From Pinisolibacter aquiterrae (GTDB lineage: Bacteria; Pseudomonadota; Alphaproteobacteria; Rhizobiales; Ancalomicrobiaceae), in the NCBI RefSeq assembly GCF_019160155.1, contig NZ_JAFNIH010000009.1, forward strand, positions 1 through 64,000: a stretch of DNA of 64,000 nt, written 5' to 3'. Within the stretch, counting starts at the first letter, position 1; every line of letters begins with the position of its first letter. Of the stretch, positions 1 to 64,000 are shown one piece after another. Made by a program: the position numbers and the translations under genes. Under the pieces are notes generated by a model that made no database searches, was not told the DNA's origin, and saw nothing but the letters and a program-made list of their open reading frames with translations.

Positions 1-37
1 CGAACGGCTCGAAGAACGCCCATTCCTCGTCGCTCAT
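1..37 (-). CDS. IS5-family-like transposase, N-terminal edge (partial)
   Basis: On the minus strand an ATG at 37 opens a frame reading MSDEEWAFFEPF before it leaves the window at base 1. That sequence is the characteristic start of IS5-family (DDE) transposases. The frame is also open upstream of the ATG (LIRDL), so a non-ATG start is possible. Only 12 codons are visible, so it cannot be judged whether the element is intact. The AT-richer stretch at about 90-130 could hold its terminal inverted repeat, but without the other end I cannot define it. Confidence 0.6.
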   Translation of the reverse strand, partial: MSDEEWAFFEPF

Positions 38-227
38 CAGGTCTCGAATCAACGTCGCCTCCCTCCGAAAGCGACGTTGAATCACTCCACGACCCGAAGG
101 GGAATCCTATTCGTCAACAGGACCTAGGCCCGAGGGGCAACGTCACCATCAACCGAATATGCGTCCGCGGCAGATCACCGCCATGCACCGTTATCCAGAT
201 CAACTTGGTGGGAGAAATCAGCCCCAG

Positions 228-258
228 AAAAGCAAAAACCGCGTAGATCCGTGGTTTT
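228..258 (-). terminator. Rho-independent terminator after tRNA-Ala
   Basis: Immediately downstream of tRNA-Ala on the minus strand, bases 235-243 and 250-258 form a hairpin of AAAACC/GGTTTT plus inner CG pairs with one mismatch. In the transcript it is followed by a U-rich run (complement of the A-rich 228-234). Position and shape fit termination of the tRNA transcript. Confidence 0.55.
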
Positions 259-270
259 CTTGAGGAGAAT

Positions 271-346
<76 letters not shown>

Positions 347-504
347 ACTCTCTCCGGCCGGGCTTGGGTTGCCTCGGCGACGGCGGCGATCTCTAAAGGC
401 ATCGCGGCCGGTGATCAAGCCCCTTTCGCACTCTCGTCGGCTTTTTTTTCCGAAGTCTCGGAAAAGTCTGTGGAAAAAGCCGACGACGCGGAGGGGCGCG
501 CGCC

Positions 505-879
505 TCAGCGCTCCTCGTCCTCGGTTTCGACGTCGATATCGATGCCGTCGATGTCCTCGTCCTCGTCTTCCGGCTCGAGGAAGGTGTCGTCGTCGTCGCC
601 GATGTCGGCGATCTCCTCGTCCTCGATCTCCGGCGCGTCGACGGCACCGCCGCCCTGTTCGGCGTCGGCCTCCTCGAGGCTGACGAAGTCGACCTGGGCT
701 TCCTCGGTCTCGGCCTCTTCCTCCTCTTCGACCGCCGCGGCCTTGGCGCGCAGCGCCATCGCCGAGAGGGTGAAGGTCGTGCCGCACTTCGGGCACAGGA
801 TCGGGTCCTTGTTCAGGTCGTAGTACTTCGTGCCGCAGTTCGGGCAGAGGCGCTTGGTGCCGAGTTCAGGTTTCGCCAC
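505..879 (-). CDS. FYDLN acid domain protein (TIGR02300 family)
   Basis: This 124-residue protein starts at a GTG and opens with AKPELGTKRLCPNCGTKYYDL, the signature of the TIGR02300 / FYDLN-acid family. Two CxxC knuckles (CPNCG, CPKCG) in the first 35 residues suggest a small zinc ribbon. The remainder is extremely acidic, with runs of Glu and Asp to the C-terminus. The family is widespread in alphaproteobacteria and has no established function; the zinc ribbon plus acidic tail makes nucleic-acid or protein contacts plausible, which is inference. It is divergent from aroA, its usual neighbour in this order. The GTG was chosen because the family signature begins right after it; longer upstream reading frames lack similarity. 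Confidence 0.9.
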   Translation of the reverse strand: MAKPELGTKRLCPNCGTKYYDLNKDPILCPKCGTTFTLSAMALRAKAAAVEEEEEAETEEAQVDFVSLEEADAEQGGGAVDAPEIEDEEIADIGDDDDTFLEPEDEDEDIDGIDIDVETEDEER

Positions 880-994
880 GGATCGTCTCGCGAAAAGAGG
901 AAAAAAGGATCGTTCCCGTCTAGTCCGAAGCCGGCGCCCTGTCAAAAGCGAATCGCGCCGCGAACGTCGCAGTCGCGGCCGCCCTCGCGGATGA

Positions 995-2407
<1,413 letters not shown>

Positions 2408-2466
2408 GCGCCGGCGGACGGGAACGGGCGCCGGCCGGTCGGGCCGGGACGGAATGAAACGAATAA

Positions 2467-2497
2467 GGCCGGAGCGCGCGAGCGTCCGGCCTTTTTT
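2467..2497. terminator. Bidirectional terminator between aroA and dnaN
   Basis: GGCCGGA (2467-2473) pairs with TCCGGCC (2485-2491) around an 11-nt loop, and six T residues follow on the plus strand: a textbook intrinsic terminator for aroA. On the minus strand the hairpin is followed by TTATTC, so it may also stop dnaN transcripts from the other side. Confidence 0.85.
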
Positions 2498-2519
2498 CGT
2501 GGCGTCCCGGTGACGGGGA

Positions 2520-3674
2520 TCACACGCGCATCGGCATCAGCACGTAGAGGGCGCTGGAGGGCTCGACGTCGTCGGAGATCAGGGTCGGCGAACCGGGGTC
2601 GGAGAAGCGGAACAGCGCCGTCTCGGTCTCGAGCTGCGAGGCGATGTCGAGCAGGTAGCGGCTGTTGAAGCCGATGTCGAGCGGCTCCTGATCGTATTCG
2701 ACCGGCAGTTCTTCCGAGGCCGATCCGCTGTCGGGGTTGGTCACGGAGAGCACCAGACGTCCCTCGGCCATGGTCAGCTTGACCGCGCGGCCGCGCTCGG
2801 AGGAGATGGTCGAGACGCGGTCGACGGCGGTGGCGAAATCGCCGCGCTCGACGCGCATGAGCTTGTCGTTGCCCTGGGGGATGACGCGGCCGTAGTCGGG
2901 GAAGGTGCCGTCGATCAGCTTGGAGGTCAGCACGATGCCGACCGGGGCGGGGTCGCCGTCCTTCACCGGCGCGGCGAAGGTCAGGCGGATCTTGGAGTCC
3001 GACAGCTCGACCGTGACCACGGCTTCGGGGTCGTCGACGAGCTTCTGGATCTCGCCCACGGTCTTGCGCGGCACGATCACGCCGGGCATGTCCTCGGCGC
3101 CGTGCGGCGCGACGATCTCGGCGCGGGCGAGACGGTGGCCGTCGGTGGCGACGGCGCGGAACTTCAATTCGCCGTCGTTCGCCACGGCATGGAAATAGAT
3201 GCCGTTCAGATAGTAGCGGGTCTCCTCGGTGGAGATCGCGAACCAGGTGCGGTCGACCAGACGCTTCAGATCGGCGGCGGCGAGCGTGAAGGTGTGGGAG
3301 AAGGTGCCGGCGGTGAGGTCGGGGAAGTCGCTCTCCGGCAGCATCTGCAGCGAGAACTTGGACCGACCCGAGCGGATGTCGAGGGTGGCGCCGTCGGCGC
3401 GGGTGGCGAGCTCGACCTGGGCGCCGTCCGGCAACTTGCGGACGATGTCGTGGATCATGTGGGCGGGCACGGTGGTGGCGCCGGTCGTCTCCACCATTGC
3501 CGGGATCGACTCGGAGATCTCGATGTCGAGGTCGGTGGCCTTCAGCTTCAGCTCGCCGCCTTCGGCGCGCAGAAGCACATTGGAAAGGATCGGAATCGTA
3601 TTGCGCCGCTCCACGACCCGATGCACGTGGGTCAGGGACTTCACGAGTTGCGCCCGCTCGACTGTCACTTTCAT
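2520..3674 (-). CDS. dnaN: DNA polymerase III beta subunit (sliding clamp)
   Basis: The beta clamp is a ring-shaped homodimer that tethers DNA polymerase III and many repair partners to DNA. The product is 384 residues, close to the usual 370-380, and is recognisable throughout: N-terminal MKVTVERAQLVKSLTHVHRV, then RNTIPILSNVLL, a central FRAVATDGHRLA, and the C-terminal ALYVLMPMRV tail that forms the partner-binding pocket. The start at 3674 matches the family N-terminus; the frame is open 16 codons further upstream without conserved sequence. It is monocistronic, separate from dnaA, as is common in this order. Confidence 0.97.
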   Translation of the reverse strand: MKVTVERAQLVKSLTHVHRVVERRNTIPILSNVLLRAEGGELKLKATDLDIEISESIPAMVETTGATTVPAHMIHDIVRKLPDGAQVELATRADGATLDIRSGRSKFSLQMLPESDFPDLTAGTFSHTFTLAAADLKRLVDRTWFAISTEETRYYLNGIYFHAVANDGELKFRAVATDGHRLARAEIVAPHGAEDMPGVIVPRKTVGEIQKLVDDPEAVVTVELSDSKIRLTFAAPVKDGDPAPVGIVLTSKLIDGTFPDYGRVIPQGNDKLMRVERGDFATAVDRVSTISSERGRAVKLTMAEGRLVLSVTNPDSGSASEELPVEYDQEPLDIGFNSRYLLDIASQLETETALFRFSDPGSPTLISDDVEPSSALYVLMPMRV

Positions 3675-3837
3675 CGATGTCTTCCGAAGGCTGGATCGGA
3701 GCCGCCACGCGGGTGCGGACATGCTCCTCGTGTCTTGATCTGGTCGCCGGGACCGGGGGCGTCGACCTTGACCTCTCCCGTTCCTCGACGCAAGAGCCGG
3801 GGCGGGAAAGCTCGCATTTTTTCAGGCCTGAAGACCG

Positions 3838-4509
3838 TCAACCGACGGTGATCGCGGCGCTGGCGTCGTGGCCGTGCTCGCGCGCGATGCGCACGTTGCG
3901 GGCCTTCATGTCCGTCAACTGCACGTACATCTCGCCGGCGGAGAGCGCGTCGTTGAAGGCGTCGTGGAGCGCCAGCGTCCTCAGGCCGAGATCGCGGGTG
4001 ATCGCGGCGAAGGAGAGGTCGATCTGGGTGCCCTGCGGCGCGTCGCCGTATTTGCGCTCGTAATAGAGGCCGGAAACCTCGATGCGCCGATTGGGCAGGT
4101 GGAAGCCGTAATAGGCGGAGACGTAGCGGTCGAGCATGGCGGCGTCGTAGTCGATCCAGTAGCCGACCAGCGGGCGCCCGCCGAGGAAGTCGAGGAAGTC
4201 CGGCAGCACCTCGCGCATCGGCCGGGCGCCGGCGACGTCGACGGCGCGCAGCTGGTGGACGCGGATGGCGTCGGCGCGCATCTCGGCGTCGGGGCGGACA
4301 TAGGCGTTGAAGGCCTGCGAGGTCAGGATCCGATTGCCGGCGATCCGGATCGCCGAAATCGAGATGATGTCGTCGGTGCGGGTGTCGAAGCCGGTCGTCT
4401 CGCAATCGACCGACACCACCTCGCCGGAGGGATCCTCCCGGAAGAGCGGCAGCCAACGCGGGTCCTTCAGGCGCATCCGGTCGTAGCGATGCCTCAGCCA
4501 GCGGAACAT
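3838..4509 (-). CDS. DEDDh-family 3'-5' exonuclease (DnaQ-like)
   Basis: This 223-residue protein has the three exonuclease motifs of the DnaQ/DEDDh superfamily: ExoI DCETTGFD (Asp35, Glu37), ExoII VGYWIDYDAAMLD (Asp120/122) and ExoIII HDAFNDA (His182, Asp187). It should hydrolyse nucleotides from the 3' end of DNA or RNA using two metal ions. It lacks the tau/polymerase-binding extension of the replicative epsilon subunit, so a separate degradative role is likelier than proofreading. It starts 10 bases after the cNMP/CBS/nucleotidyltransferase gene. That pair, placed behind an ActP-type permease, is a recurring arrangement in proteobacteria. The biological substrate is unknown. Confidence 0.85.
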   Translation of the reverse strand: MFRWLRHRYDRMRLKDPRWLPLFREDPSGEVVSVDCETTGFDTRTDDIISISAIRIAGNRILTSQAFNAYVRPDAEMRADAIRVHQLRAVDVAGARPMREVLPDFLDFLGGRPLVGYWIDYDAAMLDRYVSAYYGFHLPNRRIEVSGLYYERKYGDAPQGTQIDLSFAAITRDLGLRTLALHDAFNDALSAGEMYVQLTDMKARNVRIAREHGHDASAAITVG

Positions 4510-4519
4510 GGGCGCCCCT

Positions 4520-6334
4520 TCAGAACATGCCGAGTTTGAAGTGGTTGCGGACGATTTCGCGGAAGCGCTTCACCACGCGCAGCGCGTCGCGCAGGAGGTC
4601 GCGGTCGAGGGTGGTGAGGTCCGAGGGGCGCAACAGGGATTCGCCCTCGGTGGTGCCGGCGAGATGGGCGCGGAGTTGCGACTTCAACCGCAGTTCCATG
4701 AAGTAGCCGAGCGCGTCGGAGAGCTCGCGGGCGAAGGTCTCGTCGAAGAAGCGGGTCTCGGCGATGGCCAGGATGCGCTCGACGGTCGACGTGGCGGAAA
4801 TGCCCTTCTCGATGGCGAGGGAGCGCACGCCGTGGACGATCGGGAAGGTGCCGGACTTCTTGATGTCGATCGGCTCCTCGCGGCCGACGGTGGCGAGGAT
4901 CGAGTTGATGACGCCGCCGGGGCCGGGGAACTGATCGATCGCCTTGGCGAAATGAGCGATGGCCGCGGTCTCGCCGCTCATCATGGCGATGAACTCGCGT
5001 TTGGCGCGGGTCAGGAGATCGGCGTTGCCGGCGACGCAGACGGCGTCGAAGAAGATGCCGAGATGCATCGGGCTGTCGGCGTCGGGGCTGTGCACCCAGC
5101 GCTTCAATTGCATGACGAAGTCATCGATTGTCTGCGACCAGAGCGGATTGGAGACCATCACGTTGCCGGGGCAGGGCGGGAAGCCGAAGGTGGCGAGCGC
5201 GCCCTGGAACTCGACGCGGAAGCGCGACAGATCGGCCTCCGGCACCGCGTCGGCGAGGAGGAGGCCGTTGTCCTGATCGGTGCGCACGGTCTGTTCGCCG
5301 CGCCCCTCCGAGCCCATGACGATCAGGCAGCCGGCCTCCTGGATGCTCTCCGGCGCGATCAGCGCGAAGAGCTTGCGGAAGAGGTGGCGATTGAGGTCGG
5401 AGGTGATGGCGGCGATGTCGCGCACCTTGACGCCCTGATGGTTGAGGCGAACCACCTGGGACTGGATGTCGGCGGCGGCGCCGGCGAGGTCGTCGACGGT
5501 CTTGGCGCGATCGATGCGGCCGGGGATGAGCTGCGAGTTGCCGGCGAACATGCCGAGGATGTCGATGTCCTCGAGGATGCCGACCTTCTCGCCGCCGCGT
5601 TTGACCACCAGCCGGCGCTTGTTGTTGCGGGTCATGGTGATCAGCGCGTCGAAGACGAATTCGTCGTCCTCGACCGTGATCAGGTTCCAACTGGTGCACT
5701 CGCCGATCGGGGTGGTCAGCGGCAGCTTGGCGAGGATCGCCGCCTTGGACAGATTGGTGCGGGTGACGATGCCGACGCGGGCGCCGTCGCGGACCAGGAG
5801 CGAGTTGGTGTCGGTGTCGGACATGCGCTGCTCGGTCTCCTCGATCGTCGTGGAGGCGTCGATGAAGACGGGCGGGCGCAGCCGCGCCTCGGAGATGCGG
5901 GCGCGCAGCACGCCCTCGAGGCCCTGGCCGCGATCGTGTTTGGCGACTTCGGCGAGCTTGCGCGAGATGTCGGAATAGAAGAAGGCGGCGAAGCCTGGAT
6001 TGCGGTGGATCAGCGACAGCAGCGTGTCGCGCGGCATCAGATAGGTCAGCGTCTCCTCACAGGCGACATAGCGCGCGCCCGCGCCGCCGTGGACCACGGC
6101 GCGGGCGCCGAAGGTCTCCTTCGGACCGAGGATGGCGACGACGTTCTCGTCCTCGTCGCGCTCCTCGACCGCACCCTTCAGGACCACGTGATAGTGGTCG
6201 GAGGCGGCGCCGCGCATCAGGATGGTCTGGCCGGCGGGCCAATAACCGATGTCGAGCGCGGCGACGAGTTCGGCGGCTTCGGCCTCGGAGAGGCGGTCGA
6301 ACGGGGGACTGGCGGTGTCGAAGGAGCGAGGCAT
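4520..6334 (-). CDS. cNMP-binding / CBS / DUF294 putative nucleotidyltransferase signalling protein
   Basis: This 604-residue cytoplasmic protein joins a cyclic-nucleotide-binding fold (about residues 13-130), a tandem CBS pair (about 150-265) and a DUF294-type nucleotidyltransferase domain with GSEGRGEQTVRTDQDNG (341-356), then a helical substrate-binding domain to the C-terminus. GS-x-R-x-E and D-x-D are the catalytic motif of GlnD-like nucleotidyltransferases, so protein uridylylation or adenylylation controlled by a nucleotide ligand is plausible; no target is known. The domain order is conserved in proteins encoded beside ActP-type permeases. The ATG at 6334 was chosen because the cNMP fold begins soon after it; further upstream the frame is low-complexity. 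Confidence 0.85.
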   Translation of the reverse strand: MPRSFDTASPPFDRLSEAEAAELVAALDIGYWPAGQTILMRGAASDHYHVVLKGAVEERDEDENVVAILGPKETFGARAVVHGGAGARYVACEETLTYLMPRDTLLSLIHRNPGFAAFFYSDISRKLAEVAKHDRGQGLEGVLRARISEARLRPPVFIDASTTIEETEQRMSDTDTNSLLVRDGARVGIVTRTNLSKAAILAKLPLTTPIGECTSWNLITVEDDEFVFDALITMTRNNKRRLVVKRGGEKVGILEDIDILGMFAGNSQLIPGRIDRAKTVDDLAGAAADIQSQVVRLNHQGVKVRDIAAITSDLNRHLFRKLFALIAPESIQEAGCLIVMGSEGRGEQTVRTDQDNGLLLADAVPEADLSRFRVEFQGALATFGFPPCPGNVMVSNPLWSQTIDDFVMQLKRWVHSPDADSPMHLGIFFDAVCVAGNADLLTRAKREFIAMMSGETAAIAHFAKAIDQFPGPGGVINSILATVGREEPIDIKKSGTFPIVHGVRSLAIEKGISATSTVERILAIAETRFFDETFARELSDALGYFMELRLKSQLRAHLAGTTEGESLLRPSDLTTLDRDLLRDALRVVKRFREIVRNHFKLGMF

Positions 6335-6655
6335 GCGGTCACCGGACGGTCGCGTCGCGTGGGGCGACGAGATCGCGACGCCGCGTCGGCGCGACGAGCG
6401 ATCGGTTGAAGCGGAAGGTGGCGATGCCCCCTTCGGCGATGCGCGGGCCCCGTCTCCGGCCGCGGCGATCGGGTGAGTGCGAGGGTCGGACGGCGCGATG
6501 CGCGCGGTCGCGGGCGGTCTCGACGTCACGGTCGGCAATCGAGGCCCCCCGGCAACGATCCTCCGACGAACGAACGGCCGGAAGGCTCGTCGAGGAGCCG
6601 CCCGGCCGATCGGAAGAGGACCGAGGCGGGAGACCCGCCTCGGCCGAAGACGAGG
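6335..6655. other. 321-base gap between the permease and signalling genes
   Basis: No gene is visible. A perfect 10-bp hairpin, CCGAGGCGGG (6621-6630) with CCCGCCTCGG (6634-6643), lies 13 bases beyond the permease stop codon. Its minus-strand transcript continues into pyrimidine-rich but not U-rich sequence, so it looks more like an mRNA-stabilising or attenuating structure than a full terminator. The signalling gene may therefore receive only part of the upstream transcription. Confidence 0.5.
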
Positions 6656-8365
6656 TCAGTGCGACGCGGCGCCCTGGGCACCGATGCCGGTCTGGCAGCG
6701 GATGTACTGAGCCTCGAAGCCGTCCTTGTCTTCCTGCGCGCGGGCCGAACCGTCCAGCACGGAGAAGAGCCAGATGCCGATGAAGGCGATGGGCATCGAG
6801 AAGATCGCGACGTTGTCGTAGGGCTGCAGAGCCGCGGCATTGCCGAGGATCTTGACCCACACGGTCGGGCCGGTGACGACAAGGCCGACGGCCGAGATCA
6901 GGCCGAGGAAGCCGCCGATGAAGGCGCCGCGGGTGGTCATGCCCTTCCAGAACACCGACATCAGCAGAACCGGGAAGTTGCACGAGGCGGCGACCGCGAA
7001 GGCCAGACCCACCATGTAGGCGACGTTCTGGTTCTCGAAGACGACGCCGAGGCCGACGGCGAGGATGCCGAGGCCGACGGACGCCATCTTGGAGACGCGC
7101 ATCTCGTCGACCTCGTTGACCCGGCCGCGACGGAACACCGAGGCGTAGAGGTCGTGGGAGATCGCCGAGGCGCCGGCGAGCGCGAGGCCCGAGACGACCG
7201 CGAGGATGGTGGCGAAGGCGATCGCGGCGATGAAGCCGAGGAAGTACTCGCCGCCGACCGCGTTGGCCAGATGCATGACCGCCATGTTGGAACCGCCCCG
7301 GATGCCGGCGATCACGTCCTTGCCGGCCGCGATCAGAGACTGGTCCATGAAGGGGTTGGTGGCGGGGGTCGGCGTGTTGCCCGCGATGAGGGCGATGGCG
7401 CCGAAGCCCATGATGAAGGTGAGGATGTAGAAGTAGCCGATGAAGCCGGTGGCGTAGAACACGGACTTACGCGCGGCCTTGGCGTCCTTCACGGTGAAGA
7501 AGCGCATCAGGATGTGCGGCAGACCGGCGGTGCCGAACATCAGCGCCATGCCGAGCGAGATCGCCGAGACCGGATCCGAGATCAGCGAGCCGGGGCCCAT
7601 GATGGCGACGTGCTTGGGATGGATGTCGACGGCCGCCTTGAACAGCTTCTCGGGCGAGAAGCCGAAGGAGATCATGACCATGAGGGCCATGAAGGTGGCA
7701 CCGCCGAGGAGCAGGCAGGCCTTGATGATCTGGACCCACGTGGTCGCGGTCATGCCGCCGAAGGTCACGTAGACGATCATCAGCACGCCGACGATCATGA
7801 CGGCCCAGAGGTAGGGCAGGCCGAAAAGGATCTGGATCAGCTTACCGGCGCCGACCATCTGAGCGATCAGATAGAAGGCCACGGTGACCAGCGAGCCGCA
7901 GGCGGCCAGCGTGCGAATCGGGGTCTGGGCGAAGCGGAACGAGGCCACGTCGGCGAAGGTGAACTTGCCGAGGTTGCGCAGCTGTTCGGCGACGAGGAAG
8001 GTGACGATCGGCCAACCGACCAGCCAGCCCACCGAGAAGATCAGGCCGTCGTAACCCGAGCCGTAGACGAGACCAGTGATGCCGAGGAACGAAGCCGCCG
8101 ACATGTAGTCGCCGGCGATGGCCAGACCGTTCTGAAATCCGGTGATGCCGCCGCCGGCGGTATAGAACGAGGCGGCCGACTTGGTCTGACGGGCCGCCCA
8201 GTAGGTGATGCCGAGCGTGATGCCGACGAAGATCACGAACATGATGATCGCCGGGAAGTTGGTCGCCTGCTTCTTGATGTCGGTGGCGTCGACGCCGGCG
8301 GCCATCGCGAACGTCGGCAGTGCCGAGATCGCGGCGGTCGTGAGGAGGGTCAGAGCGCGGTTCAT
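6656..8365 (-). CDS. actP: Sodium/solute symporter, ActP-type monocarboxylate (acetate) permease
   Basis: A 569-residue inner-membrane protein of the sodium:solute symporter family. It starts with a signal-like segment ([20 protein letters not shown]) and then has about 13 hydrophobic helices. The family core is clear: [20 protein letters not shown] near the N-terminus, [12 protein letters not shown], and [12 protein letters not shown] late in the protein. E. coli ActP (549 residues) takes up acetate and glycolate. The start codon overlaps the stop of the DUF485 gene (TGATG), the same order as yjcH-actP in E. coli. Acetate or another short monocarboxylate is the likely substrate, inferred by family; no acs gene is present in this window. 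Confidence 0.88.
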
Positions 8366-8670
8366 CACTTGGTCTCCTCGACGATCTGAGCGGTCAGCGT
8401 GTCGAATTCGGCGTTGGCGCGCAGAACGTAGATGCCGGTCAGCACGAAGGCCGAGACGATGACGCCGACGCCGATCGGCACGCCGTAGGTCATCAGATTC
8501 GTGCCGATCGGCGTCGCCAGGAACGACTTGGCGTAGCCGACGAGGAGGATGAAGCCGTAGTAGATGACGAGCATGGTGATCGTCAGCGTCAGCGCCAGGC
8601 TGTTGCGCTTCCGGACCAGCTCGGCGAACTTCGGATTGGCCCGTACTTTCTTTGCGATGTCGGTACTCAC
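8365..8670 (-). CDS. DUF485 membrane protein (YjcH-like)
   Basis: A 101-residue protein with two transmembrane helices (about residues 25-47 and 60-83) and the family features [10 protein letters not shown] near the N-terminus and [18 protein letters not shown] in the second helix. DUF485 proteins are almost always encoded just upstream of an ActP-type symporter and are thought to be accessory to it, although no activity has been shown. Translation is coupled to the permease through a one-base TGATG overlap. It is the first gene of the four-gene operon, so the promoter should lie in 8671-8979. Confidence 0.88.
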
Positions 8671-8979
8671 GTGGATACCTCCCTGATTCTCTTGTGCGAG
8701 GAGTCACGGCGACGAGCCACCATCCGCGATCCCGTCATCTCGAGATGAACGGACTCGTCGTGCAAAACGAACTCGTCGGTCGCCGGTCTCCCCCCGGATA
8801 CGAACGGACTCGCCCCCTGAAGCGAGCCGCCATGACGGAAATTTGCCTTTTGGCAATCTTTCGCGATAGCCCACCCTTCGTATAGCTACTTAAGACTCAG
8901 AAAGTTATCTGCCATATCGAGCTATTGCGTTGCACAATTTCTATTGTGCTGCGCTTCGAGACTACATGACGAAACGACG
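8671..8979 (-). promoter_or_regulatory. Promoter/operator region of the DUF485-actP operon
   Basis: This 309-base gap is strikingly AT-rich against its surroundings between about 8840 and 8945. It contains two perfect dyads: TTGCC-tttt-GGCAA (8843-8856) and GCACAAT-ttct-ATTGTGC (8932-8949). Either could bind a dimeric regulator of the monocarboxylate uptake operon. The second lies between the operon and the convergently placed end of pyrF. No match to a named regulator box was recognised. Confidence 0.5.
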
Positions 8980-9705
8980 TCATCGGTTTTCGCATGCCTC
9001 GGCGATCTCCTCGACGATCGCCGCGGCGGCGGCGCGGCGGTCGCTCGCGCCGAGGATCGGGCGGGCCACGACCAGGAGGTCGGCGCCGGCGCGGATCGCG
9101 GCGCCCGGCGTGGTGACGCGCTTCTGGTCGCCGGCGGCGGCGCCGGAGGGGCGCACGCCCGGGGTCACCAGGGTGAGGCCGGGGCCGACGGCGGCGCGCA
9201 GGCGGGCGGCCTCGGCGGCGGAGCAGACGATGCCGTCCATGCCGGCGGCGACCGCGTCGCGGGCGCGCGCCTCGACCAGATCGGCGACCGGGGTCGCGTA
9301 GCCGGCGGCCTTCAGGTCGGCGTCGTCCATGGAGGTGAGTACGGTGACGCCGAGCAGCTTGGTGCGCTCGTTCGCCTCCGCGTCACGGGCGGCGACGGCG
9401 GAGCGCATCGCCTTGGGGTAGGCGTGGAGCGTGACCCAGTCGACGCCGAGCTTCAGGATCGATTCGATGCCTTCGGCGATGGTGTTGTCGATATCGAGCA
9501 GTTTGACGTCGAGGAAGACCTTCTCGCCCTCGCCGACGAGGCGCTCGACCAGGGCGAGACCGCCGGCGAAGACCAGCCGATAGCCGATCTTGTAGACGCC
9601 GACCGCGCCGCGGGTTTCGGCGACGGCGCGGGCGGCCTCCTCGACCGAGGGGAGGTCGAGGCCGAGGATCAGACGGTCGCGGGGATGGGAAGCGGTGAAG
9701 GCCAT
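8980..9705 (-). CDS. pyrF: Orotidine 5'-phosphate decarboxylase
   Basis: PyrF converts OMP to UMP, the last step of de novo pyrimidine synthesis. The 241-residue TIM barrel has the catalytic DVKLLDIDNT (Asp66, Lys68, Asp71), the N-terminal LILGLDLPS and the phosphate-binding VTPGVRPSG and VVARPI. It is the last gene of a leftward cluster dnaK-dnaJ-pmtA-pyrF, 98 bases behind pmtA. The length and start (ATG at 9705) are normal for the type I bacterial enzyme. Confidence 0.96.
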   Translation of the reverse strand: MAFTASHPRDRLILGLDLPSVEEAARAVAETRGAVGVYKIGYRLVFAGGLALVERLVGEGEKVFLDVKLLDIDNTIAEGIESILKLGVDWVTLHAYPKAMRSAVAARDAEANERTKLLGVTVLTSMDDADLKAAGYATPVADLVEARARDAVAAGMDGIVCSAAEAARLRAAVGPGLTLVTPGVRPSGAAAGDQKRVTTPGAAIRAGADLLVVARPILGASDRRAAAAAIVEEIAEACENR

Positions 9706-9803
9706 GGTCGAGAGCTCCGTACGGAAGGTCTCGACGTCTTAGCGCGTCCTCGAGCCGCTTTCCACGCGGGATCGGCTCGAGGGGGCTCGTGGCGGGCCGT
9801 CGC

Positions 9804-10421
9804 TCAGGCGGGGCGGCGGTAGATCCAGACGCGGGCGGGCGGAAGGTTGCGCACCACCCAGCCGGAGCGTTCGATCTCGAAGCGGGTGGCGCCGTGCGGC
9901 ACCGGCGAGACCAGCGCATAGGAGAACTGGATGAAGGGCGCGCCCGGTTCCATGCGGTGGAAGGCGTCGTCGAGGAGGCGGGTGCGCTCGGGCAGGGGGC
10001 GGGTGAAGAGCGGCAGGCTCGACACCACGGCCGCGAGCGGGAACGGCTCGGCGCCGACGAGGCCGGTGATCGCCTGGGGCAGACGATAGGCATCCCCCTG
10101 GATGAAGTGGACGCCGGGGTAGCGCTGGCGCAGGAGGCTGCAGAAATCGGCGTTGTATTCGATCGAGACGATCCGTTCGGGCTCGATGCCGCGCTCGAGC
10201 AGCGCCTGGGTGACGACGCCGGTGCCGGGTCCGAGCTCGACCACGAGGCCGGGACGGGTGGGGTCGACATAGGACGCCATCAGCCGGGCCAATTGCGGCG
10301 AGGACGGCGCCACGGCCCCGGTCATCAGGGGTTTGTCGATCCAGTTCTTGAGAAATCTGACCTCGTCGAGAACCTTGTGACCGATGCCGTCGGTGACGGC
10401 ACGCTTCTTGGCTTGTCCCAT
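9804..10421 (-). CDS. pmtA: Phospholipid N-methyltransferase, rhizobial PmtA type
   Basis: A 205-residue class I SAM-dependent methyltransferase. VELGPGTGVV (61-70) is the SAM-binding glycine loop and SLPLF sits at motif IV. FLKNWIDKPLMTGAVAPSS near the N-terminus and the C-terminal VVRNLPPARVWIYRR are the wording of Sinorhizobium-type PmtA. That enzyme methylates phosphatidylethanolamine stepwise to phosphatidylcholine at the inner membrane, a lipid important in bacteria that live with eukaryotes. The start at 10421 has GGAG about seven bases upstream; an earlier ATG at 10487 gives an unconserved extension. Substrate is inferred from the family. Confidence 0.85.
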   Translation of the reverse strand: MGQAKKRAVTDGIGHKVLDEVRFLKNWIDKPLMTGAVAPSSPQLARLMASYVDPTRPGLVVELGPGTGVVTQALLERGIEPERIVSIEYNADFCSLLRQRYPGVHFIQGDAYRLPQAITGLVGAEPFPLAAVVSSLPLFTRPLPERTRLLDDAFHRMEPGAPFIQFSYALVSPVPHGATRFEIERSGWVVRNLPPARVWIYRRPA

Positions 10422-10514
10422 GAAAGGCTCCGAGGAGGAAAGGGCTTCGGGTGGCGTGACCCTGCTTCGAAGATGTGACGTTACCATGGCGATGCGGTCG
10501 AGGCGACCGCTCGA

Positions 10515-11648
10515 TCAGCCACCGAGATTGTCGAAGAAGCCCTTCATCTTGGCGAAGAAGCCGTGCGCGTCGGGGTGGGTCTCCTTGGAGCAGTCCTTCT
10601 CGAACTCCTCCAGAAGCTCGCGCTGGCGCTTGGTGAGATGGCGGGGGGTCTCGACGCCGACCTGGATGTAGAGATCGCCGTGGCCGCGGGTGCGCAGGAT
10701 CGGCATGCCCTTGCCGCGCAACGGGATGCGCTTGCCGTTCTGGGTGCCCTCGGGGATCTTGACCTTGGCGACCTCGCCGGAGAGCGTCGGCACCTCGATC
10801 GAGCCGCCGAGCGCGGCGGTGGTCATCGAGATCGGCACGGCGCAGAAGACGTCGGCGCCGTCGCGCTGGAAGAAGGCGTGCGGCTTGATCGAGACGAAGA
10901 TGTAGAGATCGCCGGCCGGGCCGCCGCGCACGCCGGCCTCGCCCTCGCCGGCGAGACGGATGCGGTTGCCGTCCTCGATGCCGGCGGGAATGTTGACGGC
11001 GAGCGCCTTCTCCACCGAAGTGTGGCCGGAGCCGCCGCAGACCTTGCAGGGGTCGGGGATCACCTGACCGCGACCCTGGCAGGTCGGGCAGGTGCGCTCG
11101 ATGGTGAAGAAGCCCTGGACGGCGCGAACCCGACCGAGGCCGCCGCAGGTGCGGCAGGTCTGGGCGGAGGTGCCGGCCTTGGCGCCGGAGCCGGAGCAGG
11201 CCTCGCAGGTGACCGTGGTCGGCACCTTGATCTCGATCTGCTTGCCGGCGTAGGCCTCCTCGAGGGTGATCTCCATGTTGTAGCGCAGGTCGGAGCCGCG
11301 CTCGCGGCCACCGCCGCCGCGCCGGCCGCCCATGTCGCCGCCGAAGAAGTTCTCGAAGATGTCCGACATGGTCTGGGCGAAGTCGCCGTTGAACCCGCCG
11401 GCACCGGCTCCCGCGCCGCCGTTCTCGAAGGCGGCGTGGCCGTAGCGGTCGTAGGCGGCGCGCTTCTGCCCGTCCTTGAGGACGTCGTAGGCCTCGTTGA
11501 TCTCCTTGAACGACGCCTCGGCAGCGTGATCGCCGGGGTTTCGATCGGGATGATACTGCATGGCGAGCTTGCGGAAGGCGCTCTTCAGCTCCTTCTCGTC
11601 GGCGGTCTTGGAGACGCCGAGAACCTCGTAGTAGTCGCGCTTGGCCAT
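10515..11648 (-). CDS. dnaJ: Chaperone protein DnaJ (Hsp40, type A)
   Basis: DnaJ delivers unfolded proteins to DnaK and stimulates its ATPase. The 377-residue product has all type A parts: an N-terminal J domain with YHPDRNPGD (HPD at 33-35), a Gly/Phe-rich linker (about 75-115), four CxxCxGxG zinc-binding repeats (about 145-215: [32 protein letters not shown]) and the C-terminal substrate-binding domains. It follows dnaK by 112 bases containing a strong hairpin, so it probably shares the dnaK heat-shock promoter. Confidence 0.98.
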
Positions 11649-11698
11649 GGTCGGTCCGTCTTTCGGGCGGGCGGGGCGGCGATGCCTCTGAGATGCGA

Positions 11699-11732
11699 GG
11701 CGACCCGGCGTGAAGCCTCACACCGGGTCGCC
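11699..11732. other. Intergenic hairpin between dnaK and dnaJ
   Basis: GGCGACCCGG (11699-11708) is perfectly complementary to CCGGGTCGCC (11723-11732), a 10-bp stem with a 14-nt loop. In the dnaK-dnaJ transcript it lies 28 bases after the dnaK stop and is not followed by a U run. It would suit an mRNA-processing or attenuation site that keeps dnaK expression above dnaJ; that role is inferred from position. Confidence 0.5.
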
Positions 11733-11760
11733 CGCGCTTTCGAGATCAAGAAGCGGGGCC

Positions 11761-13662
<1,902 letters not shown>

Positions 13663-13828
13663 GATGCTTCTCCTTTCGGCAGGCCGTCCGAACCCCTGTC
13701 GGGCGTTTCGGCACGAGCGTTCCCGCTCACGGCCCCCAGATGGACCCGCTCGTCGAGCGGATCCCGTCGTTTCGGGTTTCTTGCACGCCGTCCCGCGGGG
13801 AACCCGGTCACGACGTGCTTCGCCGGGG

Positions 13829-13858
13829 TATATAAGTGGGGCGTTTCGGGGCCGCAAG
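13829..13858 (-). promoter_or_regulatory. Candidate sigma-32 (RpoH) promoter of dnaK
   Basis: Read on the minus strand, CTTG (13858-13855) is followed after 13 bases by CCCCACTTATAT. Alphaproteobacterial RpoH promoters have a CTTGAAA-like -35 and a CCCCATNTA-like -10 at this spacing. The -35 is imperfect after CTTG, and the TATATA makes a strong -10. This leaves a leader of roughly 160 bases before dnaK. No CIRCE element (TTAGCACTC dyad) was seen, so control by RpoH rather than HrcA is favoured. Confidence 0.55.
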
Positions 13859-13972
13859 GAGGGAAGGGCGCGGGAATCTCCTCGCGTCGCCCCCCGAGCG
13901 CGGCGGCGGCGCCGGCGGCGTGGGGCCGCCGGTCCGATCGAAGCCCCGTCTCCCCGGTCCTGGAGGTCCGCC

Positions 13973-14350
13973 ATGCCCTCGACGTTCCGTTCCGCACCGC
14001 CGGTCACCCGTTCGTCGCCGCCGTCGGTCGGACGGCGGATCGCGGCGGCGGGGATCGCGCTAGCGGCCTCGATCGGGCTCGCGGTCGGCGTCGACCCGTT
14101 CGGCCTGATCGCCGACGCCCCCGAGGAGACCGCCGCGCTCGGGCTGATCGCGACCGAGGCGATCGCGGCCTTTCTCTTCGTCTACCCGATGGTCGGGTTC
14201 GTCTTCGATCTCGTCGCGGCATGGCGGGGGGCGGGGCCGTCCGCCGGGGGCGGGTCGAGCGACGTCGGAGGTCCGCTCGAGGTCTGGTGGACGGCCGACG
14301 GAGCCTCCGACGGCGGCGGGGGTGGTGACGGCGGTGGGGGAGGCGACTGA
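13973..14350 (+). CDS. Small membrane protein with Gly/Asp-rich tail, unknown function
   Basis: A 125-residue product preceded by TGGAGGTCC at good spacing. Two hydrophobic segments (about residues 22-40 and 55-85, including [20 protein letters not shown]) predict an inner-membrane hairpin. The C-terminal 40 residues are low complexity: a Gly/Ser stretch, then [12 protein letters not shown] at the very end. It is divergent from dnaK and lies six bases before alkB on the same strand, so it may be co-transcribed with alkB-recQ. I do not recognise the family. Codon composition matches the neighbours and the ribosome-binding site is good, so I regard it as real. Confidence 0.6.
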
Positions 14351-14356
14351 TCGACC

Positions 14357-14992
14357 ATGACCGCTTCGTCTCGCCCCTCGGGATGTCCGGCCGGCCTCAC
14401 GCTCCTTCCCGGTCGTCTCGATCGCTCCGCACAGCAGGCGCTGATCGAGGATCTCCGCGCAGTGGTTCGGGCGGCGCCGCTCTTCACGCCGGTCATGCCG
14501 CGAACGGGCAAGCCCTTCTCCGTCCGCATGACCAATTGCGGGCCGCTCGGCTGGGTCTCCGACCGGGCCGGCTATCGCTATCAGGCGACGCATCCGGTGA
14601 CCGGACGTCCATGGCCGGCGATGCCGGCGGCGGTGCTGGCGCTCTGGGAGGAGATCACCGGATATGCCGCGCCGCCGGAGGCCTGTCTCGTCAACTTCTA
14701 TGGCGCGCAAGCCAAGATGGGGCTGCATCAGGATCGCGACGAGGAGGATTTCGAGGCGCCGCTCCTCTCCGTCTCGCTCGGCGACACCGCGCGGTTCCGC
14801 CTCGGCGGGGTCGAGCGGGGCGATCCGACGCGGTCGTTTCCGCTCGCGTCCGGTGACGTGATGATGCTCACGGGGCCGCTCCGGCTCGCCCATCACGGCA
14901 TCGACCGGATCGTGCCGGCCACCTCGACGCTGCTCGCCGAGGGTGGACGCATCAATCTGACGCTCCGGCGGGTGACGCGGCCGCGATCGTGA
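14357..14992 (+). CDS. alkB: Alpha-ketoglutarate-dependent dioxygenase AlkB
   Basis: AlkB directly reverses 1-methyladenine and 3-methylcytosine damage by oxidative demethylation with Fe(II) and 2-oxoglutarate. The 211-residue product has the iron ligands HQD (His124, Asp126) and a distal His in LAHHGIDR (about 180). RINLTLRR (198-205) supplies the Arg residues that bind 2-oxoglutarate, and RMTNCGPLGWVSD forms the nucleotide-recognition part. It is followed directly by recQ (71 bases between stop and the chosen ATG), forming a DNA-repair pair. Confidence 0.93.
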   Translation: MTASSRPSGCPAGLTLLPGRLDRSAQQALIEDLRAVVRAAPLFTPVMPRTGKPFSVRMTNCGPLGWVSDRAGYRYQATHPVTGRPWPAMPAAVLALWEEITGYAAPPEACLVNFYGAQAKMGLHQDRDEEDFEAPLLSVSLGDTARFRLGGVERGDPTRSFPLASGDVMMLTGPLRLAHHGIDRIVPATSTLLAEGGRINLTLRRVTRPRS

Positions 14993-15063
14993 CGCGGCCG
15001 GCGATTGACGGTCCGGGCCGGGGCGGGCTACCCCGGGGAGGCTTTCGAGAGGTTCCCCCGCCG

Positions 15064-16902
15064 ATGTCCTCCCCCGTGTCGTCCGATCTGACCCGCGCCC
15101 GCGCGATCCTGCGCGACGTCTTCGGCTATCCCGATCTGCGCGTCGGACAGGACGAGATCGTCGCGGCGGTGCTCGAAGGGTCCGACGTGCTGGCGGTGAT
15201 GCCGACCGGCGCCGGCAAGTCGATGTGTTATCAGCTCCCCGCCCTGGTGCGCGAGGAACTGGTCGTGGTGGTCTCGCCGCTGATCGCCTTGATGCGCAAT
15301 CAGGTGGCGCAGATGCGGGCGAACGGCATCGCCGCCGGGGCGCTCAACTCCACCACCGACACCGCCGAATGGCGGACGATCATGGACGACATGAACGCCG
15401 GGCGGCTGCGTCTCCTCTATGTCGCGCCGGAGCGTCTCGCCCGGCCGGACACCCAGGACATGCTGGCGCGGGCGAAGGTCGCGATGATCGCGGTCGACGA
15501 AGCGCATTGCATCTCGCAGTGGGGCCACGACTTCCGGCCGGAATATCGCGACATCGGCGCCTTCGCCGAGCGGCTCGGCAACCCGCGCATCCTGGCGCTG
15601 ACCGCGACCGCCGACGCCGCCACCCGCGAGGAGATCCGAGAGCGGCTCTTCGCGCGCGAGCCGCGGATCTTCGTGCATGGGTTCGACCGGCCCAACCTGT
15701 TCCTGGCGATGCGGCCGAAGGCCGAGCCGAAGCGGCAGCTCTTGCGCTTCCTCGAGAGCCATACCGGCGAGAGCGGTGTCGTCTATTGTTCCTCGCGCAA
15801 GCAGACCGAGGATCTCGCCGCCGCCTTCGAGGCCGCCGGCCATCGCGCGCTCGCCTATCACGCCGGCCTCGAGGCGGGCGTCCGCTCCGAGCGGCAGGAC
15901 GAGTTCCTGCGCGAGGACGGGATCGTCATGGTGGCGACGGTCGCCTTCGGCATGGGCATCGACAAGCCGGACGTGCGTTTCGTGGCGCATGCCTCGCTGC
16001 CGAAGTCGATCGAGGCCTGGTATCAGGAGATCGGCCGCGCCGGCCGCGACGGGCTCCCCGCCGACACGCTCACCCTCTACGGCACCGACGACATTCTCTT
16101 GCGCCGTCGCCAGATCGACGAATCGGAGGCCTCCGACGAGCAGAAGCGGATCGAGCGGCAGCGGCTCAACGCGCTCGTCGCGCTCGCCGAGACGCCGCGC
16201 TGCCGGCGGCAGGTGCTGCTCGCCTTCTTCGGCGAGGAGAGCGAACCCTGCGGGCATTGCGACGTCTGCCGCGACGGGGTCGAGACCTTCGACGGGACGC
16301 TCGCGGCGCAGAAGGCGCTGTCGGCGATCGTGCGCACCGAACAGCGCTTCGGCGAGGTGCATCTCGTCGACGTTCTGGTCGGCGACGCCACCGAACGGCT
16401 GGCGCGTTTCGGTCACGAGAAGCTGAAGACCTTCGGGGTCGGCAAGGAGTTCACCAAGTCGCAGTGGCGGGCGATCTTCCGGCAGATGCTGGCCTCGGGC
16501 CTCGCCGACGTCGACATGACCGCGCATGGGGCATGGTACGTGACGGAAGCCGGCGGCGAGGTGCTCAAGGGGCGCCGCTCGGTGGTGTTCCGCGCCGACG
16601 TGGTCGAGGCGGCGCGGGAGAAGGGCTCCAAGAAGGCGGCGCGGGCGGAGAAGATCACCGCCGCCGGGCTCGACGCGACGCAGACGCGTCTGCTCACGGC
16701 GCTGAAGGCGGTGCGCGCGGATCTCGCGCGCGAGCTCAACGCGCCGGCCTATGTGGTCTTCGCCGACCGCACGCTGATCGAGATGGCGAAGTCGCGCCCG
16801 ACCTCGCGGACCGAGATGGCGACGGTGCACGGCGTCGGCGCGGCGAAGCTCGAGCGCTTCGGCGACGTGTTCCTCCGGGCGATCCGGGACTTCGAGGGCT
16901 GA
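15064..16902 (+). CDS. recQ: ATP-dependent DNA helicase RecQ
   Basis: RecQ is a 3'-5' helicase acting in RecF-pathway recombination and fork repair. The 612-residue product has Walker A PTGAGKSMCYQLPA (47-60), a DEAH box in AVDEAHCISQWGHDFRPEY, FGMGIDKPDVRFV and EIGRAGRDG (motif VI), the RecQ-C zinc site (CRRQ..CGHCDVC), a winged helix and one C-terminal HRDC domain ending GVGAAKLERFGDVFLRAI. The ATG at 15064 was preferred because RecQ similarity starts there; an alternative GTG at 14989 overlaps the alkB stop and would add 25 unconserved residues. A degenerate copy of its last 50 codons lies about 3 kb downstream. Confidence 0.95.
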   Translation: MSSPVSSDLTRARAILRDVFGYPDLRVGQDEIVAAVLEGSDVLAVMPTGAGKSMCYQLPALVREELVVVVSPLIALMRNQVAQMRANGIAAGALNSTTDTAEWRTIMDDMNAGRLRLLYVAPERLARPDTQDMLARAKVAMIAVDEAHCISQWGHDFRPEYRDIGAFAERLGNPRILALTATADAATREEIRERLFAREPRIFVHGFDRPNLFLAMRPKAEPKRQLLRFLESHTGESGVVYCSSRKQTEDLAAAFEAAGHRALAYHAGLEAGVRSERQDEFLREDGIVMVATVAFGMGIDKPDVRFVAHASLPKSIEAWYQEIGRAGRDGLPADTLTLYGTDDILLRRRQIDESEASDEQKRIERQRLNALVALAETPRCRRQVLLAFFGEESEPCGHCDVCRDGVETFDGTLAAQKALSAIVRTEQRFGEVHLVDVLVGDATERLARFGHEKLKTFGVGKEFTKSQWRAIFRQMLASGLADVDMTAHGAWYVTEAGGEVLKGRRSVVFRADVVEAAREKGSKKAARAEKITAAGLDATQTRLLTALKAVRADLARELNAPAYVVFADRTLIEMAKSRPTSRTEMATVHGVGAAKLERFGDVFLRAIRDFEG

Positions 16903-17045
16903 AGCGCCGCCCGCCGAGGGCGTCTCCGCCGTCGCGTGAGGGGTGATACGCGGGCTCGTCTCCACGCAATGCGGGCTATGATCCGTCGGGAGAGAATCAT
17001 CATGGGGATCCGGTCTCGGCCGGTGACCGGAGACGGGCGGCGCCA

Positions 17046-17849
17046 ATGACCTCGCGACGGCATCGATTCGGGATCTTCGCCGGTATCGTTCTTCTCGGCG
17101 CGGCCTCCTCGGCCTTCGCCGCCGACAGGGGCGACGCGGCGCCCCTCGTTCCCGTGGTGCCGGTTCCGGCGCCGGAGGAGACCTGGGTCGTCGGCGTCCA
17201 TTCCTATGCCTGGGCCACGTCGATGGACGGCCGTTTCCGCACGTTGCCGCCGGGCCAGGCGGTCAAGGTCCATCTCGGCTTCGCCGACATTCTCGACGAT
17301 CTCGACGGCGCGCTGATGGTCTCGCTCGACGCGCGGCGCGGCCGCTTCGTGGTCTTCTCCGACGTGATGGTGTCGCGGCTCTCCGCCGGCAAGACCTTCA
17401 CTGCGCAAGGTTATCCGGGCAGCGTGTCGCTCGCCAGTTCCAGCGTCGTCGGCCTCGCGACGGCGGGGTACAGGATCGTCGACGAGCCGACCCTCGCGGT
17501 CGACCTGCTCGGCGGCGTCCGCGGCTTCGCGCTGTCGAACACGATCGCCGTGGCGGTGGCGCCGTTCGGGCTCTCCTACGGCAAGGACCGGCAATGGGTC
17601 GACGCGGTCGCCGGCGCGCGGGTCACCCATGCGTTCACCGATCGACTGTCGGTGACCGCGATGGGCTTCGTCGGAACCGGCGGCGCTCGCTACGAATGGG
17701 ACCTCTTCGGCGGCGTCGGCTATCGCTTCGGCGAGCGGATCGGCGGTTTCGCCGGCTATCGCGCCTTCAAGGTCGACTACGAGCGGGGCAGCTATGTCTA
17801 CGACGCGCTCCAATACGGGCCGGTCGTCGGGATGCGGGTCTCCTTCTAG
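17046..17849 (+). CDS. Outer-membrane beta-barrel protein, unknown function
   Basis: A 267-residue exported protein. The first 25 residues (RRHRFGIFAGIVLLGAASSAFA) form a Sec signal peptide cleaved after AFA, followed by a Pro/Val-rich linker. The rest alternates hydrophobic and polar residues with aromatic girdles (YGKDRQWVDAVAGARVTHAF, YEWDLFGGVGYRFGERIGGF) and ends in VGMRVSF, a C-terminal Phe typical of substrates of the BAM complex. About eight to ten strands can be counted. It resembles the porin-like opacity proteins common in rhizobia, but I cannot name a ligand. It is flanked by short gaps with no obvious partner. Confidence 0.75.
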   Translation: MTSRRHRFGIFAGIVLLGAASSAFAADRGDAAPLVPVVPVPAPEETWVVGVHSYAWATSMDGRFRTLPPGQAVKVHLGFADILDDLDGALMVSLDARRGRFVVFSDVMVSRLSAGKTFTAQGYPGSVSLASSSVVGLATAGYRIVDEPTLAVDLLGGVRGFALSNTIAVAVAPFGLSYGKDRQWVDAVAGARVTHAFTDRLSVTAMGFVGTGGARYEWDLFGGVGYRFGERIGGFAGYRAFKVDYERGSYVYDALQYGPVVGMRVSF

Positions 17850-18061
17850 GTGTGGCGCGGCGGATGTGAACGCGCGTCTTAGCAAAACCGATACGATTTC
17901 ATCCGAGACTGCGCCCCGAAACGAACGAATTCTCGCGGAGATGCCGGCCGTGCTCCGCCCCTGATCGACCCGGGTACGGGCGATCTTCCGATCGATGACG
18001 GCCGATGCCTCCGCCTTCGCCCCGCGTCGCTCGCGCGGCGGGGCGGATCGAGAGGCTGGCC

Positions 18062-19828
18062 ATGGACGACCTGTCACGTCGCGACTTCGGCGCGCTCTTC
18101 TGCGCGATGACGCTCACCCCCCTCGGCTGGGGCCGAGCCGAGGCGGCGATGCCGAAGGCGCCGAAGGTCCATGCGATCGCCTCCGACGTGTCGACGACGG
18201 CCGAGCGGACCATCGTGCCGGGGGCCGGCCCCTCGGGCCCGGTCCGGCTCCAGGACATCGCCCATTACGGGAAATTCGGCGCGGGCAAATGGACCTGGGG
18301 CGCCCCGCTCGCCCATGTCCGGCGCACCGACCTGACGGCGCCCGGCGCCGTCGCCCCGTCGACGGCCGGGCGGAGGAAGCTCCTCTCCTTCTTCACCATC
18401 ACCGACATCCACATCACCGACAAGGAAGCGCCCAACCAGGGCATCTACATCCAGCGCATGCATCCGACGACCCCGGTCGGCACCTCGCTCTATTCGGGCG
18501 TGATGCTCTATACGACCCATGTGCTCGACGCCGCCGTCCAGACGATCAACGCCCTGCATCGCAAGACGCCGTTCGATTTCGGTCTGTCGCTCGGCGACGT
18601 CTGCAACAGCACGCAGTACAACGAGCTGCGCTGGTACATCGACGTTCTCGACGGCAAGACGATCCGGCCGAGTTCGGGCGCCCATCTCGGGGCGAAGACG
18701 ATCGACTTCCAGAAGCCGTTCAAGGCGGTCGGCCTGGACGCGTCGATCCCCTGGTATCAGGTGCTCGGCAATCACGATCACTTCTGGCTCGGCTCGGTCT
18801 CGGTCGACCACGGTCCGCGCAAGGACCTGCGCGCCTCCTATGTCGCCGACGAGGTGTTCGCGGCCGGCGACGTCCTCGCCGATCCCACGCGGATCCGCGA
18901 GCGGACCTTCTACATGGGCGTGCTCGACGGCTCGAAGCCGCTCGGCGACGTCGTCCATACCGGGGTCGCCGCCGATTTCGACGCTCCGCCGAAGGTCGCG
19001 GCCGATCCCGATCGCCGCTCGCTGACGCGGGTCGAATGGATGAAGGAGTTCTTCACGACGACGAGCGCGCCGGCCGGCCACGGCTTCGACGCGGCGGCGG
19101 CCGAGAAGGGCTTCGCCTGCTACAGTTTCGTTCCGAAGTCGGACGTGCCGATCAAGATCATCGCGCTCGACGACACCCAGCTCGACGACGATCGGTCGCT
19201 CGACATCCATGGCCACGGCTTCCTCGACGCGGAGCGGTGGGCCTGGCTCAAGAAGGAACTGGCCGACGGCGACGCGGCGGGTCAGTTGATGATCATCGCC
19301 GCGCACATCCCGATCGGCGTCGAGCCGACGGCGCCGCATTCGGAGATGGGCTGGTGGATGGATCCGCAGAACGCGGTGACGCTGCCGGATCTGGTCGCCG
19401 AGCTGCACGCCCACCCGAACCTCCTGATGTGGGTCGCCGGGCATCGCCACCTCAACACGGTCAAGGCCTTCGTCTCGCCGGATCCCGCCGGCGCCCCGGA
19501 AAAGGGCTTCTGGCACGTCGAGACCTCGTCGCTGCGCGACTTCCCGCAGCAGTTCCGGACCTTCGAGATCTACGTCAACGCCGATCAGACGATCTCGATC
19601 GTGACCACCAACGTCGACCCGGCGGTCGCCAAGGGCACGCCGGCGGCGAAATCGCGCGACTACGCGGTGGCGGCGCAGCAGATCGTCAAGGCCGACATCC
19701 GCACCGCCAATCCGACCGAGGATCCGACCATCCATCTGATGCCGATGGGATCCTACAACGCCGAATTGGTGAAGGTCCTGAGCCCGGCGATGACGGCGGT
19801 GCTGAAGGCGCGGTATCCGGCGGGGTGA
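18062..19828 (+). CDS. Tat-exported metallophosphoesterase (TIGR03768-like)
   Basis: A 588-residue calcineurin-like phosphoesterase. The N-terminus MDDLSRRDFGALFCAMTLTP has the SRRDF twin-arginine motif, so periplasmic export by Tat is likely. The metal-binding motifs are in order: TDIHITD (Asp115, His117), LGDVCN, VLGNHDH, IIAAHIPIG and AGHRHLN. The overall wording matches the TIGR03768 family of long secreted phosphoesterases whose substrates are unknown. The ATG at 18062 was preferred over 18005 because it places the RR motif correctly. No phosphate-transport genes are nearby to suggest a role. Confidence 0.8.
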   Translation: MDDLSRRDFGALFCAMTLTPLGWGRAEAAMPKAPKVHAIASDVSTTAERTIVPGAGPSGPVRLQDIAHYGKFGAGKWTWGAPLAHVRRTDLTAPGAVAPSTAGRRKLLSFFTITDIHITDKEAPNQGIYIQRMHPTTPVGTSLYSGVMLYTTHVLDAAVQTINALHRKTPFDFGLSLGDVCNSTQYNELRWYIDVLDGKTIRPSSGAHLGAKTIDFQKPFKAVGLDASIPWYQVLGNHDHFWLGSVSVDHGPRKDLRASYVADEVFAAGDVLADPTRIRERTFYMGVLDGSKPLGDVVHTGVAADFDAPPKVAADPDRRSLTRVEWMKEFFTTTSAPAGHGFDAAAAEKGFACYSFVPKSDVPIKIIALDDTQLDDDRSLDIHGHGFLDAERWAWLKKELADGDAAGQLMIIAAHIPIGVEPTAPHSEMGWWMDPQNAVTLPDLVAELHAHPNLLMWVAGHRHLNTVKAFVSPDPAGAPEKGFWHVETSSLRDFPQQFRTFEIYVNADQTISIVTTNVDPAVAKGTPAAKSRDYAVAAQQIVKADIRTANPTEDPTIHLMPMGSYNAELVKVLSPAMTAVLKARYPAG

Positions 19829-19974
19829 TCTTCAGGACCGCCCGCGCCGACTTCGCGCGGCTCGAGGCCGAGAGGCCTCGACCACGGCGCCGGAGATCGA
19901 TCGGGTGAGGACGCGAGGGCTCGTGGCCCTGAGACGGTGCGCGGCGTGGTCGCCCGCGAACCGAACGCGCCCCC

Positions 19975-20132
19975 ATGGGGCCTTCGTCGACCGCACGCTC
20001 ATCGAAATGGCCGAGCTTCGCCCGACGACGCGGAGCGAGATGGCGACGCTCCACGAGGCCGGCGCGGCGAAGCCGACGCGGTTCGGTGACGTGTTTCCGA
20101 GGGCGGTGAAGGCGTTCGGGCGATCTGGGTGA
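19975..20132 (+). pseudogene. Relic of a second recQ: HRDC-domain fragment
   Basis: Translation of this stretch reads FVDRTLIEMAELRPTTRSEM followed by ATLHEAGAAKPTRFGDVFPRAVKAF and a stop. It aligns without gaps to the last about 50 residues of RecQ (FADRTLIEMAKSRPTSRTEM, ATVHGVGAAKLERFGDVFLRAIRDF). The upstream part of the frame (19905-19974) has no RecQ similarity and no helicase or RecQ-C domain exists, so it cannot be a functional RecQ. It is a decayed duplicate of the 3' end of recQ, about 3.2 kb downstream of the intact copy and in the same orientation. The substitutions include changes in conserved positions, which suggests an old event. The rest of the 479-base gap 19829-20307 holds no other gene. 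Confidence 0.75.
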
Positions 20133-20226
20133 GGGGCTTCGCTCGCTTCGGAGAGGACGTTGAATTCGGTGTGCCCGCGCCGCTCGGTTCGCGCGGGCGC
20201 AGGGCGACATACAGTCGCATTTGAAA

Positions 20227-20240
20227 TTGACTGCATGCAA
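20227..20240 (+). promoter_or_regulatory. Possible degenerate FNR/FixK-type box upstream of ccoG
   Basis: TTGACTGCATGCAA lies 68 bases before the ccoG start in an AT-rich island. It matches TTGA-N6-TCAA except for one base in the second half-site. CcoG/FixG genes are usually under FnrL or FixK control, which makes the match worth noting, but a single imperfect site in an AT-rich stretch is weak evidence. Confidence 0.3.
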
Positions 20241-20307
20241 ATTATGAAATGTATGTATTCGTAGATGTCAGCCTCCCGGCGGCGGTTCGGGAGGGCGGGG
20301 GGAGTCC

Positions 20308-21753
20308 ATGCGCGCGTTCGGTGCCGATGAAAGAGGCGGGGTCCCGCTTCGCCTCGAGGAGACGAAGATCTATCCGGCGACGGTCCACGGACCCTATCGA
20401 CGGCTGAAGTGGGTGCTGACGTTCGCGGCGCTCGCAGTCTACTATCTGGTGCCGTTCCTGCGTTTCGATCGGGGTCCGGGGCGTCCCGATCAGGCGGTTC
20501 TCTTCGACTTCGTCGGGCAACGCTTCTGGTTCTTCGGTCTCGAGATCTGGCCGCAGGAGGTCTATTACGTCACCGGACTGATGATCGTCGCGGCGCTCGC
20601 CCTGTTCCTGACGACGGCGCTGGTCGGCCGGGCGTGGTGCGGATACCTCTGCCCGCAGACCGTCTGGACCGATCTCTTTCGGCGCGTCGAGCGTGCCATC
20701 GAGGGCGAGCGACGCGAACAGATGCGCCGCGACGCGGGTCCGTGGACCTTCGATCGGCTCTTGCGCAAGGCCGCGACCCACGCCGCGTGGCTGGTGATCG
20801 CCATGGCCACGGGCGGCGCCTTCGTCTTCTGGTTCACCGACGCGCCGAAGCTCGTCGCCGCCTTCGCGCGCGGCGAGCCCCCGGCGGTCGCGCTCGTCTG
20901 GATCGGCATTCTGACCACCACGACCTACCTGCTGGCGGGGTTCTCGCGCGAACAGGTCTGCCTCTACATGTGCCCGTGGCCTCGCATTCAGGCCGCGCTC
21001 ACCGATGAATGGGCCCTCAACGTCACCTACCGCTGGGATCGCGGCGAGCCGCGGGGTCGGCTGAAGTCGGGCGAGCGGGTGCGCGCGGAGGGCGGCCGCG
21101 CGGGTGACTGCGTCGACTGTGGACGCTGCGTCGCGGTCTGTCCGACCGGCGTCGACATCCGCGACGGGCTCCAGATGGGCTGCATCCAGTGCGGCCTGTG
21201 CATCGACGCCTGCGACGAGGTCATGACACGGATCGGTCGGCCGACGCGGTTGATCGCCTACGACTCCGACGCGGCGCTCGAAGCGCGCGTTCGCGGCGAA
21301 ACTCCGGTCCATCGGTTCGTCAGACCGCGGACGGTGATGTACGCGGCGCTGATCGTCCTGGTTTCCGGCGTGCTGGTCTGGCGGCTCGCGACGCGGCCGG
21401 CGGAAATGCTGGCGGTGCTTCACGATCGCAATCCGATCGCTGTCGTCAACTCCGACGGCTCGATCCGCAACGCCTACACCCTGCGTCTGTCGAACATGGC
21501 GGCGGTGGAACGATCCTTCGAGATCTCGGTCTCGCCCTTGCCGAAGGGCGCGCGCATCGAGGCGGCGACGGCGACCCCGTCGCCGTCCGGCGGGCTCGTG
21601 GTCACGGTGCCGGCCGATTCGGGGCGCGACGTCCGCTTGCTGGTCACGGTGCCGGCCGACGGCGTCACCTCGCCGCGCATGTCGTTGTGGGTGACCGCCC
21701 GCAGCGCCGACGCGCGCGATCTCACGGTCGAGGACCATTTCGCGGTTCCCTGA
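20308..21753 (+). CDS. ccoG: Cytochrome c oxidase accessory protein CcoG (FixG/RdxA)
   Basis: CcoG is a membrane iron-sulfur/copper-reducing protein needed for assembly of cbb3-type oxidase. The 481-residue product has several transmembrane helices (three before about residue 190, one near 345), ALVGRAWCGYLCPQTVWTDLF and FSREQVCLYMCPWPRIQ, then two 4Fe-4S motifs CVDCGRCVAVCPTGVDIRDG and CIQCGLCIDACDEVM, and a periplasmic Ig-like FixG C-terminal domain. The start at 20308 has GGGGGAG upstream. Normally it follows ccoNOQP and precedes ccoHIS; here it stands alone between a phosphoesterase and a MocR regulator, so the oxidase operon must be elsewhere or absent. Confidence 0.93.
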   Translation: MRAFGADERGGVPLRLEETKIYPATVHGPYRRLKWVLTFAALAVYYLVPFLRFDRGPGRPDQAVLFDFVGQRFWFFGLEIWPQEVYYVTGLMIVAALALFLTTALVGRAWCGYLCPQTVWTDLFRRVERAIEGERREQMRRDAGPWTFDRLLRKAATHAAWLVIAMATGGAFVFWFTDAPKLVAAFARGEPPAVALVWIGILTTTTYLLAGFSREQVCLYMCPWPRIQAALTDEWALNVTYRWDRGEPRGRLKSGERVRAEGGRAGDCVDCGRCVAVCPTGVDIRDGLQMGCIQCGLCIDACDEVMTRIGRPTRLIAYDSDAALEARVRGETPVHRFVRPRTVMYAALIVLVSGVLVWRLATRPAEMLAVLHDRNPIAVVNSDGSIRNAYTLRLSNMAAVERSFEISVSPLPKGARIEAATATPSPSGGLVVTVPADSGRDVRLLVTVPADGVTSPRMSLWVTARSADARDLTVEDHFAVP

Positions 21754-21866
21754 GAGCCGCCGCCGCGCCCGCCGAGGGGGCTCGTACCAGTCTCATGAAA
21801 TTCCGACCCGTCGGCATCTCACGAGGTCACGGCCTGACCGGCCGACGCCCGTTCGGGTTTGCCTTC

Positions 21867-21903
21867 GCCTACGAAGTTTCGAAAAGGTCGAAGCTTCGTA
21901 GGC
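21867..21903. terminator. Long hairpin between convergent ccoG and mocR genes
   Basis: GCCTACGAAG (21867-21876) pairs perfectly with CTTCGTAGGC (21894-21903). Inside, TTCGA (21878-21882) pairs with TCGAA (21888-21892), with a T·G pair between the two helices, giving a near-continuous 16-bp stem with a 5-nt loop. No T run follows on either strand. Its place just past the mocR stop, between two converging genes, suggests a bidirectional transcript end; a palindromic repeat unit is the alternative. Confidence 0.5.
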
Positions 21904-21909
21904 TCGGTA

Positions 21910-23292
21910 TCAGACGATCGCGCGGCCCTCTTCGGGGGCGCGCGAGATCGTCCGGGCGATCAGCGTCAGGGCCTCCGCGAGACGGGCGCGATCGCCGACG
22001 CCGCCGAGCGCCAATCGCACGGCGTCGGTCGTCGGCCGTGCGACGGCGAAGGCGTCGGAGGCGACGATGCCGAGCCCCTCGCGGCGAACCGTCTGGATCA
22101 GCCGGTGGCGGTCCCAGTCGGCCGGCAGCGCCAACCACACGTGCAGGCCACTGGGATGACCGAGCGCTTGCGGCAGGACGCGGCGGGCGAGCGCCTGACG
22201 CTGTTCCGCCTCGGCCCGGACACGCTCGAGGATGTCACGCGCGAGACCGATGGTGATCCAATGGGTCGCGAGCGCCGTCATCAACGGCGCGGGCATCCGT
22301 GCCAACGCCGACAGGAGGGACAGCAACGGGTCGAGGTCCGCCGTCACGGGTGCGACCAGATAGGCCGTACGCAGACCCGGCGACAGTGTCTTCGAGAGTG
22401 AAGCGACGTACCACGTCCGCTCCGGCGCCCGCGCGGCGAGCGGCGCCGGTGCGCTCTTCAGAGCCAGCAGGGCGTAGGGGTCGTCCTCGACGATCGTGAG
22501 ATCGAGCCGGCGGGCGACGGAGACGATCGCCTCGCGTCGGGCCTCCGACATGGTCGCGGTGGTCGGATTGTGGATGGTCGGCGTGATCACCACCACCTTC
22601 GCCCCGGTGCGCTGCGCCTCCTCCGCGAGCGCCTCCGGCACCATCCCTTCGCCGTCGATGGCGACGGGTATGGTCTTCCGCTTCGTCTCGACGCTCGCCG
22701 CGATCAGGCCGGGATAGGTGAGCGCCTCGCAGAGAACCGAGCCGCCGTCGGGGACCAATCTGCAGAGGAGAGCGACGAGTGCCGTCTGAGCACCCGCGCA
22801 GACCACGATCCGGTCGGCGTCGACCTCCGGCCAGAGCGGCCGCAGCCAGATCGCTGCGGCGGCCCTCTCCGCCCGTGAGCCCGCGCCGGCGTGATAGGCC
22901 ATCAGCAGATTGGCGTCCGTACGTGTCAGGATTTCGCCGATGGCGTCGCGGATCGCGTCCCCCAGACGCATGCCGGTGGGCGGTGGCGGGATGTTCATAC
23001 CGAGATCGATCGGTGGACCGGCCGTCTCACGCCGGGGCGAAACGAACGACCCACGCCCCGTCACCGCTTCGAGAAGCCCGCGCCGCCGTGCCTCTCCATA
23101 GGCCCGGGTGACGGTGGTGAAGTCCACGCCGAGCACATCGGCGAGCCGTCGCTGGGGAGGCAGCCGATCGCCGGGGTGGAGCCGACCGACTTCGACCGCC
23201 TCCTCGATGAATTGGACGATCTGCAGATAGTAGGGCTCGGCACCCGGCACGAGCGGGCTCACCCAATCGATCAGCCCATCCCCGCGCGCCAT
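21910..23292 (-). CDS. MocR/PdxR-type regulator (GntR HTH fused to aminotransferase fold)
   Basis: A 460-residue fusion. Residues about 20-88 are a GntR winged helix (LPPQRRLADVLGVDFTTVTRAYGEARRRG in two pieces), and 100-455 are a fold-type I aminotransferase domain with the PLP lysine in SLSKTLSPGLR (Lys301), HNPTTATM and EDDPYALL. MocR proteins use PLP or amino-compound ligands to switch transcription and usually do not catalyse transamination. They often control a divergent or adjacent transporter or PLP gene. Here neither neighbour (ccoG, coaBC) is an obvious target, so the regulon is unclear. TGCATGCA at 23315-23322 lies 23 bases upstream of the start and could be an operator. Confidence 0.88.
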   Translation of the reverse strand: MARGDGLIDWVSPLVPGAEPYYLQIVQFIEEAVEVGRLHPGDRLPPQRRLADVLGVDFTTVTRAYGEARRRGLLEAVTGRGSFVSPRRETAGPPIDLGMNIPPPPTGMRLGDAIRDAIGEILTRTDANLLMAYHAGAGSRAERAAAAIWLRPLWPEVDADRIVVCAGAQTALVALLCRLVPDGGSVLCEALTYPGLIAASVETKRKTIPVAIDGEGMVPEALAEEAQRTGAKVVVITPTIHNPTTATMSEARREAIVSVARRLDLTIVEDDPYALLALKSAPAPLAARAPERTWYVASLSKTLSPGLRTAYLVAPVTADLDPLLSLLSALARMPAPLMTALATHWITIGLARDILERVRAEAEQRQALARRVLPQALGHPSGLHVWLALPADWDRHRLIQTVRREGLGIVASDAFAVARPTTDAVRLALGGVGDRARLAEALTLIARTISRAPEEGRAIV

Positions 23293-23454
23293 AGGAAGTC
23301 ACCCTCGACCGACATGCATGCATTTCCGGCATTGTCGGGCAGGTGGGAAGGGCGGTCAATGGACCGAGCGTCGCGGCATCGCGACCCTTCGCGATGAAAC
23401 CATTTCACGACGACAGGGATCGCGCGGTCGCATTCGGCGCAAAGCCTCCCCTCT

Positions 23455-24660
23455 TCACACCCTCTCCACCACCACCGCCACCAGCTTCTCCGCGACCTCG
23501 TCCTTGGCCATGTCCGGCCAGTCCGTCACGCCCGAGGCTTCGACGAGGCGGACGGTGTTGCGGTCGCCGCCCATGATGCCGGTCTCGGGGGAGACGTCGT
23601 TGGCGACGATCAGATCCGCGCCCTTCTTGGCGAGTTTCGCCTGCGCGTTGGCGAGCAGGTTCTCCGTCTCGGCGGCGAAGCCGATGACGAGTTTCGGGCG
23701 CAGCGTCGGGTGGCGGCCGACGGTCGCGAGGATGTCGGGGTTCTCGACGAAGGCGAGCGAGGGGGTGCCTTCCGGGCCCTTCTTGATCTTTTCCGAGGCC
23801 TCGGAGGCGACCCGCCAGTCGGCGACGGCGGCGGCCATCACCGCGACGTCGCAGGGCAGCGCGCCTTCGACCGCCGCCAGCATCTCGCGCGCGGTCTCGA
23901 CGCGGATCACCGTCACGCCTTCCGGATCGGCGAGGCCGACGGGGCCGGCGACCAGCGTCACCGTGGCGCCGGCACGCGCCAGTGCGGCGGCGATCGCGAA
24001 GCCCTGTTTGCCCGAGGAGCGGTTGGCGATGTAGCGGACCGGGTCGATCGGCTCGTGGGTCGGGCCGGCGGTGACGACGACGCGGCGGCCGGCGAGCGGG
24101 CGGCCTTCGCCCGCCGCCTCGAACTGCGCCTCGATCGCGGCGAGGATCTCCATCGGCTCGGCCATGCGGCCGGCGCCGAATTCGCCGCGCTCGGCCATGG
24201 CGCCGCTGTTGGGGCCGACGAAGCGGATGCCGTCGGCGACCAGACGGGCGACGTTGCGCCGCGTCGCCGGGTGGCCCCACATGCGCGGGTTCATCGCCGG
24301 GGCGGCCAGCACCGGCTTGTCGGTGGCGAGCAGGACGTTCGAGGCGAGGTCGTCGCAGAGGCCGTTCGCCATCTTGGCGAGGAGATCGGCGGTCGCGGGC
24401 GCCACCACGATCAGGTCGGCCTCGCGGGAGAGGCGGATGTGGCCGATCTCGTGCTCGGCGGTGAGATCGAAGAGGTCGGTATAGACGCGGTCCTCGGAGA
24501 GGGCGCCGACGGACAGGGGCGTCACGAACTGTTGCGCCGCCTTCGTCATCACCACGCGGACGTGGGCGCCGCGCTCGCGCAGGCGGCGGATCAGTTCGAG
24601 GCATTTGTAGGCGGCGATGCCGCCGGCGATGACGAGAAGAATGCGCTTCGACGCGAGCAT
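23455..24660 (-). CDS. coaBC: Bifunctional phosphopantothenoylcysteine decarboxylase/synthetase
   Basis: CoaBC condenses 4'-phosphopantothenate with cysteine and decarboxylates the product in CoA synthesis. The 401-residue protein has the flavodoxin-like CoaC half (ILLVIAGGIAAYKCLELIRR; PAMNPRMWGHPATRRN, 121-136) and the CoaB half (VVVTAGPTHEPIDPVRYIAN; DVAVMAAAVADWR; KLVIGFAAET; ADLIVANDV). Where E. coli has the CoaC catalytic cysteine (SQACGDIGPGRM) this protein reads GAMAERGEFGAGRM (153-166), with no cysteine. The ATG at 24660 matches the family start; an ATG at 24708 would add 16 residues. It diverges from trpF. Confidence 0.93.
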   Translation of the reverse strand: MLASKRILLVIAGGIAAYKCLELIRRLRERGAHVRVVMTKAAQQFVTPLSVGALSEDRVYTDLFDLTAEHEIGHIRLSREADLIVVAPATADLLAKMANGLCDDLASNVLLATDKPVLAAPAMNPRMWGHPATRRNVARLVADGIRFVGPNSGAMAERGEFGAGRMAEPMEILAAIEAQFEAAGEGRPLAGRRVVVTAGPTHEPIDPVRYIANRSSGKQGFAIAAALARAGATVTLVAGPVGLADPEGVTVIRVETAREMLAAVEGALPCDVAVMAAAVADWRVASEASEKIKKGPEGTPSLAFVENPDILATVGRHPTLRPKLVIGFAAETENLLANAQAKLAKKGADLIVANDVSPETGIMGGDRNTVRLVEASGVTDWPDMAKDEVAEKLVAVVVERV

Positions 24661-24838
24661 GGACCGTTTGTCCCCGAGGGAGGTGGCCGATGGTGCCTCG
24701 GCCTTCATGGGCGCGCACCCTAGCAGGGCGCGGGGGCGCTCGTCACGATCCGGTCGGGCGCCTCCGCCCATGGACTCGGAGGCCGTCGCGTGGCAGAGAT
24801 CCGCGGACTCCCGGGGCCCGTGCCCGCCAGAGGTGACG

Positions 24839-25515
24839 ATGACGCTCGAGGTGAAGATCTGCGGCCTGAAGACGATCGAGGCGCTCGACGCGGCGCTCGA
24901 GGCGGGCGCCGATCTCGTCGGTCTCGTCTTCTTCCCGAAGAGCCCGCGCAACGTCTCGCTCGACGAGGCGGTGGTGTTGGCGGAACGCGCGCGCGGCCGG
25001 GCGCGGGTCGTGGCGCTGGTCGTCGATGCCGACGATGCGGCGATCGCGTCGATCGCGGCGCGGGTTCGTCCCGATCTCTTCCAGTTGCATGGGCACGAGA
25101 GCCCGGAGCGGTCGGCGGCGATCCGCGCGGCGACGGGGGTGCCGGTCATGAAGGCGCTCGCGGTCGCCGAGCCGGAGGATCTCGAGGTCGTCGCCTCGTT
25201 CGTGCCGCATGTCGATCGCATCCTCTTCGACGCCAAGCCGCCGCGGCGACCGGACGCGCTGCCCGGCGGCAACGGGTTCTCCTTCGACTGGCGGCTCATC
25301 CGCGATCTCGACCCGGGTCGGCCGGTCATGCTATCGGGGGGCCTCACGCCGGAGACCGTGGCTGAAGCCCTGGCGATCACCGGCGTGTCGAGCGTCGACG
25401 TCTCGTCGGGCGTGGAGAGCGCCCCCGGCGTCAAGGATCCCGAGAGGATCCGCGCCTTCATCGCCCACGCGCGCGAGGCCGACCGGCTTCGCGAGAGAAC
25501 TCGAGGTTCCCGCCC

Positions 25516-25519
<4 letters not shown>
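24839..25519 (+). CDS. trpF: Phosphoribosylanthranilate isomerase
   Basis: TrpF catalyses the Amadori rearrangement of phosphoribosylanthranilate to CdRP in tryptophan synthesis. The 226-residue TIM barrel has the N-terminal [15 protein letters not shown] with the catalytic Cys, [25 protein letters not shown], a catalytic Asp in LFDAKPP, and the phosphate-binding [14 protein letters not shown] and [15 protein letters not shown]. Its stop overlaps the trpB GTG by three bases (GTGA), so the two are translationally coupled. A good AGAGGTGAC precedes the ATG at 24839. Confidence 0.96.
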
Positions 25520-26763
<1,244 letters not shown>

Positions 26764-26771
26764 GCGAAGCG

Positions 26772-27605
26772 ATGACCGAAACCCGCATCTCCCGCCGCTT
26801 CGCCGCCGTCGCCGCCCAGGGCCGTCCGGCGCTCGTCACCTTCGTGATGGCCGGCGACCCCGATTTCGACACCGCGCTCTCGATCGTCTCGGCGCTGCCG
26901 GCGGCCGGCGCCGACGTGATCGAGATCGGCATGCCCTTCTCCGATCCGATGGCCGACGGGCCGGCGATCCAGGCGGCGGGCCTGCGTGCGCTCCACGGTG
27001 GCCAGACGCTCGTCAAGACGATCGAACTGGTGCGCCGCTTCCGCGCGGCCGACGCCGAGACGCCGATCGTGCTGATGGGCTATTACAACCCGATCTACGT
27101 CTATGGACCCGAGCGGTTCCTGACGGACGCGAAGGCGGCCGGGGTCGATGGGCTGATCGTCGTGGACCTGCCGCCGGAGGCGGACGACGAGCTGTGCACG
27201 CCGGCCTTGGCGGCCGGTCTCAACTTCATCCGTCTGGCGACGCCGACCACCGACGACCATCGTCTGCCCAGAGTGCTCGCGAACACCTCCGGTTTCGTCT
27301 ATTACGTATCGATCACCGGGATCACCGGCGCGGCCAAGCCCGACGCCGCCCGGGTCGCGGAGGCCGTCGGCCGCATCAAGCGCCACACCAGCCTGCCGGT
27401 CGCGGTCGGCTTCGGGGTGCGCGACGCGGAGACGGCGCGCGAGATCGGCCGCAACGCCGACGGCGTCGTGGTGGGCTCGGCGATCGTCCAGGCGATCGCG
27501 GGAAGCCTCGTCGACGGCAAGGCGAGCCCGGCGACCGTCGCCGCGGTGACGACTCTGGTCGCCGATCTGGCGCGGGGCGTCGCCGCCGCCCGTGCCGCCG
27601 AGTGA
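26772..27605 (+). CDS. trpA: Tryptophan synthase alpha chain
   Basis: TrpA cleaves indole-3-glycerol phosphate to indole and glyceraldehyde-3-phosphate. The 277-residue TIM barrel has [19 protein letters not shown] with the catalytic Glu and Asp, [35 protein letters not shown] and the phosphate loop [10 protein letters not shown] and VVGSAIVQ. The ATG at 26772 was chosen; a GTG at 26760 overlapping the trpB stop would add four residues. accD follows, the usual order trpFBA-accD-folC for this group. Confidence 0.96.
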
Positions 27606-27656
27606 GTTTTCGGGTCGCGCGCCCCCTGGGGTCGCGACCGATCATGGAGAAGCCCT

Positions 27657-28556
<900 letters not shown>

Positions 28557-28573
28557 GGCGCTCCGGAGGTCCG

Positions 28574-29887
28574 ATGCCGTCGTCGCTCGACGCGCTGTTG
28601 GCGCGGCTCGCCAAGACCGTGCCGGCCGGTTGGGACCTCGGTCTCGACCGGATGCGACGGGTGCTCGCCCGGCTCGGGGATCCGCAACGGGCGATCCCGC
28701 CGGTGATCCACGTCGCCGGGACCAACGGCAAGGGCTCGACCACGGCCTTTCTGCGGGCGATGCTCGAGGCGTCGGGACGCCGGGTCCACGTCTATACCTC
28801 GCCGCATCTGGTGCGCTTCGCCGAACGGGTACGGGTCGCCGGCGCCATCGCCACCGACGCGGCGCTGGCGGAAGCGATCGCGCGGGCCGAGGCGGCCAAC
28901 GACGGCGAGCCGATCACCTTCTTCGAACTGGCGACCATCGCCGCCTTCCTGCTCTTCGCCGAGACCCCGGCCGACGTCACCCTGCTCGAGGTCGGGCTCG
29001 GCGGGCGGCTCGACGCGACCAACGTGGTCGAGAACCGTCTCGTCTCGGTGATCACGCCGATTTCGATGGATCACGAGGCCTTTCTCGGCGACACGCTCGA
29101 GAAGATCGCCGCCGAGAAGGCGGGGATCGTCGAGCGCGGCCGGCCGGTGGTGGCGAGCCCGCAGGAGGACGCCGTCGTCGCGGTGCTCGAGCGCGCGGCG
29201 GCACGGGCCGGGGTGCGGCTCGCGCTCGGCGGGCGAGAGTGGAGCGCGAGCGAGGACGGCGGACGTCTGATCTTCCAGAGCGAGCGCGGGCTGATCGATC
29301 TGCCGATGCCGCGTCTCCTCGGACCGCATCAGGTCGAGAACGCCGGCACGGCGATCGCGGCGCTGGAGGCGGCGGGGTTCGATCTCGACGCCGAGACGAT
29401 CGGGCGCGGGCTCACTTCGGTCGATTGGCCGGCGCGGATGCAGCCGCTGACGCGCGGGGCTCTGGTCGACCGCGCCCCGCCCGGCGCCGAGATCTGGCTC
29501 GACGGCGGCCACAATCCGGGGGCGGGGGTGAGGATCGCCGCGACGCTCGCGGCGCTCGGGCGCCGAGCCCCGCGACCGCTCCACCTGATCGCCGGTCTGC
29601 TCGAGACCAAGGATCCGTTCGGCTTCTTCGCGCCCTTCGCCGGGCTCGTCGACACGGTGACGACGGTGCCGATCACCGGCGGCGAGCATCCGGGCCGTGA
29701 TCCCGAGGCTCTGGCGGCGCTTCTACGCGACCGCCTCGGGCTGGCGGCGACGGCGGCGGGAAGCGTCGGCGGCGCGTTGGACGATCTGCGGGCGGGGGCG
29801 GACGCGACGCCGCAGCGCATTCTGATCGGCGGCTCGCTCTATCTCGCCGGCGAGGTGTTGCGCGAGAACGGCACGCCGCCGGTCTGA
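28574..29887 (+). CDS. folC: Folylpolyglutamate synthase / dihydrofolate synthase
   Basis: FolC adds glutamate to dihydropteroate and to folates. The 437-residue Mur-ligase-fold protein has the P-loop VAGTNGKGSTTAFLRAML, VYTSPHLVRFAERVRV, the ATP/Mg site EVGLGGRLDATNVV, the lysine-carbamate region EKAGIVERGRPVVAS, and WLDGGHNPGAG at the start of the C-terminal domain. It lies 17 bases after accD, its usual partner. The downstream PBP gene converges on it with only four bases between stops and no hairpin, so the transcripts probably overlap. Confidence 0.95.
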   Translation: MPSSLDALLARLAKTVPAGWDLGLDRMRRVLARLGDPQRAIPPVIHVAGTNGKGSTTAFLRAMLEASGRRVHVYTSPHLVRFAERVRVAGAIATDAALAEAIARAEAANDGEPITFFELATIAAFLLFAETPADVTLLEVGLGGRLDATNVVENRLVSVITPISMDHEAFLGDTLEKIAAEKAGIVERGRPVVASPQEDAVVAVLERAAARAGVRLALGGREWSASEDGGRLIFQSERGLIDLPMPRLLGPHQVENAGTAIAALEAAGFDLDAETIGRGLTSVDWPARMQPLTRGALVDRAPPGAEIWLDGGHNPGAGVRIAATLAALGRRAPRPLHLIAGLLETKDPFGFFAPFAGLVDTVTTVPITGGEHPGRDPEALAALLRDRLGLAATAAGSVGGALDDLRAGADATPQRILIGGSLYLAGEVLRENGTPPV

Positions 29888-29891
29888 TCCT

Positions 29892-32258
29892 TCACCGTCC
29901 GAAGAGGCCGCCGAGGAATTCGCCGAGCGTCTGCGGATCGCGCTCGTAGGAGCGCCTGGGGAGCGAGCCGGTGGTCTCGGGGTCGGCGGGCCGGGCGCGC
30001 GGGCGCGGTGGCGCCAGCGGCACGGCGACCTGCCGGCCGGCATCGACCATCGGGATCGCTTCGGCGCGTCCCCCCGACATGGCGTCCTGGGGCGCGGGGC
30101 GGTCGGGTGCTCCGGTGTCGTCGCGGGCATAGGCGCGGCCGGTCGTGCCGGGGATCGCCATGGCCTGACGGCCGCGATGGGCGTCCAGCATGAAACGCTG
30201 CCACACCACGGCGGCGAGCGTGCCGCCGGTGCCGCGCTTGGTAGGGGCGCCGTCGTCGTTGCCGAGCCAGACGCCGGTGGTGAGAAGGCCGGTGTAGCCG
30301 ATGAACCAGGCGTCGCGGAAATCCTGGCTCGTGCCGGTCTTGCCGGCGGCGGGCCAGCCGGGGATCTGGGCCTTGCGGCCGGTGCCGGTCGCCAGCGTCT
30401 CGGCGAGCATGGTGTTCATCTCGGCGAGCGGCACGGGTTCGATGACGCGGCCGATGCCGGTGCCCTTCCGCTTGTAGAGGATCTTGCCGTCGGCGCCACG
30501 AATGGTGGTGATGACGTGGGGCACCACGCCCTGGCCGCCGTTGGAGAAGGGAACATAGGCGCCGGTGATCTCGAGCGGGGTCACCTCCGAGGTGCCGAGC
30601 GCGATCGACGGGGTCGCCATCAGCGGCGAGGTGATGCCGAGGCGCATCGCCGTCTCGGCGACGTTCTTCGGGCCGACCTCGATGGCGAGCTTGGCGGCGA
30701 CGGTGTTGATCGAATGGGCGAGCGCGTCCTTCAGCGTCACCGGCCCACGGAACTCCTTCTCGTAGTTCTTCGGGCTCCAGCCCTTGTAGGTGAAGGGGGT
30801 GTCGTCGCGGACGGTGTCCGGGGTCAGCCCGTGTTCCATCGCGGTCAGATAGACGAAGGGCTTGAAGGCGGAGCCCGGCTGACGCTTGGCGGCGACGGCG
30901 CGGTTGAACTGCGACTTGGTGTAGTCGATGCCGCCGACGAGGGCCTTCACCGCGCCGTTCGGGTCGAGGGAGACGATCGCGCCCTGGCTCACGTCCTTCT
31001 TGTCGCCGAACTGGGCCATGCCGGCCTGGAGCGCCGCCTCGGCGAGGATCTGGAGCGAGGAATCGATCGTGGTCTCGACGACGATGTCCTTGTCGATCGA
31101 GCCGATGTAGCTCGGCACCTGATCCATCACCCAGTCGGCGACGTAGTTCTCGGAGCCGGAGTTGGGTTGGGTGAAGATCATGCGCGGCTGGGCGATCGCC
31201 GCCTGACGCTGCTCCTCGGAGATGACGCCGGTCTCCACCATGGCGGCGAGCACGGTCTGCGCGCGCGCCTTGGCGCGATCGGGATCGCGCGAGGGGGCGT
31301 AGCGCGACGGGGCCTTGAGCAGGCCGGCGAGCATGGCCGCCTCCATCGGCGTCACGTCGCGGGCCGACTTGCCGAAATAGCGGCGGGCGGCGGCGTCGAC
31401 GCCATAGGCGCCGGCGCCCATGTAGACGCGATTGAGGTAGAGTTCGAGGATCTGATCCTTGGTGTAGGTGTGCTCCAGCCACAGGGCGAGCAGGACCTCC
31501 TGGACCTTGCGGCCGAAGGTGCGTTCCTGGGTCAGGAACAGGTTCTTGGCGAGCTGCTGGGTCAGCGTCGAGCCGCCCTGGGAGACGCCGCGCGCGGTCA
31601 GGTTCACCACGACGGCACGCGCGAGACCGATCGGGTCGATGCCGAAGTGATCGCGGAAACGGCGGTCCTCGATGGCGATGACGGCACCGGGCAGCCACGG
31701 CGGCAGGTCCTTGATCTTGACCGCCTCGCCGCCGGTGTCGCCGCGATTGCCGACGAGCTTGCCGTCGGCGGAGACGATCTTGACGTTGGCCGGGCGCTTG
31801 GGCACCGCCCATTCGGAGGTCGGCGGCAGGCGCGCGCCGTAGTAGAGCACGATCCCGCCGACGCCGATGGCGCCCCAGATCATCAGAACGAAGCCCCAGT
31901 AGAAGGCCCGGCGGACGAATCGGCCGAAACCGCCGGGCGGGCGGCCGGAGCCGCCGCGGCGCGGGCGCCGGGGTTCGGGAGCGTCGGTCATCTCGGAGGC
32001 CTCCTCGTCCCGGGCGACGCGCTCGCGCCGGCGGGGGCGATCGAAATCGTCGTCGCGCTGGGCGGAGAGCGGCCGTTCCTCGATGTAGAGGGTGGGTTCG
32101 ATGCGGCCGCGCCCGACTTCGCGGGGCGGGCCACGGCGCACCGGGCCGCGGCCGGCGGTGGGGCGATCCTCGGGGCGCAGGCGCAGATCGAGGCGATCGG
32201 GGGCCTCTTCGTCGTCCTCGAAGACGGGATCTCGACGTCGATCCGCTCGCTTCGCCAC
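29892..32258 (-). CDS. Class A penicillin-binding protein (PBP1A family)
   Basis: A 788-residue bifunctional peptidoglycan synthase anchored in the inner membrane. A long charged cytoplasmic N-tail (1-115, Arg/Asp rich) precedes one transmembrane helix (about 118-140). The GT51 glycosyltransferase domain has EDRRFRDHFG (catalytic Glu197) and QGGSTLTQQLAKN. The transpeptidase domain has SxxK at Ser463-Lys466 (GSAFKPF), SxN at 516-518 (SIN) and KTGT at 640-643. After about residue 690 comes a Pro/Arg-rich C-terminal tail. All catalytic motifs are present. The family is PBP1A/MrcA-like; the exact paralogue (Pbp1a or Pbp1c type) cannot be fixed from sequence alone. Confidence 0.93.
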   Translation of the reverse strand: MAKRADRRRDPVFEDDEEAPDRLDLRLRPEDRPTAGRGPVRRGPPREVGRGRIEPTLYIEERPLSAQRDDDFDRPRRRERVARDEEASEMTDAPEPRRPRRGGSGRPPGGFGRFVRRAFYWGFVLMIWGAIGVGGIVLYYGARLPPTSEWAVPKRPANVKIVSADGKLVGNRGDTGGEAVKIKDLPPWLPGAVIAIEDRRFRDHFGIDPIGLARAVVVNLTARGVSQGGSTLTQQLAKNLFLTQERTFGRKVQEVLLALWLEHTYTKDQILELYLNRVYMGAGAYGVDAAARRYFGKSARDVTPMEAAMLAGLLKAPSRYAPSRDPDRAKARAQTVLAAMVETGVISEEQRQAAIAQPRMIFTQPNSGSENYVADWVMDQVPSYIGSIDKDIVVETTIDSSLQILAEAALQAGMAQFGDKKDVSQGAIVSLDPNGAVKALVGGIDYTKSQFNRAVAAKRQPGSAFKPFVYLTAMEHGLTPDTVRDDTPFTYKGWSPKNYEKEFRGPVTLKDALAHSINTVAAKLAIEVGPKNVAETAMRLGITSPLMATPSIALGTSEVTPLEITGAYVPFSNGGQGVVPHVITTIRGADGKILYKRKGTGIGRVIEPVPLAEMNTMLAETLATGTGRKAQIPGWPAAGKTGTSQDFRDAWFIGYTGLLTTGVWLGNDDGAPTKRGTGGTLAAVVWQRFMLDAHRGRQAMAIPGTTGRAYARDDTGAPDRPAPQDAMSGGRAEAIPMVDAGRQVAVPLAPPRPRARPADPETTGSLPRRSYERDPQTLGEFLGGLFGR

Positions 32259-32395
32259 ACCGTCCCTCCAACCCTCGCGATCGTCCCCTCTTCGGCGACG
32301 GTCTCCCTGATGGGAGGGTATTGGGGGCGTTTTAAGGCGAGGTTAACCGAGAGCGATCCGGGGGCGGGGGGCCGGGCGGCTCCCCGTCCTCGTCG

Positions 32396-34732
32396 TCAGG
32401 CGCGTTCGGCGAATTTGCGCGACATCGCCTCGACGGCGGCCAGCGTCGACATGTTGACGACGCCGCGCGAGGTCACCGAGGGGGTGAGGATGTGGGCGGG
32501 TTTCGCCGCGCCGAGCAGGATCGGGCCGACGTGGAGGGCGTCGGTCATCGCCTTGATCAGGTTGAGGGCGATGTTGGCCGAGTCGAGCGAGGGAAAGACC
32601 AGGAGGTTGGCGTCGCTCTTCAGGGTCGAGTCCGGCATGATTCGCTCGCGGATGGCGCGGACGATCGCCGCGTCGCCGTGCATTTCGCCGTCGATCTCGA
32701 GGCCGGGATCGAGGGCGCGGACGAGATCGAGGGCCTTGCGCATCTTGCGGGCGGAAGGCAGGTCGCGCGAGCCGAAGTTCGAGGCCGACAGGAGCGCCGC
32801 CTTGGGCTCGAGGCCGAATCGGCGGATGTGGCGCGCCGCGAGGATGGTGGCGTGGGCGATCTCCTCGCAGGTCGGATCCGGCGTCACATAGGTGTCGGTG
32901 AGGAACCAGGCGCCCTTCTGGGCGATCAGCAGGGACACGGTCGAGAAGTCCATGTCGGGGCTGTCGAAACCGACGACGTCGCTGACCACCTTGCGATGGC
33001 GTTCGAAACCGCCCTCGAGGCCGCAGATCAGGGCATCGGCGTCGCCGCGCTCGACGGCGATGGCGCCGATCACCGTGGTGTTGGAGCGCACGATGGTCTT
33101 GGCGCCGTCGGGGGTGACGCCCTTGCGGCCGACCTTGGCGAAATAGGTCTGGGTGTACTCGTTGAAGCGCCGGTCGTTGGCCGGATCGACCACCTCGAAT
33201 TCGACGCCGGGACGGATCTTGAGGCCGAACCGCTCGCAGCGCGCCTCGATCACCTTGGGGCGGCCGATCAGGATCGGCTGAGCGATGTCCTCCTCGAGCA
33301 GCACCTGGGCGGCGCGCAGGACGCGCTCGTCCTCGCCGTCGGAATAGACGATGCGGGCCTTCTCGCGGGTCGCCTTCGCGGCGGCGGTGATCGGCTTCAT
33401 GATCAGGCCGGAGCGGAAGACGAAGCGGGTCAGCTCCTCGACATAGGCGTCGAAGTCGCGGATCGGCCGGCGCGCCACGCCCGATTCCATCGCCGCCTTG
33501 GCGACGGCGGGGGCGATGCGCAGGATCAGACGGCGATCGAAGGGCGAGGGGATCAGATAGTCCGGACCGAACACGACCGGGCCGCCGTCGGCGTTCCTGA
33601 GATCGCCGGCCTCCTCGTGGGCGAGTTCGGCGATGGCGCGCACCGCCGCCTGTTTCATGTTCTCGTCGATCGCCGTGGCGCCGACGTCGAGGGCGCCGCG
33701 GAAGATGTGCGGGAAACAGAGGACGTTGTTGACCTGATTGGCGAAATCGGAGCGTCCGGTGCAGATCATGGCGTCGGGGCGGACCTCGCGGGCGAGGTCG
33801 GGCATGATTTCCGGCGTCGGATTGGCGAGCGCCATGATCATCGGACGATCGGCCATCTGCTTCAGCAGTTCCGGCTTCAGCACGCCGCCGGCGGAAAGGC
33901 CGAGGAAGACGTCGGCGCCGTCGATCACCTCGGCGAGGGTGCGCTTGTCGGAGGGCTGCGCATAGACCGCCTTCCACTGGTCCATGTGGACGGTGCGGCC
34001 TTCCCAGACGAGGCCCTCGAGGTCGCAGACCCAGATGTTGGAGCGGGTGGCGCCGAGCGAGACCAGGAGGTTGAGACAGGCGAGCGCCGCAGCACCTGCG
34101 CCGGAGGCGACGATCTTGACGTCGGCGAGGGTCTTTCCGGCCACTTCGAGGCCGTTGAGGATGGCGGCGGCGACGATGATGGCGGTGCCGTGCTGATCGT
34201 CGTGGAAGACCGGGATCTTCATCTTCTCGCGCAGGCGACGCTCGACCTCGAAACACTCGGGGGCCTTGATGTCCTCGAGGTTGATGCCGCCGAAGGTCGG
34301 CTCCAGCGCCGAGACGACCTCGACCATGCGGTCGACCTCGGGGGCGTCGATCTCGATGTCGAAGACGTCGATGCCGGCGAATTTCTTGAAGAGGACGGCC
34401 TTGCCCTCCATCACCGGCTTGGAAGCGAGCGGACCGATGTTGCCGAGGCCGAGAACGGCGGTGCCGTTGGAGACCACGGCGACCAGATTGGCGCGGGCGG
34501 TGTAGTCGTCGGCGCGTTCGGGATCCGCCTCGATGGCGAGGCACGGGGCGGCGACGCCCGGCGAATAGGCGAGCGCCAGGTCGCGCTGGTTGCCGAGCGG
34601 CTTGGTCGGCTGAACCTCGAGCTTGCCGGGCCGCGGGTATTTGTGGAAGTAGAGCGCGGCGTCCGAGAGTTCGTCGTTGTGCGAACGCTGGCTGAAGGTC
34701 TTGGCGCTCTCGCTGGTCGGCTCGGTCGTCAT
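32396..34732 (-). CDS. maeB: NADP-dependent malic enzyme with phosphotransacetylase-like C-terminal domain
   Basis: MaeB/TME oxidatively decarboxylates malate to pyruvate and supplies NADPH. The 778-residue length and two-part build are those of the large MaeB class: a malic-enzyme half with [48 protein letters not shown] and [13 protein letters not shown], then from about residue 450 a phosphotransacetylase-like domain ([38 protein letters not shown]) that is regulatory rather than catalytic in characterised homologues. The start at 34732 leads straight into the conserved [18 protein letters not shown]; the upstream in-frame stretch is unconserved. It converges with nothing and shares its upstream region with a small membrane protein gene. 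Confidence 0.93.
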
Positions 34733-35063
34733 CGGGTGCTCCCGTGTGCGTGGCCCGTGCGCGACGTCGGCTCGTTCTCGAACCGATTCCGAATGAAAGT
34801 CTCGAAAACTCGACTTTCGACTGCGACCACGGGCCGCAAGCGTTAGCGCCCCAATCCGGCGGGAGCAAGTCGTCACTTCGCATGAAATGCCTCGTAATCG
34901 ATTGAAAAATCAATTCATTTCATGCTGCATCGCAACACGAGGCGGGTTGCGCGGCGTGATGGCGCGTTGCGCGTGTCGCTGCCGCACCGTAAACAGGGGT
35001 GGTGGCGCCGTCGTCGTCGACGGGCGCCGCGAGGATCGAACCGGGTCGAAGGGGACGGTCGGC
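34733..35063. promoter_or_regulatory. Shared upstream region of maeB and the small membrane gene, with a 10-bp inverted repeat
   Basis: The 331-base gap contains an AT-rich island at about 34875-34930. GCATGAAATG (34880-34889) is a perfect inverted repeat of CATTTCATGC (34916-34925), and between them lies the palindrome ATTGA-aaaa-TCAAT (34901-34914). The spacing of the inner palindrome (TTGA-N4-TCAA) is two bases short of an FNR/CRP site. The structures may be operators for maeB or the divergent gene, or the stem of a long hairpin. No gene is visible in the gap. Confidence 0.45.
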
Positions 35064-35381
35064 ATGTTTCGTTTCATGGTTCGCGTGCTCGGCCTGTGGT
35101 GTCTCGCCGGCGGCTTCGCCGCGGCGATGATCGACGGGATGAAGAGCATCGCCGCCTCGAAGGTCGCCATGAGCACGGCGGCGGACACCTGGAGCGAGCT
35201 GGCGCCGGGTTCGCTCGCCGCCGTCGCCGCCTTCGTCGAGGGGCGTCTCGGCGAAGGGGTCTGGGCGGCGATGAAGTCCGCGCTGACGACCCTTCCGACC
35301 TGGGTGCTGCTCGGCGTCGTCGGCGCGCTGCTGGTGGCGGTGGCGCTGCCGGTGGAGGACGAGGCCCTGCCGCCGCCGTGA
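35064..35381 (+). CDS. Small two-helix membrane protein, unknown function
   Basis: A 105-residue product starting at an ATG preceded by GAAGGGGACGG. An N-terminal hydrophobic helix (about residues 5-25, VRVLGLWCLAGGFAAAMIDG) and a C-terminal one (about 78-97, TWVLLGVVGALLVAVALPV) flank a soluble segment of about 50 residues that includes a short amphipathic helix. Small proteins of this layout are common in the order, often noted only as membrane proteins. I do not recognise a named family. It is divergent from maeB and 269 bases before the CHAD gene. The stretch in between shows no gene. Confidence 0.6.
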   Translation: MFRFMVRVLGLWCLAGGFAAAMIDGMKSIAASKVAMSTAADTWSELAPGSLAAVAAFVEGRLGEGVWAAMKSALTTLPTWVLLGVVGALLVAVALPVEDEALPPP

Positions 35382-35650
35382 GGCGTGCCGCGCTCGGCAC
35401 GGGTCCCGCGTGACGGACCGTCATGGAACCGTCGAACAAGCATCTTATCTCCTCGAAGACGACGCCCGCCCGGACCGTGATAGACTGATCGTCGCGTTCG
35501 GGATCACGAGACCGCGTCGAGCGAGGAGACCCCGTTGAACCCATTCGGCTCTCGTACCATCGCGCCGTGTCGGGACGCCGTCGGACGTCGCGGCGGCTCG
35601 GTGAACGGCACCGTCGTGGCCACCGGCGCGGCGCGGATCGGGAGGGCGGC

Positions 35651-36601
35651 ATGACCCAGCCCGCGATGGACACCGGGCCGACGGCGCCTCCCGAGGACGT
35701 CTTCGCCCACTCCCCGGTCGGCAAGGCGCGCTACCTGCCGCGCTCCGGCGAGACCCTGGCGGGGGCGCTGCGCCGTATCCTGATCGACGAGATCACCGGC
35801 GCGCGCGCCATCGTCTGCGATCCCGATCTCTCCCGCGCCGAGAGGGTGCACCGGACCCGGCGCGCCTTGAAGCGGGTGCGCAGTCTGTGGGCGGTGCTGG
35901 AGCCTCTGCCCGGGGCCAATCGCGAGGGGCGGATCCGTCAGGTGCGCGACGCCGGCCGTCTGCTCGCCGAGGCCCGCGACGCCGACGTGATGGCGGCGGA
36001 GGCGAGCCGGCTCGTGGAGCGGGCGGCGGGGCGGGCCGATCCGGCGGCGAAGTTGCTCGAGGCGCGCTGCGCGGCGCGGGCCGAACGGGCGCATCTCGAG
36101 GTGCCGCCGTTCGACGAAGTGGCGGCGCGGCTGCGCGCCTGCGAGGCCGACGCGCGGTCGCTGCCGCTCGTCTTCGAGGGCGGGCCGCTCCTCGTCGAGG
36201 CGCTGGTGGCGAGCTATCGGCGCGGCCGCAAGGACTGGCGCGAGATCGACGACGGGGCGACCGGCAAGGCGCTGCACGACTGGCGCAAACGGGTCAAGCA
36301 GCGGCGCCATCTCTCGGCGATCGTGCCGATCGCGACCGCGGTGACCAGCCGCTCGATCCAGACCGATCTCGAGCAACTCGGCGAAATCCTCGGCGAGGAG
36401 CACGATCTGGCGGTGATGCGGCATCATCTCGAGACCGAGCCCGGCTTCCTGGCGCCGAGCGAGGGCCGCGACGACCTGCTCGAGCTGATCGCGCGGCGGC
36501 GGCGCAAGCTCAGGAAGGTGGCGCTCGATCTCGGCGGCGAACTCTACGATCTGCGCACGCGGGCCTTCGCCCGGGATCTGGAGGCCCTGCGGGAACTCTG
36601 A
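35651..36601 (+). CDS. CHAD domain-containing protein
   Basis: A 316-residue, strongly basic and alpha-helical protein. The CHAD fold is recognisable from the conserved histidine helices: RAERVHRTRRALKRVRSLWAVLEP near the N-terminus and ALHDWRKRVKQRRHLSAIV later, with LGEILGEEHDLAVMRHHLE. CHAD domains bind inorganic polyphosphate and often localise to polyphosphate granules; here the domain is free-standing, without a CYTH partner. The ATG at 35651 was chosen for its GGAGGG site. The UPF0114 membrane protein gene follows 63 bases downstream on the same strand. Confidence 0.88.
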   Translation: MTQPAMDTGPTAPPEDVFAHSPVGKARYLPRSGETLAGALRRILIDEITGARAIVCDPDLSRAERVHRTRRALKRVRSLWAVLEPLPGANREGRIRQVRDAGRLLAEARDADVMAAEASRLVERAAGRADPAAKLLEARCAARAERAHLEVPPFDEVAARLRACEADARSLPLVFEGGPLLVEALVASYRRGRKDWREIDDGATGKALHDWRKRVKQRRHLSAIVPIATAVTSRSIQTDLEQLGEILGEEHDLAVMRHHLETEPGFLAPSEGRDDLLELIARRRRKLRKVALDLGGELYDLRTRAFARDLEALREL

Positions 36602-36664
36602 TAGGGCTTTCGCAACGCAACATGTTCCCGGCGCCGTCGCGCCGGAGCGATCACGGAGACGGCG

Positions 36665-37180
36665 ATGGCCGAGAAATTCATCGAACGCGGCCTCTTCGCC
36701 AGCCGCTGGCTGATGGCGCCGATGTATGTGGGGCTCGTCGGCGCGCTGCTGGTGCTGATGTTGAAGTTCCTGCAGGGGCTGGTCGAATTCGCGCTGCACG
36801 CGGTGACGGCGAGCGAGGCGCAGACCGTGCTGGCGATCCTGTCGCTGATCGACCTGACGCTCGCCGGCAATCTTCTGCTGATCGTCATCTTCTCCGGTTA
36901 CGAGAACTTCGTCTCCAAGATCGACGTGGGCGATCACGAGGATCAGCCGGACTGGAAGGGCAAGGTCGATTTCGCCGCCCTGAAGATCAAGCTGATCGCC
37001 TCCATCGTGGCGATCTCGGGTATTCACCTTTTGAAGATCTTCATGGACATCGGGAAATTCACCGATCGCGACATCATGTGGATGACGATCATCCACGTCG
37101 TCTTCGTCGTGTCCGGCGTTCTCCTGGCGCTGATGGACAAGATCCACGGCGCCCACGAGACGCAAGGCGCGCTGCACTGA
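36665..37180 (+). CDS. UPF0114 (YqhA) family inner-membrane protein
   Basis: A 171-residue protein with four predicted transmembrane helices (about 16-36, 53-80, 105-128, 134-158). The wording FERGLFASRWLMAPMYVGL-like N-terminus, LIDLTLAGNLLLIVIFSGYENFVS and LKIKLIASIVAISGIHLLK is that of the UPF0114/YqhA family (TIGR00645), whose function is unknown. Length agrees with E. coli YqhA. It sits downstream of the CHAD gene and converges with mepA across a 24-base gap. Confidence 0.9.
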   Translation: MAEKFIERGLFASRWLMAPMYVGLVGALLVLMLKFLQGLVEFALHAVTASEAQTVLAILSLIDLTLAGNLLLIVIFSGYENFVSKIDVGDHEDQPDWKGKVDFAALKIKLIASIVAISGIHLLKIFMDIGKFTDRDIMWMTIIHVVFVVSGVLLALMDKIHGAHETQGALH

Positions 37181-37204
37181 TCTCCGGCCGCGCCGCGGCT
37201 CGCC

Positions 37205-38113
37205 TCAGCGCGCCACCAGCACCTCGCGACAGGCCGAGGGCAGGTCGGCGAGGGTGAGCGGCGGGCTCGGCTTTTCCGGCGGGCTCGGCTTCCACGGCTC
37301 GGGGCCGAGCCACCACGCCAGATCCGCGCCGCAGCCGTCGCCGTCGGGCGGGGCCGGCTGATCCTTGCAGGCGGTCTCGCCGTGGGGGCAGGCGAGGCGG
37401 ATGTGGAAATGGTAGTTGTGGCCGTACCAGGGGCGGACCTTGGCGAGCCAATGACGGTCGCCGGTCGCCCAGTCGCACAGTGCCTTCTTGATCGGCGGAT
37501 TGACGAAGATGCGCGCCACCTCCGGATCGCGCGCCGCCTCGCGCATCAGTTTCGCCCGGGTCTCGGTCCATCTGGTGCGGTCGAGTTCGCGCGCTGCCAT
37601 GTTCACCATCGACACCGCCGAGATGGTCTCGCGCTCCTGCGACGACAGGGTGCGATCGGGCATGGGCGAGAACCAGATGTCGGCGTCGAGGCCGAGCTGA
37701 TGGCTGGCGTGTCCGGTCAGCATCGGGCCGCCACGCGGTTGCGACATGTCGCCCACGAGAAGGCCGGGCCAGCCGACGGCGCGGCCCTTCGCGGCGAAGC
37801 GCTCGAGGAAGGCGATCAGCGCCGGGTGGCCCCAATTGCGATTGCGCGACAGGCGCATCACCTGCCAAGCGTTGCCGTCGACCGGCAGCGCCACCGCGCC
37901 GGCGAGGCAGCCGCGCGCATAGGCGCCGATCGACCGGGCCTCGAGCGGCGCGGGCGCCGCGGCGGCCCCGAACAAGACCTTGGCGGCATCGGCGGGAAGG
38001 GCGTCGCGGGCCTTCTCCATCTCGCTCCGCCCTTCCGTGCCCGAGGATTGGGCGGCGGCGGGGGCGAGCGAGGCGAGGAGCACGGCGGCGACGAGCGGAA
38101 GGGTCGATCGCAT
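37205..38113 (-). CDS. mepA: Penicillin-insensitive murein endopeptidase
   Basis: MepA is a periplasmic zinc (LAS-type) endopeptidase that cuts D-Ala-mDAP cross-links in peptidoglycan. The 302-residue product has a clear Sec signal peptide (LPLVAAVLLASLAPAAA, cleaved near residue 21), RLSRNRNWGHPALIAFLERF, the zinc ligands in GHASHQLGLDADIWFSP (His, Asp) and WYGHNYHFHIRL (His), and the Cys pairs expected for its disulfides (CPHGETACKDQ, CGAD). It is the last gene of the leftward run beginning near 45.6 kb, 70 bases behind the cyclodeaminase homologue. Confidence 0.93.
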   Translation of the reverse strand: MRSTLPLVAAVLLASLAPAAAQSSGTEGRSEMEKARDALPADAAKVLFGAAAAPAPLEARSIGAYARGCLAGAVALPVDGNAWQVMRLSRNRNWGHPALIAFLERFAAKGRAVGWPGLLVGDMSQPRGGPMLTGHASHQLGLDADIWFSPMPDRTLSSQERETISAVSMVNMAARELDRTRWTETRAKLMREAARDPEVARIFVNPPIKKALCDWATGDRHWLAKVRPWYGHNYHFHIRLACPHGETACKDQPAPPDGDGCGADLAWWLGPEPWKPSPPEKPSPPLTLADLPSACREVLVAR

Positions 38114-38183
38114 GGCGGGCCTCGAGGCGGGAGGAACGTCGCAGGATCCTACAGGCGGGATCTTTACGAATCGTCGACCATGT

Positions 38184-39149
38184 TCACGCGGCGGCGACCG
38201 CGCGATAGACGAGCCGCGCCGCGACCAGATCCTCGAGCGCGGTGCCGACCGACTTGAAGAGGGTGATCTCCTCGGCGCTCGCGCGGCCGGCGACGGCGCC
38301 CCGGCAGAGCTCGGCGAGTTCGCCGGCGACCGCCGCCTCGGTGAGGACGCCGGAGGCGAGCGGCTGGGTGAGGTCGCCGGCCTCCTTCAGGGCGCCGGCG
38401 CGGGTGTCGACATGGACGCGGGCGCGGGCGATCGTGGCGTCGTCGGCCTCCCGCATGGTCGGGGTGTAGCCGCCGACCAGATCGACGTGAGTGCCGGGGG
38501 CGAGCCACGCGCCACGGACCAGCGGCTCGCTCGACATGGTGGCGGCGGAGACGACGTCGGCGTCGCGGACCGCCGCCTCGAGATCGGAGGTGGCGCGCAC
38601 CCGGAAGGGGCGGCCGGCGAAGCGGGCGGCCAGGGCCTCGGCCTTGGCGAGCGAGCGGTTCCAGATCGTCACCACCTCGATGGGGCGAATCGCCGCGTGC
38701 GCCTCGATCAGATGTTCGCTCAACGAACCGGCGCCGACCATGGTGAGGCGGCGGGCGTCGGGGCGGGCGAGGTAGTCGGCGGCGAGGGCCGAGGCGGCGG
38801 CGGTGCGCCACAGGGTCAGGCGGGTGCCGTCGAGCACGGCCAGCGGCGCGCCGGTGACGCCGGACATCAGCACATAGGCGCCGATCACCGAGGCGACGCC
38901 CCGGGTGGCGTTGCCGGGGACCACGGAGACGATCTTGACGCCCATCACCGCGTCCTCGGTCATGGTCGAGGAGGTGTCGCTCCAGGCCGGCATCAAGAGG
39001 AGCATGGCGTCGTCCTCGCCGGCGCGACGCATCGGATGGTGATGGCGGACGGGGGTGACGAAGGCCTCGCGGAAGCCGGCGCGCAGGGCTTCGACCATGG
39101 AGGCGCGCGTCGCGACGCGATCGATCGCGTCGGCATCGATGCCGATCAT
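38184..39149 (-). CDS. Ornithine cyclodeaminase / mu-crystallin family protein
   Basis: A 321-residue NAD(P)-binding protein. The N-terminal half carries the substrate-side motifs (HHHPMRRAGEDDAMLLLMPAW; MGVKIVSVVPGNATRG; LDGTRLTLWRTAAASALAA). The Rossmann domain has MVGAGSLSEHLIEAH, where the usual GAGxQA reads GAGSLS, then TIWNRSLAKAEALA and VDLVGGYTPTMREAD. Members include ornithine cyclodeaminase and delta-1-pyrroline-2-carboxylate or ketimine reductases; sequence alone does not separate them here. It follows lapA by 28 bases and precedes mepA, with no amino-acid catabolism genes adjacent. Confidence 0.83.
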   Translation of the reverse strand: MIGIDADAIDRVATRASMVEALRAGFREAFVTPVRHHHPMRRAGEDDAMLLLMPAWSDTSSTMTEDAVMGVKIVSVVPGNATRGVASVIGAYVLMSGVTGAPLAVLDGTRLTLWRTAAASALAADYLARPDARRLTMVGAGSLSEHLIEAHAAIRPIEVVTIWNRSLAKAEALAARFAGRPFRVRATSDLEAAVRDADVVSAATMSSEPLVRGAWLAPGTHVDLVGGYTPTMREADDATIARARVHVDTRAGALKEAGDLTQPLASGVLTEAAVAGELAELCRGAVAGRASAEEITLFKSVGTALEDLVAARLVYRAVAAA

Positions 39150-39177
39150 CGGGTCTTCTCCGCTCGGACGGCGCGCG

Positions 39178-39573
39178 TCAGGCGGCGCGGCCGGTGTCGG
39201 GGGTGGGAAGGGCGGCGCGGGTCTGGCCGGCACCGGGCAAGGTGACGAGGCCGGAGACGACGCCGTCGCGGGCGGCGACCTCCGCGGCGAGGCGCGAGCG
39301 CTCCGCCTCGAGCTTGGCGGCCTCGCGGCGGCCGGCGCGGGCGGCCTTGCGATAGCTGCCCTGACGCCACCACACGGTGACACCGCCGACGAGGACGCCG
39401 AGGATGAGGGCGCCGAGCGGCAGGAGGAACAGCGGCAGGGCGATCGACAGCGCCGGATCGTCGGGCCGGAACGGATCGAGCGACAGGGTGACGAGGCGAC
39501 GGTTGGCGACCGCGAGGGCGACGACGACGATGCCGATCGGCAGCGCCAGAAGCCAGGTCAGAAAACGCTTCAT
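39178..39573 (-). CDS. lapA: LapA-domain membrane protein (lipopolysaccharide assembly protein A-like)
   Basis: A 131-residue protein with two N-terminal transmembrane helices (about residues 5-22 and 43-66) followed by a cytoplasmic coiled-coil-like segment (RRGAGREAAKLEAERSRLAAEVA-type heptads, 80-105). This is the DUF1049/LapA layout; in E. coli LapA with LapB regulates LpxC turnover and LPS assembly. Its place directly after ihfB is the conserved neighbourhood in alphaproteobacteria, where trpF normally comes next; here trpF is about 14 kb away on the other strand. Confidence 0.8.
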   Translation of the reverse strand: MKRFLTWLLALPIGIVVVALAVANRRLVTLSLDPFRPDDPALSIALPLFLLPLGALILGVLVGGVTVWWRQGSYRKAARAGRREAAKLEAERSRLAAEVAARDGVVSGLVTLPGAGQTRAALPTPDTGRAA

Positions 39574-39614
39574 CGGTTCTCGTCCCGCTGGGTGTGATGC
39601 GACTCGCGCGAGGC

Positions 39615-39911
39615 TCAGTCGCCGAGATCGACGCCGTCGTTCAGGCGTTCGCGCATTTCCTTGCCGGTCTTGAAGAACGGCACGTATTTCTCGGTCACCG
39701 CCACCTTTTCGCCGGTGCGGGGGTTGCGGCCGGTGCGGGCGGGTCGATTCTTGACCGAAAAGGCCCCGAAGCCACGCAATTCGACCCGATCGCCGCGCGT
39801 CAGGGCGCCGGTGATCTCGTCCAGCACCGCATTGACGATATGCTCGACGTCGCGCTGGTAGAGGTGCGGATTGCGCTCGGCCAACCGGCTCACCAGCTCG
39901 GACTTGATCAT
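39615..39911 (-). CDS. ihfB: Integration host factor beta subunit
   Basis: IHF-beta with IHF-alpha bends DNA sharply at specific sites and acts in transcription, recombination and replication. The 98-residue product has [38 protein letters not shown] with the DNA-intercalating Pro arm (RNPRTGEKV), and [17 protein letters not shown]. The ATG overlaps the stop of sppA by four bases (ATGA), so the two genes are translationally coupled. Confidence 0.96.
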
Positions 39912-40897
39912 CGACCGATCCCCTCGGAATTACTCGGATTTTCGTCACGCCCAAGGTGCCAAACGGACTGCAGTCCGTCAAGCGAGCGAAGGGTCGCGAT
40001 CGAGCCTTCGAGACCGAGGGCGGAGGTGACGCCACGGGTCGCGGCGGCGGCGAGGCTCTCGGCGAGCGGCCAGCCGACGCCCTCGGCCTTCGGCTTCCAG
40101 TCGAGGATCGGCAGGCCGCTCGCCACACCCTTGGCGTGCAACCACTCGACCGCGACACTCTCCTCGCCGATTTCGTCGACGAGTTTCAGGTCGAGCGCCT
40201 GATGTCCGGTGACGACGCGGCCGTCGGCGAGTTCGAGCGCGCGCTCGCGGGTGAGGCCGCGGCGCTCGGCGACGAGGCCGACGAACCAGTCGTAGGTGTC
40301 GCGGATGGCGCGATCGAGCATGGCGCGCGCCTCCGGCGAGGTCGGCTTGAAGGGGGTCGGCTCGGCCTTCATGGGCGAGGACTTCACCTCCTCGAGCTTC
40401 ACGCCGACGGTCTTCATCAGTTCGGAGACGTCGCCCCATTGCACGAGGACGCCGATCGAGCCGGTCAGGGCCGAGCGCCGGGCGACGATGTGGTCGGTGC
40501 CGAGGGCCGCCATGTAGCCGGCGGAGGCGGCGAGCGAGCCGACGTGGGTGACGGTCGGCTTCTTCGCGGCGAGACGACGCAGCGCCTGATAGAGCGCCTC
40601 GCCGGCGGTGGTGGCGCCGCCGGGGCTGTCGATGTCGACGACGACGCCCTTGACCGCGTCGGACTCGGCCATCTGGTCGATGGTGGCGATGAGCGCGCGG
40701 TCGGGCAGCATCAGGCCCTTGACGGCGATGCGCGCCACATGGGGCCGGGTCTTGGAGGTGCCGCCGCCGACGAGGTCGAAGCGCACCGCGAGCGCGGCGC
40801 AGGCGACGACCGCGAGGAGAATGGCGAAGATGCGCCAGCGACCGAGCCTGCGCTCGAGGCGACGCCGATCGGCGATCGCGTCCGGGTCGAGCATCAT
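39908..40897 (-). CDS. sppA: Signal peptide peptidase SppA, S49 family short form
   Basis: A 329-residue inner-membrane serine protease that degrades cleaved signal peptides. One transmembrane helix lies at about residues 22-40. The S49 core has [15 protein letters not shown] (oxyanion glycines), the nucleophile serine in [15 protein letters not shown] (Ser125), [11 protein letters not shown], and the general-base lysine in [13 protein letters not shown] (probably Lys177). This is the single-domain form usual in alphaproteobacteria. It is separated from rpsA by a strong terminator, so sppA-ihfB-lapA probably has its own promoter in 40898-41007. Confidence 0.93.
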
Positions 40898-41007
40898 CGA
40901 ATGGGTCTCCGCCGGTGGATCCGAGGTCCGAGGGGTATCAGCCCCGGCGACGGCCTTCAACCCCGTCGACGGCGCGCGGTCTTCGGTCGCATGTCGCGAG
41001 TGAAACG

Positions 41008-41040
41008 AAAAAGACCCGCGCCGGTTCCCCGGCGCGGGTC
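41008..41040 (-). terminator. Rho-independent terminator of rpsA
   Basis: On the minus strand GACCCGCGCCGG and CCGGCGCGGGTC (41040-41029 and 41024-41013) form a perfect 12-bp stem with a GGAA tetraloop, followed by TTTTT (41012-41008). It lies 46 bases after the rpsA stop codon. Confidence 0.93.
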
Positions 41041-41085
41041 TCTGCGATCACGGGGCGACCGGCGCGGATCGCGCCGGCCGACCTA

Positions 41086-42780
41086 TCACTTGTCTTCGGT
41101 GCGGGCGCGCAGCGCCGCGCCGAGGATATCGCCGAGCGAGGCGCCCGAGTCGGACGAACCGAACTGAGCGATCGCTTCCTTCTCCTCGGCCATTTCCAGC
41201 GCCTTGATCGACACCGAGACCTTGCGGGTCTTGCGGTCGAACTGGATGACGCGGGCGTCGAGGCGCTCGCCGACGGCGAAGCGGTCGGGACGCTGATCAC
41301 CACGCTCGCGAGCGAGCTCGGAGCGCTTGATGAAGGTGGTGAACTCGCTGTCGACGATCTTCACGTCGATGCCCGAATCCTTCACCTCGGTGACTTCGCA
41401 GGTCACGATCGCGCCGCGACGGATGTCGCCGGCCTTCTCGAAGGGGTCGCCGGCGAGCTGCTTCACGCCGAGCGAGATGCGCTCCTTGTCGACGTCCACG
41501 TCGAGGACCACGGCCTTGATCTTGTCGCCGCGACGGAACTCCTCGATGACCTGCTCGCCCGGACGGTTCCAGTCGAGGTCGGAGAGGTGGACCATGCCGT
41601 CGACGTCGCCGTCGAGACCCACGAACAGACCGAACTCGGTCTTGTTCTTGACCTCGCCCTCGACCACGGTGCCCGCCGGATACTTCTCGACGAAGGTCTC
41701 CCAGGGGTTGGCGAGCGTCTGCTTGAGGCCGAGCGAGATGCGGCGCTTGACCGGATCGACCTCGAGCACCATCACTTCGACTTCCTGCGAGGTCGAAACG
41801 ATCTTGCCCGGATGGACGTTCTTCTTGGTCCAGCTCATCTCGGAGACGTGGATCAGGCCCTCGATGCCCGGCTCCAGCTCGACGAAGGCGCCGTAGTCGG
41901 TGATGTTGGTCACGCGACCCGCGAACTTCGCGTTCACCGGATACTTGGCGACGATGCCCTCCCACGGATCCGCCTCGAGCTGCTTCATGCCGAGCGAGAT
42001 GCGGTGGGTCTCCGGGTTGACGCGGATGATCTGGACCTTGACGGTCTGACCGATCGACAGCACCTCGGAGGGATGGTTGATGCGGCGCCACGCGATGTCG
42101 GTGACGTGCAGCAGGCCGTCGATGCCGCCGAGGTCGACGAACGCACCGTAGTCGGTGATGTTCTTGACCACGCCGTCGACGATCTGGCCTTCCTGCAGGC
42201 TCTGGACGAGCTCGGAACGCTGCTCCGCCCGGGTCTCCTCGAGGACGGTGCGGCGCGACACGACGATGTTGCCGCGGCGCTTGTCCATCTTGAGGATCTG
42301 GAAGGGCTGCGGAACGTGCATCAGCGGGCCGACGTCGCGGACCGGACGGATGTCGACCTGGGAGCGCGGCAGGAACGCCACGGCGCCGTCGAGGTCGACC
42401 GTGAAGCCACCCTTGACCTGATTGAAGATGAGGCCGGTGACCTTCTCGTTCTTGGCGAAGGCCTCCTCGAGACGGGTCCAGCTCTCCTCGCGGCGCGCCT
42501 TCTCACGGGAGATGACGGCTTCGCCGAGCGCGTTCTCGACACGATCGAGATAGACCTCGACCTCGTCGCCGACCTTGAGGCCGCCGTCGCGGCCCTGGGC
42601 GCCGAATTCCTTGAGCGCGACGCGACCTTCGACCTTGAGGCCGACGTCGATCACCGCGAGATCCTTCTCGATCGCGACGATCTTGCCCTTGACGACCGAA
42701 CCTTCATAGAGGTTCGAGGTCTCGAAGGACTCTTCGAGGAGGGCCGCGAACTCGTCGCGGGTGGGGTTCATCTGAGACAT
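41086..42780 (-). CDS. rpsA: 30S ribosomal protein S1
   Basis: S1 binds mRNA leaders and unfolds them for initiation. The 564-residue product contains six S1 (OB-fold) repeats: an N-terminal ribosome-docking pair (SVVKGKIVAIEKDLAVIDVG at about 28-47; GLIFNQVKGGFTVDL) and four mRNA-binding repeats, each with GAFVDL/GAFVEL or FGLFVGL and DLDW/DIAW/EMSW motifs. It ends in ALRARTEDK. The ATG at 42780 is preceded by CAGGAG; a second ATG three codons later is possible. cmk lies upstream, the ancestral order. Confidence 0.98.
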   Translation of the reverse strand: MSQMNPTRDEFAALLEESFETSNLYEGSVVKGKIVAIEKDLAVIDVGLKVEGRVALKEFGAQGRDGGLKVGDEVEVYLDRVENALGEAVISREKARREESWTRLEEAFAKNEKVTGLIFNQVKGGFTVDLDGAVAFLPRSQVDIRPVRDVGPLMHVPQPFQILKMDKRRGNIVVSRRTVLEETRAEQRSELVQSLQEGQIVDGVVKNITDYGAFVDLGGIDGLLHVTDIAWRRINHPSEVLSIGQTVKVQIIRVNPETHRISLGMKQLEADPWEGIVAKYPVNAKFAGRVTNITDYGAFVELEPGIEGLIHVSEMSWTKKNVHPGKIVSTSQEVEVMVLEVDPVKRRISLGLKQTLANPWETFVEKYPAGTVVEGEVKNKTEFGLFVGLDGDVDGMVHLSDLDWNRPGEQVIEEFRRGDKIKAVVLDVDVDKERISLGVKQLAGDPFEKAGDIRRGAIVTCEVTEVKDSGIDVKIVDSEFTTFIKRSELARERGDQRPDRFAVGERLDARVIQFDRKTRKVSVSIKALEMAEEKEAIAQFGSSDSGASLGDILGAALRARTEDK

Positions 42781-43122
42781 TCAAACTCCTGGTGCCGAAA
42801 ACGGCTGCGCCGGCGGGGGCTGGTGTTCGGGGACGGTCTCGATCGCGTCCGGTTTCTCGTTGGTCGAGAAACAGCCCCGAGGTCTCCCCCGAGGTGCCGG
42901 CGCCGGCGAACATCGATCGAAATCGCTTCTGTCGTCCGAACCGCTCTTCCCATCCCCCGCGGGTGCGGGTCGGCGTGTCGGACGCCGGGGATAAGGAAGG
43001 GACACCCCGCGCGAGGCGAGGCAGCCGTCCGAACCGGCGTTCCATAGCCGAAGAGGCCGGCGCGGGCAAGCGAAAGCGGGGGGGAACCGACGATTTCGGG
43101 CCCTCGCCGCCGCTCGCGGAGG
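42781..43122 (-). other. 342-base rpsA leader region between cmk and rpsA
   Basis: No gene is visible. The rpsA ribosome-binding site CAGGAG lies directly before the ATG. The remainder is GC-rich with several short inverted repeats and no AT-rich promoter core that I could single out. Because S1 genes are usually autoregulated through their leader, this stretch is the place where such a structure would lie, but I could not define one by eye. Confidence 0.35.
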
Positions 43123-43776
43123 TCAGCCGCGGCGCGCCTCGACGATGGCGAGGGCGCGGGCGAAGGCGGCGTCGCGGTCGAGGTCGGAGGTGTCGAGGAG
43201 GATCGCGTCGGCGGCCGGCTTCAACGGGGCGACGGCGCGGCCGCTGTCGCGTTCGTCGCGTTCGCGGGTTTCGGCGAGGATCGTCTCGTAGACGACGTCG
43301 CGGCCCTTGGCGAGCAACTCGTCGGTGCGGCGGCGGGCGCGCACCTCGGGCGAGGCGGTGACGAAGATCTTCACGTCGGCGTCGGGGCAGATGACCGTGC
43401 CGATGTCGCGGCCGTCGAGCACGGCGCCGGGAGCGCGGGAGGCGAAGGCGCGCTGGAAGTCGACCAGGGCGGCGCGGACGGCGGGGTGGACCGCGACGCG
43501 GCTCGCCAATTCGCCCGCCTCGCGGCCGCGCAGATCGCCGCGCTTCAGGTCCTCGGGGTCGAGCGCCTCGGCGAATTGGCCGGCGAGCACGGGATCGTCG
43601 AGATCGAACCCGCGCTCGTCCATCAGCTTGCCGATGGCGCGATAGAGCAGGCCGGTGTCGAGATAGGGGAGGCGCAGCGCGGCGGCGAGGCGTTCGGCCA
43701 GCGTGCCCTTGCCGGCGGCCGCCGGGCCGTCGATCGCGACGACGAAGGGTCGGGCGGAAGGAACGTCGTTCGTCAC
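43123..43776 (-). CDS. cmk: Cytidylate kinase
   Basis: Cmk phosphorylates CMP and dCMP to the diphosphates. The 217-residue product has the P-loop [17 protein letters not shown] near residue 15, [14 protein letters not shown], the substrate-binding [19 protein letters not shown] and the LID/NMP region [12 protein letters not shown] and [20 protein letters not shown]. It lies 18 bases after the FzlA-like gene and upstream of rpsA. aroA, which commonly precedes cmk, is at the left end of this window instead. Confidence 0.96.
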
Positions 43777-43794
43777 GGGCGGATCTCTCGAGGT

Positions 43795-44487
43795 TCAGAA
43801 ATCGAGGTCGGCGTAGGTGGCGGCCGGCGGGATCGCGAGGATGCGATCGGCGAGGAGCGTGCGGAACGAGGGCCGCGACTTGACCAGTCCGTACCAGGCC
43901 TTGGTGGTGTCGTCCTCGGCCCAGGGCACCTCGCCGAGATAGTCGACGCAGGAGAGCGCGGCGGCGGCGGCGAGATCGGCGAAGGTGAGGCGGCCGCCGG
44001 CGAGCCAGTCGCGGGTCATGGTCAGCCAGCCGATGTATTTGAGATGATGGCGGATGTTGGCGCGGGCGGCGCGCAGCACCGCCGAATCGGGCTCGCCGCC
44101 GCCCTGGGCGCGGGGGATCTCCAGTTTGAAGATCTTCTCGTGCACCAGATAGCCGACGACCTCGCCGTCGAACTTGCCGAGGAACCAGTCGACGAGGCGG
44201 CGCACCTCGGCGCGGGTCTCGGCGTGCTGGGGCATCAGGCGGCGGTCGCCCATGGCGTAACCGCGCGTCTCGTCGAGATATTCCATGATGACCGAGGCGC
44301 CGCAGATCGGCGGGCCGTCGTTCTCGACCAGGACCGGCAGGGAACCGGCCGGGTTCATCAAGAGGAAGTCGCGGCGCCGCTCCCAGGGCTTTTCCACCAC
44401 GAGGTCCGGCACGATGCCGTATTCGGCGCAGGCCAGGCGCACGAAGCGGCTCGAGGTGGAGAAGGGATGGTGGAAGAGCGTGAGCAT
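43795..44487 (-). CDS. fzlA: GST-fold protein, probable FtsZ-binding division protein FzlA
   Basis: A 230-residue protein with the glutathione-S-transferase fold: thioredoxin-like N-domain (MLTLFHHPFSTSSRFVRLAC; NPAGSLPVLVE; GASVIMEYLDE) and helical C-domain (FADLAAAAALSCVDYLGEVPW). The strongly conserved EKPWERR segment and the C-terminal YADLDF are features I associate with FzlA, which curves FtsZ filaments and is required for constriction in Caulobacter and Agrobacterium. A generic GST without a division role is the alternative. The ATG at 44487 starts the fold directly. It is followed by cmk. Confidence 0.65.
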   Translation of the reverse strand: MLTLFHHPFSTSSRFVRLACAEYGIVPDLVVEKPWERRRDFLLMNPAGSLPVLVENDGPPICGASVIMEYLDETRGYAMGDRRLMPQHAETRAEVRRLVDWFLGKFDGEVVGYLVHEKIFKLEIPRAQGGGEPDSAVLRAARANIRHHLKYIGWLTMTRDWLAGGRLTFADLAAAAALSCVDYLGEVPWAEDDTTKAWYGLVKSRPSFRTLLADRILAIPPAATYADLDF

Positions 44488-44619
44488 CGCGATCCGTATC
44501 AGGCGCCGGGGACGGATTCCGACGAGAATCCTTCCTATAGGCTCACGCGGGAGACCCGACAAGCCGAGCCGGAGAGACGCGGTGGAAACCCGGCCGCGCC
44601 GCCCCGCGATCCCCGCGCC

Positions 44620-45609
44620 TCAAGCCGCGCGGCGGTCGAACTGGCCGGTCGGGCGGAAGCGCCAGAGATAACCTTCGAGGACCGCCTCGATCGCGGTCGG
44701 CTCGATGCCGAGGCCGGCGAAGGTGCGGCCCTCGGCGACGGCGGCCTCGGAGACGACGTTGTCGGTCTTGAGCAACTCGACCTGATCCTCGGTGAGGAGC
44801 GGGTTGGGCAGGAGCTGCAGCACCTTGGCCTTCAGCTTGGCGAGGCCGAAGGGCACCGGCACCATCAGGCGCTTGCGGTGGGCGGTGGCGCAGACCAGCT
44901 CGAGGCATTCGCGGAAGGTCTTCACCTCGGGGCCGCCGAGTTCGTAGGTCGTGCCGGCCTTCGCGCCGCCCTCGACGGCGATCGCCACGGCTTCGGCGAC
45001 GTCGCGGACATAGGCGGGCTGGAACCGGGTCTTGCCGCCGCCGATGAGCGGCAGGATCGGCGAGAGCGAGGCCATCAGGCCGAGCTTGTTGAAGAAGTCG
45101 TCGTCGGGTCCGAACAGGACCGACGGCCGCAGCACCACCGAGTCGGGCAGGACGTGGAGCACCGCGCCTTCGCCCAGCGCCTTGGTGCGGGCGTATTCGG
45201 AGGTGGAGGCCTCGTCGGCGCCGATGGCGGAGACGTGGACCATCGAGGGGATGCCGGCGGACTTGGCGGCCTCGGCGATCATGTGGGCGCCGTCGGCCTG
45301 GACGTCGGCGAAGGACTGCTTGCCGGTGGGGGCGAGAATGCCGACCAGATTGATCGCGGCGTCGGCGCCCTCGAGGGCGCGGTCGATCGACCAGCGATGG
45401 TCGCGGCGGATGTTGACCTGGACACCCATGATCTGACCGACGGCGCCGGAGGGCTGATTCTGACCGGCGAGATCGGGACGGCGGCAGGCGACGCGAATGC
45501 GCCAGCCGCGCCGCGCCAGCGCCCGCACGACCTGACGACCGAGGAAGCCGGAGCCGCCGAACACGGTGACGAGCTTGGCCTCGGAGGAGGGGAGGAGAGG
45601 AGCGGTCAT
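44620..45609 (-). CDS. NAD(P)-binding SDR protein, complex I NDUFA9-subunit family
   Basis: A 329-residue extended/atypical short-chain dehydrogenase. VTVFGGSGFLGRQVVRALARRG (about 13-34, in the GxxGxxG form) binds the dinucleotide; GADAAINLVGIL, VHVSAIGADEASTSEYARTK and VLRPSVLFGPDDDFFNKL follow. This wording is that of the complex I NDUFA9-like family in alphaproteobacteria, whose mitochondrial relative stabilises complex I; catalytic activity is doubtful because the YxxxK motif is altered. It is the first gene of the leftward array and ends 132 bases before the fzlA start. Confidence 0.85.
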   Translation of the reverse strand: MTAPLLPSSEAKLVTVFGGSGFLGRQVVRALARRGWRIRVACRRPDLAGQNQPSGAVGQIMGVQVNIRRDHRWSIDRALEGADAAINLVGILAPTGKQSFADVQADGAHMIAEAAKSAGIPSMVHVSAIGADEASTSEYARTKALGEGAVLHVLPDSVVLRPSVLFGPDDDFFNKLGLMASLSPILPLIGGGKTRFQPAYVRDVAEAVAIAVEGGAKAGTTYELGGPEVKTFRECLELVCATAHRKRLMVPVPFGLAKLKAKVLQLLPNPLLTEDQVELLKTDNVVSEAAVAEGRTFAGLGIEPTAIEAVLEGYLWRFRPTGQFDRRAA

Positions 45610-45762
45610 GCGAAACCTCGTCGACTGTCGTGTGCGGCCTTGAAACCCGTTCGGTTCTTAGCCCTCCCCGGGCGTCCTGTGAAGCGCCTCGCGCACTCGT
45701 CCTTGGTGGAAAGCGAAATTCGTTTCATCGGGGCGATTGACAAGCGTCCGGGGACCGCTTAA

Positions 45763-47019
45763 TCACGCCGCCGTTGCCCAGGTGGCGGAATTGGTAGACG
45801 CGCACGGTTCAGGTCCGTGTTCCGCAAGGAGTGGAGGTTCGAGTCCTCTCCTGGGCACCAACACCTCAGACGAGGTGAGTTCCACCAAAGCGTTAGACGG
45901 CGTTTCCGTCCCACTTGCCGTGGGCGCCGTTTTCGGTGGGACAAAGTCGCCTTCGTCCAGGCGCTTCCGCGCGTTGCGCGCCAACCTCTTCTGATCAGCC
46001 GAGCGGGTGTAGCGGTCGACCTCTTTCGAGGTCTTGTGACCTGTGAACGACATGATTTCGCGGTCGCTGGCGCCCTGTTCGGCGAGCGTCGCCGAGAAGA
46101 ATTTGCGCAGCCCGTGCGCCGATCGATCCTTCAATCCCGCCTCGCGACACCAGTCTCTGAACTTGTTGCCGAAGGCTGCCGTCGAGGCGAAGGGACGCCC
46201 GTAGTCGGTCACGAGAAACGTCTCGGCGCCGTGCGCCGTCACGACGAGCGCTTCCTTCAGCGCGTCGCTCAGCGGCAAGGTGAGCGAGACCGGATTGCGG
46301 TTGCGGTTCTTCCACTGAGTGAAGGTGATGGTGCCGTCATCGATCATGGGTGGGCCGAGGCGATGAACGTCGGAGATCCGCTGTCCGAATTCGGTGAAGA
46401 GGACGAGCGCCAGCCGGGCCATGGAGCCCATGGGGTGACGCGCTTCGAATCGTTCGACGTCGGCCTTCGACCATGCAGGAATGCCGCCCGCACGAACGGC
46501 GGGGAAATAGGGCACGACGGCGGCCGGGTTGGTGTCGGCGAGATCGTTGACCACGGCGTGCTTGTAGAGCTGGCGGAGCGCCTTGATCATGCCGTTCGCC
46601 GCCCCCGGCGTCTCCGACAAGCGGTCCCGTACCGCGCGGACGTGGCGCGGCAACATCGCACGATAGGGCAAAGTCCCGAACTCGCGCCCGTCCTTGGCCT
46701 CCATCAGACAGAAGCGATCGAGGAGTGATCGGCGGACGCGGCGTGTCGAGGCATCGAGCCCCTTGAATTCGGCGCTGGCATAGTAGCGTTCGCACAAGGA
46801 ACGGAACGATCCCGGTGCAGCCGGGGAGTCCTTCCCCTTCCTCTTCGGTGTCGGCTTCACCTTGCCGGCGAGGGCGTCGCGGTAGAGCGACCAGAATGCC
46901 GGGGTGTCGTACTCTTCACGGATGCGGATTTTCGCCTTGCCCGACGGGCGAACGTACCAGCGCACCTTTCCGTGCCGGTCGACGTCGCGCGAGAGGTGGG
47001 GCGGGTTTCGGCGCACCAT
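45763..47019 (-). CDS. Tyrosine-type site-specific integrase
   Basis: A 418-residue tyrosine recombinase. The catalytic residues are in place: Arg214 (EFGQRISDVHR), His302-x-x-Arg305 (SAHGLRKFF), His328 (FTGHKTSKEV) and the nucleophile Tyr337 (VDRYTRSADQ). An N-terminal SAM-like core-binding domain occupies about 70-170. Residues from about 387 on are read antisense from tRNA-Leu and the stop lies 11 bases past the tRNA 5' end, so the C-terminal 30 residues are supplied by the host chromosome and would differ in the excised form. It is the last gene of the element's leftward operon, three bases after the 63-residue gene. Confidence 0.92.
   Translation of the reverse strand: MVRRNPPHLSRDVDRHGKVRWYVRPSGKAKIRIREEYDTPAFWSLYRDALAGKVKPTPKRKGKDSPAAPGSFRSLCERYYASAEFKGLDASTRRVRRSLLDRFCLMEAKDGREFGTLPYRAMLPRHVRAVRDRLSETPGAANGMIKALRQLYKHAVVNDLADTNPAAVVPYFPAVRAGGIPAWSKADVERFEARHPMGSMARLALVLFTEFGQRISDVHRLGPPMIDDGTITFTQWKNRNRNPVSLTLPLSDALKEALVVTAHGAETFLVTDYGRPFASTAAFGNKFRDWCREAGLKDRSAHGLRKFFSATLAEQGASDREIMSFTGHKTSKEVDRYTRSADQKRLARNARKRLDEGDFVPPKTAPTASGTETPSNALVELTSSEVLVPRRGLEPPLLAEHGPEPCASTNSATWATAA
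45776..45860 (+). tRNA. tRNA-Leu (anticodon CAG)
   Basis: A complete 85-nt class II tRNA with encoded CCA. The acceptor stem is GCCCAGG/CCTGGGC with discriminator A, the D-loop contains TTGGTAGAC, the anticodon stem-loop CACGGTTCAGGTCCGTG gives CAG, then a long variable arm and the T-arm AGGTTCGAGTCCT. It decodes CUG. Its 3' 16 bases (45845-45860) are the left attachment site of the integrated element, so the element restored the tRNA end on integration. The integrase gene reads antisense through the whole tRNA. Confidence 0.97.
45845..45860. repeat. attL core of the tRNA-Leu element
   Basis: CCTCTCCTGGGCACCA at the 3' end of tRNA-Leu is repeated perfectly at 50259-50274 in the same orientation. 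The two copies diverge immediately on both sides. A 16-bp direct repeat ending with the tRNA CCA and sitting next to a tyrosine integrase is the standard signature of site-specific integration. Confidence 0.92.
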
Positions 47020-47022
47020 GGG

Positions 47023-47214
47023 TCAGACGGCCTCGTCCCAAGGATTGACGACTTCCGGCTCTTGGGGAGCCGAGGGGGCGGGCCGATCGACCAGAACGAC
47101 GATTCGGCCGTTCGGCTCGACTTCGACGCGCGGGCATTCGACACCTGCCGCGAGCGCGCCCTTGAAGGCGCGCGTGATGTCCGACGTCTTGAAGCGAGCG
47201 GGTTGTCTCGCCAT
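47023..47214 (-). CDS. Small integrase-associated protein (63 aa), unknown function
   Basis: The product begins ARQPARFKTSDITRAFKGAL and continues VECPRVEVEPNGRIVVLVD before an acidic tail. The pattern of a short helix (TxxDIxRAxKxA) followed by a beta hairpin with EVxxxGxIxV is one I associate with small proteins encoded directly upstream of integrases in alphaproteobacterial prophages. An excision or DNA-binding role is possible but unproven. It starts two bases after the portal stop and ends three bases before the integrase start, so it is translated as part of the same operon. Confidence 0.7.
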   Translation of the reverse strand: MARQPARFKTSDITRAFKGALAAGVECPRVEVEPNGRIVVLVDRPAPSAPQEPEVVNPWDEAV

Positions 47215-47216
47215 GG

Positions 47217-48428
47217 TCACACCCCCGTCTGCGTCGCCTGGGTGCCGAGGGGCACCCAATTGGCGGGTTGGTGGTAGACGTCGCCGTTCGCGATCGGCGG
47301 TTCGTTCTCACGGCGGCGGACGTCGTTGGGCGAGAGCGCGCCGATCTCGCGGCCGATCCGGTACGCTTCGAACCGCGCCTGCACGTCGCCGCGCAGCAGC
47401 GCCGACAGGTCGTGTTCGACGTAGATCGACCGGCGGGCGGCATCGGAGAGGAGGCAGCGCATCATGGCCGCTTCGATCCGCGCGGCGAGCGGCCCCAGTG
47501 CATTTTGCACGAGGGCGCGCGCCTCCTGTTCCGTATTGGAATAGGTGCCGCGATCGGTGATGCCGACGCACGTCGGCGGGATACCGAAGACGCGGGCGAC
47601 ATCCTCGTTCGCGAGCTTGCGGCTCGCGAGGAATTCGGCGTCCTGCGGCGTCCACGAGATCCGTTCGAACTTGGCACCGCCGTCGAGGATCATCATCTCG
47701 CCGGACTTGCCGATGCCCTGGTATTTCTCCCTCAGCGTCTGACGAACGCGAGCGGCCTGTTCCTGGTTCTGCACGAACTTGTCGGGGAAGGAGATCACGC
47801 CCGACGGCCGTAGCGCGTTTCGGATGAAGCCCTCGGCGGTCTCGGCCTGCCCGACGGCGAAGCCCATCGCCTCGCGGGCGATGTGGAGCGGCGAGAGGCC
47901 CATCATGCCGTCGCGGGTCGGTCCGCGAACGTGCAACACCTCGTCCTGCAGCAGGACTTCCGTCCCGCCATAGGGCGACGAGATCCGATAGCGCAGGCGC
48001 CCGCCGGCGAGGCGTTCGACGCCGACGTTGCCCCACGGCTCAGGCCAGAGCGCGACCACTTGGCCACGCGCGTTGCGCTCGATCCGGGCGAAGGCGTTGC
48101 CGCGGGTGTCGAGTTCGCGGAGGAGGAATTCGCGACCCTCGAAGGCCGCGAGGTTCGGATTCATCTGGTCGTGCAGTACCGCATAGAGCGGAAGATCGTC
48201 GGCCCGCTCGCGCCCGCCGTCAGCGGTGCGGCGGAAGGCGAAGAGGCCGACGCTCGCCAGCATCTCGGAACGGATGCCGACGCAGCGCGCTGCGACGGCG
48301 AGGCTCGACAGAGTGACGTCGGGAGACGCCGCGCCGCCGAGACCACGCGTCGCGAGATGCTCGGCGAGGAAGGCGTCGGGCGATGCGGAGCGCGTCTCGC
48401 GGCGGAAGAAGCGATCGAGGAAGCCCAT
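47217..48428 (-). CDS. HK97-family phage portal protein
   Basis: The portal forms the dodecameric ring at one capsid vertex through which DNA enters. The 403-residue product, normal for the HK97 family, has LSSLAVAARCVGIRSEMLAS, FLLRELDTRGNAFARIERN, EVLHVRGPTRDGMMGLSPLH, and ASRKLANEDVARVFGIPPTCVG with TYSNTEQEARALVQNAL in the stem and wing region. It ends in a tail that may contact other head proteins. Its ATG overlaps the protease stop (TGATG). No large terminase is present to dock on it. It appears intact. Confidence 0.92.
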   Translation of the reverse strand: MGFLDRFFRRETRSASPDAFLAEHLATRGLGGAASPDVTLSSLAVAARCVGIRSEMLASVGLFAFRRTADGGRERADDLPLYAVLHDQMNPNLAAFEGREFLLRELDTRGNAFARIERNARGQVVALWPEPWGNVGVERLAGGRLRYRISSPYGGTEVLLQDEVLHVRGPTRDGMMGLSPLHIAREAMGFAVGQAETAEGFIRNALRPSGVISFPDKFVQNQEQAARVRQTLREKYQGIGKSGEMMILDGGAKFERISWTPQDAEFLASRKLANEDVARVFGIPPTCVGITDRGTYSNTEQEARALVQNALGPLAARIEAAMMRCLLSDAARRSIYVEHDLSALLRGDVQARFEAYRIGREIGALSPNDVRRRENEPPIANGDVYHQPANWVPLGTQATQTGV

Positions 48429-48976
48429 CAGCACACCCCCACGGCGGCGAGGCGGAAGCGCGCGAGGGCGAGCGGCATGACGCCGCCAGACCCACGCGCC
48501 CGCGCGTTGACGATCGTGCCGTCATAGGCGGCGAACGCCTGGACGACGGAGATTTCGACGAGGTCGACGGCGACGAGCTCGCGCGCCTCGCCCGACCAGA
48601 CGTCGCCGCCGGCCGGCACCCGGAAGCCGAAGCTCATGCCGCCGAGGTCGCCGCGCTCGGCGAGCGCGAGAACGTCGCGGCCCGCCTGGGTGTCGGGCAC
48701 GTCGAGGGCGAAGGCGAGGCCACGCGTGTCCTCGGCGAGGCGCAGTGTCCCCGACCGGGTGCGGGCGAGGACGCGGCTCGGGTCGTGGTCGACGAGGGCG
48801 AGGACGTCGCCCCGCCGCTCGAGGCTCTTGGTGAAGGCACCGGCCCGGATCGTCTCGGAGAAGGAACCGATCCGCGCCTCGGCGCCGAAGAGCGCGGCGT
48901 AACCCTCGAGCGTCCGGCCCTTCGACCGGACTTCGAGGGCTCCCGCCCGCTTTTCGAGGGTGGCCGCGTCGATCAT
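48428..48976 (-). CDS. HK97-family prohead protease
   Basis: A 182-residue capsid maturation protease (peptidase family U35 / herpesvirus-assemblin fold). LEGYAALFGAEARIGSFSETIRAGAF, the catalytic His in LVDHDPSRVLAR (His64) and the Ser in GDLGGMSFGFRVP (Ser115) are all present, followed by the strand pair VDLVEISVVQAFAAYD. It should cleave the capsid protein's delta domain and then itself. Its ATG overlaps the capsid stop (ATGA) and its stop overlaps the portal start, so the three head genes are translationally coupled. Confidence 0.92.
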   Translation of the reverse strand: MIDAATLEKRAGALEVRSKGRTLEGYAALFGAEARIGSFSETIRAGAFTKSLERRGDVLALVDHDPSRVLARTRSGTLRLAEDTRGLAFALDVPDTQAGRDVLALAERGDLGGMSFGFRVPAGGDVWSGEARELVAVDLVEISVVQAFAAYDGTIVNARARGSGGVMPLALARFRLAAVGVC

Positions 48977-50064
48977 GCGATGATGTCCTTCGCGACGACG
49001 AAGCATTCCGGGTGACGGAAGGCGATGTCGGTGTCGAGGAAGGCATGCAGCAGAGCGCCGCCCTTGGACGCGACGTCCGAGTGGTAGGGGTTCAGCAGGA
49101 TGTCGACCCCCGACCAGTAGGCGAGGACGAGGTCGGCCCACCCGCCGTAGATCATCGCCGAGAGATCGGCGCCGGTGCCCTTCGTCAGGTTCGACGGCAC
49201 CTGATTGGAGAAGGTGACGGGCTCGTTCTGGAACACCTGCCCGATCCCGTAGAACCGCGACTGAGCGTCCTTCATCTTCATCGCCGCCGACTTCACCTTG
49301 TTGTTGGTGAGGAAGGCGAGCGAAGTCTCGTCGCAGTTGGCGAGATCGAGAGTGCGGATCATGTTGGGCACGACGTCGAGGTCGAGGGCGGCGCCGTCGG
49401 TCCCCATCTCCACCACCGGAACCGAGGCGTTGGCGAGGATGCCCACGGGCTCGTTGGTGCCGCCGCCCTTGATCGCGGCCGAGTCGAGCGCCTGGGCGAT
49501 CAGCCAACCGAGATCCTTGCGCAGGATGGCCTCGATCTGCGGCGCCTGAATCATCATGCGGCGGGACATTTCGTACTCGCCGGTGACGGTCTTCGGGGCG
49601 AGCGAGACCTTGTCGAAGGCGACGTCGGAGCGGGTGGCGGCGCCACCCTCGGCGACCCAACCGACCGAGCCCGAGCCGGTCATGCGCGGCAGGTCGAGGA
49701 AGGACGTCAGGCCGGAGAGCACCGTCGCGCCCATACGTTGGATCGCCAGCATGGGCCGCAGGCGGTCGATGGTCGGCCCGAGGTCGGTCGCGACGAGGTT
49801 GCCGGCGGTGCCGCCGACGGTGGCGGCGCGGGTCTCGAGCAGGATCGAGGTCGGCACGTTGATGGCGCCCGGGCGGCCCGAGCGGTTCTCGGCGTTCCAT
49901 TCGGCCTCGGCGCCGGAGAGGCGGCCGCGCTCGGAGAAGTCGGCGAGAGCCCGACCGATCGAGAAGCGACGCTCGACGTCGGCGAGGGTGTCGCGGCCAC
50001 CGGCGACCGGCTCGGCCTCGGCACGGCGCTCGGCCTCCTCGAAGATGCGGGCGCGGCGCGCCAC
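48973..50064 (-). CDS. HK97-fold major capsid protein, N-terminally truncated
   Basis: From GTG at 50064 this gives 363 residues. The HK97 capsid fold is clear: INVPTSILLETRAATVGG, RMGATVLSGLTSFLDLPRM, VGWVAEGGAATRSDVAF, LAPKTVTGEYEMSRRMMIQ, AIKGGGTNEPVGIL and a C-terminal VDILLNPYHSDV. The upstream delta-domain helix starts abruptly at ARRARIFEEAERRAEAE, with no normal initiator, because the frame runs into a primase-like sequence in another frame. About 30-60 N-terminal residues appear lost. Translation could start at GTG 50064, but no good ribosome-binding site precedes it. The frame is open to 50256 through attR, which I do not regard as coding. Confidence 0.8.
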   Translation of the reverse strand: MARRARIFEEAERRAEAEPVAGGRDTLADVERRFSIGRALADFSERGRLSGAEAEWNAENRSGRPGAINVPTSILLETRAATVGGTAGNLVATDLGPTIDRLRPMLAIQRMGATVLSGLTSFLDLPRMTGSGSVGWVAEGGAATRSDVAFDKVSLAPKTVTGEYEMSRRMMIQAPQIEAILRKDLGWLIAQALDSAAIKGGGTNEPVGILANASVPVVEMGTDGAALDLDVVPNMIRTLDLANCDETSLAFLTNNKVKSAAMKMKDAQSRFYGIGQVFQNEPVTFSNQVPSNLTKGTGADLSAMIYGGWADLVLAYWSGVDILLNPYHSDVASKGGALLHAFLDTDIAFRHPECFVVAKDIIA

Positions 50065-50147
50065 TCGACGGCGGTCGAGAGGAGGCGGTTCGGTTCGCCG
50101 AGAAGCTGGCGCGCGACGGGTTCGATGAGGTCGACGAAGTCGGTCAT
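50058..50147 (-). pseudogene. Truncated start of a phage primase-like gene
   Basis: Behind a strong GAGGAGGGCGGGAG, an ATG at 50147 opens a frame reading MTDFVDLIEPVARQLLGEPN then RLLSTAVEWR. This resembles the N-terminus of toprim-containing phage/satellite primases in alphaproteobacteria, where a phrase like LLGEPNxxLSxxxELRFG recurs. After residue 30 the similarity ends and the sequence in this frame is a shifted reading of the capsid gene, stopping at 49707. The good start signals plus the abrupt end point to an internal deletion that joined the primase start to the capsid gene. Confidence 0.5.
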
Positions 50148-50258
50148 CTCCCGCCCTCCTCGGGTGGGACGACGCCATCAGAAAACCCAATGAAATCAGT
50201 CCGTGATTTTTCGTCCCACTCGCTGCCAACATCTTTGGCGGGCTTGCCTTTTTCAACG

Positions 50259-50274
50259 CCTCTCCTGGGCACCA
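50259..50274. repeat. attR core of the tRNA-Leu element
   Basis: CCTCTCCTGGGCACCA, an exact copy of the 3' end of tRNA-Leu at 45845-45860. Just to its right TCTCTC-cc-GAGAGA (50275-50288) forms a hairpin, which probably was the original trailer or terminator of tRNA-Leu before integration. The rest of the gap to 50487 shows no gene. Confidence 0.92.
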
Positions 50275-50487
50275 TCTCTCCCGAGAGATCGTGTTTCGCG
50301 TCCGAGTTTCAGGGTTTTCGGCGTCTTCTTCTTCGCCGCGCCGGCGTGTTCGTCCGGCGGCGCGAGAGCGCGTTCGTTCCGGCTGCTCTTCCCCGAAAAA
50401 TCTCGTGATCGTCCGCTCTCGCCGATTCGTGTCGGCGGGATCGATCGGCGTGCGCGGGCCGCGCGAATCGGCTCGAGGGGGGGGGCG

Positions 50488-51438
50488 TCAGAGCGTGGGC
50501 GCGACGGCCAGCAGGCCGGAGAAGATCGCCAGCGAGACCAGGGTGTGGACGGTCAGGACGCGGTGGACGAGCCGGCGTTCCTCGTCGCTCTCGCGCCCCT
50601 CGGGCATGAACAGCGGCACGATGAAGGGCGGCGGCAGGATCATCAGCGTGAAGAGGGCGACGGCGTAGCGCGGCTCGAAGCCGAGGGCGAGATGGACGAT
50701 CCCCCAGGCGGCGGCGATCGCCAGCGGGATCTGGAGCGCCAGCCGGAGGGCGACGATCTTCGCCACTTCGCCGAAGGCGCCGCCCTCGAAATGGAAGCCG
50801 TGGCCGACGACGATCAGGATCAGCGGCACGGTCATCGGCGCGAGCAGGCGCAGCGTCGCCATCAGCGCGTCGATCACGGGCAGACGCTCGAGATCGGCGG
50901 CATGGATGCCGAAGGCGTCGAGGACGAGGCCGGCGACGATCGCCACGATCACCGGATTGGTCAGGAAGCGCTTCAGCAGCGCGGCGAAGCTCGGGCGGCC
51001 GTCGCGGGCGGCGATCAACAGCGCGAAGAAGACGAACCAGATGAAGATCTCGTGGCCGAGCGCGACGACGGCGATGGTCGGAACCGCGCCGAGGCCATAG
51101 GCGCCGGCGAAGAGGCCGATGCCGAGCATGCCGTATTCGTAGCCGGTCATCAGGAACTTCGCCCAGGGCCGGTCGATGCCGGCGGCGCGCAAGAGGCGCG
51201 GCCCGACGACGAGGCCGATCAGGCAGACGGCGAAGACCAGCGCGATCAGCGCCCCGTAGTCCGGGCGCAGGTCGAGGTCGACGAAGGAGAGGAACAGGAC
51301 CGACGGCAACACCACCCGCACGACCAGCAGCTTCAGTGCGTTGCCGGTCGCCTCGTCGACCCATCGCGACACCCTGAGGCCCCAGCCGAGCCCGAGCAGC
51401 AGGAAGATCGGCAGGATGCGCAGGAGGAGCATGGACAT
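50488..51438 (-). CDS. AEC-family transporter (auxin efflux carrier-like)
   Basis: A 316-residue inner-membrane protein with about ten hydrophobic helices in two repeats of five. RILPIFLLLGLGWGLRVSRW at the start, LKLLVVRVVLPSVLFLSF with the helix-breaking proline, LTNPVIVAIVAGLVLDAFG and LLAPMTVPLILIVVGHGF are typical of the AEC family (Pfam Mem_trans). Members export or take up small carboxylates such as malate or malonate. The substrate cannot be predicted. The start at 51438 was preferred to a later ATG at 51432 because it keeps the full first helix. It diverges from the 3-oxoadipate operon across a 572-base gap. Confidence 0.85.
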   Translation of the reverse strand: MSMLLLRILPIFLLLGLGWGLRVSRWVDEATGNALKLLVVRVVLPSVLFLSFVDLDLRPDYGALIALVFAVCLIGLVVGPRLLRAAGIDRPWAKFLMTGYEYGMLGIGLFAGAYGLGAVPTIAVVALGHEIFIWFVFFALLIAARDGRPSFAALLKRFLTNPVIVAIVAGLVLDAFGIHAADLERLPVIDALMATLRLLAPMTVPLILIVVGHGFHFEGGAFGEVAKIVALRLALQIPLAIAAAWGIVHLALGFEPRYAVALFTLMILPPPFIVPLFMPEGRESDEERRLVHRVLTVHTLVSLAIFSGLLAVAPTL

Positions 51439-52010
51439 GGGGAAACCGCGATTCGAGGGCGGCGGCATTTTCGCATCCCACCTCCGGCGGGCAAGCGCGG
51501 GCGGGTGTGACATCGCGGCGCCGGCCCGAGGCGTGGCTTCGGTGGCGAGGGACGCGCGGGAGGGCACCGGCGCGTGGTCGGTCGGCGTTCGTCCGGGTCT
51601 CGGCTCTTCGACCCTCGGTCGCTCTTTCCGCGCTCTTCGTCGCCTCCTCGCGCCGTCCCTCGGCTCGCGGCCTCCCTCCGCGCCGGTCGTCTCCGAGCCG
51701 GCGCTCGTCCCCCTCCGCTCCGGCGGTCGCCCTCCTCCTCCGACCAGGGCCCCCTCCCGCCAGGACCCATCCCCTCCCGCGTCTCCCTCTCCCCTCGTGG
51801 AGAGACGACGTGTTTCATGTTCGTATGTCGAACTATCATGCGAGATCCGAACATCGCGATTGCGGGTCGGACGCGTGCGTGGAACGATTTGCCGGCGTTC
51901 CCCGGCCGTCGGCCAGTGGAGCGGGTGTCGGCGCGATCCCGCGAGATCGGGGCCGGCGCGAGGAAAACGCGAAGGATCGAGACCCGTCTCGATCGATCGA
52001 GGCAGGTTCG
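51439..52010. other. 572-base gap upstream of the 3-oxoadipate operon
   Basis: No convincing gene is present. Bases about 51640-51800 are a long pyrimidine-rich tract on the plus strand with many CCTCC/CTCCC repeats. Between 51810 and 51845 the composition changes to AT-rich and contains the GTTCG-N5-CGAAC palindrome. The open frames across the gap have no ribosome-binding sites or recognisable products. Confidence 0.5.
51819..51833 (+). promoter_or_regulatory. PcaR-like (IclR-family) operator of the 3-oxoadipate operon
   Basis: GTTCGTATGTCGAAC is a perfect GTTCG-N5-CGAAC palindrome in the only AT-rich part of the upstream region, 178 bases before the first gene. The PcaR/PcaU family of IclR regulators, which respond to 3-oxoadipate or protocatechuate, bind 15-bp sites of the form GTTCGATAATCGCAC; this site has the same length and half-sites. 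No pcaR gene is in the window, so the regulator must be encoded elsewhere. Confidence 0.5.
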
Positions 52011-52862
52011 ATGGCCCAGATCACGACGCTCGCGAGCGCCGTGCGGGATCTCGTGCACGACGGCGACACGGTCGCCTTCGAGGGATTCACGCATCTCATT
52101 CCGCATGCCGCCGCCCACGAGGTGATCCGGCAGGGCAAGAAGGATCTGACGCTGATCCGCATGACGCCCGACGTGATCTACGATCAGATGATCGGCATGG
52201 GGCTGGCGAAGAAGGCGGTCTTCTCCTACGCCGGCAATCCGGGCGTGGGGCTTCTGAAGCGGATGCGCGACGCGCTCGAGAACGGTTGGCCGCGCTCGAT
52301 CGAGACCGAGGAACATTCCCACGCCGGCATGGCCAACGCCTACGAGGCAGGCGCGGCGGGGTTGCCTTGCGCGATCTTCCGCGGCTATCGCGGCGCCGGG
52401 CTGAAGGCGGTCAACCCGAACATCCGTTCGGTCGTCTGCCCCTTCACCGGCGAGGAGCTCGCGGCGATCCCGGCGAACCGGCCGGACGTCACGATCATCC
52501 ATGCCCAGAAGGCGAACCGGAAGGGCGACGTGCTGATCGAGGGCATCATCGGCGTCCAGAAGGAGGCGGTGCTCGCGGCGAAACGCTCGATCGTCACGGT
52601 CGAGGAGGTGGTCGACCATTTCGACGACGCTCACCCCAATCTCTGCATCCTGCCGCATTGGACGGTGACGGCGGTGGTCGTGGTGCCGGGCGGGGCCCAT
52701 CCCTCCTATACCCACGGCTATTACGCCCGCGACAACGCCGCCTATCTCGCCTGGAACGAGATCTCGGGCGATCGCGACACGTTCCTCGCCTGGATGAAGG
52801 CCAATGTCCTCGACGTCGGCCCCGACGTGTTCGCCGCCCGTGTGGAGGGCCTGCGCAAATGA
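52011..52862 (+). CDS. 3-oxoadipate CoA-transferase subunit A (CatI/PcaI type)
   Basis: The subunit A/subunit B pair moves CoA from succinyl-CoA to 3-oxoadipate, the penultimate step of the beta-ketoadipate pathway. The 283-residue product belongs to the longer CatI/glutaconate-CoA-transferase-like class rather than the 230-residue PcaI of Pseudomonas. Family features are VAFEGFTHLIPHAAAHEVIR, TPDVIYDQMIGMGLAKKAVF, RGYRGAGLKAVNPNIRSV and VTIIHAQKANRKGDV. The ATG at 52011 begins similarity. Its stop overlaps the start of subunit B by four bases. The function is inferred from family and from the following thiolase. Confidence 0.82.
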   Translation: MAQITTLASAVRDLVHDGDTVAFEGFTHLIPHAAAHEVIRQGKKDLTLIRMTPDVIYDQMIGMGLAKKAVFSYAGNPGVGLLKRMRDALENGWPRSIETEEHSHAGMANAYEAGAAGLPCAIFRGYRGAGLKAVNPNIRSVVCPFTGEELAAIPANRPDVTIIHAQKANRKGDVLIEGIIGVQKEAVLAAKRSIVTVEEVVDHFDDAHPNLCILPHWTVTAVVVVPGGAHPSYTHGYYARDNAAYLAWNEISGDRDTFLAWMKANVLDVGPDVFAARVEGLRK

Positions 52863-53647
52863 CCGCGACCTCGGACCTCGGCTTCACGCCCGACGAGATG
52901 ATGACCATCGCCGCGGCGCGGGCGTTGTCGAACGACGACGTCTGCTTCGTCGGCATCGGCGCGCCGTCGGCCGCCTGCAACGTGGCGCGGCTGACGCACG
53001 CGCCGGACATCACGCTGATCTACGAGAGCGGCACCATCGGCACCGCGCCGGAGGTGTTGCCGCTCTCGATCGGCGACGGTGAACTCTGCGACACCGCGCT
53101 GACCACGGTCTCGGTCCCGGAGATGTTCCGCTATTGGCTCCAGGGCGGGCGGATCAAGACCGGCTTCCTCGGCGCCGCCCAGCTCGATCGCTTCGGCAAC
53201 ATCAACACCACGGTGATCGGCGACTATGCCCATCCCAAGGTGCGGCTGCCCGGCGGTGGCGGGGCGCCGGAGATCGCCACCTCGTGCGGGCGGATCTTCA
53301 TCACCATGAAGCAGTCGAAACGGGGCATGGTCGAGACCATCGACTTCTACACCTCCTTCGGCCACGGCGAGGGCGGCGATCACCGCCAGCGGCTCGGCAT
53401 CACCACCGCCGGACCGGCGCTCCTGGTGACGGATCTGGCGGTGTGGAAGCCCGATCCGGTCACCAAGGAATTCACCGTGGTCTCGATCCATCCGGGTGCG
53501 ACCCGCGAAGAGGTCCAGGAGACCTGCGGCTGGACCGTGCGCTTCGCCGACACGGTGGAGGAGACGCCGCGGCCTTCCGCGCTCGAATTGACGACGCTCC
53601 GGGATCTCAAGGAGCGCACCCGCATCGCCCATCAGGGGGGCAAGTGA
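52859..53647 (+). CDS. 3-oxoadipate CoA-transferase subunit B (CatJ/PcaJ type)
   Basis: The 262-residue partner of subunit A. FVGIGAPSAACNVARLTHAP, LIYESGTIGTAPEVLPLSIGD with the glutamate expected to form the CoA thioester (Glu in YESG), FLGAAQLDRFGNINTTVIGDY and RLPGGGGAPEIATSCGRIF are hallmarks of the beta subunit. The ATG overlaps the subunit A stop (ATGA). The thiolase gene follows with two bases between, so the three genes form one translational unit. Confidence 0.82.
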   Translation: MTATSDLGFTPDEMMTIAAARALSNDDVCFVGIGAPSAACNVARLTHAPDITLIYESGTIGTAPEVLPLSIGDGELCDTALTTVSVPEMFRYWLQGGRIKTGFLGAAQLDRFGNINTTVIGDYAHPKVRLPGGGGAPEIATSCGRIFITMKQSKRGMVETIDFYTSFGHGEGGDHRQRLGITTAGPALLVTDLAVWKPDPVTKEFTVVSIHPGATREEVQETCGWTVRFADTVEETPRPSALELTTLRDLKERTRIAHQGGK

Positions 53648-53649
53648 CC

Positions 53650-54852
53650 ATGGCCGAGGCCTATATCTGTGACTACGTCCGCACGCCGATCGGCCGTTTC
53701 GGCGGTTCGCTCTCCTCGGTCCGAGCCGACGATCTCGGCGCGGTGCCGCTGAAGGCCTTGATGGGGCGGCACGCCGGGCTCGATCTCGAGCGCGTCGACG
53801 ACGTGATCTTCGGCTGCGCCAATCAGGCCGGCGAGGACAATCGCAACGTGGCGCGGATGAGCCTGCTGCTCGCCGGCTTCCCCGTCTCGGTCTCCGGCAC
53901 CACCATCAACCGCTTGTGCGGTTCGGGCATGGACGCGGTGATCCAGGCGGCGCGGGCGATCAAGGCGGGCGAGGCCGAGCTGATGATCGCCGGCGGCGTC
54001 GAGAGCATGTCGCGGGCGCCCTTCGTGATGCCCAAGGCGGAGACGGCCTTCTCGCGCGCTGCCGAGGTCCACGACACCACCATCGGCTGGCGCTTCGTCA
54101 ACCCGCTGATGAAGGCGCAGTATGGCGTCGATTCGATGCCTGAGACGGGCGAGAACGTCGCCGAGGACTTTTCGATCTCGCGGGTCGATCAGGACGCCTT
54201 CGCTCTGCGCTCGCAGGCCAAGGCTTCCGCCGCGCAGGCCAACGGCCGTCTGGCGCGCGAGATCGTCCCGGTGACGATCCCCAAGCGCAAGGGCGATCCG
54301 GTCGTGGTCGATCGCGACGAACATCCGCGCGCCACCACGATGGAGGTGCTCGCCGGGCTCTCGACCCCGTTCCGCAAGGGCGGGTCGGTGACGGCGGGCA
54401 ACGCGTCCGGCGTCAACGACGGCGCGGCGGCGCTGATCGTCGCCTCGGAGGCGGCGGCGAAGGCGCACGGGCTGACGCCGATCGCCCGCATCGTCGGCGG
54501 GGCGGCGGCGGGCGTGCCGCCGCGCATCATGGGCATCGGCCCGGCGCCGGCCTCGAAGAAGCTGCTCGCCCGGCTCGGGCTCACGGTCGACGATCTCTCG
54601 GTGATCGAACTCAACGAGGCCTTCGCGAGCCAGGGCCTCGCGACGCTGCGCGATCTCGGGATCGCCGACGACGACGCGCGGGTGAACCCCAACGGCGGGG
54701 CCATCGCGCTCGGCCATCCGCTCGGCATGTCGGGCGCGCGCATCACCGGCACGGCGGCGCTCGAACTGGCGCTGACCGGCGGGCGGTATTCGCTCTCCAC
54801 CATGTGCATCGGCGTCGGCCAGGGCATCGCGGTGGTGCTGGAGCGGGTGTGA
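53650..54852 (+). CDS. pcaF: 3-oxoadipyl-CoA thiolase
   Basis: PcaF splits 3-oxoadipyl-CoA into succinyl-CoA and acetyl-CoA, the last step of the beta-ketoadipate pathway. The 400-residue thiolase has the acylated cysteine in TINRLCGSGMDAV (Cys90), AGGVESMSRAPFVMPKAE, VTAGNASGVNDGAAAL, LNEAFASQG, the catalytic His in NPNGGAIALGHPLGMSGAR and the second Cys in TMCIGVGQG. The NRLCGSG context and the linkage to CoA-transferase genes favour PcaF/PaaJ-type over acetoacetyl-CoA thiolase. The upper aromatic-ring-cleavage genes are not in this window. Confidence 0.9.
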   Translation: MAEAYICDYVRTPIGRFGGSLSSVRADDLGAVPLKALMGRHAGLDLERVDDVIFGCANQAGEDNRNVARMSLLLAGFPVSVSGTTINRLCGSGMDAVIQAARAIKAGEAELMIAGGVESMSRAPFVMPKAETAFSRAAEVHDTTIGWRFVNPLMKAQYGVDSMPETGENVAEDFSISRVDQDAFALRSQAKASAAQANGRLAREIVPVTIPKRKGDPVVVDRDEHPRATTMEVLAGLSTPFRKGGSVTAGNASGVNDGAAALIVASEAAAKAHGLTPIARIVGGAAAGVPPRIMGIGPAPASKKLLARLGLTVDDLSVIELNEAFASQGLATLRDLGIADDDARVNPNGGAIALGHPLGMSGARITGTAALELALTGGRYSLSTMCIGVGQGIAVVLERV

Positions 54853-54946
54853 GGTGAGCGAGGGGCTCGGCGCGTCCTTCTCCCCTCGTGGGAGAAGAAA
54901 TCCGACGGCGCGACGTTCCGACGACTCGGGTGTCGATCGGAGGTCC

Positions 54947-55043
54947 TTCACCCTGAGGTGCGAGCGCAAGCTTCGCCTCGAAGGGCGAAGGGCCGAGCGG
55001 CACGGTTCGAGGCACGGTCTTCGACCGTGCGCCTCAGGGTGAA
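54947..55043. repeat. REP-like palindromic intergenic element
   Basis: TTCACCCTGAGG (54947-54958) and CCTCAGGGTGAA (55032-55043) are perfect 12-bp inverted repeats about 70 bases apart. Inside lies a second hairpin, GCACGGTC (55012-55019) with GACCGTGC (55023-55030), and the CGAGCGCAAGC/CCTCGAAGGGC wording. Elements framed by CACCCTGAGG/CCTCAGGGTG are dispersed in many Hyphomicrobiales genomes. It separates convergent pcaF and the EI24 gene and could also end both transcripts. Confidence 0.7.
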
Positions 55044-55084
55044 TCCGAACCGGCCGAAGAGGGGTGAGCTTCCGACGTCGGATC

Positions 55085-55807
55085 TCACCCCATCCGGGCG
55101 CCGCTCACCCGCTTCACCAAGTGCACCATCACGGCGGTGGCGAAGAGGGGCGTGAGGAAGTTCACGAAGGGGATCGAGAGCACGAGCGCCGAGGCGAGGC
55201 CGGCCAGCATCGCGGCTCCCGAATGGGCGTGCGCCAGCCGCTTCGCCTCTTCTTTCCCCATCGTCCGACGCGCCGCGAAGGCGAAATATTCCCGGGCGAT
55301 CAGCCAGCCGTTGCCGATGAAGAAGGCGACGAGATTGACGCCGGGGATCAGCAGAAGAACCAGACAGACGAGGTTGACGACGAGCGACAGCGCGGTGAAG
55401 CGCGCGGCTTGAATCAGGCTTTCGCCGAGCGGCATGGCGCGGCCGGGCGGCGCGCTCGGGTAATGGGTCTTCTCCACCACCTCGGCGACCTCGTCGAGGA
55501 AGAGGCCGGCGACGGCGGCGGTGATCGGCGCGATCAGGAACGAGAAGCCGATCATCAGGGCGAGGCCGGAGAAGATCCCGGCGATCCAGAACACCCCGTC
55601 GAGGAAGAACGGCACGTTCAACGGATGGGCCCCGGCCATGTCGCCGGCATAGCCGGTGAAGAGCCGCGTGCCGAGCGCCCAGAGCACCACGACGATCAGC
55701 AGGGTCACGCCGAGCGAGCGGATCGCCACGCCGCGAAAGGGCGGCGAGGCGAGATCGGCGACACCGTCGCGGATCGCGGCGCCGACATGGTCGAGCGAGG
55801 ACGCCAT
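55085..55807 (-). CDS. EI24/CysZ-domain inner-membrane protein
   Basis: A 240-residue protein with four to five transmembrane helices. FRGVAIRSLGVTLLIVVVL, LALMIGFSFLIAPITAAVAGLFLDEVAEVVE, LVCLVLLLIPGVNLVAFFIGNGWLIAREYF and the C-terminal IPFVNFLTPLFATAVMVHLV are typical of the EI24 family, which includes CysZ. CysZ of enteric bacteria is a sulfate permease, but alphaproteobacterial EI24 proteins are assigned to sulfate only by homology. It starts two bases after the stop of the oxidoreductase gene, so the two are co-transcribed. Confidence 0.82.
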   Translation of the reverse strand: MASSLDHVGAAIRDGVADLASPPFRGVAIRSLGVTLLIVVVLWALGTRLFTGYAGDMAGAHPLNVPFFLDGVFWIAGIFSGLALMIGFSFLIAPITAAVAGLFLDEVAEVVEKTHYPSAPPGRAMPLGESLIQAARFTALSLVVNLVCLVLLLIPGVNLVAFFIGNGWLIAREYFAFAARRTMGKEEAKRLAHAHSGAAMLAGLASALVLSIPFVNFLTPLFATAVMVHLVKRVSGARMG

Positions 55808-55809
55808 GG

Positions 55810-57201
55810 TCAGGCCGCCGCCTCACCGGGGGCGACCCCGGCGGGGCCGTGGACCATCTCGTCCTGCAACCGGCGCAGCTCGACGATCTTGGAGCCGACC
55901 GGCGGGGCGACGTTGGCGCGGGTCAGCAATTCGCCGCGCTTGATCGGTTTCACCACCGTGCCGCCCTCGATCAGGCCGATCGGCATGGCGCCGGCCGCGC
56001 GGGCCGCCTCGTATTCGAGGGTGAAGGCGCGGTAGCACCATTCGCCGATCGCATCGAGCTTCTCACCGGGGGCGAGGTCGCGCTTGGCGAGGGCGGAGAC
56101 CTCGGCCGAGGGCTTGGCGAGCGCGCGCATGTCGACGCGGCCGTGGAGCACCGCGCGGGCGGCCGACAGCGGCACCTCGAGGCTGGTCAGGTGATAGGGC
56201 CGGTAGAAGGTGTAATAGGGGCCGGGGCCGAGCTTCAGGTCGTTCATGCGCTCGCGCAGGCGCGGGTGGCTCATCTCGGCGACGACGAAGACGCCCGGCG
56301 CGACGCCCTTGCCGATGGTGTAGTCGACCACGCCCTTGCGCGAGAGAATGCCGCCGTCTTGCCTCGGGCAGAGGATGGTGTGGAGGTTCTCGAGCGTCGC
56401 CTCGGGGCCGTGCATGCCGGCGACGTCGGGGACGAGGCCGGTGGCGTTGGCGATGTTGGCCATCTCCACCATGGTCTTCGACCCGTCGATGAACTCCACG
56501 AGCATGCGCGGGTTCATGTTGCGGCGGGTCGCCTCCTCGACGTACTGGTCGGGGGTGGCGGTGATGTCGAGCGGGTTGTTCTTGCCCTTGCCGGCGGCGA
56601 TCACGGGATAGCCGAGCGCGGTGACGAATTCGATCAGTTCCATGGTCGAGGAGGGCTCGTCGCCGGCGCCGACCGTGTAGACCACCCCGGCCTCGCGGGC
56701 GCGGTTCTGCAACCAGGCGCCGACGGTCACGTCGGCCTCGACGTTCATCATCACGACGTGCTTGCCGGCCTCGATGGCGCCCAGCGCGATGATCGCGCCC
56801 ATCTCCGGCTTGCCGGTGGCGTCGATGACGACGTCGACGTGATCGGACGTGTAGAGCGCCTCGACGTCGGTGGTGACGGCGGTGTAACCGGCCTCGACGG
56901 CGCGGGCGATCGCCGGGCGGCTCTCGACGACGCGGACACGCTCCGGGTCGAGCCCGGCGATCACATGGGCGTGTTCGGCGTGACGCTTGGCGGGGTCGCG
57001 CACGGCGATGACGGTGATCCGGAGACCCTTCATCAGCGCGACCTGGGTGACGATGTCGGTCCCCATCTCGCCGACGCCGACGAGGCCGATGCGGATCGCG
57101 CCGCCGGCCTCCTCGAGGGCGGCCAATTCGGCGGCGAGCCCGGTCCGGGCGACGAAGCGCTGCGTGGTGTCGGCCGACGGGAACGACCCTTCTCTGCCCA
57201 T
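55810..57201 (-). CDS. NAD(P)-dependent oxidoreductase with SAF-like C-terminal domain
   Basis: A 463-residue protein. Residues about 35-165 form a Rossmann domain like homoserine dehydrogenase (IRIGLVGVGEMGTDIVTQVA; TSDHVDVVIDATGKPEMG; AGKHVVMMNVEADVTVG). The middle has YTVGAGDEPSSTMELIEFV and AAGKGKNNPLD, and the C-terminal 90 residues have an SAF/antifreeze-like fold (AKRDLAPGEKLDAIGEWCYRAF; KRGELLTRANV). Proteins of this build are sometimes labelled FlgA-like or homoserine-dehydrogenase-like; related members act on sugar acids, but I cannot assign the substrate. The ATG at 57201 follows GAGGAAGCG. The EI24 gene follows. Confidence 0.78.
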   Translation of the reverse strand: MGREGSFPSADTTQRFVARTGLAAELAALEEAGGAIRIGLVGVGEMGTDIVTQVALMKGLRITVIAVRDPAKRHAEHAHVIAGLDPERVRVVESRPAIARAVEAGYTAVTTDVEALYTSDHVDVVIDATGKPEMGAIIALGAIEAGKHVVMMNVEADVTVGAWLQNRAREAGVVYTVGAGDEPSSTMELIEFVTALGYPVIAAGKGKNNPLDITATPDQYVEEATRRNMNPRMLVEFIDGSKTMVEMANIANATGLVPDVAGMHGPEATLENLHTILCPRQDGGILSRKGVVDYTIGKGVAPGVFVVAEMSHPRLRERMNDLKLGPGPYYTFYRPYHLTSLEVPLSAARAVLHGRVDMRALAKPSAEVSALAKRDLAPGEKLDAIGEWCYRAFTLEYEAARAAGAMPIGLIEGGTVVKPIKRGELLTRANVAPPVGSKIVELRRLQDEMVHGPAGVAPGEAAA

Positions 57202-57419
57202 GATCGCTTCCTCTTCGGCGCTCGTCTCTACGGCCACCCTCGCGAAATAGGGCAGGGGCGGCGCGAACTCAAGGTCATCCGGTCCGCAATCCGCGTTCCT
57301 CCCGTCGGGTGAGGCGTGGTTGCATGGGGATCGCTTTTCCTTGTACCACGGCGGTCGACGGTCGTCGCTCCGGCTCGGACGGTCCCGTTCCCAGTCCCTT
57401 GCGCCGGTAGGTTCCCCTC

Positions 57420-58433
57420 ATGACCGACACCCGTTTCGACGTTCTCGGCATCGGCAATGCCATCGTCGACGTCATCTCCCGCACGACGGACGACTTCCTG
57501 GTGCGCGAGGGGTTGGTCAAAGGGTCGATGCGCCTGATCGACGCGGAGGAGGCCGAACGCCTCTACGAGCACATGGGGCCGACCAAGGAGGTCTCGGGCG
57601 GATCGGCCGGCAACACCATCGCCGCGCTGGCGGGGCTCGGCGGGAAGGCGGCCTATTTCGGCAAGGTCTCGGACGATCATCTCGGCAAGGCCTTCGCCCA
57701 CGACATTCGCGCCGTCGGCGTCCATTTCGAGACCGCGCCGCTGATGCGGATCGCCCCCGATCACGCGCCGACCGCACGGTCGATGATCCTGGTGACGCCC
57801 GACGGCGAGCGCACCATGAACACGTTCCTCGGCGCCTGCACCCATCTGACGCCGGCCGACATCGACGTGGAGACGGTCGCCGCCTCGAAGATCGTCTATC
57901 TCGAGGGCTATCTGTGGGATCCGCCGGCGGCCAAGGAGGCGTTCCGCGAGGCCTCGCGCATCGCCCATGCCCATGACCGGCGGGTGGCGCTGACGCTCTC
58001 CGACAGTTTCTGCGTCGAGCGCTGGCGCCCCGAGTTCCTGGAACTGATGCGCGGCGGTTTCGTCGACGTGGTCTTCGCCAATCAGGCGGAGGTGAAGGCG
58101 CTCTACGAGACCGCCGACATCGACGCGGGCGTGGCGGCGCTTCGGGCCGACGTCGGTCTGGCGGCGGTGACGCTGTCGGAAGAAGGGTCGCTGGTGGCGA
58201 GCCGCGACGGGGTGGTGCGGGTCGCCGCCGCGCCGGCCGCGGCGGTGGTCGACACCACCGGCGCGGGCGATCTCTACGCGGCCGGCTTCCTCTACGGTCT
58301 CACCCACGGTTTCGATCACGCCACCTGCGCCGAGCTCGGCGGCCTGCTGGCGGCGGAGATCATCGGCCACATCGGCGCGCGCTCGCAGTCCGATCTCGCC
58401 GATCTCGTGCGTCAGGCCGGCTTTCCGGTCTGA
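57420..58433 (+). CDS. PfkB-family carbohydrate/nucleoside kinase, adenosine kinase-like
   Basis: A 337-residue ribokinase-fold enzyme. It has FDVLGIGNAIVDVI at the N-terminus, GGSAGNTIAALAGLGGKAAYFGKV (PfkB signature 1 region), LTLSDSFCVERWR, FANQAEVKAL and the catalytic-base signature DTTGAGDLYAAGFLYGL. The wording is that of the alphaproteobacterial adenosine-kinase-like group of the PfkB family; another nucleoside or sugar substrate cannot be excluded. The start ATG directly follows the promoter gap shared with the divergent oxidoreductase. Its last 22 bases overlap the end of the convergent GGDEF gene. Confidence 0.83.
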   Translation: MTDTRFDVLGIGNAIVDVISRTTDDFLVREGLVKGSMRLIDAEEAERLYEHMGPTKEVSGGSAGNTIAALAGLGGKAAYFGKVSDDHLGKAFAHDIRAVGVHFETAPLMRIAPDHAPTARSMILVTPDGERTMNTFLGACTHLTPADIDVETVAASKIVYLEGYLWDPPAAKEAFREASRIAHAHDRRVALTLSDSFCVERWRPEFLELMRGGFVDVVFANQAEVKALYETADIDAGVAALRADVGLAAVTLSEEGSLVASRDGVVRVAAAPAAAVVDTTGAGDLYAAGFLYGLTHGFDHATCAELGGLLAAEIIGHIGARSQSDLADLVRQAGFPV

Positions 58434-59647
58434 TCGGCGGCGGCGTCGGGAGCGATCGTCCAACGATTGCGCCCGGCGTGTTTGGCGGCGTAGAGCGCGG
58501 CATCGGCGCGCTCCAGCACCCGGCGTCGCGCGCGCGGGTCGCCGTTCTCGACGAGGGCGCAGCCGAGCGAGACGGTGACGAGGCCGTCCGCGCCGTCGAT
58601 GCCGGCGTGGGGGATCGACAGTTTCTCCACGGCGCGGCGCAGACGCTCCAGCACGGTCACGACGTCGTCGCGGCCGAGGCCGGGGGCGAGCGCCACGAAC
58701 TCCTCGCCGCCGAGGCGGGCGATGAAGTCGGCGTTGCCGCGCATCTCGGCGGCGAGCGCGCGCGCCACGGCGATCAGGCAGCGATCCCCCTCGACATGGC
58801 CGTAATGGTCGTTGAACGCCTTGAAGTGATCGATGTCGATCATCACCACGGCGAGGGTGGCGTCGTGCGGGGCGGCCATCGTCTCGGCGAAGCGCTCCTC
58901 GAAGGCGCGGCGGTTGGGAATGCCGGTCAGGGGGTCGAGCGTCGTCATCTCGCGCAGCTCGGCGTTCCGTTCGGCCGTGTCCTCCGAGAGCAGGCGCTCG
59001 CGCGTGAGGAACAGGAAGAGGGCGCGGTGGTCGCGATCGTCGCGCCAGTTGCCCCAGAGCGTCATGGCGCTGACCGAGATCACCAGGAGCAACGCCGGCA
59101 CGTGCAGCGTCATGTCGAATTCGGGATCGCCGACGAGCGCGACCGCGTAGATCACGTCGACGACGACGATGGCCGTCAGCGCCTGCCGGAAATGCAGCGA
59201 GGCGAGGTCGGCGGCGGCGAGCGGCACCATCATGAAACAATAGATGCCGACGGTCGCGGCGGCGCCGCTCTCGACCCGGAAACCGACGCAGACCAGGGCG
59301 CCGACCGCGACGACGCCGGAGATCGTGGCCCGATCGATGGCGCGATGGGTGCGCGACAGCGCCGTGACGACGAGGGTGAGGAAACTCACGGCGCCGATCG
59401 CCGCCATCGTCGCCAGCCAGCGCCGGAAGGTCTCGGGATCGGCGGAGGTGTCGGTGAAGAAGGCGCGCTGAACGACGAAGGCGGCGAGGACCGAGAGACC
59501 GATGCTCGAGGCGATGATCATCGAGCGGCGGCGGCGGTCGGAAATGGCGGTGCGGTAGTGTTCCTCGAGCGTCGGCGAAAAGGCGAGGACCCCCGGCGGG
59601 GTCTCGAGATTGCGGATCACCTCCGCGATCAGCTGCTCGCGTCTCAT
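58412..59647 (-). CDS. Membrane-bound diguanylate cyclase (GGDEF)
   Basis: A 411-residue protein with six predicted N-terminal transmembrane helices (about residues 42-205), a short coiled segment and a C-terminal GGDEF domain. The catalytic signature is an intact GGEEF in IARLGGEEFVAL, with DPLTGIPNRRAFEERF, VVMIDIDHFKAFNDHYGH and ADAALYAAKHAGRNRW, so c-di-GMP synthesis is expected. The inhibitory I-site position (RxxD five residues before GGEEF) reads GNAD, so product inhibition is probably absent. The sensory helices resemble no named input domain. It overlaps the convergent kinase gene by 22 bases. Confidence 0.9.
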   Translation of the reverse strand: MRREQLIAEVIRNLETPPGVLAFSPTLEEHYRTAISDRRRRSMIIASSIGLSVLAAFVVQRAFFTDTSADPETFRRWLATMAAIGAVSFLTLVVTALSRTHRAIDRATISGVVAVGALVCVGFRVESGAAATVGIYCFMMVPLAAADLASLHFRQALTAIVVVDVIYAVALVGDPEFDMTLHVPALLLVISVSAMTLWGNWRDDRDHRALFLFLTRERLLSEDTAERNAELREMTTLDPLTGIPNRRAFEERFAETMAAPHDATLAVVMIDIDHFKAFNDHYGHVEGDRCLIAVARALAAEMRGNADFIARLGGEEFVALAPGLGRDDVVTVLERLRRAVEKLSIPHAGIDGADGLVTVSLGCALVENGDPRARRRVLERADAALYAAKHAGRNRWTIAPDAAADQTGKPA

Positions 59648-59778
59648 CGTCGTCGTCCGCAGGTCGGGGGGGAGGCACGGGCGGGACGGCGCTCGGCCCG
59701 CAATCGGCGTCCTTAGGCCGGGTTCGAGCCCCTGTCCACGTCACGAGCGCGTGACCGGACGAAAAAGCGCTCTTCTCG

Positions 59779-59853
59779 GACGTTTCGTCGCGCCGACGCG
59801 CTCTCGTCGAGCGTCTCGTCGCGCCAACGCGCTCTCGGGACGTTTCGTCGCGC
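59779..59853. repeat. Tandem 30-bp repeat, about 2.5 copies
   Basis: A unit beginning GACGTTTCGTCGCGCC and ending GCGCTCTCG occurs at 59779-59808, at 59809-59838 with a few changes (GAGCGTCTCG...), and again in part from 59839. The period is exactly 30 bases. A weaker trace (GCGCTCTTCTCG) precedes it. The array lies directly after the XRE-cupin gene stop in the gap before the diguanylate cyclase start. Confidence 0.75.
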
Positions 59854-60414
59854 TCAGAAGCTCGGCGGTGTGCAGGCGGAGACCACCACCAGATCGTCGT
59901 CGCCGAGATTGCGGAAGGCATGGGGGCGGCGGCTGTCGAAGAAATAGGCGTCGCCGGTGCGCAACGTGTGGCGGACCCCGTCGACTTCGAGCTCGAGCAG
60001 ACCGCGCACCACCAGTCCGGCCTCCTCGCCCTGGTGGGAGAGGAGGGCCCGGCCGGAGACGGCGCCGGGTTTGTAGCGTTCGTGCAGCATCTGCAGCGAG
60101 CGTCCGCTGAGGTCGCCGCCGACCTGGCGGTAGGAGATCGGGCCGCCGGCGATCTCGGTCAGTTCGTCGGCGCGCCACACCACCTTCTCGTGCTCGGCCT
60201 CCTCGGTCGAGAAGAACGCGGAGAGGCCGATCGGGAAACCGGCGAGGATCTGTTTCAGCGCGGCCACCGAGGGGCTGACGCGGTTCGCCTCGATCATCGA
60301 GACGGTGGCGTTGGAGACGCCGGCCCGCTTGGCGAGCGCGCGTTGCGACAGGCCGCGCGCGAGGCGCAGCTCCTTCAGGCGGAGGCCGACGTCGATGTCC
60401 GAGGGTGTGTTCAT
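59854..60414 (-). CDS. XRE-family transcriptional regulator with cupin domain (PuuR-like)
   Basis: A 186-residue regulator with an N-terminal Cro/C1 helix-turn-helix (KELRLARGLSQRALAKRAGVSNATVSMIE split around residue 35) and a C-terminal cupin beta-barrel (SHQGEEAGLVVRGLLELEVD; LRTGDAYFFDSRRPHAFRNLG). The layout is that of PuuR-like repressors, which control polyamine or amino-acid catabolism and often sit beside an aminotransferase. It is divergent from an omega-aminotransferase with 104 bases between, where two matching palindromes lie, one directly abutting its own start. Autorepression and control of the aminotransferase are inferred. Confidence 0.88.
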   Translation of the reverse strand: MNTPSDIDVGLRLKELRLARGLSQRALAKRAGVSNATVSMIEANRVSPSVAALKQILAGFPIGLSAFFSTEEAEHEKVVWRADELTEIAGGPISYRQVGGDLSGRSLQMLHERYKPGAVSGRALLSHQGEEAGLVVRGLLELEVDGVRHTLRTGDAYFFDSRRPHAFRNLGDDDLVVVSACTPPSF

Positions 60415-60416
60415 AT

Positions 60417-60496
60417 GTTCAGAATACGGAACGGATCGAACAGCGTCCAGGGATTGTCGGGGGGCCGAGAGGCTTCTAACGTTCGATTTAGCGAAC
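60417..60496. promoter_or_regulatory. Paired GTTC-N8-GAAC operators between the XRE regulator and the aminotransferase
   Basis: Two 16-bp palindromes share the form GTTC-N8-GAAC: GTTCAGAATACGGAAC (60417-60432), two bases upstream of the regulator start, and GTTCGATTTAGCGAAC (60481-60496), 22 bases upstream of the aminotransferase start. Their centres are 64 bp apart, close to six helical turns, so bound dimers would lie on the same face of the DNA. This is the expected layout for a divergent, autoregulated repressor-target pair. Confidence 0.6.
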
Positions 60497-60518
60497 TGTT
60501 TCGACCCCGAGGTTCTTC

Positions 60519-61841
60519 ATGACCGACATGCCGCGCCCCAACGATCTCGCCTCCTTCTGGATGCCCTACACCGCCAACCGGCAGTTCAAGAAGGCGCCGC
60601 GCATGTTCGTGAGCGCCGACCGGATGCGCTATCGCACCGACGACGGACGCGAGGTCCTCGACGGCACCGCGGGTCTGTGGTGCTGCAACGCCGGCCACAA
60701 CCGGCCGAAGATCGTCGAGGCGATCCGCGCCCAGGCGGGTGAGCTCGACTATGCCCCGGCCTTCCAGATGGGTCATCCGAAGGCGTTCGAATTCGCCAAC
60801 CGGCTGACCTCGATCGCGCCGGACGGGTTCGATCACGTCTTCTTCACCAATTCGGGTTCGGAATCGGCCGACACCGCGCTGAAGATGGCGCTCGCCTATC
60901 ACCGCATGCGCGGCGAGGCGCAGCGCACCCGCCTGATCGGCCGCGAGCGCGGCTATCACGGCGTCAACTTCGGCGGCATGTCGGTCGGCGGCATCGGCGG
61001 CAATCGCAAGATGTTCGGACAGCTGCTGCCGGGCGTCGACCATATCCGCCACACCCACGATCCCGCCCGCAACGCCTTCACGCGCGGCCAGCCCGAGTAC
61101 GGCGCGGAATTCGCCGACGAGCTCGAGCGGATCTGCGCGCTGCACGACCCCTCCACCATCGCCGCCGTGATGGTGGAACCGATGGCCGGCTCGACCGGCG
61201 TGCTGATGCCGCCGAAGGGCTATCTCGAGCGGCTCCGGGCGATCTGCGACAAGTACGGCTTCCTGTTGATCTTCGACGAGGTCATCACCGGCTTCGGCCG
61301 TCTCGGCAGCCCCTTCGCGGTCGACCACTACGGCGTGAAGCCGGATCTCTTCACCGTCGCCAAGGGCATGACCAACGGCGTCATCCCGATGGGCGGCGTA
61401 TTCGTGTCGTCGAAGATCCACGACGCCTTCATGTCCGGCCCCGAGCACATGATCGAGTTCGCCCACGGTTACACCTATTCGGGCAACCCGATCGCCTGCG
61501 CCGCCGGCATCGCCACACTCGACACCTATGCCGAGGAGGGGCTTCTGACGCGCGCCTCCGAGCTCGCCGGCTATTGGGAGGACGCGCTGTTCTCGCTGAA
61601 GGGCCTGCCGCACGTGATCGATCTGCGCAACACGGGCCTGATCGGCGCGATCGAGCTGGAGCCGATCGCCGGCGAGCCGACCAAGCGGGCCTTCTCCTGC
61701 TTCCTCGACGCGTTCGAGAGCGGCCTGCTGATCCGCACCACCGGCGACATCATCGCGCTGTCGCCGCCGCTGATCATCGAGAAGGCGGAGATCGACGAAC
61801 TGTTCGGCAAGCTCACCGAAGTGCTGAAGCGGGCGGCCTGA
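60519..61841 (+). CDS. Omega-amino acid:pyruvate aminotransferase (class III, beta-alanine type)
   Basis: A 440-residue class III PLP aminotransferase. LASFWMPYTANRQFKKAP at the start is characteristic of omega-amino acid:pyruvate (beta-alanine) transaminases. FTNSGSESADTALKMA binds the PLP phosphate, GRERGYHGVNFGGMSVGG and VMVEPMAGSTGVLMPP follow, IFDEVITGFGRLG holds the PLP-nitrogen Asp, and the Schiff-base lysine is Lys282 in FTVAKGMTNGVIPMG. It probably moves an amino group from beta-alanine, taurine-like or polyamine-derived omega-amines to pyruvate; which one is not decidable. It is divergent from a PuuR-like regulator that probably controls it. Confidence 0.88.
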   Translation: MTDMPRPNDLASFWMPYTANRQFKKAPRMFVSADRMRYRTDDGREVLDGTAGLWCCNAGHNRPKIVEAIRAQAGELDYAPAFQMGHPKAFEFANRLTSIAPDGFDHVFFTNSGSESADTALKMALAYHRMRGEAQRTRLIGRERGYHGVNFGGMSVGGIGGNRKMFGQLLPGVDHIRHTHDPARNAFTRGQPEYGAEFADELERICALHDPSTIAAVMVEPMAGSTGVLMPPKGYLERLRAICDKYGFLLIFDEVITGFGRLGSPFAVDHYGVKPDLFTVAKGMTNGVIPMGGVFVSSKIHDAFMSGPEHMIEFAHGYTYSGNPIACAAGIATLDTYAEEGLLTRASELAGYWEDALFSLKGLPHVIDLRNTGLIGAIELEPIAGEPTKRAFSCFLDAFESGLLIRTTGDIIALSPPLIIEKAEIDELFGKLTEVLKRAA

Positions 61842-61853
61842 TCGCTCGCCCAG

Positions 61854-61881
61854 GGCCGCCCCCGGACGACGGGGGGCGGCC
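61854..61881. terminator. GC-rich hairpin between the aminotransferase and the GGDEF-EAL gene
   Basis: GGCCGCCCCC (61854-61863) and GGGGGCGGCC (61872-61881) form a perfect 10-bp stem with an 8-nt loop. It fills the 40-base gap between convergent stops and directly abuts the GGDEF-EAL stop codon. There is no T run on either side, so it is a candidate bidirectional end or stabilising structure rather than a classic intrinsic terminator. Confidence 0.5.
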
Positions 61882-63604
61882 TCAGGCGCTCATCTCGAGC
61901 GCCTCGGTCTCGCCTTCGGCGGTGGCGTCCACCGCCGGAGTCTCGGCCGCGGCCTTCGGCGTTTCGGCCGGCTGGGCGCGGGTCAGGACGATGGCGTGTT
62001 CGCCCAGTCCCTCGGCGTCGGCGATGTGCTCGACCTGACCTTCGATCTCGGCCATCAGACCGGGGACGGCCTGGGCGGGCACCGCCTCGGAATAGAGGAA
62101 GCCCTGGCCGAGGGTGCAGCCGAAATCCCGGAGGATGTCGGCGTTGCCGGAGGATTCGATGCCCTCGGCGGTGGTCGGCAGACCGAGACTGCCGGACAGG
62201 CCGATGATCGCCTTGACGATCATGCGGCTGTCGGAATTCTCGCGCATGGTCTTCACGAAGGACTGGTCGATCTTGATCTTGTCGAACGGCAGCATGCGCA
62301 GCTGATGGAGGCTGGCATAGCCGGTGCCGAAGTCGTCGAGGGCGATCGAGATCCTGGTTCTTCAGGGACAGCAGGGTCTGGGTGGCCTGATCGTGGTCGA
62401 CGACGAGGGCGCTCTCGGTGATCTCGATCTCGAGACGGCGCGGGGGGAAGCCGACCTCGACCAGGATCGCCAGGATCTCCTGGGCGAGCCAGGGGTTCTT
62501 GAAGTCCACCGGGGAGATGTTGACGGCGATCTTGATGTGGTCCGGCCAGTCGCGGGCGCTGGTGCAGGCCTGACGCAGGAGCGAGGTGGTCAGGCGCGAG
62601 AGCAGCCCGGTCTCCTCGGCGATCGGAATGAAGACGCCGGGCGGGATCTGGCCGCGCGTCGGATGGGCCCAGCGCGCCAGCACCTCGAAGCCGGTCAGGC
62701 GGCTCGACGAGAGATCGATGACGGGCTGGAAATGCGGGGTGATCTGCCCGGAATCGATGGCCGATTCGAGCGCGGTCTCGAGCTCGGCGCGCTCGCGGAT
62801 CGCCTCTTCCATCTCCGGCTCGAAGACGGCGATCGAATTCTCGCGCTTCTTGGCGTTCTGCAGGGCGATGTCGGCGCGGCGCATGATCACGTCGACCTCG
62901 GCGGTGCCGTAGGCGCCGCCCCAGAGGGTGACGCCGGCGTCGGCGGTGATCGGCAGCGGCGGGTCGAAATCCTCGAGCCGCATGGCGACCGCGGCCACCA
63001 GACGGGCGGCGCGGGCCTCGGCGGTCTCGACGTCCGGCACGGTGGTCAGGATGTGGAACTCGTCGGGGCCGACCCGCGCGACGAAATCCTCGGGGCCGAC
63101 CGCCATGGCGAGGCGATCTGAGAATTCGATCAGGACGCGATCGGCGACGAGGTGGCCGCTCACCTCGTTCAGGGACTTGAAGCGGACGATGTCGATGGCG
63201 ACGACGCAGCCGAGGTCGCCGGACGCGACGGGGGCGGCGAGGCGGGCGCGCAGCGCCGCCTTCAGGCCGACGCGATTGGGCAGCCCGGTCAGGCGATCGC
63301 AGATCTCGGCGGTCTCGGCGTTCTGCTCGGCCTCGGCCTTCGCCACCATCGCCTGGTTCAGCTCGTGGCGGCGGCGGAAGGCATAGGAGAAGACACCGGC
63401 CCAGGAGGCGACGAACAGCGCCATCAACGCCGAACCCAGCGTCGTGTCGGCGGATTCGAGCATGGCGACGGTTCGGTGAAGAACTCCGAAGCGGTAGTCG
63501 AGTAAGAAGAGCAGCGCGATGATGCCGAGCAGGACGATCCGTTCGCCGGTCGCCGAGAGCGATCGTCTTCCGGACGGTACGAGGACGGACTTCAGACGAC
63601 TCAT
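61882..63604 (-). pseudogene. GGDEF-EAL protein gene interrupted by a frameshift
   Basis: From ATG at 63604 the frame gives two transmembrane helices (about 23-41 and 58-80), a GGDEF domain with degenerate motif GPDEF and the first part of an EAL domain (EVL in GFEVLARW; VNISPVDFKNPWLAQEI; LEIEITESALVVDHDQ). At about 62352-62356 the expected phrase with DDFGTGYASLHQLR is in another frame: the sequence needs two more bases, or one fewer, after NQ. The rest (MLPFDKIKIDQSFVKTM; TTAEGIESSGN; GQGFLYSEAV) continues in that frame to 61882. Intact, it would be a c-di-GMP phosphodiesterase with an inactive cyclase domain. A real mutation and a sequencing error are both possible. Confidence 0.8.
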
Positions 63605-63732
63605 CGAGCGGGCTCCTCGCGTCGCGGCACGTTCCACGACCGATCCGGTCCGTTCTACGCCGCGACCATTTAAGGAGCCCTTTCCAAGGGTGGGTTGCGT
63701 CGGGGTAGGGGCACGTATGGTTGAGGAAACGT

Positions 63733-64000
63733 TCACCGCGTTTCGACGAACGTCCGCAACAGGTGGTGGGCGATGGCGATCGGCGGCGGCGCGACGAGGC
63801 CGTCGGGATGGCGCCGGTCGAGGAGGAGGCGGGCCTCGTCGCGGTCGAACCAGCGGCAATCGGCCAGTTCCTTCGGATCGATCCGGATCGTGCGGTCGAG
63901 GGCGTGGGCGCGCACGCCGATCATGAGCGAGCCGGGAAAGGGCCAGGGTTCGCTGGCGACATAGGCGATCGCGCCGACGGCGATGCCGGCCTCCTCGAGG
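63733..64000 (-). CDS. nudC: NADH pyrophosphatase NudC, C-terminal part (partial)
   Basis: The frame enters from beyond the window at 64000 and ends at 63733. It reads LEEAGIAVGAIAYVASEPWP then FPGSLMIGVRAHAL, and later ELADCRWFDRDEARLLLD and IAIAHHLLRTFVE. The SQPWPFPxS array that distinguishes NudC from other Nudix enzymes is present with Glu in place of Gln (SEPWPFPGS). NudC hydrolyses NAD(H) and removes NAD caps from RNA. The preceding Nudix box lies mostly outside the window, its tail (LEEAG) being visible. The 128 bases to the GGDEF-EAL start contain no gene. Confidence 0.85.
   Translation of the reverse strand, partial: LEEAGIAVGAIAYVASEPWPFPGSLMIGVRAHALDRTIRIDPKELADCRWFDRDEARLLLDRRHPDGLVAPPPIAIAHHLLRTFVETR

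Follow-up and report, generated by a model that had tools for sequence, protein, structure and literature searches.

How does an island of 4.4 kb at a tRNA gene come to carry an integrase and genes for a phage head, and are those head genes still in use? This question is raised by a locus of Pinisolibacter aquiterrae (GCF_019160155.1), which we analysed within a window of 64,000 nt (NZ_JAFNIH010000009.1, positions 1-64,000, forward strand). A first-pass annotation had described an element consisting of an integrase, a small protein and three HK97-type head genes, and had proposed two possible origins: a stripped-down prophage, or a minimal form derived from a satellite that encodes its own capsid. 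We conclude that the element is very probably an alphaproteobacterial capsid-encoding (cf-PICI-like) satellite that an internal deletion has made defective.

The proposed boundaries of the element were perfect 16-bp direct repeats, one of which forms the 3' end of a tRNA-Leu gene. An exact-repeat scan of the window recovered these repeats, which enclose 4.41 kb (Table 1). The same scan returned a second, unrelated 16-bp direct repeat, so the length of the repeat alone is weak evidence for a boundary. We accept the boundaries because the repeat sits at the tRNA 3' end, with the tRNA itself called by ARAGORN and Rfam, and because relatives have the corresponding empty site. The same tRNA-Leu gene in four genomes from this GTDB family continues directly into ATC..., the sequence found to the right of attR in the window. 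In genome G014, a stretch of 161 bp covers both flanks joined, from the tRNA gene to the sequence that lies right of attR in the window, and aligns at 89% with the insert absent. The repeats, the tRNA and the insert-free relatives together show that the boundaries are right. Elsewhere in the window, ARAGORN called a 92-nt tRNA-Ala(AGC) at 24686-24777, which is unsupported by Rfam and is probably a false call.

The genes of the element all lie on the minus strand with ends that overlap or nearly touch (the protease start overlaps the capsid stop in an ATGA), which agrees with the first description, and profile matches identify the integrase, portal, prohead protease and capsid. The integrase, small protein, protease and portal are all open reading frames. 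The integrase frame comprises 418 aa, of which about 350 residues align with the integrase of the relative L075; the aligned part ends near 45970, and the rest of the frame over-reads attL into the tRNA antisense. The small protein, for which we assume an ATG start, matched no Pfam or PHROG family at E<=0.01 and is possibly an excisionase-position protein.

Table 1. Features of the element and its integration site, in window coordinates.
Feature	Position	Strand	Evidence
tRNA-Leu (CAG), integration target; last 16 bp form attL	45776..45860	+	ARAGORN; Rfam RF00005
attL core CCTCTCCTGGGCACCA	45845..45860	.	Exact repeat; empty sites in relatives
Tyrosine integrase	45763..47019	-	PF00589 E=6e-17; phrog_1 E=2.6e-36; 38% over 350 aa to L075 integrase
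Small protein (ATG start inferred), between portal and integrase	47023..47214	-	37%, E=3e-9, to equally placed L075 ORF
HK97-type portal, intact	47217..48428	-	PF04860 E=5.9e-90; 96% to same-genus G009, 52-69% to satellite relatives
Prohead serine protease, intact	48428..48976	-	PF04586 E=2.9e-38; 66% to L075
5'-truncated major capsid gene, without native start	48973..50061	-	PF05065 E=1.2e-24; alignment with full-length relatives; coding signature ends ~50061
Deletion junction, primase codon 29 fused out of frame to capsid codon ~55	50060..50062	.	Frame switch; alignments
Lost primase, first 29 codons	50061..50147	-	57% over 28 aa, E=1e-6, to start of L075 primase P0001 (629 aa)
attR core CCTCTCCTGGGCACCA	50259..50274	.	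Exact repeat; outer flank matches G014 empty site

A search with the portal returned a 96% identical relative in the same genus and 48-69% identical relatives in other Alphaproteobacteria, among them elements of Methylobacterium (L024), Brevundimonas (L025 and L026) and Oryzibacter (L027), together with L072-L077. Direct repeats lie 10,095-11,095 bp apart in L074, L075, L076, L077, L024, L025 and L026, where element lengths were taken only from relatives in which both ends could be read. Most relatives encode a primase or rep protein, HNH, TerL, capsid, protease, portal and integrase, and in most full-length relatives a tRNA or tmRNA gene lies beside the integrase end or att. The Oryzibacter-group relatives adjoin a tmRNA gene (L027:12564-12901 and L072:6074-6411). 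The order in the primase-bearing, 11.08-kb L075 is att, primase, HNH, TerL, regulators, capsid, protease, portal, small protein, integrase and att. The window genes are collinear with this layout from the capsid through the integrase, with the N-terminus of a primase at the other end, and the gap between att and the primase ATG is 111 bp in both copies. Profile searches with Pfam and PHROGs found head and packaging families and no tail protein family in L075 and L026, both of which hold capsid, protease, portal, HNH, TerL, primase/rep and integrase. In these searches, head-tail connectors or adaptors were recognised in L026 and L027 and none in L075, and TerS gave no family match in the relatives except for an HNH protein that matched phrog_4581. 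Of the full-length relatives with primase, connectors and terminase that had been suggested as a check, the analysis found elements of about 10-11 kb with primase and TerL, connectors being recognised in L026 and L027, and no intact copy of the same element.

Two relatives differ from this layout. L077:3080-13192 (G244:C6) is a 10.1-kb att-bounded element located at tRNA-Arg. It shares capsid, protease, portal and integrase with the other elements, but an 810-aa tail tape measure protein takes the place of HNH and TerL, and no other tail gene was recognised. The nearest relative of this protein (67%) lies in L092, which belongs to a 33.9-kb siphophage-like viral contig; for the other L077 proteins, no match was found there. 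Judged by its genes, L077 may be a satellite that sets the length of borrowed tails. The same-genus relative, L079:1-5061 (G009:C238), has DNA identity of 90% to the window that ends just past the portal; what follows is another small protein and, at tRNA-Glu, an integrase of 36% identity, so that the two copies differ by modular exchange of the integration module. Its contig begins within the portal, the G009 MAG gave no capsid match, and a class-wide capsid search returned one further, distant match only.

We considered whether the island could be the remnant of an ordinary tailed prophage from which terminase and tail genes were lost by stepwise decay, given that its portal, protease and capsid belong to HK97-type families common in siphophages. 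However, the close relatives of the portal that are readable in full are elements of about 10-11 kb with the same gene order and nearly all without tail genes, whereas the best portal matches among 50,697 phage records are 34-38% identical to the window portal. Furthermore, the order of TerL followed by capsid, protease, portal and integrase is that of satellites, and the tail genes that close relatives of a tailed prophage should carry appear only as the tape measure gene of L077, a partial exception. We therefore rejected prophage decay, which we judge to be very unlikely, and of the two origins first offered for the element, that of a satellite derivative is supported. The same genome also contains an RcGTA-type cluster, L091:2344-11337 (G000:C59), with portal, protease, capsid, connectors, tail and tape measure genes. 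Its portal, protease and capsid are HK97-type, like those of the island, but its portal is about 29% identical to that of the window, it has connectors and tail genes, and it occupies a separate locus. A gene transfer agent origin was rejected because the host GTA is this separate, distant cluster.

Compared with the L075 layout, the window copy lacks a segment of about 6.7 kb that runs from primase codon 29 to capsid codon ~55; together with the 4.41 kb that remain, this segment makes up the 11.08 kb of L075. The parent sequence, the length of the deletion and any microhomology at its junction are inferred from this relative, whose portal is 67-68% identical, in place of an intact copy of the same element. 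One internal deletion explains the survival of the integrase-proximal genes only. In an alignment with nine relatives, homology of the window capsid begins at about codon 55, and the roughly 55 N-terminal residues common to the relatives are absent; by analogy with HK97, the missing codons may correspond to the delta/scaffold region. The capsid frame has a GC3 of 0.93 as far as ~50061 and of 0.52 upstream of it, where the frame shows no coding signature. Upstream of the junction, the coding signature lies in a different frame (GC3 0.90) that begins with an ATG at 50147, 6 nt downstream of the Shine-Dalgarno sequence GAGGAGGG, and that matches the primase start over 28 residues only. Initiation at this ATG yields a product of 146 aa in which all residues beyond the 29th are nonsense, and the 427-aa capsid ORF that reaches 50256 is a chance extension. 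In the gene content first reported for the element, the portal and protease are intact, the capsid is truncated, and a 29-codon primase remnant is to be added.

The main residual doubt is that the deletion reflects an assembly collapse and that the true genome contains a full-length satellite, as the assembly is a draft of 61 contigs and mobile elements are prone to misassembly. However, the contig is continuous across the two att sites and the native sequence on either side, and TerL and primase of the satellite family were found on no other contig of the assembly, which is 99.86% complete. TerL_ATPase had no match anywhere in the genome in a profile search that included positive control genomes, and a search without control genomes gave no match to the primase elsewhere in the genome. 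We consider assembly collapse extremely unlikely.

The first-pass annotation had also suggested that open, translationally coupled portal, protease and capsid genes could mark a head module under selection. The portal and protease are indeed open, but the capsid has lost its own start. That the three genes were kept as a minimal head module, whether to transfer DNA, to interfere with a helper or to serve as a domesticated shell, would agree with the lack of premature stops across about 3 kb of coding sequence and with a dN/dS of 0.066 between the portals of the window and G009 (15 nonsynonymous and 62 synonymous differences over 279 codons). However, with a single deleted copy and no deleted sister copy known, we infer that this value mostly reflects the period before the deletion, when the element was an active satellite. 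The amino-acid changes of the portal are divided about equally between the two branches (4 on that of the window, 4 on that of the sister and 4 unresolved). The capsid is without its native start and N-terminal region, the one good start lies in another frame, and the terminase is absent, while one deletion explains the gene set. Intact downstream frames and a low portal dN/dS fit a recent deletion, for which present selection is not needed, and the open frames are no argument for present use because they are expected after such an event. Present selection on the head module was therefore rejected on account of the missing capsid start and the wrong frame, and its chance of being correct appears minimal. 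Of the dN/dS comparisons that had been recommended, that of the portal gave a mostly pre-deletion value.

We compared the inferred satellite with cf-PICIs, using the family definitions of two reports (PMC10690885; PMC13230959). By these definitions, cf-PICIs have their own genes for capsid, protease, portal, connectors, terminases and HNH, and only the tails are borrowed. The full-length relatives resemble cf-PICIs, as judged from gene content, in being att-bounded islands of about 10-11 kb with capsid, protease, portal, HNH, TerL, primase and integrase and, L077 excepted, without tail genes, but differ in that TerS was not recognised in them. With these alphaproteobacterial att-bounded elements the window copy shares a homologous, collinear capsid-protease-portal-integrase block and, generally, a tRNA/tmRNA site; in contrast, they are full length where both ends are readable. 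The window copy differs from cf-PICIs by its lack of primase, HNH, TerL, connectors and an intact capsid. It does retain an integrase, and att repeats bound it at its chromosomal site. However, it is not a working cf-PICI, because two defining features are absent: its capsid is 5'-truncated and out of frame with the start, and the terminase and HNH packaging genes are both missing from the element.

By the mechanism of cf-PICIs, intact relatives would integrate at a tRNA or tmRNA gene and replicate by their own primase or rep protein, and HNH and TerL would cut the DNA and package it into a head made of the satellite's own capsid, protease and portal. Because the relatives are without the tail genes that a free phage needs, tails presumably come from a helper phage. 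In the lineage of the window copy, a single deletion would then have joined primase to capsid out of frame and taken the primase, HNH, TerL, regulator genes and capsid start. The copy is unable to build or fill a head on its own. Because both att sites and the integrase remain, its sequence suggests that excision may still be possible. The 4.4-kb derivative, with its att sites, integrase and perhaps a packaging signal, might even be mobile in trans, with an intact sibling plus a helper phage to replicate and package it, and would then be a satellite of a satellite, although we regard this as a long shot.

Taken together, we interpret the deletion as an ordinary loss-of-function event in a little-described family, one that shows the death of a capsid-encoding satellite: a single internal deletion leaves a neat island of integrase and head genes that is open to over-reading as a domesticated capsid. 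In the literature searched, we found no description of the alphaproteobacterial satellites of about 10-11 kb. They form a coherent capsid-encoding family in Hyphomicrobiales, Brevundimonas and Methylobacterium, one member of which has its own tape measure gene.
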